From: Acidimicrobiia bacterium
GTDB lineage: Bacteria; Actinomycetota; Acidimicrobiia; Spongiisociales; Spongiisociaceae
DNA length: 35,658 bases
Reading direction: 5' to 3'
Assembly: GCA_003229305.1 (NCBI GenBank)
Contig: QIDH01000063.1
Span: forward strand, 1-35,658
Both the position numbers and the translations under genes were made by a program. The notes below the pieces were generated by a model. It was not told the DNA's origin, did not search any database, and was given only the letters and a program-made list of their open reading frames with translations. Below, piece after piece: positions 1 through 35,658 of the stretch (its first letter is position 1; every line of letters begins with the position of its first letter).

Positions 1-51
1 ACTCCGCTGTCCTTTGTGGACGTGTGGGTTCGAATCCCACCCCGGGCACCA
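1..51 (+). tRNA. tRNA-Leu, 3' part (5' half outside window)
   Basis: The window opens inside a class II tRNA. A long variable arm is visible (GTCC-loop-GGAC, about 10-22), then a perfect T arm (GTGGG, TTCGAAT loop, CCCAC), the 3' acceptor strand CCCGGGC, discriminator A and an encoded CCA. A long variable arm limits the choice to Leu, Ser or Tyr. An acceptor ending in CCCGGGC implies a 5' GCCCGGG start, which fits bacterial tRNA-Leu and not tRNA-Ser, which usually begins with GGA. The anticodon lies upstream of the window, so the isoacceptor cannot be named. Confidence 0.85.
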
Positions 52-84
52 AGAAAGGCCGCCACGGCGAGCAGGCGCTTGACA

Positions 85-360
85 TTATGCCGCTGAGGAC
101 GCAACCGATGGAACAGGCGTCATGCAATGCATTCCGCCTACCCTGACCCAATGGTCTGCGTAGTCGCGGTGGGGCCCGTCGATCGTGAACATCTCGTCGA
201 TCAACATCGCCGTCGTCGTCGTGTCTGGCACATACGACGGCAAGTTCAGGTCTTCGCGCCTGATCTGAGCCCGTAGTTGGGTGACCATATTGTCTATATC
301 GGCACAGACAGCCTTGCCCTGAGCAGTCCTGGGTCTCTGCACGGTCGGTGTCGCCGCCAT
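85..360 (-). CDS. Small hypothetical protein (91 aa)
   Basis: This 91-residue frame fills the space between the tRNA and the divergent response-regulator gene. I do not recognise a family. The sequence has a normal amino-acid mix, with a polar N-terminus, a helical stretch around residues 22-37, a run of four Thr near residues 47-50 and a His/Trp/Met-containing C-terminus. It does not have the Arg/Ser-rich look of most antisense frames here. There is no signal peptide or membrane segment. The ATG lies 60 nt from the divergent start at 420, and I see no good Shine-Dalgarno. It may be a real small gene or a chance frame. Confidence 0.35.
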   Translation of the reverse strand: MAATPTVQRPRTAQGKAVCADIDNMVTQLRAQIRREDLNLPSYVPDTTTTAMLIDEMFTIDGPHRDYADHWVRVGGMHCMTPVPSVASSAA

Positions 361-419
361 GGGCCCCGTTCGGTTCTTTATGTTCTCTAGACGGGGTGAG
401 ACGGTACCGTTTGGTCGAT

Positions 420-1097
420 ATGCGCATTCTGGTGGTAGAAGACGAGGTCGAACTGGCCGACGCGGTCCAGCGTGGTCTGCAACGTGAGGGCTACGCCGTG
501 GACGTCGCGTATGGAGGTGACGAGGGGCTCGACAAGATCTCCTACACCAGCTACGACCTGATCTGCCTTGACCTCAACTTGCCTGGTACCGACGGCCGAG
601 AAATCGCAAGACAGGTGCGAGACGGACTGGGATTTGGTGACGAGCCGCCTCGAATTCTCATGCTGACCGCCCGCGATTCGCTCGATGACCGGGTTGCTGG
701 TTTGGACGATGGCGCAGACGACTACTTGGTAAAGCCCTTCCAGTTCGCCGAATTGGCAGCGCGCGTTAGAGCTCTCCTGCGAAGGGATGCCGGCCGGTCT
801 GGAGCGATATTGACGGTCGGCGGTCTGGAACTGGACGCAGCTCGCCACAGGGCCACCCGTCATGGCCGCCCCCTGGACCTGACTGCCAAGGAGTTCGCTC
901 TCCTGCGGTACCTGATGCTGCATTCAGGCCAGGTATTGGCAGCCGAACGGCTACTTGAACACGTTTGGGATGAGCACGCAGACCCGTTCACCAACACAGT
1001 GAGAGTGACCGTCTCCAATCTGAGACGCAAACTCGGTTCCGCCCAACCCATCGAAACCGTGGTCGGCAGCGGCTATCGGCTGGGAGAGGCCGGGTGA
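420..1097 (+). CDS. OmpR/PhoB-family response regulator
   Basis: This is a cytoplasmic two-component response regulator of 225 residues, normal for the OmpR class. The receiver domain (about 1-115) has the acidic pocket (E7, D8), the phospho-acceptor D51, the switch Thr (T83 in MLTARD) and the conserved K105 in the LVKPF motif. A winged-helix DNA-binding domain follows (about 130-223), with LTAKEFALL and the VRVTVSNLRRKL recognition region. An in-frame start 72 nt upstream exists, but family alignment places the true N-terminus at MRILVVED. It overlaps the sensor kinase gene by one base (TGATG). It heads the operon running to 6173, so its target may be that operon itself (inference). Confidence 0.95.
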   Translation: MRILVVEDEVELADAVQRGLQREGYAVDVAYGGDEGLDKISYTSYDLICLDLNLPGTDGREIARQVRDGLGFGDEPPRILMLTARDSLDDRVAGLDDGADDYLVKPFQFAELAARVRALLRRDAGRSGAILTVGGLELDAARHRATRHGRPLDLTAKEFALLRYLMLHSGQVLAAERLLEHVWDEHADPFTNTVRVTVSNLRRKLGSAQPIETVVGSGYRLGEAG

Positions 1098-2296
1098 TGC
1101 GCCAGTTTCTGAGATCGATCAGGGTGCGGATCGCGGTGGTCTATTCGGCCATCGTCTTCGGCCTGAGCGCGGTGGCCCTTGGTGGCGTCTATATGGCTCT
1201 CAAGAGCCAACTCTCCTCAGACCCGGTCACCAGGGATCTGCTGGTGCAGCGGGTCACCGACATCCCCGGCCCGTTAATCGCGGTTGAGCAGGCGGTTGTC
1301 CGCCAGACATTCGTGAGTGTGGAGCGGCTCGTGAACGCCAACACCCTCGAGCGGCTACAAGACATTTCGATCATCATCCTCGTAGGCCTGTTTCCGATGG
1401 CCGTCGTGATCGGCTGGCTGGTGGCCGGCAGGGCCCTCCAGCCGATAGGGCGTATCACCAGGGTGGCCAGAGAAATTCAGGCGACCGATCTGACGAGACG
1501 CATCCGCCTGGTTGGCCCTGACGACGAACTCAAGAACCTTGCCGAAACTTTCGATGACATGCTTGATCGCATCGAGGCTGGAGCGCAAGCGCAGCAGGCA
1601 TTCATCCAAGAGACCTCCCACGAGCTGCGCAACCCGCTGGCGATCATGGCAACCAACCTCGATGTCGCGCTCAGCCAGAATGATCCCGCTGAACTCCGGC
1701 AAGCCGCTGGGGTGGTCAGAAGATCGATCGATCGAATATCGCACACTGTCGATGACCTCCTCACCTTTGGTCGAAACGAGACGCCCATAAGGAGAGCTAT
1801 CACGGTGGAGGTCTCCGAATTGATTGATACGACGGCTGCCGAGTTCAAGGTCTCGGCCGAAGCGAGGCAGATCGATCTCCTCGTCTCGGTACCGCCCGGT
1901 CTGACCGTGTTCGCCGATCAGGCGGCTCTCCGCAGAGCCTTTGAGAATCTGGCAGGCAACGCCGTGCGTCTGGCCCCGCTCGCCTCGACGATCCGACTGT
2001 CGGCCGGGACTCAGGATGGGTGGGTGTGGCTCGCCGTGGCGGACGAGGGCCCAGGTATCGCTGAGCGGCAGCGGCGTCTCGTGTGGCAGCGCCACTGGAG
2101 AGGCGAGGGCGCCTCGGGAACCTCGCGAGGCGGGTTGGGCCTAGCGGTGGTGAGGCAGGTCGCGGAAGGTCACGGCGGCGAGGCGCAGCTCTATTCGGAA
2201 GAAGGGATCGGCTCGACCTTCGTGATCTGGCTTCCAACAGATCGACCCCCAGGATCGCCGGTCCCGACAATGAACCCGGTGAAGGCCGTTCCTTAG
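1097..2296 (+). CDS. Sensor histidine kinase (HAMP-HisKA-HATPase)
   Basis: This inner-membrane sensor kinase (399 aa) is the partner of the regulator just upstream. A first membrane helix lies at about 11-33, a short extracytoplasmic sensor loop of about 55 residues follows, then a second helix (about 90-110), HAMP (about 111-165), HisKA with the phospho-His in SHELRNP (near 175), and the ATP-binding domain with N box (ENLAGNAVRL, near 283-292), DEGPGI (near 316-321) and GGLGL (near 345-349). The last 25 residues are a low-complexity Pro-rich tail. ATG at 1097 is preferred over GTG at 1094, because the upstream AGAGG is 7 nt from the ATG but only 4 nt from the GTG. The sensed signal is unknown. 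Confidence 0.94.
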   Translation: MRQFLRSIRVRIAVVYSAIVFGLSAVALGGVYMALKSQLSSDPVTRDLLVQRVTDIPGPLIAVEQAVVRQTFVSVERLVNANTLERLQDISIIILVGLFPMAVVIGWLVAGRALQPIGRITRVAREIQATDLTRRIRLVGPDDELKNLAETFDDMLDRIEAGAQAQQAFIQETSHELRNPLAIMATNLDVALSQNDPAELRQAAGVVRRSIDRISHTVDDLLTFGRNETPIRRAITVEVSELIDTTAAEFKVSAEARQIDLLVSVPPGLTVFADQAALRRAFENLAGNAVRLAPLASTIRLSAGTQDGWVWLAVADEGPGIAERQRRLVWQRHWRGEGASGTSRGGLGLAVVRQVAEGHGGEAQLYSEEGIGSTFVIWLPTDRPPGSPVPTMNPVKAVP

Positions 2297-2348
2297 ACCC
2301 ACGGCGGGATTTATTCGGGCTTCACATCGGTTGGCTTAGGGTGCTGGG

Positions 2349-3221
2349 ATGGAAGTGGAGCATGGTGTGAGTGAAGCGGGCGTTGGCGGCTCGAATCTGA
2401 CGGCTGCCTACCGTTCACTCCCGCCGAACCCTCCTGTTGACAACAGTAATCAGAACCAGGTTGAGCACGCCGCCGAGTTACCCCCTCCCGATCTCCCTCC
2501 CTCCCGTTATTCCCGGGTGCGGACGGTAACCGGCGGCGTGCTGACCCTGGCCTCGGTTGCGGTCATGGTCGGTCTTGTCTGGTGGGCGATCGGGCGGGAA
2601 GACCGGACAGAGAGAGCTCAGGCGATCCAAGACACGACTCCTTCCTCGGTCTCCCCTGATGTCGAGAATCCGGACCGGCGAGTTCTGCCAGGGGGCGCGG
2701 ACGATGAGTTCTTCGCGGATCCCGATGGTTTTTTCGACCGCTTTCGGGAGGAGTTTCCGGAGGGGCTCACCGATGAAGATCCCCTGCATCCGCCAGGTGG
2801 CGAGTTTGGGTTCTCGGTCCCTGACGGACAATTCGACGGTGGCCTAGGCGGTCGTTTCGAGCGACTCCAGGAAGAGCTCGATTCGATGGGAATCCCCTCC
2901 CTTGATCTCGTGCTCCCTGATGACGCCATCGTGCGAGGATTCTCCTTTTCGTCTATTGGCGAGGGGGACGATCGGACCCTCGGCTTGACGGTCACCTTCG
3001 AGCTGGACGGAATTCGATCTCGCCTGACCGCATCGAGTTCGGGCGAAATTGGCGAAGGTACGCCGGTAGACCTGGACGGTACGCCCGGGATTCTCGACGA
3101 GTCTGGCCGGCTGGCCTGGAAGGCAGGTGGAGGCACGATCACCCTCACCCTTGAGAGTCAGGCCCTTGATGAGGAGGCTCTCATCGTGCTCGCAATCGAG
3201 ATAGAAAGGGCAATGCGATGA
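2349..3221 (+). CDS. Single-pass membrane protein of unknown function
   Basis: I recognise no family. The 290 residues form a Pro/Asn-rich cytoplasmic N-terminus (1-55), one hydrophobic helix (about 61-81), an acidic linker (about 100-160) and a compact beta-rich C-terminal domain (about 165-290) with alternating hydrophobic strands. The final ATGA overlaps the MoxR gene start, so it is probably translated together with MoxR. The acidic, presumably extracytoplasmic part next to MoxR, DUF58 and VWA partners suggests a client or accessory of that complex (inference). GTG at 2367, preceded by GTGGAG, is an equally plausible start that would trim six residues. There is a 52-nt gap to the kinase gene, the only real gap in this operon. 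Confidence 0.8.
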   Translation: MEVEHGVSEAGVGGSNLTAAYRSLPPNPPVDNSNQNQVEHAAELPPPDLPPSRYSRVRTVTGGVLTLASVAVMVGLVWWAIGREDRTERAQAIQDTTPSSVSPDVENPDRRVLPGGADDEFFADPDGFFDRFREEFPEGLTDEDPLHPPGGEFGFSVPDGQFDGGLGGRFERLQEELDSMGIPSLDLVLPDDAIVRGFSFSSIGEGDDRTLGLTVTFELDGIRSRLTASSSGEIGEGTPVDLDGTPGILDESGRLAWKAGGGTITLTLESQALDEEALIVLAIEIERAMR

Positions 3222-4330
3222 ACTCTGCACAGCGAATCGAGCATGCGCTATTCGAGGTTCGCAGGGTCATAGTCGGTCAGGCGCGACTGCTCGAGCGGGT
3301 GATGGTATGTGTGCTCGCCAGAGGCCATGCCTTGCTCGAGGGTGTCCCTGGGATCGGTAAGACTCTGACGGTACGCACCATCGCGGATGTGCTTGGAGGT
3401 TCGTTCAGCCGGATCCAGTTCACCCCAGACCTGATCCCGGCCGACATCGTAGGGACTAGGATCTACCGCGCCTCGACCGAGTCGTTCGACATCGAGGTCG
3501 GCCCTATCTTGGCCAATTTCGTGCTGGCCGACGAGATAAACCGTGCCCCCGCCAAGGTCCAGTCTGCCTTGTTGGAGGCGATGGGCGAGCGGCAGGTCAC
3601 GATCGGCGGCACGACGTTCGACGCTCCTTCCCCGTTCATCGTTTTGGCGACGCAGAACCCGATCGAGTCGGAAGGCGTTTATCCGCTGCCCGAAGCCCAG
3701 CGCGATCGGTTCCTCATGAGGATTCCCGTCGACTACCCATCGGCCGCCGAGGAGAGGGCGATAGTCGCTCGGATGCATCGCATGGCTCCGAAGGCCTCCA
3801 GACTCTTCGAATCCGAGGACATCAAAGCTCTCCAGGAGGAGGCGGACGGTGTATACGTCGACGAAAACGTTTCCGACTACGCCGTTCGAGTTGTGTTGGC
3901 GACTCGCAACCCGGCGCTCGTCGGCCTTGATGAGTTCGTGGGTGCTCTGGCGTACGGTGCCAGCCCGCGGGCGAGCATTGGCCTGGTTCAGGCCGGTAAG
4001 GCCCTCGCCCTCATGCGGGGACGCCGATACGTGATTCCTCAGGACGTGTACGACGTCTCGTACGACGTGCTGAACCACCGGTTGGTGCCATCTTTGGACG
4101 CCTTGGCAGACGGCGTGTCTTCTGATGAGGTGCTCGTCGCCATTCTCAAGACGGTCACCGCCCCGAAGGTGACCACTATTGACCGGGGTCCGTCGATCGC
4201 CACAAATCCCGATCCAGTTTCAACGGCTTCTCCCTCCACCCCGGAGGAGCCAGAGTCCATCGACCCGTCGCAGGATGGCGACGAGCCACACGAGGCAGGT
4301 GAGTCGGAACCCGATGAGGTTCCGGCATGA
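3218..4330 (+). CDS. MoxR-family AAA+ ATPase
   Basis: MoxR ATPases are chaperone-like AAA+ proteins that act with VWA-domain partners in assembly or maturation of envelope proteins and complexes. The 370-residue product shows Walker A (GVPGIGKT, 42-49), Walker B (VLADEI, about 102-107), the MoxR signature APAKVQSALLEAMGERQVT, sensor 1 (ATQNP) and the C-terminal lid up to about 320. The remaining 50 residues are an acidic, Pro/Glu/Asp-rich tail that the core family lacks. ATGA overlaps join it to the genes on both sides. Together with the DUF58 and VWA genes this is the standard MoxR-DUF58-VWA trio, here headed by a two-component system. Confidence 0.95.
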   Translation: MNSAQRIEHALFEVRRVIVGQARLLERVMVCVLARGHALLEGVPGIGKTLTVRTIADVLGGSFSRIQFTPDLIPADIVGTRIYRASTESFDIEVGPILANFVLADEINRAPAKVQSALLEAMGERQVTIGGTTFDAPSPFIVLATQNPIESEGVYPLPEAQRDRFLMRIPVDYPSAAEERAIVARMHRMAPKASRLFESEDIKALQEEADGVYVDENVSDYAVRVVLATRNPALVGLDEFVGALAYGASPRASIGLVQAGKALALMRGRRYVIPQDVYDVSYDVLNHRLVPSLDALADGVSSDEVLVAILKTVTAPKVTTIDRGPSIATNPDPVSTASPSTPEEPESIDPSQDGDEPHEAGESEPDEVPA

Positions 4331-5208
4331 CAACAACTAAGCCGGCCCTGCTCCGTCGGCTCGAGTTGACCGTTCTGCGGCGGGTCGACGGACTTCTACA
4401 GGGAGACTACCGAGGATTGTTCCCGGCCCTCGGATCAGTTCCGGCTGACGCCAGGCCATACGTGCCGGGAGACGACCCTCGGCGGATCGACTGGACCGTG
4501 ACGGCCAGGACCCAGGAACCCCATGTTCGCGACACAGAGGCGGACCGGGAGCTCGAGGTGACCATGGTTGTGGACCTGAGCTCATCGATGTCGTTCGGGA
4601 CAGCTCTGGCCGAAAAGCGCGATGTTGCATTGGAGATCGCCGGGGCGATCAGTCTGATCGCCCAGCGGTCAGGCAACAGGGTGGGCGGAGTCGGGCTGAG
4701 CGATCGGCTGCGGTGGGTCCCGCCAGAGCGTGGGCCGGCCGCAACCTATCGACTGGCAAAAATGTGGGATGAGGCCCCGAGAAGTGGGCAGGTTGCCGAG
4801 TTGTCAGACGTCATCCGAAGGGCTTCGAGGCTCGCCAGAAGACGTGGGTTCGTGGTCGTGGTCTCCGACTTCATGGACGACAGCGTTTGGCCAAGGGAAC
4901 TGCGTGCTCTGGCCGCCAGGCACACGGTCCTGGCCGTCGAGATCATCGACCCTCGCGAACTCGAATTGCCTGCGGTTGGGGTGCTCGGGGTGGTCGATCC
5001 CGAGACCGGAAAGACCAGGAACGTCGACACCGGTTCTGCGAAGCTCCGCCAGCGGTACGCGCAAGGAGCCGCTGAGCAAAGGGCCGACATTGCGGACGCG
5101 ATATCGAGGGCCGGTGCCGACCACCTGAGGCTTCGAACTGACGAGGATTGGGTGAGGGCGCTCGCCGACCATCTTCTGAAGCGCCGATCGGCCAGACGCC
5201 GCGCGTGA
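4327..5208 (+). CDS. DUF58 domain protein (VWA-like fold)
   Basis: DUF58 proteins are soluble partners of MoxR ATPases with a degenerate von Willebrand A fold. Diagnostic features in this 293-residue protein are the block RPYVPGDDPRRIDWTVTAR (about 43-61), which is the family signature, and the MIDAS-like DLSSSMS (83-89). The C-terminus is Arg-rich. It overlaps MoxR upstream (ATGA) and the VWA gene downstream (GTGA). It probably forms a complex with the flanking gene products near the membrane; substrate unknown. Confidence 0.94.
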   Translation: MTTTKPALLRRLELTVLRRVDGLLQGDYRGLFPALGSVPADARPYVPGDDPRRIDWTVTARTQEPHVRDTEADRELEVTMVVDLSSSMSFGTALAEKRDVALEIAGAISLIAQRSGNRVGGVGLSDRLRWVPPERGPAATYRLAKMWDEAPRSGQVAELSDVIRRASRLARRRGFVVVVSDFMDDSVWPRELRALAARHTVLAVEIIDPRELELPAVGVLGVVDPETGKTRNVDTGSAKLRQRYAQGAAEQRADIADAISRAGADHLRLRTDEDWVRALADHLLKRRSARRRA

Positions 5209-6173
5209 GTTTCCTCGCAGCCGCTCGTCTGTGGCTACTCGTTTTCCCGGCCGGGTTGCTCGCCGTATATTTCTTCACCAGGCGGCGGGTCAATTCTCAT
5301 GCCGTGCGCTTCACCAACCTCGACCTGCTCGACAAGGTCGCACCTGATAGGCCAGGGTTTCGGCGTCACATTCCGATCGCCCTGCTGACGGCGGCCATAG
5401 CCCTATTGGCGGTGGCCGCGGCACGGCCGGTTACGACGATCCTGGTTCCATCCGAACAGGCGACGGTCATGCTCCTCATCGACACTTCGATTTCGATGGA
5501 CGCAGGCGACGTGCCCCCCACCCGCCTGGATGCGGCGAAAGAGTCAGCCCTCGATTTCATTGCCGACGTTCCCGAGGAGGTGAGGATCGGCTTGATCTCG
5601 TTCTCCGGTACCGTTCGATTGCAGTCGTCACCCACCCGTGATCGCGCCGAGACTGCCGCAGCCATCCGTTCCATGGAGCTGGGTGAAGGCACCGCCATCG
5701 GTGATGCAATCTTCGAGGCGATGAGGGTCATCGACGTGGACGCCCAACAGCTCGCCGAGGAGGGTTCTCTGTTGGTCGATGGCCCTCCGCCGGCCACCGT
5801 ATTAGTTCTATCAGATGGGGTCACGACCGTCGGCCGTCCGGATCAGGCCGCGGTGGACGTCGCCGTTGAGAGAAACATTCCCGTCTCGACCATCAGTTTC
5901 GGGACCAGCGCCGGGTCGGTCACCTACCAGGGTGAGCGAATCCCGGTCCCTGTGAACAACGAGGGCCTCAAAGCGGTCGCAGAACAAACCGGCGGTGAGT
6001 TCTTCGATGCGGATTCGGCCGAAGATCTCCAGCAGGTGTTCGACGCACTCGGTTCCCAGGTGGGAAGGGTGGAGGAGTCTCGGGAAGTCGCCGACCTGTT
6101 CGGAATAGCCGCCCTGGTAATCGCCTCCCTCGCCGCGGCAGCCAGCCTGATGTGGTCCTCCCGAATCTCCTGA
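5205..6173 (+). CDS. VWA-domain membrane protein (BatA-like)
   Basis: This 322-residue protein is a membrane-anchored von Willebrand A protein of the kind paired with MoxR and DUF58. It has two N-terminal membrane helices (about 8-24 and 56-74), a periplasm/exterior-facing VWA domain with an intact MIDAS (DTSIS at 93-97, a Thr in the middle and LSDG later), and a C-terminal membrane helix (about 295-318). I place the start at GTG 5205, which gives a GTGA overlap with DUF58. An earlier in-frame start at 5148 would add 19 residues that merely translate the DUF58 C-terminus in another frame. It is the last gene of the operon. Confidence 0.93.
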   Translation: MSFLAAARLWLLVFPAGLLAVYFFTRRRVNSHAVRFTNLDLLDKVAPDRPGFRRHIPIALLTAAIALLAVAAARPVTTILVPSEQATVMLLIDTSISMDAGDVPPTRLDAAKESALDFIADVPEEVRIGLISFSGTVRLQSSPTRDRAETAAAIRSMELGEGTAIGDAIFEAMRVIDVDAQQLAEEGSLLVDGPPPATVLVLSDGVTTVGRPDQAAVDVAVERNIPVSTISFGTSAGSVTYQGERIPVPVNNEGLKAVAEQTGGEFFDADSAEDLQQVFDALGSQVGRVEESREVADLFGIAALVIASLAAAASLMWSSRIS

Positions 6174-6202
6174 GGAGCGGGCGTCAGGTCCTTGGTAGCT
6201 CG

Positions 6203-7396
6203 TCAGCCGGCCGCGATGGCCGCGAGGGGAGCGACTGCCTGGTCGAGTTCTTCGGTCGTGTTGTAGTAGTGGGGCGACATGCGGACGAGGTCTGGCAACC
6301 GGCGGCGGGACGCATCCACCAGAGTAGATGCGGGCGTTGTAACGCTGGAGTTGATACCAGTGCTCGATAGCGCTTCCTGGACGGCGCCAGCTGCTACACC
6401 GGCGACGGTGAAGGTGACGATGCCGGCCTTGGCGAGGCCTAGATCATGGCAAGTCACTCCATCCACTCTGGCGAGCCGTGCCCTGAGCTCTTCTGCCAGC
6501 CAACCGACCCTTCTCTCGATGCGCTCGAGACCGAATCCCAGGGCGTAGCGGGCGGCAACTCCTAGGCCGCGGACAGCGGCATAGTTGAATTCCCAGTTCT
6601 CATAGCGGCGTACGTCTGGACGAATCTCGATTCTGTCGAGAGATGTCCAGGTCGCAGCATTGAGGTCGAGAACGGGTGGTTCGGTGGTGTCGAGAATCGA
6701 TGGCTTTGCGTATAGGAACCCTGTGCCTCTCGGACCGCGCAGGAATTTGCGACCGGTGGCGGACAGAAAATCACACCCGAGCGCCGCTACGTCCAGGTCC
6801 ATCTGTCCGACCGACTGGCAGGCGTCCAGAAGGTATGGAACGCCCGCATCCTTGGCTACGCGCCCGATCTCTGCTGCGGGGTTGATCAGGCCACCATTGG
6901 TCGGGACATGCGTGATGGCAATCAGCCGCACCCGATCGTCGATCATGTTCGCCAACGTTGCAGCAGAGGTTGCACCGGTTTCGTCTGAAGGGATCGGCTC
7001 GATCGAGATGTCGACATTGCGGCGAACCCTGAGGAACTCTATGTAGTTCGAGGCGTATTCGGCCTCGCTCGTCAGAATGCGATCCCCATCTTGGAAGCGG
7101 AAGGAGTTGAAGGCGAGTTGCCACGCTTCAGTGGCGTTCGACATCAAGGCGATGTCGTTTGGCCGGGCCCCGATCAGGTCGGCGAGAGCCGCATACGTGT
7201 CCGCGAGTTGGTCTGCCCTCTCCGTCGCCAGCTCATAACCGCCCGACAAAGCCTCCGCTTTCAGGTAGTCGACCTGGGCCTCCACAACCTGGCGGGGTGG
7301 GAGGGATGATCCCGCGTTGTTCAAGTGGACGACATCTCGGCATCCCGGCGTGTCTGCCCTCGCACGGTCGACATCGATGCCAGAGGAGTCGGACAC
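6203..7396 (-). CDS. Class V aminotransferase-fold PLP enzyme
   Basis: This is a PLP enzyme of the cysteine desulfurase / isopenicillin N epimerase / EgtE fold-type I group, 397 residues. The Schiff-base lysine is K217 in SATGRKFLRGPRGTGFLY, D191 pairs with the pyridine nitrogen (LLDACQS) and H163 stacks on the ring. The C-terminal RMSPHYYNTTEELD block is standard for this family. It lacks the desulfurase catalytic Cys loop I would expect for IscS, and the motif set is not that of a classical kynureninase. It starts at GTG, 6 nt after the cyclase gene, so the two are co-transcribed. The linked hydrolase suggests a small catabolic unit acting on an amino acid or N-formyl/amide derivative; the substrate is not predictable. 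Confidence 0.88.
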   Translation of the reverse strand: MSDSSGIDVDRARADTPGCRDVVHLNNAGSSLPPRQVVEAQVDYLKAEALSGGYELATERADQLADTYAALADLIGARPNDIALMSNATEAWQLAFNSFRFQDGDRILTSEAEYASNYIEFLRVRRNVDISIEPIPSDETGATSAATLANMIDDRVRLIAITHVPTNGGLINPAAEIGRVAKDAGVPYLLDACQSVGQMDLDVAALGCDFLSATGRKFLRGPRGTGFLYAKPSILDTTEPPVLDLNAATWTSLDRIEIRPDVRRYENWEFNYAAVRGLGVAARYALGFGLERIERRVGWLAEELRARLARVDGVTCHDLGLAKAGIVTFTVAGVAAGAVQEALSSTGINSSVTTPASTLVDASRRRLPDLVRMSPHYYNTTEELDQAVAPLAAIAAG

Positions 7397-7402
7397 TGGA
7401 AA

Positions 7403-8056
7403 TCAGACCACCGCGTATGCGCGGACCGGAAAGGTGCCCATGCCTGTGATTTTGGGAGGTGTGGCGCTGAAGGTGAATCCAGCCTGGGGTAGGAGCTCCA
7501 AGTTGGTCAGGTGCTCCACGATCAGGATGCCGGCGCCGAGCAGGTCGCTGTGGGCGGCTCTGTCGCCGGCCCGCATGTCGTCGATGTTTAGCGAGTCGAT
7601 GCCGACCAGGCGAGGGCCGATTTGGAGGATCGCGGCCAAGGCATCAGGTCCGATGAACGGATGGCCGGACAGGTAGGCATCCGTGCCCCAGTGGCGAGAC
7701 CAGTCCGTGCGAATGAGAAGCGCCCCATCAGTAGCTCCCGCGGCGTCGTCGAATACCGAGGCTGGGATCTCGGCGCCCCAGTCGGTCGCATCGACCATCA
7801 CACCATCGAGGTTGGCGAGTTGATCGAGAGGAACCTCTGCGAGGTCGGCCATGTCGGCGTGGCGGTGGCTTGGCACGTCCAGATAGGTCCCGGTGTTGGC
7901 GACCATATCGATTCGCCCTATCTGAAATGTCGTCCCGTCCGCATAGTGGGCGGCGGACTCTTCGCGAGAAATATGGTCGGTGATGGTCGGTCCCGGTAGG
8001 CCGGGGAACGTCACCATGCCGTCTGAGATGGTGTGGCTGAGATCGATCAGAGTCAT
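7403..8056 (-). CDS. Cyclase-family hydrolase (kynurenine formamidase-like)
   Basis: This is a 217-residue member of the cyclase / kynurenine-formamidase / isatin-hydrolase superfamily, whose members are usually Mn/Zn amidohydrolases. The N-terminus LIDLSHTISDGMVTFPG and the GIDSLNIDD and LLGAGILIVEHLTNL blocks are typical. The metal motif that normally reads HxGTHxD-x-P-x-H reads NTGTYLDVPSHRH here (about 54-66), so two usual His ligands are Asn and Tyr, while Asp and the later His remain. It may belong to a divergent subfamily with altered metal binding. A TAGGTT hexamer lies 7 nt before the ATG, so the message may be leaderless. It is the first gene of a pair with the aminotransferase. Confidence 0.88.
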   Translation of the reverse strand: MTLIDLSHTISDGMVTFPGLPGPTITDHISREESAAHYADGTTFQIGRIDMVANTGTYLDVPSHRHADMADLAEVPLDQLANLDGVMVDATDWGAEIPASVFDDAAGATDGALLIRTDWSRHWGTDAYLSGHPFIGPDALAAILQIGPRLVGIDSLNIDDMRAGDRAAHSDLLGAGILIVEHLTNLELLPQAGFTFSATPPKITGMGTFPVRAYAVV

Positions 8057-8081
8057 TTCCGAAAACCTACTACCTGCGTTG

Positions 8082-8155
8082 CCGCGGTTCGCTAGTGGTT
8101 CAGTGAACCTGACCTACTGCCCGCGGTTCGGGCCAACCCGGCATACCACTAGCCT
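8082..8155. promoter_or_regulatory. Repeat-rich intergenic control region of aceE and the cyclase pair
   Basis: The 138-nt divergent spacer holds nested repeats. CCGCGGTTCG occurs as a direct repeat at 8082-8091 and 8121-8130. GCTAGTGG (8091-8098) is inverted as CCACTAGC (8146-8153). GGTTCAGTGAACC (8097-8109) is a perfect palindrome around one base. A TAGCCT hexamer (8150-8155) could be the aceE -10 element. The arrangement suggests binding sites for one or more regulators between two divergent promoters. No regulator is identified. Confidence 0.45.
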
Positions 8156-8194
8156 GATTGCCGCCACAAGGTCGGCTCCGAGGGGAAGATTTTC

Positions 8195-10894
8195 TTGAAA
8201 ATCGATGGTTTTTTCCACCAATTGCCAGACATCGATCCGGTCGAGACTCAGGAGTGGATCGATTCGTTGGAGGGCGTCGTGAAGGCCGAGGGTCCGACCA
8301 GGGCACGGTTCTTGATGGCCACGGTGCTCAACCGGGCCAGGGAGCTGGAAGTGGGCACGCCCGCAACAGTGTCGACGCCGTATGTCAACACGATCCCGCC
8401 GGAGGAACAGGCCGCCTTTCCAGGTGATGACCAGCTCGAGAAACGGATCCGAAGGTTCATTCGATGGAATGCGGCGGTCATGGTTGTCAAGGCCAACAAG
8501 TACTCGGAAGGAATCGGCGGGCACCTGTCGACCTTCGCCTCGTCCGCAGCCCTCTATGAGGTCGGCTTCAATCACTTCTTCAGAGGCAAGGCCGATGGGG
8601 AGGCGGGTGATCATGTCTATTTCCAGGGCCACGCTGCCCCTGGCATATACGCACGGGCCTTCCTCGAGCGTCGGCTGGACGAAGTCCACCTGGACGGTTT
8701 CCGGCGGGAGCTGAGTGGCCACGGCTTGTCGAGCTACCCCCATCCGCGGCTGATGCCCGATTTTTGGGAGTATCCAACAGTGTCGATGGGACTTGGACCT
8801 CTGGCCTCCATCTACCAGGCGCGGTTCAATCGCTACCTCCACAACCGAGGTCTGGACGACACTTCGAACAGCCGGGTCTGGTGTTTCGTCGGTGACGGCG
8901 AAACCGATGAGCCGGAGACTCTCGGGTCGATTTCGTTGGCCGCTCGCGAGAATCTCGATAACCTCACCTGGGTCATCAACTGCAACCTGCAGCGCCTCGA
9001 TGGGCCGGTGAGAGGCAACGGCAAGATTATTCAGGAGTTGGAGGCGGTCTTCCGTGGGGCAGGCTGGAACGTCATCAAGGTCATCTGGGGGTCCCCATGG
9101 GACGAGCTATTGGCCAATGATGTTGAAGGTGTCCTGCTCGACAAGCTGAATGAGACGGTGGACGGAGAGTTCCAGAGATTAGGCACTGCCTCTGGCCAAG
9201 TGGTCCGCGACGAGTTCTTCGGTTCCGATCCTCGACTCACTCAGCTGGTGGCTCATCTGAGCGACGCACAGCTCAGCAAACTCCCTCGGGGCGGGCACGA
9301 CTATCACAAGCTGTACGCCGCCTACAAGAAGGCTGTGGAGCTGAAAGGGGGACCGACAGTCATCCTCGCCAAGACGATCAAGGGCTATACGCTCGGACCG
9401 GACATCGAGGGCCGCAATGCGACGCATTCGATCAAGAAGATGTCGAACGAGCAGCTTGGCGCCCTCCGGATACGGATAGGGCTCGAGGAGGACATTGCCG
9501 AATCCGCGCTGGAGGAGGGAAAGGATCCGCCGTACTTCCGCCCGGATCCCGACTCCGCCGAATTCCAATACATGATGGACAGACGGCGCGGCCTCGGCGG
9601 CTCAGTCCCGAGTCGCGGCGTAGAAATAGCCAAGCCGCTCGCCTTGCCGGACCCGTCGGTCTTCAACGAGACGAGAAAAGGGACGGGAGCGGTCGACGCA
9701 TCCACCACCATGGCATTCGTCCGTCTCCTGAGGGCTCTGACCAGGGACGAAGCGTTTGGGCCACGGGTGGTTCCGATCGTTCCTGACGAGGCAAGGACCT
9801 TCGGCATGGATGGCTTGTTCCGTGAATTGAAGATCTACGCAGCGAGGGGCCAACTGTACGAGCCGATCGACGGCAACCTCCTGCTGTCGTACCGAGAATC
9901 CCTGGAAGGCCAGATCCTTGAAGAGGGCATAACCGAGGCCGGCTCGATGTGCAGCTTCATCGCCGCCGGAACGTCATACGCTGATCGTGGGCTTCCGATG
10001 GTGCCCTTCTACACCTTCTATTCGATGTTCGGGTTCCAGCGGGTCGGCGATCTGGTTTGGCAGGCAGCCGATGCCAGGGCGAGGGGATTCCTGATGGGGG
10101 CAACCGCCGGCCGGTCCACCTTGGCGGGCGAGGGACTTCAACACCAGGATGGACACTCGTTGATACTGGCGGCGACCAATCCGGGAGTTGTCTCCTACGA
10201 CCCGGCTTTCGCGTACGAGATTTCGGTGATCGTCGAGCATGGGCTCAAGCGCATGTACGTGGACAACGACGATGTCATCTTCTACATCACGCTCTACAAC
10301 GAGACCTATGAGCAGCCGCCGATGCCAGAGGGTGTCGAAAGGGGAATCATCGATGGCATGTACAAGTTCGCAGACGCGCCCGAAGGTCTTCCGCACCGTT
10401 CGGCGATCTTGTTTTCCGGAAGCGCCCATTCTGCTGCTCGGGCAGCGCAGTCAGAGCTTGCCGATCGTTATGGGGTGGCGGCCGAGCTATGGAGTGTTAC
10501 GTCATATGACCGTCTCAGGGATGATGCGATGAGGACGGAGCGCTGGAATCGACTCCATCCCAACGAATCACCCCGCCAGACTCTTGTGCAGAAGACGTTG
10601 GCCGAAGTCGGTGGCCCGATAGTTGCCGTGAGCGATTTCATGCGGGCAGTGCCTGAGCAGATAGCTGCTTGGACGCCATTCGATTTCACGGTTCTCGGCA
10701 CCGACGGATTCGGCCGGTCCGACACGAGTCAGGCCTTGCGCCGCTTCTTCGAGATCGACCAGGAGCACGTTGTGGTCGCCACGCTCTCGGCTCTTGCCAG
10801 GACGGATCGGGTTGAACCGGCACTCGCGGCCGAGGCCATAGAGCACTACGGCATCGATCCGGAGGCGGTCGCTCCATGGCACTTCGACGACTGA
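8195..10894 (+). CDS. aceE: Pyruvate dehydrogenase E1 component, homodimeric type
   Basis: AceE is the ThDP-dependent E1 of the pyruvate dehydrogenase complex; it decarboxylates pyruvate and acetylates the E2 lipoyl group. At 899 residues it matches the family (E. coli AceE is 887). The N-terminal block IDPVETQEWIDSLE is diagnostic, the ThDP/Mg motif starts at GDGETDE (233-239) and ends at INCN (261-264), and the EGITEAGSMCSFIAAGTSY and PFYTFYSMFGFQR blocks follow the homodimeric E1 pattern. The start is TTG at 8195, supported by a strong Shine-Dalgarno GAGGGGAAG about 7 nt upstream and by the family N-terminus. E2 and E3 genes are not in the window. It is convergent with the methyltransferase gene, 12 nt away. 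Confidence 0.97.
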   Translation: MKIDGFFHQLPDIDPVETQEWIDSLEGVVKAEGPTRARFLMATVLNRARELEVGTPATVSTPYVNTIPPEEQAAFPGDDQLEKRIRRFIRWNAAVMVVKANKYSEGIGGHLSTFASSAALYEVGFNHFFRGKADGEAGDHVYFQGHAAPGIYARAFLERRLDEVHLDGFRRELSGHGLSSYPHPRLMPDFWEYPTVSMGLGPLASIYQARFNRYLHNRGLDDTSNSRVWCFVGDGETDEPETLGSISLAARENLDNLTWVINCNLQRLDGPVRGNGKIIQELEAVFRGAGWNVIKVIWGSPWDELLANDVEGVLLDKLNETVDGEFQRLGTASGQVVRDEFFGSDPRLTQLVAHLSDAQLSKLPRGGHDYHKLYAAYKKAVELKGGPTVILAKTIKGYTLGPDIEGRNATHSIKKMSNEQLGALRIRIGLEEDIAESALEEGKDPPYFRPDPDSAEFQYMMDRRRGLGGSVPSRGVEIAKPLALPDPSVFNETRKGTGAVDASTTMAFVRLLRALTRDEAFGPRVVPIVPDEARTFGMDGLFRELKIYAARGQLYEPIDGNLLLSYRESLEGQILEEGITEAGSMCSFIAAGTSYADRGLPMVPFYTFYSMFGFQRVGDLVWQAADARARGFLMGATAGRSTLAGEGLQHQDGHSLILAATNPGVVSYDPAFAYEISVIVEHGLKRMYVDNDDVIFYITLYNETYEQPPMPEGVERGIIDGMYKFADAPEGLPHRSAILFSGSAHSAARAAQSELADRYGVAAELWSVTSYDRLRDDAMRTERWNRLHPNESPRQTLVQKTLAEVGGPIVAVSDFMRAVPEQIAAWTPFDFTVLGTDGFGRSDTSQALRRFFEIDQEHVVVATLSALARTDRVEPALAAEAIEHYGIDPEAVAPWHFDD

Positions 10895-10906
10895 TCGGCG
10901 CGGCCT

Positions 10907-11704
10907 CTACGCTCGGCCGATGGCTTCGATGTGGGGGATCAGAAGGAACCCGTCCGGCTGGTCGCGCCACCAAAGCCACGCCTCGGCGATATCCGCCAGC
11001 TCGCCTGCTGATGCGAATCCGTATCTGATTGCTTGATCGGCAAAGCTGGATTCCGTCGACCGTTTGAACCAGCCGTCGGCCCACCAGGCACGTTCCGTCT
11101 GAGTTTCATAGTGCCAATTGCTCGTCGTGACCTCGATGTCGGTAAAGCCGGCCTGGCGCATCCAATGGGATAGGTGTCGCCCAGCATCGGCCTGTGCGCC
11201 GTTTTCCTCCGTGACCTGGTGATAAAGCTCCATCCAGCGGGTAAGGCGCGGCTCGGTCGGCGCCCAGAAGAACCCGCCGTAGTCCGCGTCCCGCACAGCC
11301 ACGATGCCGCCGGGTTTGACCACTCTGCGCATCTCGCCGATAGCGTGCACCGGTCGGGTGAGGTGTTGGAGGACCTGGTGCGCATAGGCCACGTCGAAGC
11401 TGGCATCCTCGTACGAGAGGTCGTAGACGTCTGCCGGTTCGAAATCGACATTGGCGATCCCGGCGTTCTCCGCTGCAACTCTTCCGGCTGACAGGACATC
11501 GTCGACGAGGTCGGTCCCAACAACCTTGCCTGGTGACACAACGCGGGCCAGGTCGAGCGTGATGGAGCCAGGCCCACATCCGACATCGAGTAGGCGCATC
11601 CCGGGTTCGAGGTGGGGAAGCAGAAATCCTGCGCTGTCGGTCGCTGTCCGTGCGGCATGGTGGTTGACGACCGACTTGTGGTGTCCATGGGTATAGGTGT
11701 CCAT
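10907..11704 (-). CDS. Class I SAM-dependent methyltransferase
   Basis: This 265-residue cytoplasmic methyltransferase belongs to the UbiE/Methyltransf_11-like group. SAM motif I is LLDVGCGPGS (38-47), the acidic end of beta-2 is GTDLVDDV, motif post-II is FDVAYAHQVLQHL, and GEMRRVVKPGGIVAVRD is the usual motif III region. The C-terminal 100 residues are Trp-rich and presumably form the substrate lid; the substrate is unknown. The N-terminus is His-rich (THGHHKSVVNHH), as in several related enzymes. It is the last gene of a three-gene unit, 7 nt after the coiled-coil gene. Confidence 0.9.
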   Translation of the reverse strand: MDTYTHGHHKSVVNHHAARTATDSAGFLLPHLEPGMRLLDVGCGPGSITLDLARVVSPGKVVGTDLVDDVLSAGRVAAENAGIANVDFEPADVYDLSYEDASFDVAYAHQVLQHLTRPVHAIGEMRRVVKPGGIVAVRDADYGGFFWAPTEPRLTRWMELYHQVTEENGAQADAGRHLSHWMRQAGFTDIEVTTSNWHYETQTERAWWADGWFKRSTESSFADQAIRYGFASAGELADIAEAWLWWRDQPDGFLLIPHIEAIGRA

Positions 11705-11711
11705 AGATGTT

Positions 11712-12134
11712 CTACTCGCCCGCGTCTTCCTCTGTCCGAGCCGAGTTGAAGGCTGCCATTTGGTTTTCGAGTCGCCGAAGCTCCTTCTTCATCCCCTCAA
11801 TATCCGCAGACACGTCCATCCGGCGGTTCATCTCATGCAACGCTCGGGGCTCGATGCCTCCGCCGAATCCGGTCGATGGGCCAGACATGGACGAAAGCCT
11901 GTTGGCGTAGTGGGCGTTGATCCTGGATTTGAGCAGGTCGATCTGGCGGCCGACCTGGTCTGCGCTCAGCAGATCGCCTGCAACGATGTGGTTTCGGACG
12001 ATCTCTCTGAGTTCGGCCTGTCGCTCTCGGACGGTGAGCCGCTCGGCGAAGGCGTCTGGCTCCAAATTATCGAGCCGGTCAGCAAGTTCGATGAGCTCGT
12101 GTCGGATGGCATCAAGGTCGAAGGCGTCAGTCAC
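11712..12134 (-). CDS. Coiled-coil protein of unknown function
   Basis: This is a 140-residue hydrophilic, mostly helical protein with no recognised domain. Heptad-like stretches lie at about 8-75 and again at 105-130, separated by a Gly/Ser-rich turn (about 82-94). The start is GTG at 12134: it has CGGAG 7 nt upstream, and the frame before it only translates the end of the lipoprotein gene in another frame. It overlaps the upstream lipoprotein gene by 8 nt, so the two are probably translationally coupled, and it precedes the methyltransferase by 7 nt. Confidence 0.75.
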   Translation of the reverse strand: MTDAFDLDAIRHELIELADRLDNLEPDAFAERLTVRERQAELREIVRNHIVAGDLLSADQVGRQIDLLKSRINAHYANRLSSMSGPSTGFGGGIEPRALHEMNRRMDVSADIEGMKKELRRLENQMAAFNSARTEEDAGE

Positions 12135-12456
12135 GTCGGAACTCCGGAGGGCAGAACAACGAGATGGCGCTCTGGCCCGCATCGCGGGCCGCTCGACCCA
12201 GCGCCGGGGTGGGGGCGCCGTTCTGGATTTCGGCGATGAGATCTTCGTAGTCCTGTTCATTCAACAGTTGACGGCTGCAAACAAGATCGGCAAATTCCAG
12301 CCACTCGGCATCTGAGATGTCCAGCTGGGTACGGTCGGCCGCGATGCGGGCGATAGTCAGGTACTGGCCTGTCAGATCAGCCGAGGAATCCGTCGTTGGT
12401 TTGGAGCACGCGATGACGACGAGCATCAGGGCGACGAAGGCGATGCCGGCACGCAT
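12127..12456 (-). CDS. Small secreted lipoprotein, DUF732-like
   Basis: This 109-residue precursor has a hydrophobic signal (about 5-16) ending in a lipobox, VVIAC, with lipidated C17. The mature part has two cysteines, C60 in FADLVC and C102 in LFCPP, either side of a helical segment. That pattern, LVC followed by a helix pair and a terminal CP, is that of mycobacterial DUF732-type exported domains, where the cysteines form a disulfide (similarity judged by eye). A TAGAAT hexamer lies exactly 6 nt before the ATG with no Shine-Dalgarno, so translation is likely leaderless. It is the first gene of a unit with the coiled-coil protein and the methyltransferase. Confidence 0.8.
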   Translation of the reverse strand: MRAGIAFVALMLVVIACSKPTTDSSADLTGQYLTIARIAADRTQLDISDAEWLEFADLVCSRQLLNEQDYEDLIAEIQNGAPTPALGRAARDAGQSAISLFCPPEFRRD

Positions 12457-12544
12457 CCGGACATTCTATGGGAAATCGTTTGCTCGGGGGCTTGCCGGTT
12501 GCCCGCCGACCCCTGTCAGACACTCAGCCGGACAGGAGACCTGT

Positions 12545-15500
12545 TCACTCGAGCGCCAGGATCACGAATCCCCGATGTAGGAATGCGGCTATCTGGCCTC
12601 GGTTGACCACCCCGGATGGGCAGTAGACGTCGACTCCGCATCCGAGCGTGATGCCAGATTCGGCGAGAGCGTTGATCCCGGCTTCGTGCGGGCTACCTGT
12701 GTCGTCTGTGAACCAGTCGGTTGTGGCTGAGGTCAGACCGAACGCCCGAGTGAGGAAGGTTGCCATCTGGGCCCGTGAGACGGGATCGTCCGGACAGAAG
12801 TCGGTGCCGGATGCGTTGCACCCGAGCGTGATTCCAGCCTCGGCGAGCGCGTTTATGTTGGCGGTATGAATACCGGACACGTCACTGAACCGGTTGCCGC
12901 TCACCGCCGGCAGATCAAAGGCCCTCACCAACAACGAGGCCATCTGCGCTCGTGTAAGGCCGTCGCCTGGACAGAACGAATCGGTGGTGCAACCTTGGGT
13001 GATGCCTCGGCCTGATAGCCAGGCGATGTCTTCTTCAAACAGATGTCCATTGGTATCTGAGAAGTCAATCGCCGTGGCAAAAGCCCCGCTCAACCCCGCG
13101 GAGTTGTTGCCATCCGGGTCGGTAGCAGTGACGGTGACCGTGTAGGACACGGCGGGCCCTAGACCGGTGAATTCGACCGACGTCGCCGCACCGTCCGCCT
13201 GCAACAACGTCAACGCCCCTCCAGCGTCGACCTCTACGGTGTAGCTGTCGATACCGCTCGCGTCCGTCGCCGCCGGCCAGCGCACCGTCGCCTTGGTTTC
13301 GAGGACGTTGACCACCGAAACCGATCCCGAACTCCACACTGGAGGAGTGGTGTCGCCTGGCGGTGGGTCGACCGGCCCTGGCCCTCCACCGGTGTCTGGG
13401 AAGTCCCCGGCGATGACCAGCGCGTACGGTTGAGGGCCTTCCGGCACGTTTCTCCCAGCGACCTGCACCGTCCAGGTTCCCGCCCCGGCGGCTTGCACGT
13501 ACACGTTCTCGACGTTGTTGACCGTGTCGGCGCTACCGCCTGGCACGGTCCAACCGAACAAGAAATTGTTACCGAGGTAGGTAGTCGAACCAGCGGGGCC
13601 CGTTACGACCAGATCAAGGTTGTTGACGAGTGTGGCGCCTGCACCGTCAGTGGCCGGGAAGTCCGACCACACGAGAGTGATCTTGAGAGGTTGCCCTTCG
13701 GTGACCTCGACTTCGTATTCATCTGTGGCCCCAAGTTCGAGCGAGCCGTCATCCACGAATGAGCGGCTGCCGTCGACGGCTGCGGCAACGTCGACCCTGC
13801 CCCAACCCTCGTGCACGTTGGGGATCGGAAAGTCGTTGTCGTGTCCGTCGTCTGCAACGGTGTGGCCGTCGTTGTTCTCGTCGAGCAGATCGACTGCCGA
13901 GTTGATCAACGTTGCCTTGACGAGCGCGGCCGAGGCCTCGATGCCATGCTCCAGGTTGTAGTAATCCCTGACCAACGCGGCCCCTCCGGCCACCAGTGGC
14001 GCAGACATCGAGGTTCCGCCGAAATACTTGTATTCGTCGTTCGCCGGGAATCCCCAACCGTCAGACTGGTAGAGAGCGTTCTGCGGATTGACCGGGTCGC
14101 CATAACCCTCCTGATAGAGCGGCGAATAGGTGCTGAGAATCCACGTCCCTGGTGCGACCACGTCCGGCTTGATTCGACCGTCGTCTGTTGGGCCCCGGCT
14201 CGAGAATGCGGCCATCTGCTCTGCATTGCCCGCGCTCGAATCAGACGCGATGGGATCTGCTGGGTAGTCCTCAGGCCAAGCATCACCGTAGAGGAAGAGA
14301 ATGTTCGCTCCACCCTGATCTGCGCATGAGACGCCCTCATCGTTGTCGTAGGTGAGGCCGCCGTCGCAAGGAGAGCCGTCGGCTCGAGAGCCTTCGCTGG
14401 CTCCTACCGTCAGGACGTTCTTGGCGGTGGCGGGCGAGCCGATCGAGTCGTCGTCGATCACACCGTCCGCATCGTCGTCGATGCCGGAGTTGCCGGCAGA
14501 GGTGACGATCAGAAAATCCGGGTTGTCCCAGATGAACTGGTCTGCGTCCACAGAGTTGGAGTCGTATTCTCCCAAAGCATTTGTGCCCCAAGAGTCGCTA
14601 TGGATCCTGGCACCGAGGTCGTAGGCCTCCAGGAACAGCTCATTGAGGTCCTCGGGCAGGCCCTGGAGGTAGTAGCCGTCCACGTTGCCAGGCAGAGTCT
14701 CGCAAAGCACCGTAAAGTCGAGGTAGTCCTCGACCGCCTGAAAAACCAGCGAGGCCCCAGGCGCCGAGCCGCGTCCGGTCCCGTCTGCCGCTCCGTCGGA
14801 CAGCACGCTCCCGGTTGTGTGGGTGCCGTGTCCGGAATCTGCGTCCTGGGCGCCGTCGTCGATGCTCGTCCAGCAGCCTGGCAGGTTCGAACCATCCCAA
14901 TCTTCGATCGCCACGATCCGGCTCGCTGGAATGTCAGGGTGGGCTCCTCCTGACGTGCCGTCTCCAAGGCCGGTGTCTGCCACCGCCACGATCTGGGTCG
15001 AGCCGTCGTAGCCTGCGTCGATCGCCGCTGTCGTGCCGATGACCGAACCCGCCGACTCGTTGTGAGTGACCCTTCTGCGGTATGGGCCTATCCAACTGAT
15101 GGCCGGATGATCGGCGATACTATCGCTGACCGAACCGTCGGTGATGGCGAGCACGGCCTGTCCCTGAACTCCAAGGACCTCCAGGCCGGTGTTTTGCAGG
15201 TGATCGATGACGGTGGCCGGGTCAACCCCTTCGTCCACCGCAACCCTCAGCATCCGGGTCTGGCCATCTGCCAGGTCCGGGCTGATGCGCCAACCTGGCT
15301 CGAAATTCACGATCCCCGAGACATCGGCCATCTCCGGTATCGAAGCCCCGTCTGGAACTCTGACTGCGAACGAGTTGTCAGGCAGATAACCGATCACCTT
15401 GGCTCCGTCGGCTTCGAGGGCGGACGCGTCGGTCGTGGTCACCGGTCGATCGAACTGGACAACATATCGACCGCTGGACACCGCTTCTGTTTCGTCCATC

Positions 15501-15703
15501 GCGGCCAGGTCGACATTCCCGGTGGTCAGCCGCAAGAGTGGATGGTTGCTGTCACCGCCTGGTGGGGATGCCTGGGCCCCTGCGGTCGGAGTCGCCCCCA
15601 CGGTGGCGGCGAGCAGCACGAAGGTAATCCATATCGCGACCCGCCGTCGAACAACACTCGGTACCCGGGCCGAGCTTCCAACAGCTGCTTGTCGCCCTGA
15701 CAT
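12545..15703 (-). CDS. Secreted subtilisin-like (S8) protease with Fn3 and SLH-like repeats
   Basis: This is a 1052-residue exported serine protease. A signal peptide covers about 20-43 (cleavage near GAQA). A propeptide region runs to about 210. The S8 domain (about 235-645) has the triad D243 (VADTG), H292 (GHGTH) and S565 (FGGTSMSAP), with oxyanion N405 (SAGNSG). A jelly-roll/P-like domain follows (about 650-768), as in KP-43-type subtilases, then a Pro/Gly linker, one Fn3 domain (about 787-878) and three SLH-like repeats (881-930, 938-990, 998-1046). Each repeat carries a Cys pair (905/911, 962/970, 1022/1028). The repeats presumably fix the enzyme to the cell surface. The GGAGG in the leader is 15 nt from the ATG, which is long, but no nearer start is in frame. 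Confidence 0.93.
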   Translation of the reverse strand: MSGRQAAVGSSARVPSVVRRRVAIWITFVLLAATVGATPTAGAQASPPGGDSNHPLLRLTTGNVDLAAMDETEAVSSGRYVVQFDRPVTTTDASALEADGAKVIGYLPDNSFAVRVPDGASIPEMADVSGIVNFEPGWRISPDLADGQTRMLRVAVDEGVDPATVIDHLQNTGLEVLGVQGQAVLAITDGSVSDSIADHPAISWIGPYRRRVTHNESAGSVIGTTAAIDAGYDGSTQIVAVADTGLGDGTSGGAHPDIPASRIVAIEDWDGSNLPGCWTSIDDGAQDADSGHGTHTTGSVLSDGAADGTGRGSAPGASLVFQAVEDYLDFTVLCETLPGNVDGYYLQGLPEDLNELFLEAYDLGARIHSDSWGTNALGEYDSNSVDADQFIWDNPDFLIVTSAGNSGIDDDADGVIDDDSIGSPATAKNVLTVGASEGSRADGSPCDGGLTYDNDEGVSCADQGGANILFLYGDAWPEDYPADPIASDSSAGNAEQMAAFSSRGPTDDGRIKPDVVAPGTWILSTYSPLYQEGYGDPVNPQNALYQSDGWGFPANDEYKYFGGTSMSAPLVAGGAALVRDYYNLEHGIEASAALVKATLINSAVDLLDENNDGHTVADDGHDNDFPIPNVHEGWGRVDVAAAVDGSRSFVDDGSLELGATDEYEVEVTEGQPLKITLVWSDFPATDGAGATLVNNLDLVVTGPAGSTTYLGNNFLFGWTVPGGSADTVNNVENVYVQAAGAGTWTVQVAGRNVPEGPQPYALVIAGDFPDTGGGPGPVDPPPGDTTPPVWSSGSVSVVNVLETKATVRWPAATDASGIDSYTVEVDAGGALTLLQADGAATSVEFTGLGPAVSYTVTVTATDPDGNNSAGLSGAFATAIDFSDTNGHLFEEDIAWLSGRGITQGCTTDSFCPGDGLTRAQMASLLVRAFDLPAVSGNRFSDVSGIHTANINALAEAGITLGCNASGTDFCPDDPVSRAQMATFLTRAFGLTSATTDWFTDDTGSPHEAGINALAESGITLGCGVDVYCPSGVVNRGQIAAFLHRGFVILALE

Positions 15704-15779
15704 GGGCGCAGTGTTGCAGCCTCCATGCGAAAGCCCAACCGGTCGCGGCCGTCAACGCTCTTGTGCGATGTTGAGTGAA

Positions 15780-16370
15780 CTATCTGGCGTGGGTTGACCG
15801 CTCGGCTTCTGCTGTGTCGCTGAGATCGACGAGCACCTGGCGGCACTCGCTGCATACCTGCACTTCTTCGCCGTGGTGGTTGGCTTCACTCCACTCGTGC
15901 TTGTGGGCGGTCTGGCCGGCTTCCTCGACTGCCCTGATGATGTTGATCTGTTCGCGTCCAAGGGCCAGATTGGTCCACGGTTCTTCTTCCGGTGGGTCGA
16001 ATTGGCGGGCGACCTCAACTCCGGTGGTCTCCGGTATGGCCCTCCTGGTCGCTCTGGATGGTCTTGGGCTGAACGGTCGATCGCGACGGGACCGTTTCCG
16101 TCTCCCTGCCTCCATCGCCGGCAAAAAATCGAAAGTAAACAGAATCGGCCGGTCGCTTTCGTAGTACAGGCGATGGTCACCGATCGTCACTTCAAAGATG
16201 TTGCCGTCGTAGCGAGAAATGTCCACGGTTTCAACTGGGTAGCGGCGAATCTGGCCCCCGGCCTCGATGGTGATCGCCCGCCCGCTCAGCCGCATCTCGG
16301 TGTGAAGCCGCCGCGACTGCCGATCTGAGAACAAGTAACCACGACTGGTTTGCTTGATTTTCGCTTGCAT
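15780..16370 (-). CDS. Uncharacterised protein A: beta-rich domain plus zinc-ribbon-like tail
   Basis: This 196-residue protein is a paralogue of the next gene upstream (16461-17297). Residues 20-90 form a beta-rich, PH-like domain ending in FDFLPAMEA. Residues 91-150 are basic then acidic and look disordered. Residues 156-176 hold H156, H158, C173 and C176 in the pattern [HC]-x-H-x14-C-x2-C, which would suit one zinc site. There is no signal or membrane helix, so it is cytoplasmic. A G-run (AAAGGGGG) about 6 nt before the ATG serves as Shine-Dalgarno. I know no named family; the paralogy is the main clue. Confidence 0.8.
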   Translation of the reverse strand: MQAKIKQTSRGYLFSDRQSRRLHTEMRLSGRAITIEAGGQIRRYPVETVDISRYDGNIFEVTIGDHRLYYESDRPILFTFDFLPAMEAGRRKRSRRDRPFSPRPSRATRRAIPETTGVEVARQFDPPEEEPWTNLALGREQINIIRAVEEAGQTAHKHEWSEANHHGEEVQVCSECRQVLVDLSDTAEAERSTHAR

Positions 16371-16460
16371 CTCAGCCCCCTTTTCTGTGTTCTTCCCAGA
16401 TTCAAGTCTACCACTGAAGGTGACATGTTCCCCACGCTATGTGGTAGAACCTCGAACGGA

Positions 16461-17297
16461 CTAGTCACCTTTTCGGGAAGAGCCCGCAGTTCTTTTCCGG
16501 CGTCGATTGCGGCCCGATAGCCGATCACGAAACGAATCAGGTTCGCCGAAGGCGTTGGCCAAACCATCGTCTGTCAGGTCGATCACACTGTTCGTCGGCT
16601 CGCCGCCCAGGACCACCTCCGAGCACTTTGTGCAAATTTCCGCGGATCTACCGGCAATGGTCCTGGGTGCCCAGACATGGGAACAGGGCGCATCTCGCCT
16701 CAGCCAACGGCGCAGACGGGGGAGAGATCGCAGGGACGCCTGTGGCTCTGTCCCGCCCTTGGGTTGGGGCCTCGGATCGATTGAGGCCCTGTTCAGACGG
16801 GTTCGGTCGCTACTCGACGCTGCGGCTCTGAGGAGGCTCGACATTGCTGTTCCATCCGGCTCTGACCAGTGGCTGCCTCGCAATCTGGTCGGCGGTATTT
16901 CCGAGCTGTGTACAGCTTCATACGGTGCGATTGCTTCGTCATGGCCTGCACCGCCGTTCCCTTCCAGATTCGATGATCCGTCGTCGGCTTCGGGTCGAAA
17001 CGCCCCACTCTGGTCTGGGGTGGCCGTGTAGTGGCTGGCACCCCTGACAGCCTCAAGGGCTGGGACGAACTCGAAGAGGAATCGGCTGGGGTGATGGGCG
17101 GAGAAAACAGCGACCTCGCCATCGAATGTGATCCTGAACCGCGGGGAGGATACTCCTGTGATTCTGACCAGATCGACAGGCCAGACGTGAAGTTTTTCGT
17201 CCGGCGTCATTACGACGACGTCTGTCCCTTCGAGTTTGATCACGACTTCGGGCCCATCGCCAGATGTCGTGCTCAGATGTCCGATGTAGGCCGCCAT
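16461..17297 (-). CDS. Uncharacterised protein B: paralogue of protein A
   Basis: This 278-residue protein has the same architecture as its downstream neighbour. The N-terminal domain (about 18-86) aligns through WPVDLVRI (PVETVDI in A) and FLFEFVPALEA (FTFDFLPAMEA in A). A long polar, low-complexity linker (about 90-195) follows, then a basic helix (RLRRWLRRD) and a Cys/His module with C205, H207, C222 and C225. The H-to-C spacing of 15 and the CxxC are identical in both proteins. The C-terminal 30 residues are strongly basic. That suggests nucleic-acid or acidic-surface binding, but this is inference. It lies in a minus-strand run after dodecin. Confidence 0.8.
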   Translation of the reverse strand: MAAYIGHLSTTSGDGPEVVIKLEGTDVVVMTPDEKLHVWPVDLVRITGVSSPRFRITFDGEVAVFSAHHPSRFLFEFVPALEAVRGASHYTATPDQSGAFRPEADDGSSNLEGNGGAGHDEAIAPYEAVHSSEIPPTRLRGSHWSEPDGTAMSSLLRAAASSSDRTRLNRASIDPRPQPKGGTEPQASLRSLPRLRRWLRRDAPCSHVWAPRTIAGRSAEICTKCSEVVLGGEPTNSVIDLTDDGLANAFGEPDSFRDRLSGRNRRRKRTAGSSRKGD

Positions 17298-17476
17298 CTC
17301 CCCACCAGATTCTGCGGACCTGCGTCCGCCCTCGTCTAGGGAGTCGGAAAATTCCGGGAGCTCGCCCTACCGGCCGCTCCTCCTGATTTCCCAGCACTCC
17401 ATTGAGTGCCGAAAGTACCACAATCGTTGCCATATCCGGGCTGGAAAATGCGTTGTGGCTCGATTTCTGGAAAGCG

Positions 17477-17701
17477 TTACGTCGATTCTTCACCGGGGCG
17501 AACGGCGAACGTCACGTCGACCGTGACCTCATAACCCGTTGGCACCCCAGCTGCGTCGACCGTGCCACCGATCTCGACGACCCTGAATGTAATCACCTGT
17601 TCAACGGTCTGGGCAGCTCGGCCCAAGACGGTGGTGATCGCGTCCTCGATCGTCGAGGCTCGCCCAGCCAGTCGCACTGTCTTGGTGATCGGGTTGACCA
17701 T
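17477..17701 (-). CDS. Dodecin-family flavin-binding protein
   Basis: Dodecins are 65-75-residue proteins that form hollow dodecamers storing FMN/riboflavin (or CoA in some). This 74-residue product has the family pattern: a first strand ITKTVRLAG, then STIEDAITTVLGRAAQTV (helix), then the strand FRVVEIGG, a turn with GxxTGYEV, and a last strand VTVDVTF. I chose ATG 17701 from the family start; the open frame extends over 700 nt further upstream only because it lies antisense to boxC. A TACGCT hexamer sits 6 nt before the ATG, so the transcript is probably leaderless. It is divergent from boxC, sharing an 81-nt spacer with the palindrome at 17754-17769. Confidence 0.85.
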   Translation of the reverse strand: MVNPITKTVRLAGRASTIEDAITTVLGRAAQTVEQVITFRVVEIGGTVDAAGVPTGYEVTVDVTFAVRPGEEST

Positions 17702-17753
17702 CCGCCAAGCGTACCGTGGTTGGACGGCCTTGCCGATGCTGGTTCGCAGCCCT

Positions 17754-17769
17754 GACTGACCGGTCAGTC
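17754..17769. promoter_or_regulatory. Perfect 16-bp palindrome, likely TetR-family operator
   Basis: GACTGACCGGTCAGTC reads the same on both strands. It abuts the predicted boxC -10 hexamer (17770-17775), so a bound repressor would block polymerase there. The size and symmetry fit TetR/FadR-type operators (B. subtilis FadR uses a similar 16-18-bp palindrome). A TetR gene is encoded at the end of this transcription unit, so autoregulation with benzoyl-CoA or a related thioester as inducer is a natural guess. It also lies 53 nt upstream of the divergent dodecin start. Confidence 0.75.
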
Positions 17770-17775
17770 TAGGCT
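17770..17775 (+). promoter_or_regulatory. Predicted -10 element of the box operon (leaderless)
   Basis: TAGGCT sits 7 nt before the GTG start of boxC. No Shine-Dalgarno is placed properly, so transcription would begin at or next to the start codon. I see no good -35 at 17-nt spacing; that region overlaps the palindrome and its left flank. Confidence 0.5.
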
Positions 17776-17782
17776 CCAGGTT

Positions 17783-19174
17783 GTGATCGATTTCCAGACT
17801 CACCCTGACCAGTACCGGCATTGGCGGTTGCGATTCGACGGCCGAGTGGCCTTCCTCGACATGGACGTGGACCCCGCTGGCGCCCTCAACGGCGACTACG
17901 AGTTGAAGCGAAACTCCTATGACCTTGGCGTAGACATCGAGCTGGCGGACGCGATCACCCGTCTCCGATTCGAACACCCTGAGGTCGGTGCTGTGGTGAT
18001 CGGCTCCCTCAAGGAGCGAGTGTTCTGTGCCGGCGCCAACATCGGAATGCTGGCCGGGGCCCCACATCCGCTGAAGGTCAACTTCTGCAAGTTCACCAAT
18101 GAGACCCGCAACACGATCGAGGACGCCACCGCCCACTCCGGACAGAGGTACCTGACGGCGATCAACGGGACAGCCGCTGGTGGTGGGTATGAGCTTGCGC
18201 TGGCCACCGATCACATCATGCTGGTAGACGACGGCAGTGCCTCGGTCTCCCTGCCAGAGATCCCATTGCTCGGGGTGTTGCCAGGCACCGGAGGCCTGAC
18301 CCGTCTGGTCGACAAACGTTTCGTGCGCAGGGACAGGGCGGATGTGTTCTGCACCATCGAGGAGGGCATCAAAGGCGAGCGAGCTCTCGATTGGGGCCTC
18401 GTCGACGAGTTGGTACCCCGCTCCACCTTCGCAGATGACGTTGCGGCCATGGCGGTCATAGCGGCAGCCGGAAGCGACCGTCCGCACGATCTGCCTGGGG
18501 TACCGCTCACACCGCTAGAACGGACTATCGGTGAAGACCGGCTCGACTACTCGACGGTGAGCGTGAGGATCGATCGGCCAAGGCAGATCGCAGAGATCGT
18601 CGTGCGAGGGCCAGAGGAGCCCGTTCCTTCGGACCCGGAAGATGCGGTCGGCCATGGCAGTGCCTGGTGGATGCTCAGGGCGGCCCGCGAGTTGGATGAC
18701 GCCATCCTGCATCTGCGGGTCAACGAACTCGAGATCGGGACGTGGACCGTTCGAACCGAAGGTTCGCTGGATGACGTCGAGGCGCACGACCGCTTCCTTC
18801 ATGACCACGGCGACCACTGGTTCGTGCGCGAGGTGGCCTTGTTGTGGCGGCGCGTGTTGAAACGCCTGGACGTGACTTCACGTTCGATCCTGGCCCTCAT
18901 CGAACCTGGCTCGTGTTTTGCGGGTGTGCTGGCCGAAATGGCGCTGGCCGCTGACCGCAGCTACATGTTCGAAGGCGCTCGGACGGGCTCGGAGCAGACT
19001 GCCGAGTTGGCCTTGACCTCTTCCAGCGCGGGGCCAATGCTGATGTCGAACGGGCTGAGCCGGTTGGCCACCCGATTCTGGGGTGATGATTCCGGCCGGT
19101 CGGCTGCGGATCGGGAACCGGCTGGGCGCGCCGGAGGCGATGACCGTTGGCCTGGTTACCGACGTTTTCGATGA
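17783..19174 (+). CDS. boxC: Benzoyl-CoA-dihydrodiol lyase BoxC, main frame (frameshifted)
   Basis: BoxC opens the ring of 2,3-epoxybenzoyl-CoA hydrolytically, giving an aliphatic semialdehyde CoA thioester plus formate. It has a crotonase fold at the N-terminus. The sequence follows known BoxC closely: VDFQTHPxQYRHWxLRFDG-like N-terminus, NSYDLGVDIEL, the oxyanion segment FCAGANI, KVNFCKFTNETRN, NGTAAGGGYELAL and LLGVLPGTGGLTRL. Homology runs to about codon 435 (RLATRFWGDD, ending at 19090). The remaining 29 codons of this frame are Arg/Gly-rich and unrelated. The rest of BoxC continues at once in the +1 frame (next entry). Removing one T at 19090-19091 restores a 545-residue protein. It may be a sequencing indel or a true mutation. 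Confidence 0.88.
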   Translation: MIDFQTHPDQYRHWRLRFDGRVAFLDMDVDPAGALNGDYELKRNSYDLGVDIELADAITRLRFEHPEVGAVVIGSLKERVFCAGANIGMLAGAPHPLKVNFCKFTNETRNTIEDATAHSGQRYLTAINGTAAGGGYELALATDHIMLVDDGSASVSLPEIPLLGVLPGTGGLTRLVDKRFVRRDRADVFCTIEEGIKGERALDWGLVDELVPRSTFADDVAAMAVIAAAGSDRPHDLPGVPLTPLERTIGEDRLDYSTVSVRIDRPRQIAEIVVRGPEEPVPSDPEDAVGHGSAWWMLRAARELDDAILHLRVNELEIGTWTVRTEGSLDDVEAHDRFLHDHGDHWFVREVALLWRRVLKRLDVTSRSILALIEPGSCFAGVLAEMALAADRSYMFEGARTGSEQTAELALTSSSAGPMLMSNGLSRLATRFWGDDSGRSAADREPAGRAGGDDRWPGYRRFR

Positions 19175-19421
19175 CATCGACTGGGACGACGAGCTGCGGA
19201 TCATCATCGAGGAACGGGTTTCGTTCAGTCCTGACGGGCTGACCGGCATGGAGGCCAACCTGCGTTTTCCTGGTCCCGAGACCCTCGAGACGAAGATATT
19301 CGGTCGGCTGACCGCCTGGCAGAACTGGGTTTTTCAGCGACCGAACGCATCGGGTGAGACCGGTGCACTTCGCCGGTACGGCACCGGTCTGCGTCCGGAG
19401 TACGACAAGAGGAGAGTGTGA
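19083..19421 (+). CDS. boxC: BoxC C-terminal part, in the shifted frame
   Basis: This frame encodes the conserved C-terminal 110 residues of BoxC: GLVTDVFDDIDWDDELRI, a block near IEERVSFSPDGLTGMEANL, FPGPETLETKIFGRL and TAWQNWVFQRPNA, ending in RRV as in the known enzymes. Family homology starts at about 19091 (PAGRLRIGNRLG); the GTG at 19083 is just the nearest start in frame and is unlikely to be used. It ends in TGA overlapping the boxB ATG (TGATG), the spacing expected of an intact boxC-boxB pair. That argues the shift is either recent or an artefact. Confidence 0.75.
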   Translation: MMIPAGRLRIGNRLGAPEAMTVGLVTDVFDDIDWDDELRIIIEERVSFSPDGLTGMEANLRFPGPETLETKIFGRLTAWQNWVFQRPNASGETGALRRYGTGLRPEYDKRRV

Positions 19422-20863
19422 TGACGTCCCAGAAGGTCGACTACGACGCCTTGATCCCCAACAACGTGGGACTGGCGGACGATCCCAAGTTGCAGCGAGC
19501 CCTCGAAGAATGGCACCCCGGCTACATCGACTGGTGGATGTCGATGGGCCCAGACGGATTCCAGATGGCAGACGTATACCTGCGCACCGCGATCAGCGTC
19601 GAGAACGAGGGTTGGGCGAAGTTCGACTTCGTGAAGATGCCGGAGTACCGATGGGGCATCCTGCTGGCCCCCGCCGTCGACGGACGGACGATCCCGTGTG
19701 GGGCACACGTCGGCGAGCCTGCCTGGCAGGAGGTGCCTGGCGAATACCGGGCGATGCTGCGGCGTCTGATCGTCATCCAGGGCGACACCGAGCCTGCCTC
19801 GGTCGAACAGCAAAGATTCCTAGGGGCAACTGCGCCTTCGCTCTACGACATGCGCAACCTGTTCCAGGTGAACGTCGAGGAGGGTCGGCATCTTTGGGCG
19901 ATGGTCTACCTGCTCCAGAAATACTTTGGCCGTGACGGTCGGGAAGAAGCCCACGAGCTCCTTCGACGCCAATCAGGCAGCGAGGAGCGACCCCGCATGC
20001 TTGGCGCCTTCAACGAGGAGACTCCTGACTGGCTGTCGTTTTTCATGTTCACCTACTTCACCGACCGGGACGGCAAGATGCAATTGGAGGCCCTCGCCCA
20101 GTCTGGTTTCGATCCGCTCAGCCGAACCTGTCGGTTCATGCTCGCCGAAGAGGCTCACCACATGTTTGTGGGATACACCGGTGTGCGCAGGGTGGTCAAG
20201 GCGACCGTCGAGGCGATGGTGGCGGCCGGAATCGACGACCCGTCCGATATCGAGGCTGTCAGGGCTCTAGGGGTGATCGACCTGCCGACCATCCAGCGCA
20301 AGACCAACCTGCACTTTTCATTGACACTGGATTTGTTCGGCTCCGAGGAATCGACCAACGCCGCAAATTTCTTCAACGCCGGCATCAAGGGCCGCTACCA
20401 CGAGGACAAACTCGATGACGATCACCAGTTGGCCGGCGACACCTACCCGGTTAGCAAACTGGTCGACGGAGCTCTGGTCAGCGTCGAGGTGCCTGCCCTG
20501 AACGCGCTCAACGCTCGGCTGCGCGACGATTTCATCGACGATTGCCAGGGAGGCGTGACTCGCTGGAATCGGGTCATCGCAGACGCGGGCTTCGACTTCG
20601 CAATCCGTCTGCCTCACCCTGCCTTCAATCGCAAGATCGGTGAGTTCTCCGGTATCGAGGTATCACCGGAAGGTGAGTTGCTGGCCCAAGCCGACTGGGA
20701 CGCCAGACGAGACGAGTGGCTTCCGACCGCGGCGGACCGAGCCCACATAGAGAGCCTGATGCAATCGGAGTTCCGCCCTGGTGAATTCGCCGGTTGGATC
20801 GCCCCACCCTCCAAGGGGATCAAAGGTCAGCCAGAGGACTTCCTATACGTGAAGCTGCCGTGA
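19421..20863 (+). CDS. boxB: Benzoyl-CoA 2,3-epoxidase oxygenase component BoxB
   Basis: BoxB is the diiron oxygenase that converts benzoyl-CoA to its 2,3-epoxide using O2 and electrons from BoxA. The 480 residues match the family length. All six expected diiron ligands are visible: E124, E154 and H157 (EEGRHLW), D215, E244 and H247 (EEAHHM), at a constant offset of four from my recollection of the characterised enzyme. Other family blocks are PNNVGL, DVYLRTA, QGDTEPASVEQQR and DWLSFFMFTYFTDRDGK. ATG 19421 is preferred over GTG 19418, because GGAG lies 6 nt from the ATG and only 3 from the GTG. The reductase BoxA is not encoded nearby. Confidence 0.96.
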   Translation: MTSQKVDYDALIPNNVGLADDPKLQRALEEWHPGYIDWWMSMGPDGFQMADVYLRTAISVENEGWAKFDFVKMPEYRWGILLAPAVDGRTIPCGAHVGEPAWQEVPGEYRAMLRRLIVIQGDTEPASVEQQRFLGATAPSLYDMRNLFQVNVEEGRHLWAMVYLLQKYFGRDGREEAHELLRRQSGSEERPRMLGAFNEETPDWLSFFMFTYFTDRDGKMQLEALAQSGFDPLSRTCRFMLAEEAHHMFVGYTGVRRVVKATVEAMVAAGIDDPSDIEAVRALGVIDLPTIQRKTNLHFSLTLDLFGSEESTNAANFFNAGIKGRYHEDKLDDDHQLAGDTYPVSKLVDGALVSVEVPALNALNARLRDDFIDDCQGGVTRWNRVIADAGFDFAIRLPHPAFNRKIGEFSGIEVSPEGELLAQADWDARRDEWLPTAADRAHIESLMQSEFRPGEFAGWIAPPSKGIKGQPEDFLYVKLP

Positions 20864-21483
20864 CGAGCGCGGCGACCGTCTCGACTTCGGCGGAGGAGCG
20901 TCGCAGTGAGCTCCTGCGGGCCGCCTACCTGGTGATGGCCAGGGACGGAGTGCACCGGACGCCTTTGGCCAGGGTCGCGGAGGAGGCCGGTGTGTCGAAG
21001 GGTCTGCTGCTTTACCACTTCCAGAGCAAGGACGCTCTGGTGCTCAAGACCCTCGAGTGGGTCCTCGACACGACCGCCTCCCGTATCCGCCAGGCACTAG
21101 CCGAGAGTTCGGAAAGGTCGGCCGCGATATCGGTGGTCGTCGACGCCGTCTGGGTCGGCCCTGACCAGAACCGAGATTTCTTCAGGTTCTATCTCGATGG
21201 CCTCGAACACCAGACCCGTTCGCCCCAATTCGAAGAACTGGGAGACCTGGCTAGGACGATCATCAACGGCCTGTACCGCGAGGTGATCGAATCGTCGACG
21301 ACCCTGTCTGGCGCAGATTCCGAGGCCGCCACCACCACGATGCGGGCGATCATTGAGGGTTTCTTCCTGCAATGGCTCCAAACGCACAACTGGAAGACGA
21401 ACCACCAGCGCTATCGGGACAGATGCCTGCTCGCGGTCAGCTCAATGCTCGCACTGAGTGCTGGTCGAATCAGCGACAGGTAG
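20860..21483 (+). CDS. TetR/AcrR-family transcriptional regulator
   Basis: This is a 207-residue TetR-type repressor. The N-terminal helix-turn-helix (about 15-60) contains LLRAAYLVMARDG, TPLARVAEEAGVSKGLLLYHF and KDAL, all typical. The C-terminal ligand domain resembles the BetI/FadR-like group (a GFFLQWL segment near the end). GTG 20860 overlaps the boxB stop as GTGA; an earlier in-frame start would only re-read boxB. Its place at the end of the box unit, with a palindrome at the unit's promoter, makes it the likely local repressor. The ligand is probably a CoA thioester (inference). Confidence 0.92.
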   Translation: MTSAATVSTSAEERRSELLRAAYLVMARDGVHRTPLARVAEEAGVSKGLLLYHFQSKDALVLKTLEWVLDTTASRIRQALAESSERSAAISVVVDAVWVGPDQNRDFFRFYLDGLEHQTRSPQFEELGDLARTIINGLYREVIESSTTLSGADSEAATTTMRAIIEGFFLQWLQTHNWKTNHQRYRDRCLLAVSSMLALSAGRISDR

Positions 21484-21490
21484 TCGCTGC

Positions 21491-23011
21491 TCAGCGTAGT
21501 TTGAAGCGTTGGATCTTGCCGGTGGCGGTGCGGGGGAAGTCCGTTACGAATTCGACAACGTGGGGGTACTGGTAGCGCTGAAGGGCTGCCTTGCACCATC
21601 CTTGGAGTTCGCCGACCAGCTCCTCGGTCTCTGCGACCTCGCCGAGGATCACCGTTGCTTTGATGCGTGAGCGGTTGTCGATGTCGACGGCCACCACCGC
21701 CGCCTCTCTGACCGACTCGTGCTCCATCAGGCGGTTTTCGATCTCGATCGGGCTGACCCAGAGGCCGCCGATCTTCATCATGTCGTCGACCCGGCCCTCG
21801 TAGGTGTAGTAGCCGTCTGCGTCCTGGTGGTAACGGTCGCCTGACAGGAACCAGTCCCCACGGATCTTGTCCCGGGTGCGATCTGGCTGGTTCCAGTAGG
21901 TGGAGAGGGCGCTGGGGCCACTTACCCACATTTCGCCTGATTCGCCCGGCTTGCACAACTCGCCTTCCGGATCTCGGATTTCCACCTCGTAGCCGTCGAC
22001 CGGTATGCCTGAGGTGCCCGGCTTCACTGCCCCAGCCCGGTTCGAGCAGTAGATGTGGAGCATCTCGGTCGATCCGATGCCGTCGAGGATCTCGATGCCG
22101 GTGCGGTCGTGAAACTGTCGCCAGATCTCGGGCGGTAGGGCTTCGGCGGCCGATATCGCCAACCGGACGCTCGACCAGTCGACGTCATCGAACGTTGGGT
22201 CCGCCAGCATCGCGTTGTACAGCGCTGGAACGCAGAAGAAGAGGGAAGGCCGATGCCTCGTGACTCTCTCGAGGAGGCGGTCTGAAGATGGGCGGCCGGT
22301 CAGATAGATCGATATGGCGCCCGTTGCCATTGGGAAGCTGAGGTTGTTGCCGAGCCCGTACGCGTGGAACATCTTCGTGCTGGAGAACACCGTGTCGCTG
22401 TCGTTGATGCCGAGTACCGGCCTTGCATAGGAATCGACGGTTGCCCCGACATCCGAGTGCCGATGGACCACACCCTTGGGTGGTCCGGTCGACCCTGACG
22501 AATACAGCCAGAACGCCATGTCATCCGATTGAGTCGGCACCGGTGCCAGCTCGCCAACATCTGTCGCCATCCACTCGTCGAGTGAATGGGCACTGTCCGG
22601 TGCAGGGCCGTTGGCGACGATCGGTTGAACATCGGGCCTGACGGCCATCTGCGGTCCGACCGCCGATAGGAACGGGCTGTCGACGATGGCTGCCACCGCG
22701 GACGAATCGTCCATGAAGTACCCGAAATCGTCCGGCTTCAGCAAGAAGTTGGCCGGTACGGGCACCGCCCCGATCCGCATGGCCCCTAGAAAGGCAGCCG
22801 GAAACGCTGGTGTGTCGTCCAAAACCAGCAAGACACGATCCTCCCGGCCAACGCCTGCCTCGGCGAGCCCGGCCGCCACCCCGCACACTGTCCGGTACAG
22901 CTCGTTGGCGGTCCAAGGCCGGTCATCTGACGTGATCAGAACCGTTTTGTCACCGTCTCCGCCATCGAGCCAACCATCGATCAGCGTGCTCGCATTAGGA
23001 CCGCTCTGCAT
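21491..23011 (-). CDS. Benzoate-CoA ligase-type acyl-CoA synthetase
   Basis: This ANL-superfamily AMP-forming ligase (506 aa) presumably activates benzoate or a close analogue to its CoA thioester, feeding BoxB. Visible motifs are YSSGSTGPPKGVVHRH (P-loop), ILDGIGSTEMLHIY, which is the pattern of the benzoate-CoA ligase group, the GDRYHQDADGYYTYEGRVDDMM hinge region, and the catalytic C-terminal Lys (K499 in TATGKIQRF). The C-terminus sits 7 nt from the TetR gene on the opposite strand. It begins 1 nt after the NUDIX gene, so it belongs to the gpsA-NUDIX-ligase unit and not to the boxC promoter. Close alternatives are 3- or 4-hydroxybenzoate ligases. Confidence 0.88.
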   Translation of the reverse strand: MQSGPNASTLIDGWLDGGDGDKTVLITSDDRPWTANELYRTVCGVAAGLAEAGVGREDRVLLVLDDTPAFPAAFLGAMRIGAVPVPANFLLKPDDFGYFMDDSSAVAAIVDSPFLSAVGPQMAVRPDVQPIVANGPAPDSAHSLDEWMATDVGELAPVPTQSDDMAFWLYSSGSTGPPKGVVHRHSDVGATVDSYARPVLGINDSDTVFSSTKMFHAYGLGNNLSFPMATGAISIYLTGRPSSDRLLERVTRHRPSLFFCVPALYNAMLADPTFDDVDWSSVRLAISAAEALPPEIWRQFHDRTGIEILDGIGSTEMLHIYCSNRAGAVKPGTSGIPVDGYEVEIRDPEGELCKPGESGEMWVSGPSALSTYWNQPDRTRDKIRGDWFLSGDRYHQDADGYYTYEGRVDDMMKIGGLWVSPIEIENRLMEHESVREAAVVAVDIDNRSRIKATVILGEVAETEELVGELQGWCKAALQRYQYPHVVEFVTDFPRTATGKIQRFKLR

Positions 23012-23012
23012 C

Positions 23013-23495
23013 TCAGTTCACTGCTCCCAGATAGGTCGCCTCGCGGGTTTGCGATCTCACGGCTTCTACCAACTGGGTGCGCATAGCCTGGGGGTAGAAG
23101 CGGTCGGTGGGTAGGTCATCGAGTTTGAGCCAGGCGAATCCGATTTGCAGACCATCAGGCACCCTCGGGGCACCTGGCCGGTCGCCGTTCACGACGGTGG
23201 CGCGGAACATCAACTCCACCTGGTGGGTGTCTGCGCCGAGGTCGACGAACTCGTGGTTCCAGGAGATGTAGTCGCGGACGAAGAGCAGCGGGCCTGCTTC
23301 GACCCGGCAGCCGATTTCTTCCAGACACTCACGTTCGAGAGCGTCGGTGACCGTCTCGCCGATCTCCTGGCCGCCTCCTGGCAGGTAGAAAAAATCGCCA
23401 TCATCGTCCCGGCAGTGGATCGTCAGCAGCGAGTCATCTTCGACGATGATCGCTTTGGCGGAGATGCGAAACCGGGCGTCAGAGGGAGATTCCAT
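23013..23495 (-). CDS. NUDIX hydrolase
   Basis: This is a 160-residue NUDIX-superfamily hydrolase of a nucleoside-diphosphate-linked substrate. The Nudix box GX5EX7REUXEEXGU is complete at residues 41-63, with G41, E47, R55, E56, E59, E60 and G62. The aliphatic position after RE is Cys. ATG 23495 has GGAGG just upstream; an earlier GTG (23516) would lengthen the overlap with gpsA to 38 nt and is less likely. The overlap at 23495 is 17 nt. No feature indicates which nucleotide is cleaved. Confidence 0.9.
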   Translation of the reverse strand: MESPSDARFRISAKAIIVEDDSLLTIHCRDDDGDFFYLPGGGQEIGETVTDALERECLEEIGCRVEAGPLLFVRDYISWNHEFVDLGADTHQVELMFRATVVNGDRPGAPRVPDGLQIGFAWLKLDDLPTDRFYPQAMRTQLVEAVRSQTREATYLGAVN

Positions 23496-24486
23496 GGCCC
23501 TCCGGTCTTGCCTCACGGCCCATCAGCCTGGCGATGGCCACCTCGGGGGATTCACCCTGGTGCAGCACGTTGCCTACCTCGACGGCGATCGGCATCTCGA
23601 CTTCGTTCCTGGCGGCCAACTCGAGGACCCCGCTGGTGGTCTTGACCCCCTCGGCCACCATGTTCATCTCGGCGATGATGTCGTCTAGAGCGCGGCCCTT
23701 GCCCAGCTCGGTGCCGACCCGGTTGTTGCGGCTCTGAGGACTCGAGCAGGTGGCCATCAGATCCCCCACGCCTGCCAAACCTCCGAAGGTGAGTGGATGG
23801 CCACCAAGGGCGATCCCGAGGCGGGTCAACTCGGCCAGGGCTCTGGTTACCAGCATCGCCAGCGTATTCATCCCGAACCCGAGGCCGCCTGCGATTCCCG
23901 AAGCGATGGCCATGACGTTCTTGACCGCCCCGGCGATCTCGGCCCCGACCACGTCTGGGTTGGTGTAGACCCGGAAGGTGGGCGTCATGAAGACAGACTG
24001 GAGATCTGTGGCGACGCTCGTCGACGGCATGGCGATCACAGTCGCGGCGGGCTGGCCTTGCATGACCTCTCTCGCCAAGTTGGGGCCGGACAGCACTCCG
24101 ACCCGCCCTTGGTCGTGATCGGGCAACACCGAAGCGACGACCTCGGTCATCCTCAGCATCGTGTCCTGTTCGATTCCCTTGGTCAGGCTGATGATCGGTA
24201 TGGCAGCAGAGATGAACGGGGCGGCTCCTGCCAACACCGAGCGAAATCCGTGCGATGGAACTGCGATCACAACGACCTCCGCACCCGAGATCGCTTCTTC
24301 GAGATCGGATGTGGCGGTCATCGCAGGGAGGTCGAATCCGCCTAGGTAGTCCTCGTTGCGGCCAGTTGTGCGGATCTGATCGGCCAGTTCGGCTCGCCGG
24401 GCCCAGAGAGTCACGTCCACGTTGTGGGCGGCTATGGCCGCGACTGTCGTTCCCCACGAACCTGCGCCGATCACCACGATCTTCAT
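23479..24486 (-). CDS. gpsA: Glycerol-3-phosphate dehydrogenase [NAD(P)+]
   Basis: GpsA reduces dihydroxyacetone phosphate to sn-glycerol 3-phosphate for phospholipid synthesis. The 335-residue product has the Rossmann motif GAGSWG (7-12), VPSHGFR, SLTKGIE, SGPNLAREV, the catalytic Lys in GAVKNVMAIASG and the conserved RNNRVG region. ATG 24486 gives the standard MKIVVIGAG start. It is also 7 nt from a TAGCCT hexamer, so the mRNA is probably leaderless; ATG and GTG codons further upstream (24504-24507) would place the -10 inside the gene. It is divergent from ychF, with the inverted repeat CACTGG-GAG-CCAGTG at 24505-24519 between them. Confidence 0.95.
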   Translation of the reverse strand: MKIVVIGAGSWGTTVAAIAAHNVDVTLWARRAELADQIRTTGRNEDYLGGFDLPAMTATSDLEEAISGAEVVVIAVPSHGFRSVLAGAAPFISAAIPIISLTKGIEQDTMLRMTEVVASVLPDHDQGRVGVLSGPNLAREVMQGQPAATVIAMPSTSVATDLQSVFMTPTFRVYTNPDVVGAEIAGAVKNVMAIASGIAGGLGFGMNTLAMLVTRALAELTRLGIALGGHPLTFGGLAGVGDLMATCSSPQSRNNRVGTELGKGRALDDIIAEMNMVAEGVKTTSGVLELAARNEVEMPIAVEVGNVLHQGESPEVAIARLMGREARPEGHGISL

Positions 24487-24563
24487 GGCGGCGAGGCTAC
24501 CCATCACTGGGAGCCAGTGCGGATTTGGGCGGTCTGGATACCCAACTACGCTTCCTCAGACTC

Positions 24564-25634
24564 GTGGCACGCATCGGCCTTTTTGGATTCGCCAACGTTG
24601 GCAAGACGACCATCTTCAATGCCCTCGCTGGCCTGGAGGCGATTACTGCTGCCCATCCCTTTACGACGACCGAGCCCAATGTCGGGGTCGCCAAAGTGCC
24701 GGATACCAAGCTCGACGAGGCTGCCGTACTCGAAAAATCGGCTAAAACCGTCTACGCGACTCTTGACCTGCTCGACCTGCCGGCGATTGGCAAGGCGGGA
24801 GAGGGCGTCGGTGCCCAATTCATCAGTCGGCTGCGCGAGATGGATGCCCTGGCCGCAGTCCTGCGGTCTTTTGACGATGAGGCGGTGCCCACAGACATTG
24901 GCGGTACCGACCCTGTCACCCAAGCGGAAGACCTTCTGGTGGAGCTGACTCTCGCCGATTTTGAGGTGTTCGATCGGCGTAGGGACAAGATTCGCAGAGA
25001 AGCAACCTCTGATCCCTCGAAAAAGCCGGCTGCAGACGCGATCGCAGCGGCGACCGCGGTTCTGGAGGAGGGCACCCCACTGAGGGCGGCCGAATGGACG
25101 CAGAGCCAGGCGCTGGCGTTTCGAGATCTTGCCCCGCTCACGATCAAACCCGGCATCTGGATTGTCAACATCGCCGAAGACGCAGACGCGAAGGCTGCCG
25201 CAGAAGCGGTCAAGGCCGTGGTACCGGAAGGTGACACGGTTGTGGCTCTGTCGGCCAAGATCGAAGAAGAGGCCGCAGAGCTGACGTCAGAGGAACGTGC
25301 TGAGATGTTCGAAGAGCTGGGCCTAGGAGAAGGCGCGCTGGCGACAGTGGTGCAGGCCGCGTACGGCACGCTCGGTCTCCTCTCTTTCTACACGGTCGGG
25401 CCTAAGGAGAGCAGGGCCTGGACCGTACGCAGGGGAGCGGCGGCACCCGAGGCGGCCGGCAAGATCCACAGCGACCTGGAGCGAGGCTTCATCAGGTCAG
25501 AGGTTTGCCAGATCGACACGATCATCGAAGCGGGCGGCTGGGATGCCGCCAAACGGGATGGGCTCATCAGGCTCGAAGGCAAAGAGTACGTGGTCGCAGA
25601 GGGGGACGCCCTGATGGTGAGGTTTTCGGTCTGA
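24564..25634 (+). CDS. ychF: YchF/Obg-family translation-associated GTPase (ATPase)
   Basis: YchF binds ribosomes and proteasomal/stress factors, and prefers ATP over GTP. The 356-residue product shows the P-loop GFANVGKT (8-15), the HPFTTTEPNVG switch region, DLLDLPAIGKAGEGVGAQF, and the atypical G4 motif NIAED in place of NKxD, which underlies the ATP preference. The C-terminal TGS-like part ends in LIRLEGKEYVVAEGDALMVRF, typical of the family. GTG 24564 matches the family start (MARIGLFG); the frame is open for 309 nt upstream, antisense to gpsA. No clear Shine-Dalgarno is visible. The stop overlaps the antiporter start as CTGA. Confidence 0.95.
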   Translation: MARIGLFGFANVGKTTIFNALAGLEAITAAHPFTTTEPNVGVAKVPDTKLDEAAVLEKSAKTVYATLDLLDLPAIGKAGEGVGAQFISRLREMDALAAVLRSFDDEAVPTDIGGTDPVTQAEDLLVELTLADFEVFDRRRDKIRREATSDPSKKPAADAIAAATAVLEEGTPLRAAEWTQSQALAFRDLAPLTIKPGIWIVNIAEDADAKAAAEAVKAVVPEGDTVVALSAKIEEEAAELTSEERAEMFEELGLGEGALATVVQAAYGTLGLLSFYTVGPKESRAWTVRRGAAAPEAAGKIHSDLERGFIRSEVCQIDTIIEAGGWDAAKRDGLIRLEGKEYVVAEGDALMVRFSV

Positions 25635-27865
25635 AAGCGCTGACGATTGCTACGGCCGAAGGAGGCGGCCTGGCGCCGCTTGGCGAACACGAAGTGTTGC
25701 TCCTTCTCGTGCAGCTTGCCCTGCTGGTCGGCGTGGCCAGGCTTCTGGGCAGCATCATGAAGCGGTTCGGTCAGCCCGCCGTGGTTGGGGAATTGCTCGC
25801 CGGAATATTGCTCGGCCCGACAGTCTTCAAGAACCTGTGGCCTGGCGGATACACCTGGGTGTTCGACTCTGAACCTGTAGTCACCTCTGTCGTGTTCGGG
25901 CTCGCCTGGCTGGGGGTCATAATGCTGCTGGTCGCGATCGGTTTCGAAACCGATCTGGCGATCATCGCCCGATTCCGCAAGGCCGCAATGTGGGTGTCGG
26001 CTGGCAGCTTCCTGGTTCCCCTTGTGCTGTTCTATTTGATCGCCCAGGTTGTGCCTGCATCGTTCCTCGGCGACCGTGGCACCCGCCCACTGTTCGGTTT
26101 GTTTTTCGCTCTCGCACTTTCCGTTTCCGCGCTCCCGGTCGTTGCCAAGATCCTTCAGGATCTCGGCTACATGCGGCGCAACTTCGGCCAGATAACGCTG
26201 GCGGCCGGAATGAGCATGGACGGAGTGGGGTGGCTGGTGCTCGCCGCCCTTTCTGGGGTCGCATTGCAGGGCAGCCTCGAGGTCGGATCTCTACTTCGAT
26301 CGTTGGCCGGGCTTGCGATCTTCCTGGCGGTGGCGGCCACGGCCGGTCGTTGGGCGTTGAACAAGCTATTTCGCCAAGCGTTGCGTGGAGGGTCGTCTGA
26401 CACATCTGCTCTGACCATCACCCTCGTCGCCGCCCTGATCGGTGCCGCAGTCACCCAAGCCCTCGAGCTCGAGGCAATCCTCGGCGCGTTCATCATGGGA
26501 ATCCTGCTCGGCATGACCAAGACCCACCTGCCGCGGGTGCGAGAGATCCTCGAAACGATGACCAACGCCTTCTTCGCTCCGATCTTTTTCGCATTCTCAG
26601 GATTGCGAGTCGATCTCGGGGCCCTCGACAGCGGATCGGCGATCTTCTGGACGATCATGGTGATAATCCTCGCAGTGGCCGCCAAGGTGGCCGGGACATA
26701 CGCGGGGGCCAGGAAGGGCGGGCTCGACCATCGGGAAGGTCTAGCTCTCGGCTCTGGCCTGTCAGCGCTTGGGGCAATGGGCATTGTCGTGGCGATTGTC
26801 GCTTTCAATCTCCAGATGATCTCAGATGCGGGCTTCACCGTTCTGGTTTTGGCCGCCGTCTCGACCTCGGTGATCGCCCCACTGCTTCTCAAGGCGTCCG
26901 TCCGTGACTGGGAGATTCCAGCCGACGAGCAGGCGAGGCTCGACCAGGAGGCACTGCGCGATGACTCTGTGATATTGAGGGCCCACCGTGTCCTGCTCCC
27001 GACGAGGGGAGGGCAGAACTCTGTGTATGCAGCAAAGCTCCTTGCAAGGGCCTTCCCAGAACTGGATCTGACAATTCTTGCCCTCGACCCAGGTGAACCA
27101 GGCCTGATCAATCGGCTGCTTCGGAGAAAGGCTGGACAATCGGATCCGACGCCGGTGGTTGAAGCTGTCTCCGGAATCGAGGGCGTGGAAGTCTCTGTCA
27201 CAACTCGAATAGCTCGCGACATTCCCAAGGCAATCGTCGACGAAGCGCAGCTCGGTTACGACCTGGTCGCCCTAGGCGCGTCCGAGGACGAAGCAGACGG
27301 CATCCGAATCTTTTCGAACGTGGTCGATAGAGTGCTTGCCGGGTTGTCCATCCCTTCGGTGGTGGTGCGCTTCCCTGCGACGGCCAAACCGACGTCTGAC
27401 CTTCCAAAGAATCTTTTGGTGCCGGTCACCCGGTCCGCCACCGCTCGGGCGGCCGAGGAGTTGGCCTATTCGTTGGCGAAGGCGTCTGACGGGTCCGTCA
27501 CTGCTGTCCATGTGATCCCCGAACCGGAAGATCACGGGACGCTCAACGAGCATGCGCGCATCAAGGAGGACAGAAGTGACGCGGTCACAATGCTTTCCGA
27601 AGCAGTTGAACTCGGCGCCAGGCTTGGGGTTTCGGTCGCAACCGAGGTGAAGGTCGCCGCTCAACCCGAAGCTGAGATAGTCGAGCGTGCGAACAGTGGA
27701 GATTTCGATTTGCTCGTGATCGGCTCGGTCACCCGCCCGCTCTCCAATAGAGCTTTCTTCGGGCATCGGGTCACGTACCTCATCGAGAATGCCGAGATCC
27801 CTGTCTTGATTGTCAGCCTCCCGGATCAAGATTTTCCTGGAGTGCCACCGCCGGCAGACGAATAG
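25631..27865 (+). CDS. CPA2 cation:proton antiporter with two Usp domains
   Basis: The product (744 aa from 25631) has an N-terminal Kef/NapA-type CPA2 membrane domain (about residues 20-440, 11-13 helices) with VVGELLAGILLGPT and AIGFETDL, then a soluble region with two universal-stress-like domains: one from LLPTRGGQNS to about 585, the second from LLVPVTRSA to the end (FDLLVIGSVTRP, VLIVSLP). The family normally begins with a short tail ahead of LAPLGEHxLL. The only start that preserves it is CTG 25631, which overlaps the ychF stop as CTGA and has GGTGAGG 8 nt upstream. The next standard start is GTG 25694, inside that block. Cytoplasmic Usp domains suggest regulation by nucleotides (inference). 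Confidence 0.88.
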   Translation: MKALTIATAEGGGLAPLGEHEVLLLLVQLALLVGVARLLGSIMKRFGQPAVVGELLAGILLGPTVFKNLWPGGYTWVFDSEPVVTSVVFGLAWLGVIMLLVAIGFETDLAIIARFRKAAMWVSAGSFLVPLVLFYLIAQVVPASFLGDRGTRPLFGLFFALALSVSALPVVAKILQDLGYMRRNFGQITLAAGMSMDGVGWLVLAALSGVALQGSLEVGSLLRSLAGLAIFLAVAATAGRWALNKLFRQALRGGSSDTSALTITLVAALIGAAVTQALELEAILGAFIMGILLGMTKTHLPRVREILETMTNAFFAPIFFAFSGLRVDLGALDSGSAIFWTIMVIILAVAAKVAGTYAGARKGGLDHREGLALGSGLSALGAMGIVVAIVAFNLQMISDAGFTVLVLAAVSTSVIAPLLLKASVRDWEIPADEQARLDQEALRDDSVILRAHRVLLPTRGGQNSVYAAKLLARAFPELDLTILALDPGEPGLINRLLRRKAGQSDPTPVVEAVSGIEGVEVSVTTRIARDIPKAIVDEAQLGYDLVALGASEDEADGIRIFSNVVDRVLAGLSIPSVVVRFPATAKPTSDLPKNLLVPVTRSATARAAEELAYSLAKASDGSVTAVHVIPEPEDHGTLNEHARIKEDRSDAVTMLSEAVELGARLGVSVATEVKVAAQPEAEIVERANSGDFDLLVIGSVTRPLSNRAFFGHRVTYLIENAEIPVLIVSLPDQDFPGVPPPADE

Positions 27866-27872
27866 GCGCTCT

Positions 27873-27897
27873 TCGGCTGGGTGTCTGGGTCAGCCGA
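27873..27897. terminator. Hairpin between convergent antiporter and acyl-CoA dehydrogenase genes
   Basis: TCGGCTG (27873-27879) pairs with CAGCCGA (27891-27897) across an 11-nt loop, a perfect 7-bp stem just after the antiporter stop and overlapping the stop of the opposite gene. There is no T-run on either side, so it is at best a weak or Rho-assisted bidirectional terminator. Confidence 0.35.
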
Positions 27898-29593
27898 TGA
27901 TGGCTCCCGGGTTTTGGGCGCTTTGGTGCAGACCCGAACGAAAGGCAGCCTCGGCAGTGACCATGGCCACTTCGGTCTTGGCCACGAACCGCTCTGCTAC
28001 CGGAACCTTTCGGTCGTCGGCTTCGGCCTGGTTCACGAGCAGATGGCTACCGTAGATTCCGAGGTAGGCGTCGACGACGCTGCGGGCGCCGGCTTCACGG
28101 GTCGGCTCATCACAGGCAGCGGCTGCGGCTGCCACCGATGCGTAGGTCGAACGCATGGCCGAGACGCGGGCGGCCAACTCTGCGGTTTCGGGCCGACGAT
28201 CGGCCGAGTCCCAGTCTTCGAATAGGTCGGCGAGCGTGTCTGCGAGCGCATTGCTGAGCGAAGCCGCCACCTGGACCTGGGTGGTGCCCTCATAGATCGT
28301 GGTGATCCTGACGTCTCGCACGAAACGCTCCAACGGCAGTTCCCTCATGTATCCCATGCCCCCGTGGACCTGCTGGGCTTCGTAACAAATCCGGTTGGCG
28401 CTCTCGGTCACCCAGTACTTGACCGCAGGAGACAGGAAGTCCACTTGGGCGGCGAGTTTTTTGAATCGGACTCGCAGCGGCTTCGTGTCTCCGCCCTCCT
28501 TCTTGACACGTGAAATCTGCTCTTCGAGTTTGTTGCGGAGGTCAAGGCGTTGGGTTCCGTCGTACAACATCGCCCTGCCTGCCTCCAGGTCGACCGTCAT
28601 CGCTACGAGCAGATCTGCGACTGGGGGCATTGATTCGATGAGCCGCCCGAACTGCACCCGTTCGCGTGCGTAGGCCCTCGCCTGTCGTGCGGCCGCCTCC
28701 GCGATGCCGAGTGCCTGGGCAGCAACGCTGAATCGGGCATGGTTCAGGACATGGAGAACGTTGAGCAGCCCGTAGCGGCGCCTCCCGACGAGATCAGCGG
28801 GTGCGTCGTCGAAATACAGCTCACAGGTCGGAGAACCGTGCAACCCCATCTTTTCTTCGACTCTCGTGACCTGCACGTTTTCACCGCCATGGCACGCAAA
28901 GAGGCTGAGGCCGAAAGTTCCTTCAACATCTGGTTCACTTCTGGCGAGGACCAGGAGGAGCATTCCGTTTCCGTTCGAGATGAACTGTTTGACTCCCCGA
29001 AGTCGCCATTGGCCTTCTTCGTCTTGGTACGCCTTGAGGCGGATCGATTGGAGATCGGAACCTGCCCCTGGTTCGGTCAGAACCATGGCTCCGATATGGC
29101 GCCCTGCTGCGTATTCGGGCAGGTACTTGGTGGCCACTTCCTCGGTTCCGAATTCCGCGATGGCCTCACCGATGTCTTGGTATCCAAACATGGTCATCAT
29201 GGAAGCGTCTGCCCTCGACACCATCTCGATCATCATGATGTAGATCGTTGCTGGAAATCCCAATCCTCCGTAGCGACGAGGAACGATGACGCCCGCCAGG
29301 CCTGATTCGCCGAGCCTTTTGTAGGCCTGCTCGCTCCCGGTCGCGTATGTGACCGCACCGTCGGAAAACGTTGCGCCCTGTGTGTCGATGCTTTCTGAGA
29401 GGGGGGCGATGGTGTCCGCGGCGATCTCGCCTGCGAGACCAAGTGCGAGCCGATAGTTGTCCATCGCGTCTTCGTAGTCCGAAGGCCCCTCTGGGTCCCG
29501 GTAGCCGGGCTCGAGGATGCCAACGACCTCTTCGAGGTCGAGTCGTGCAAAGGCGGCAAGGAGGTCGTCGTTGTCGTTGAAGTAGTTGCCCAT
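27890..29593 (-). CDS. Acyl-CoA dehydrogenase (long, FadE/AidB-like)
   Basis: This FAD-dependent acyl-CoA dehydrogenase has 567 residues, longer than the 380-400 of short-chain types, as in the FadE/very-long-chain group. Visible blocks are LGESGLAGVIVPRRYGGLG, VLTEPGAGSDLQ (FAD/substrate), GVKQFISNG, EEKMGLHGSPTCELYFDD, YARERVQFGRLI, QQVHGGMGYMRELPLERF and the catalytic Glu in ITTIYEGTTQVQ. The extra C-terminal 80 residues form a helical tail. The ATG has no Shine-Dalgarno; a TAGGGT hexamer lies 9 nt upstream. A divergent control region with two palindromes (29603-29638) precedes it. The substrate is unknown. Confidence 0.94.
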   Translation of the reverse strand: MGNYFNDNDDLLAAFARLDLEEVVGILEPGYRDPEGPSDYEDAMDNYRLALGLAGEIAADTIAPLSESIDTQGATFSDGAVTYATGSEQAYKRLGESGLAGVIVPRRYGGLGFPATIYIMMIEMVSRADASMMTMFGYQDIGEAIAEFGTEEVATKYLPEYAAGRHIGAMVLTEPGAGSDLQSIRLKAYQDEEGQWRLRGVKQFISNGNGMLLLVLARSEPDVEGTFGLSLFACHGGENVQVTRVEEKMGLHGSPTCELYFDDAPADLVGRRRYGLLNVLHVLNHARFSVAAQALGIAEAAARQARAYARERVQFGRLIESMPPVADLLVAMTVDLEAGRAMLYDGTQRLDLRNKLEEQISRVKKEGGDTKPLRVRFKKLAAQVDFLSPAVKYWVTESANRICYEAQQVHGGMGYMRELPLERFVRDVRITTIYEGTTQVQVAASLSNALADTLADLFEDWDSADRRPETAELAARVSAMRSTYASVAAAAAACDEPTREAGARSVVDAYLGIYGSHLLVNQAEADDRKVPVAERFVAKTEVAMVTAEAAFRSGLHQSAQNPGAIIG

Positions 29594-29602
29594 GTTTTGG
29601 TG

Positions 29603-29638
29603 ACCCTAGGGTGATGTTTCGCTTGTCGATTGATCGAC
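29603..29638 (-). promoter_or_regulatory. Palindromes upstream of the acyl-CoA dehydrogenase gene
   Basis: Two symmetric sites lie within 45 nt of the start codon: ACCCTAGGGT (29603-29612), a perfect 10-bp palindrome containing a TAGGGT -10-like hexamer, and GTCGAT-TG-ATCGAC (29625-29638), an inverted repeat with 6-bp arms. They could be operators for a fatty-acid-type regulator. Neither matches the box palindrome, so a different regulator is implied. Confidence 0.4.
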
Positions 29639-29701
29639 CAGCTTCCTGACCGAGTTGAGTAGTGCGCCTTCCTGGCAGGAATCCAGGCAGAAATTCTTCA
29701 G

Positions 29702-29722
29702 TCGGACAGCCGTATAGTCCGA
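29702..29722 (+). promoter_or_regulatory. -10-like TATAGT inside an inverted repeat, upstream of the FlgM-like frame
   Basis: TCGGAC (29702-29707) is inverted as GTCCGA (29717-29722) with a 9-nt spacer, and TATAGT (29713-29718) overlaps its right arm. That is the geometry of a repressed promoter. No convincing -35 is visible at the proper distance. Confidence 0.35.
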
Positions 29723-29736
29723 TAAACTCACTCAGA

Positions 29737-29949
29737 GTGGTAACTCGATCGAAAAACGCACGCAACACCTGGCGGAAGCGGCGGGTGGCGCACCTGGCGG
29801 CCCAGGTAGCAGCGGGGAATTATTCCGTCCCGTCGATCGACGTTGCCCATGCGATCCTCTTCGGGCGGCCCAAATGGGGTGAAGACCCGGTGTCGGCTCT
29901 CAACCCAGTAGGTGAAGGCGTTGGCGTCCTCGACGCCAGGACCTATTAG
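29737..29949 (+). CDS. Short protein with FlgM-like (anti-sigma-28) motif
   Basis: The frame gives 70 residues from GTG 29737 (or 95 from GTG 29662). Residues about 15-44 read RRVAHLAAQVAAGNYSV followed by PSIDVAHAILFG, which matches by eye the FlgM C-terminal pattern (K/R-V-x2-L-x3-I-x2-G-x-Y-x-V-x4-VA-x2-IL), the helix that binds and inhibits the flagellar sigma factor. The remaining C-terminus is polar. The start is uncertain, since neither GTG has a strong Shine-Dalgarno, and no flagellar genes are nearby. It could be a free-standing sigma-factor inhibitor or a chance likeness. Confidence 0.42.
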   Translation: MVTRSKNARNTWRKRRVAHLAAQVAAGNYSVPSIDVAHAILFGRPKWGEDPVSALNPVGEGVGVLDARTY

Positions 29950-30029
29950 ACCTCAGACCCGTTTGCCGCTTGCGGCCGCCGCATGATGATTCGGCGTGGC
30001 CATGCTTCTCAGGCGTTCCGCGTCATCCC

Positions 30030-30072
30030 AAAAGAAAACGAGGCTCCGGTAAGGGGGTCAAACCGGAGCCTC
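30030..30072 (-). terminator. Intrinsic terminator of the candidate small RNA
   Basis: On the minus strand a perfect 10-bp stem (GAGGCTCCGG/CCGGAGCCTC, arms 30063-30072 and 30040-30049) with a 13-nt loop is followed by GTTTTCTTTT. This is the best intrinsic terminator in the window. The plus strand has no T-run after the stem, so it acts in the minus direction only. Confidence 0.8.
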
Positions 30073-30197
30073 GTAATTTGCTCTTCAAACGAAGAGCGCA
30101 AGAGGCCGTTTGACCGAGAACGATGCCAGGGTGTCCGTTCTCGCGTCCCCTTGCTGGTTTGGGGGGGTGTACCCAGAACGTAAACGTTCCAAGTACG
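30030..30197 (-). ncRNA. Candidate small RNA, hairpin-rich with C-rich segments
   Basis: A complete transcription unit without a sensible protein lies on the minus strand: promoter (30204-30232), about 168 nt, and an intrinsic terminator. In order the RNA can form: a 12-bp hairpin (GTAC...GTAC around GAACG-TTTA-CGTTC, about 30195-30168); a run of seven C followed 11 nt later by AAGGGG; an 8-bp hairpin CGAGAACG/CGTTCTCG with 13-nt loop; a 7-bp hairpin GCTCTTC-GTTT-GAAGAGC; then the terminator, whose loop contains ACCCCCTT. That loop could pair with AAGGGG as a pseudoknot. C-rich loops recall the actinobacterial 6C class, but order and length differ, so I do not assign it. No covariance evidence is available. 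Confidence 0.55.
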
Positions 30198-30203
30198 TCG
30201 GAA

Positions 30204-30232
30204 AGGCTAACGATATTCCAATACGGGGTCAA
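30204..30232 (-). promoter_or_regulatory. Sigma-70-type promoter of the candidate small RNA
   Basis: Reading on the minus strand, TTGACC (30232-30227) is followed by exactly 17 nt and TAGCCT (30209-30204), which would start transcription near 30197. It is the best -35/-10 pair I find in the window. Confidence 0.6.
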
Positions 30233-30401
30233 GGGGTCAGGAATCGCACCATTGCTGGACTTTTTCGATCCCGAGTAACCGGCTACCTAGTTATCTGGTC
30301 ACCTGCCGCAAATAGTCAGCGCTCTGCCGATACCCTCCCAGGCGGCCGCCAGTCGGGGTGGGGGTGGGAATATGGAAGTGTGAGGGACTCGTAGTGCGTC
30401 G

Positions 30402-31307
30402 ATGTCGATGAGGCAACAGACTTGGAGACGTTGGATCGGGGTGTTGGCCAGAGGCCTGGCGATGGGATCGGCAGATCTGGTGCCTGGGGTCTCCGGGGGA
30501 ACCGTCGCCTTCGTAACGGGCATCTATGAACCGCTGGTCGAGTCCGTTTCAAACGGATCGAGGGCACTACAAGCCTTCATCACCGGCCACATCCGTAAGG
30601 GCGTTGGCCATCTTGGCGACGTCGACTGGTTCTTTCTCGGCCCGCTTGTGTTCGGGGCCGCAGTCGCCATTTTCGCTTTGGCCGGACTGCTCGAGAGGCT
30701 GCTGAGCGACCAGCCGGTGCGAATGGCAGGCTTCTTTTTCGGGCTCATCGTTGGCACCCTGTTCGTTGCATGGCGCATGGTCCGCCGCCCAGAACCAGAA
30801 CATGGCCTGATCGTATTGGTGGTCGGATTGGTGGCCTTCGCCGGATTCGGCTTGCAAGGGTCCGCGGTCGTGAACCCCTCCGGCCTCGTATATGCCCTGT
30901 CTGGAATGCTGGCGATCGTGGCGTTCGTCCTCCCAGGAATCAGCGGTTCGTTCATGCTGCTGACGATCGGTATGTACCAGCCAGTCATCGGCGCGGTCGC
31001 CGATCGAGACCTGGGTCCAATGCTGCTGTTCGGTGTCGGTGCAGTGTTGGGCTTGGCAGTGTTCAGTCGGGTTCTCGAAAGATTGTTGGACGGTCAGCAC
31101 GATCGGGTGGTGGCCTCGGTCACAGGCCTGATGCTCGGGTCATTCCGGATTCTGTGGCCCTGGCCAAACGGCCTGGGTAGCGACAACGGCGTAGGCGCCA
31201 CGGAACTGGCAATGCCGAGCGGGGATGTAGGCGTGCCGATCTTGCTAGCCCTGGCAGGCGCGGTCCTGGTCATCCTCGTGACATTCGCAGCGGACCGCAC
31301 GAAATGA
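30402..31307 (+). CDS. DUF368 membrane protein (polyprenyl-phosphate transporter, PopT-like)
   Basis: DUF368 proteins recycle undecaprenyl phosphate across the membrane for wall and capsule synthesis, working alongside DedA proteins. This 301-residue product has about 8 membrane segments and the two family signatures as an internal repeat: ADLVPGVSGGT (24-34) and LPGISGS (177-183). The N-terminal segment is Arg-rich and cytoplasmic. ATG 30402 or ATG 30408 could be the start; neither has a strong Shine-Dalgarno. It is divergent from the candidate small RNA, about 205 nt away. It ends before a 190-nt gap. Confidence 0.92.
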   Translation: MSMRQQTWRRWIGVLARGLAMGSADLVPGVSGGTVAFVTGIYEPLVESVSNGSRALQAFITGHIRKGVGHLGDVDWFFLGPLVFGAAVAIFALAGLLERLLSDQPVRMAGFFFGLIVGTLFVAWRMVRRPEPEHGLIVLVVGLVAFAGFGLQGSAVVNPSGLVYALSGMLAIVAFVLPGISGSFMLLTIGMYQPVIGAVADRDLGPMLLFGVGAVLGLAVFSRVLERLLDGQHDRVVASVTGLMLGSFRILWPWPNGLGSDNGVGATELAMPSGDVGVPILLALAGAVLVILVTFAADRTK

Positions 31308-31497
31308 TCGGGGATTGGAAGTTGTGCCGCTGGCGCCTTGCCTGACGAACAACGTCGAAAGCTCGAGTTCTGGATGAGACGAGAGCGAACCTGGGACCGA
31401 AACTGTCGCTGGCAACGCTTCGTGCTGCTTGGCGACCTAGGGAGCCCTGGGTACTAGGCAACTCTTCGAGTTGCATGGGTTCGCCAACCAGCACCGC
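31308..31497. other. Convergent intergenic gap with one hairpin
   Basis: These 190 nt lie between the ends of the DUF368 gene and the secreted-protein gene. I see no gene or RNA in them. A perfect stem, GCAACTC-TTC-GAGTTGC (31458-31474), is placed to serve as a transcription end signal for the minus-strand gene, but it has no T-run. Confidence 0.5.
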
Positions 31498-33012
31498 TCA
31501 GCCGCTGAATTCGGCACTGTCGGGGTCGACGATCAGCCCTGAAACGTCTACGGCCTCAAAAGCCGAACCGGGGATCGTCTTCAGTTCGTTGAGCAAATCG
31601 TTGTCCCAGCGTTCGTCAGGCGCACCGGAGATGAACCAATCTGAGCCGTTGTCGGCCAGGATCAGTCCGTATTCCTTGAAGGCAGTGAGAATCACCTGGA
31701 TCTGTGGATCGAATCCGCTGATGTCGAAATCCGCTCGCATCCGGAAACGCTGGCCCATCGGTGGGACGTTCAGGTCGGTGATCGACGAGGCTTCATGCCT
31801 GGCCGGCCAGACGTAGGCGCTCTGGGTTTGGGCCGCAGTGAATCTGATCGCGTGTTCGATCGTGCCGGCAGCCACTTCGTCATAGCGGACGAGCCCTGGG
31901 TAGATGGGTAGGCCCGCCGCGTCCGCGGAGGTCCATGTGTCGGGTCGGAGATTGTTGGACCGAAGATCGAACACCGCGCCATTGGCCGCGTCCCAAGATC
32001 CGTCTCCGTTGGGGAACGAGGAGAAAGTCTCGTAGAGGACGCAGTTATCGGTGTCAACGACGATCACGTGCCGATCGCCAGAGCTACTCTGGCCACCCTC
32101 GACGGGGGCGTCGGGTGGGATCGGGTATGGCCCGTCATCGCTTTCGTCTCCGTAGGCCGTCCAGTTGACATCGACCTTGGTCTGGGTGCCGTCGACCTCG
32201 ACGAATGGGATACCGATCGGGCTGTCAGAGCCAGCCGGGAAAACGCCGGACCCGAAATCGGGATGCAGGTTCCCCGAACCGATCGAAGCAACGTACGCCG
32301 CCGACCGTGAGTCGAGCGGGAGGTCGTCTACTCGCCTATTCCAGATATTGTTGGACGGAAAGATGGAGCAGCGCGCCGGGGGAAAGATTGGGGTCAGACC
32401 CTGCGCTCTCGCCAGGAAGGAGGCCATCTGATCTCGGCGCACGTCGTCCAGCGGGCAATAGAGCCTTGGGTCGGTGGAAGAGCAGCCAGCGGTCACACCG
32501 GCTTCGGCCAGGCGCTCGATCTCGCTCTCGAAAACCGAGCTGTCGTCATCGTCGAAAGCGTCCGATCCTGCCCCTTCCGTGTACCCGTAGGCGCGAACCA
32601 GGAAGGCGGCCATCTGACCGCGTGTGATAAAGCCGTCCGGGCAGTATGAGTTTCCCGTCGGGTCGCAGCCGAGGGTCACACCCGCCTCGGCCAGACGGTT
32701 GATGTCATCTTCGAAGACCGAACCGTCGTCGTCTGAGAAATGGTCCTGAGTAGCCGCGGGAAGGTTGACCGCTCGGTTGATGAAAGCTGCCATTTGGCCC
32801 CTGCTCACGATGTCGCTCGGGCAGTAGAGCTCGGGCCCACAACCAAGCGTGATGCCTTGCGCCGCTATGGCTTCGATATTGCCCTCGTGCACATTGCCAT
32901 CGTCATCGGTGAACGTTCCACCTGGTTCCAGCTCTTGGGCGGGCAGGGCTCCAGGACCGGCCAGACCTGCGACGAGCAGCACGGCGATGGCCATTGCCAA
33001 ACGTCTTCTCAT
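31498..33012 (-). CDS. Secreted surface protein with three SLH-like repeats and an uncharacterised C-terminal domain
   Basis: This is a 504-residue exported protein. A signal peptide covers about 1-25 (cleavage near LPAQ). Three SLH-like repeats (33-82, 91-141, 151-202) each carry a Cys pair (58/64, 116/124, 177/186) and the GxTxGC...YCP...RxQMAxF signature, the same module as in the protease at 12545-15703. Residues 213-504 form a single domain with NIWNRRVDDLPLD, HPDFGSG, a GxPF segment, SGDRHVIVVDTDNCVLYE, PGLVRYDEV and YVWPARHEAS; I do not know its function. It may be a surface hydrolase or binding domain. Start support: AGGAG 7 nt before the ATG. A TTGAAA-16-TAGGTT promoter-like pair lies at about 33064-33091. 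Confidence 0.9.
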   Translation of the reverse strand: MRRRLAMAIAVLLVAGLAGPGALPAQELEPGGTFTDDDGNVHEGNIEAIAAQGITLGCGPELYCPSDIVSRGQMAAFINRAVNLPAATQDHFSDDDGSVFEDDINRLAEAGVTLGCDPTGNSYCPDGFITRGQMAAFLVRAYGYTEGAGSDAFDDDDSSVFESEIERLAEAGVTAGCSSTDPRLYCPLDDVRRDQMASFLARAQGLTPIFPPARCSIFPSNNIWNRRVDDLPLDSRSAAYVASIGSGNLHPDFGSGVFPAGSDSPIGIPFVEVDGTQTKVDVNWTAYGDESDDGPYPIPPDAPVEGGQSSSGDRHVIVVDTDNCVLYETFSSFPNGDGSWDAANGAVFDLRSNNLRPDTWTSADAAGLPIYPGLVRYDEVAAGTIEHAIRFTAAQTQSAYVWPARHEASSITDLNVPPMGQRFRMRADFDISGFDPQIQVILTAFKEYGLILADNGSDWFISGAPDERWDNDLLNELKTIPGSAFEAVDVSGLIVDPDSAEFSG

Positions 33013-33085
33013 CGGTGAGCTCCTGACCCAGGTCGCCCGATGCTATCGGCGGGTGGTGAAAAACCTACAGTTCGCTGAGCCCCTT

Positions 33086-33928
33086 TCAAGTCTTGGCGAT
33101 GGCCTGGTAGACCTCAGGGCGGCGGTCCCTGTAGAAGGCCCAATGGTGACGGACTTCTTCGATCAGGTCCATGTCCAGATCCCGGATCAGAACCTCGTCA
33201 CTGGTATCAGACGCAGTACCTTCGATGATCTGGCCTCTCGGGTTGGCAAAGTACGAGCTCCCGTAATAATCGGTGTCCTCGAGGTCCTCGCTGCCAACCC
33301 GATTGATGGCACCTACGAAGTATTCGTTGGCCACCGCGGCGGCCGGTTGTTCGAGCTCCCACAGGTATTTCGAATGACCTCTGGTGGTGGCAGAGGGGTT
33401 GAACACGATTTTGGCGCCGGCCAGACCCAGCTCTCTCCAACCCTCCGGGAAGTGGCGGTCGTAACAGATGTAGACACCGATTCGCCCCACCGCGGTGTCG
33501 AACACGGGGTAGCCGAGATTGCCAGGACGGAAGTAGAACTTCTCCCAGAAACCCTCAACCTGGGGGATGTGGGTCTTGCGGTACTTGCCGAGGTATGAGC
33601 CGTCTGCATCGATGACTGCGGCTGTGTTGTAGTAATGCCCCGTGTCCTCCTTCTCAAAGATGGGGACCACGATCACCATGTTGGTCTCGGCGGCGAGCTC
33701 GATCATCGTGGATACGGTCGGCCCATCGGGGATCGGTTCGGCCGAGGCGAAATGCTCGTTGTCCTGACCTGTGCAGAAATATGGGGCATTGAAGATTTCT
33801 TGGAAGCAGAGCACCTGCGCGCCCTGAGACGCAGCCTCCCGTGCGTAGGCGACGTTCTTGTCGACCATCGACTGGCGATCTCCCGTCCACTCGCTTTGCA
33901 CCAGCGCCGCTCGCACCACATTGTTCAT
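33086..33928 (-). CDS. Nitrilase-superfamily amidohydrolase (beta-ureidopropionase / N-carbamoyl amidase type)
   Basis: This cytoplasmic C-N hydrolase of 280 residues has the Glu-Lys-Cys triad intact: E44 in CFQEIF, K118 in YRKTHIP, C155 in ICYDRHFPEG. The YDRHFPEGWRELGLAGA and HSKYLWELEQPAAAVANE blocks fit the beta-ureidopropionase / N-carbamoylputrescine amidase branch, so the substrate is a carbamoylated amine or amino acid. ATG 33928 has GGAGG exactly 5 nt upstream; the frame stays open for over 500 nt further upstream, but that part reads antisense to neighbouring genes. It is divergent from the small membrane protein gene. Confidence 0.92.
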   Translation of the reverse strand: MNNVVRAALVQSEWTGDRQSMVDKNVAYAREAASQGAQVLCFQEIFNAPYFCTGQDNEHFASAEPIPDGPTVSTMIELAAETNMVIVVPIFEKEDTGHYYNTAAVIDADGSYLGKYRKTHIPQVEGFWEKFYFRPGNLGYPVFDTAVGRIGVYICYDRHFPEGWRELGLAGAKIVFNPSATTRGHSKYLWELEQPAAAVANEYFVGAINRVGSEDLEDTDYYGSSYFANPRGQIIEGTASDTSDEVLIRDLDMDLIEEVRHHWAFYRDRRPEVYQAIAKT

Positions 33929-34016
33929 CGAATCCTCCGAGTCAACATTCAAGAACTCCATCCTCGACGACGCATCGGCTTCGTTCAAGGACGAATCTCC
34001 CCCTACCGTATCCGTC

Positions 34017-34334
34017 ATGGGCAGCAAAGACATAGAGTTCGAACTGACTCCATCGAAGGTGATATGGGCGATCATGGCGGTCACCTTTCTGTGGCTGCTC
34101 GGGATGATGATCGTGGCGATCGGGTTCGCGCTGTCCTGGTGCCTAGGGGCGGGATGCCAGACAGCGGCGCCTGATTGGGTCTTTGTTGCCGGGGTAGTCG
34201 TCGGTTTGGGCGTGATGCTGGCCGCCGGGCCGGTAGCAGTGCGGATGACGAAGGCCAGGTGGTCTCTCGTCGCCTCGCTTGGGGGGCCGGTCGTGATGAT
34301 GTTCATGATCTTCGGGCTGCGATTGGTGGCATGA
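34017..34334 (+). CDS. Small integral membrane protein (3 helices)
   Basis: This is a 105-residue protein with three hydrophobic segments (about 16-40, 52-72, 82-104) and a short charged N-terminus. It matches no family I know. The start is ATG 34017, 7 nt after a TACCGT hexamer, with no Shine-Dalgarno, so it may be leaderless. The stop overlaps the threonine synthase ATG (ATGA), so the two are co-translated. Confidence 0.72.
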   Translation: MGSKDIEFELTPSKVIWAIMAVTFLWLLGMMIVAIGFALSWCLGAGCQTAAPDWVFVAGVVVGLGVMLAAGPVAVRMTKARWSLVASLGGPVVMMFMIFGLRLVA

Positions 34335-34697
34335 TTGTGAGCGGGTACGCGTTCGAGCTTCGCTGCACAGTCTGTGGTGCTTCCTACGAACCCGCCCCCG
34401 GTGTGTACACCTGCGCCTCGTGTGGCGAAGTGGGCACTCTCGACGTCCTTTACGACCACGCGGCCATCGGCGACGTGCTGGACCCTGAGCGTCTCGCCTC
34501 ATCAACCGACCGATCTATGTGGCGCTACCGAGATCTTCTCCCGGTCCGCCCCTCGACGTCAGTCACACGTCTCGGGGTGGGGGGAACTGCGTTGGTGCCT
34601 GCGGGTCGACTGGCCGAGGAGTTAGGCGTCGGCCGGCTCCGGATCAAAGATGAGGGTCGGCAGCCGACCGGGTCGTTGAAAGACAGAGCCTCGCGCC
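34331..34697 (+). pseudogene. thrC: Threonine synthase, N-terminal part before a frame-breaking deletion
   Basis: Threonine synthase makes threonine from O-phosphohomoserine with PLP. This first 122-residue part has the N-terminal zinc ribbon found in a subset of the family (C12, C15, C28, C31), the TRLGVGGTALVPAGRL block and the PLP site KDEGRQPTGSLKDRAS, with the Schiff-base Lys at K117. Right after RAS (34693) the frame runs into Arg/Cys/Gly-rich residues unlike the family. The enzyme's next block, VITTASTGNAA, appears at 34701 in the other frame. About 11 residues of the helix that normally links them are missing, so the lesion is a deletion of very roughly 32 nt and not a single-base slip. 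Confidence 0.8.
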
Positions 34698-34700
34698 GAC

Positions 34701-35570
34701 GTGATTACGACTGCCTCCACGGGAAACGCGGCGGCGGCCCTCGCAGGATTGGCCGCGTCGACGGGGCAACGGGCTGTCATCTTCGTTCCGGATGCTGCTC
34801 CCAAGGCCAAGGTGGCCCAGTTACTCGCTTACGGGGCAACGGTTGTTCTGGTGGACGGCAACTACGACTCTGCGTTCAGGCTCAGCATGGAGGCCGTCGA
34901 GCATTTCGGGTGGTACAACCGCAACACCGGCGTCAACCCATACGTCGGCGAAGGCAAGAAGACCGTGGCGCTCGAGATCGCAGAGCAGTCAGGCTGGCGG
35001 GTTCCAGATGCAGTGTTCGTGGGAGTTGGAGACGGATCGATCATCGGTGGCGTGCACAAAGGATTCGCCGACGCTCTCGCCCTCGGCTGGACCGACCGTT
35101 TACCTCGGCTCTTCGGAGTGCAGGCGGCAGGAAGCGACTACATGGTTGCCGCCTTCGAGGCAGGTGAGGACGTCCGAACCAAGCCACCGATCGTGGCCGA
35201 CACCGTTGCAGACTCGATCAGTGCCGACCTGCCGAGAGACCGGGTCAAGGCGGCCGCGGCAGTCTCGGAGACCAGCGGCGCCTGGCTGAGAGTCTCGGAT
35301 GAGCAAATCCTGTCGGCGATCCCGACGGTGGCCGGCCTGTCAGGCGTGTTCCCAGAGCCGGCAGCCGCGGCCCCGTTCGCCGGCCTGCGGATCGCAATCG
35401 AATCGGGCCTGGTCGGAGCCGAAGACGATATTGTGGTGATCTCGACGGGAACCGGGCTCAAGGATGTCGCAGGTGCCATGCGAGGCGTGGAACTCCAGTA
35501 CATCGAAGCAATCCACCTGGCGCCTGGCGAAGATGCAATGTTCGTTCTCAACCGAGGAATGAAACGATGA
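34701..35570 (+). CDS. thrC: Threonine synthase, C-terminal part in the shifted frame
   Basis: From 34701 the frame is family-true over about 289 residues: VITTASTGNAAAALAGLAA (phosphate-binding loop side), VFVPDAAPKAKVAQLLAYGA, GWYNRNTGVNPYVGEGKKT, VFVGVGDGSIIGG, LFGVQAAGSD and VFPEPAAAAPFAGL, ending in TGTGLKD. The GTG at 34701 is only the nearest in-frame start; without the PLP lysine upstream this product could not be an active synthase. It ends in ATGA overlapping the next gene. Together with the previous entry it is either a pseudogene or an assembly error. Confidence 0.85.
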   Translation: MITTASTGNAAAALAGLAASTGQRAVIFVPDAAPKAKVAQLLAYGATVVLVDGNYDSAFRLSMEAVEHFGWYNRNTGVNPYVGEGKKTVALEIAEQSGWRVPDAVFVGVGDGSIIGGVHKGFADALALGWTDRLPRLFGVQAAGSDYMVAAFEAGEDVRTKPPIVADTVADSISADLPRDRVKAAAAVSETSGAWLRVSDEQILSAIPTVAGLSGVFPEPAAAAPFAGLRIAIESGLVGAEDDIVVISTGTGLKDVAGAMRGVELQYIEAIHLAPGEDAMFVLNRGMKR

Positions 35571-35658
35571 TTGATCTCACCGTTGACCAGCCGACCCTGC
35601 ATCGGGTAGCCGCCTACGCAGAGGACCGTGGGATCGTTATTCCTACTCTCGCCCAGAT
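35567..35658 (+). CDS. Start of an unidentified gene (partial, runs off the window)
   Basis: ATG at 35567 overlaps the threonine synthase stop (ATGA), so it is co-translated. The 30 visible residues begin MIDLTVDQPTLHR and continue with AAYAEDRGIVIPTLAQ. They look like the N-terminus of a soluble enzyme, but too little is present to assign a family. Confidence 0.6.
   Translation, partial: MIDLTVDQPTLHRVAAYAEDRGIVIPTLAQ

Follow-up and report, generated by a model that had tools for sequence, protein, structure and literature searches.

The window analysed here, the whole 35,658-nt stretch of contig QIDH01000063.1, comes from a metagenome-assembled genome (1.95 Mb, 72% complete) of an Acidimicrobiia bacterium. 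The locus is flanked by a DUF368 gene (PF04018 in Pfam, similar to undecaprenyl-phosphate translocases) that diverges from it and by an acyl-CoA dehydrogenase gene on the minus strand (27890-29593). Here, a -35 element TTGACC (30227..30232, minus) and a -10 element TAGCCT (30204..30209, minus) are read in the sequence with a 17-nt spacer, and their position leads us to expect a transcript start near 30197. From there, a small RNA of ~168 nt (30030..30197, minus) is predicted from its fold, homologues and covariation, running to a terminator at 30030..30074 (minus). The terminator is formed by a 13-bp stem, in which 30074-30062 pair with 30050-30038, an 11-nt loop, TTGACCCCCTT, and a T-rich tail, TTTCTTTT, that ends at 30030; the sequence directly 3' of the stem-loop is UUUCUUUU. 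The original prediction, made from the letters of the window, had placed an undescribed small-RNA gene at this locus, and the promoter and terminator that it described can be read directly, except that the terminator stem was given as 10 bp. A simple promoter and terminator scanner called neither element here, because the -10 agrees with the consensus at only three of six positions and the terminator loop, at 11 nt, is longer than the 8 nt that the scanner allows; support for both elements comes instead from their conservation in relatives.

The predicted RNA folds at -76.5 kcal/mol, compared with -49.9 +/- 4.2 in dinucleotide shuffles (z -6.4; none of 200 as low), and the fold contains the four hairpins that had been anticipated, all on the minus strand. 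P1 (30169..30196), with 12 bp in the window, is linked to P2 by an unpaired C7 run (30161..30167), the first presumed seed. P2 (30098..30154) consists of an outer helix, GCAAGGGG/CCUCUUGC, and an inner helix, GCGAGAACG/CGUUCUCG, and its loop carries the motif CCCUGGC (30125..30131). P3, with the helix GCUCUUC/GAAGAGC (30080..30097), precedes the terminator, whose loop UUGACCCCCUU (30051..30061) holds a C5 run, the second presumed seed. The C7 run, the C-rich terminator loop and an AAGGGG motif are therefore all present as described. Relatives do not preserve the suggested competition for pairing of AAGGGG with the C-runs, since AAGGGG lies in the outer P2 helix and is replaced in relatives by AUUGGG, AAGAGG, AGGAGG or CAGGGG, together with its P2 partner. 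An RNA on the plus strand was considered and rejected, given its weaker fold (z -4.9) and its score of 22 bits, against 135, with the covariance model.

A plain blastn search of 59 relatives found the RNA in other families of the same order, with most of the first matches in the terminator, and a terminator-based DNA pattern matched 14 contigs, mostly of Acidimicrobiia, in a collection of 84,980 species. A first covariance model, trained on the window and five sequences from family f5, recovered members from families f3, f4 and f6 at E-values of 1e-18 to 1e-6, and a second, built from 26 sequences, identified 30 loci (E <= 2e-9) in 24 of 395 genomes of the class, belonging to five families of one Acidimicrobiia order; all these E-values are rough, having been obtained with a short calibration. 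Nothing comparable was detected by the second model in a 297-genome sample of the phylum. Across the class and phylum samples there was no convincing member outside this order, and the weak matches in other classes were mainly terminator-like hairpins. The distribution is patchy, as no convincing match was found in 14 other genomes of the window's own family. The relatives are known mainly through metagenome assemblies, and in G001, the only genome of the same genus, the contig breaks off short of the RNA locus. Exactly at the expected position, that contig end (G001:C288; L083:1-170) carries Illumina adapter-like sequence and poly-T, which is an assembly artefact.

The RNA is single-copy in its own genome. 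Two copies per genome occur only in some f4 and f6 genomes, and a repeat element was ruled out on these grounds. The copies of such pairs (G019, G024, G026, G031, G032 and G039) are diverged, which suggests paralogous sRNAs that differ in promoters and neighbours; in G019, both lie on one contig, 23 kb apart (L130, G019:C35:18495; L131, G019:C35:41596). Contamination of the assembly was also ruled out, given that the DUF368 gene next to the RNA shares 85% identity with its counterpart in the same-genus genome and the contig therefore belongs to the assembly, and so was a virus-borne RNA, the terminator having no match in viral contigs.

The 26 aligned members share one architecture, consisting of P1, a linker C-run (in most), the two-tier P2, an optional P3 and the terminator. 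Pairing holds in 94.4% of the cells of this alignment, and in 27 of the 37 pairs both partners have changed without loss of pairing; the covariation score reaches 0.408, compared with 0.037-0.076 when partners are shifted by 1-3 columns. Since the alignment had been fitted to the covariance model, two further checks are important. A plain MAFFT alignment of ten sequences contained seven pairs with compensatory changes, and 20 sequences outside the first model's training were 93.2% paired, against 43-46% with shifted partners. When the terminator was excluded from the same 20 sequences, leaving P2 and P3, 89.8% remained paired and 19/24 pairs had changed on both sides.

Within P2, the outer pairs are formed in 92-98% and the inner pairs in 86% of the 26 sequences, most of them having changed on both sides, and the CCCUGGC loop is exact in 24 homologues, with CACUGGC and CCCCGGC in the other two. 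P3 is found in f1, f3, f5 and the DUF368-linked f6 copies and is missing in f4 and some f6 copies; where present, it is paired in 100% of cells, and four of its seven pairs have changed on both sides. The terminator shows the strongest sequence conservation within the RNA. Its stem GGCUCCGG is highly conserved, apart from a few members that have GGCCCCGG or GGCCCGG, 98% of its cells are paired (7/13 pairs changed on both sides), and a C5-C7 run occupies its loop in all 26 homologues. A good U-tract follows the stem in the window and in those f6 copies that are linked to DUF368, and a weak one in f5, so that termination efficiency may vary among members. P1 stands outside the covariance model; a 5' hairpin of differing sequence was predicted in all 20 loci examined, with a C4-C7 run in its loop in f3 relatives. 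The linker C-run that follows P1 recurs in most relatives, and the C-runs are unpaired in the predicted folds. A promoter is recognisable in 16 of the 26 homologues, window included, with a TTG-type -35 (mostly TTGACA or TTGACG) located 17-18 nt before the -10, which in relatives is of the TANGAT type (TACGAT, TAGGAT or TATGAT) and ends 14-29 nt before the model start. As judged from these sequence comparisons, the structure of the RNA is under selection across five families of uncultured actinobacteria.

In the window, a 69-aa frame is open across the locus (30023-30232, minus). A small protein was rejected, because indels of 1, 2 and 4 nt in the relatives leave no frame open in all of them, in agreement with the original prediction, which saw no plausible protein and held that a conserved frame in place of paired columns would refute it.

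Neighbouring genes were named by Pfam assignment for the window copies and, for the others, by sequence clustering and reading of the sequences. One f6 copy of the RNA follows DUF368 and shares its strand, so the divergence from this gene, correctly noted for the window, is not general among relatives. Members of f3 adjoin a glycine riboswitch (L026:2115-2295, L038:3684-3775, L033:1300-1387 and L037:4409-4496) and a gene that reads as glycine dehydrogenase. The gene downstream is often convergent in f3, f4 and f5 and encodes either a GTPase of the YchF type or a Na+/H+ exchanger that has a Usp domain; the same exchanger is found past the acyl-CoA dehydrogenase in the window. These shared neighbours indicate that the loci derive from one ancestral gene. 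A G-rich tract, GGGGTGGGGGTGGG (30355-30368), is located ~34-47 nt before the DUF368 start in the window and could base-pair with the C7 linker of the RNA, which is transcribed divergently in the prediction; as a local target it was rejected, being absent from the genome of the same genus, where the end of the contig is damaged.

No Rfam 15 family matched the window at gathering thresholds, and a relaxed search yielded chance-level matches only, with no 6C even at E <= 10. The predicted novelty of the RNA therefore stands. The matches of the relatives were only to the nearby glycine riboswitches, none to the RNA. The best Rfam score in the window was that of ar7 (RF02342), an alphaproteobacterial family, with 18.7 bits against a cut-off of 60 (E 0.15). 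This match covers mostly the terminator hairpin, the rest of the RNA has no convincing alignment, and the resemblance is at chance level. In other phyla, C-rich-loop sRNAs such as S. aureus RNAIII expose C-rich loops to G-rich ribosome-binding sites; the window, in a different phylum, has no Rfam match to any such family.

The comparison with actinobacterial 6C RNA (RF01066; B11), already drawn in the original prediction, holds in kind, as both are stand-alone sRNAs with C-runs in hairpin loops, one of them in the terminator loop, but the RNA is not recognised by the 6C covariance model (75 positions, cut-off 47 bits). 6C was named for the C-run loops in its two hairpins, and a Northern blot from C. 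glutamicum put its length at ~100 nt (PMC4046766). At ~168 nt and with four hairpins, the window RNA differs from 6C (~75-100 nt, two hairpins) in having two extra conserved hairpins, P2 with CCCUGGC and P3, in carrying a C-run in the linker and not in the P1 loop, and in its terminator stem (GAGGCUCCGG). A verbal definition of 6C, two stem-loops with about six or more C each in the loops, describes some f3 members (C7/C6 in L060, C6/C7 in L062), but not the window, with its C5 terminator loop, a P1 without a C-loop and C7 in the linker. It is conceivable, though improbable, that the RNA is a divergent true 6C whose two C-loop hairpins were separated by the insertion of P2 and P3. The f3 relatives, whose first and last hairpins both bear C-run loops, would fit such an origin, as would the weak 6C-model scores of two relatives (37.1 and 34.6 bits). 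Moreover, no over-threshold 6C was found in 57 relatives of the order, where weak matches were mostly lone GC-rich hairpins, so the RNA could occupy the place of 6C, loci of which score up to 89.5 bits elsewhere in the phylum. Against this, the weak matches fall under the cut-off, the length is about double, and C-rich loops may have originated independently. The RNA probably works like 6C, but by the criteria tested it is not a 6C member.

Other explanations bear on how the RNA would act. A structured RNA that functions mainly by binding a protein through the P2 CCCUGGC loop, the C-runs being secondary, is unlikely in our view, yet it deserves attention, considering that 6S RNA and CsrB-type RNAs act through proteins. 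The near-invariance of a loop held by a covarying stem would be expected of such a site, and the lack of enrichment of the CCCUGGC complement at the start regions described below is easier to reconcile with a protein site than with a seed. However, every member keeps C5-C7 in its terminator loop, no protein emerged as a candidate partner, and no protein-binding RNA family in Rfam matches. Very little favours a cis-acting leader, either attenuator or riboswitch, of the acyl-CoA dehydrogenase gene. This gene lies ~440 nt downstream on the same strand, but the RNA has a terminator of its own that lies ~440 nt ahead of the start codon, and in relatives the downstream gene differs and is often convergent. 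The changes in neighbours and orientation point to a free-standing sRNA gene instead, and a conserved promoter and terminator amid varying neighbours are what the sequences of a stand-alone gene would be expected to show. Least probable of all is that the terminator hairpin alone matters and the remainder is spacer. Such a view could account for the concentration of conservation and of first blastn matches in the terminator, and for the nature of the weak model matches outside the order, but it is largely refuted by the covariation of P2 and P3 in unseen sequences, and the promoter and CCCUGGC are conserved as well.

The reading that we favour, and regard as fairly probable, is that of a free-standing gene for a structured, trans-acting, C-rich sRNA whose C-runs pair with G-rich ribosome-binding sites, as in 6C/B11. 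The C-rich segments are conserved and single-stranded in the predicted folds, as is characteristic of this class of sRNAs. To judge from conservation, transcription from a housekeeping-type promoter would yield an RNA of ~168 nt and stop at the gene's own terminator. The hairpins would keep the post-P1 linker C-run, the terminator loop and the CCCUGGC loop of P2 single-stranded, and the probable partners of the C-runs are G-rich stretches of target mRNAs, within or close to their ribosome-binding sites. In the case of B11, the mycobacterial 6C, pairing of the C-loops with G-rich ribosome-binding sites was demonstrated with compensatory mutants (PMC10470900), and as in 6C/B11 the pairing of the C-runs would probably block translation at the targets.

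Targets were searched for in 1.2 Mb of source-genome stretches with ~760 genes (761 start regions), the start codons being picked by codon usage, and the GGAGG signal was recovered. With the linker C7 seed, 10/761 start regions reached -17 kcal/mol or lower, whereas the three control stretches had 1, 2 and 3 (Fisher p 0.002, with thresholds set post hoc). Among the best predicted ribosome-binding sites of the source genome were those at L147:5962-6831, coding for an AAA ATPase, and L180:3158-5329, coding for an MMPL-family protein. Three of 25 shuffled seeds beat this seed on a matched measure, so the target signal is not specific. The terminator-loop seed gave no excess at start regions by duplex energy, and its hexamers occurred in 19 genes versus 15.8; as hexamers, AAGGGG and AGGGGG were enriched 4- to 7-fold. 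The complement of CCCUGGC was not enriched at the start regions of these stretches, and the P2 loop may therefore have another role; it probably serves either as a second seed or to bind a protein. A more speculative proposal, to which we give little weight, is that of a one-order RNA family centred on the CCCUGGC hairpin, with a dedicated site for an RNA-binding protein and the C-rich segments as guides. If true, the RNA would be the guide part of a protein-assisted post-transcriptional regulator; to our knowledge, most sRNAs in the actinobacterial phylum act without a known chaperone.

Two further C-rich elements were observed. In a genome outside the window's class (G199), L135:1501-1614 is a possible unrelated C-loop sRNA: TTGACA lies upstream, the element includes ACCCCCC, and its strong terminator, CGCCTCCGGGACCCCCCCCATCCCGGAGGCG with a C8 loop, leads into a T-run. 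In the window's genus, a second conserved terminator-like element, approximately GCGAGGCCCCGATACCCTCCCATCGGGGCCTCGC, with a C-rich loop (L114, G000:C10:48084-48190; L109, G001:C135:5152-5255), is possibly another sRNA.

A full-text search of the literature collection used here returned no paper mentioning both Acidimicrobiia and small RNA. Taken together, our results describe a well-supported structured RNA family in uncultured actinobacteria that is not in Rfam 15. Exposed C-runs combined with a C-loop terminator may represent a recurring design of actinobacterial regulators beyond 6C, and the near-invariant CCCUGGC loop offers a precise site for asking whether it acts as a second seed or has a protein partner.
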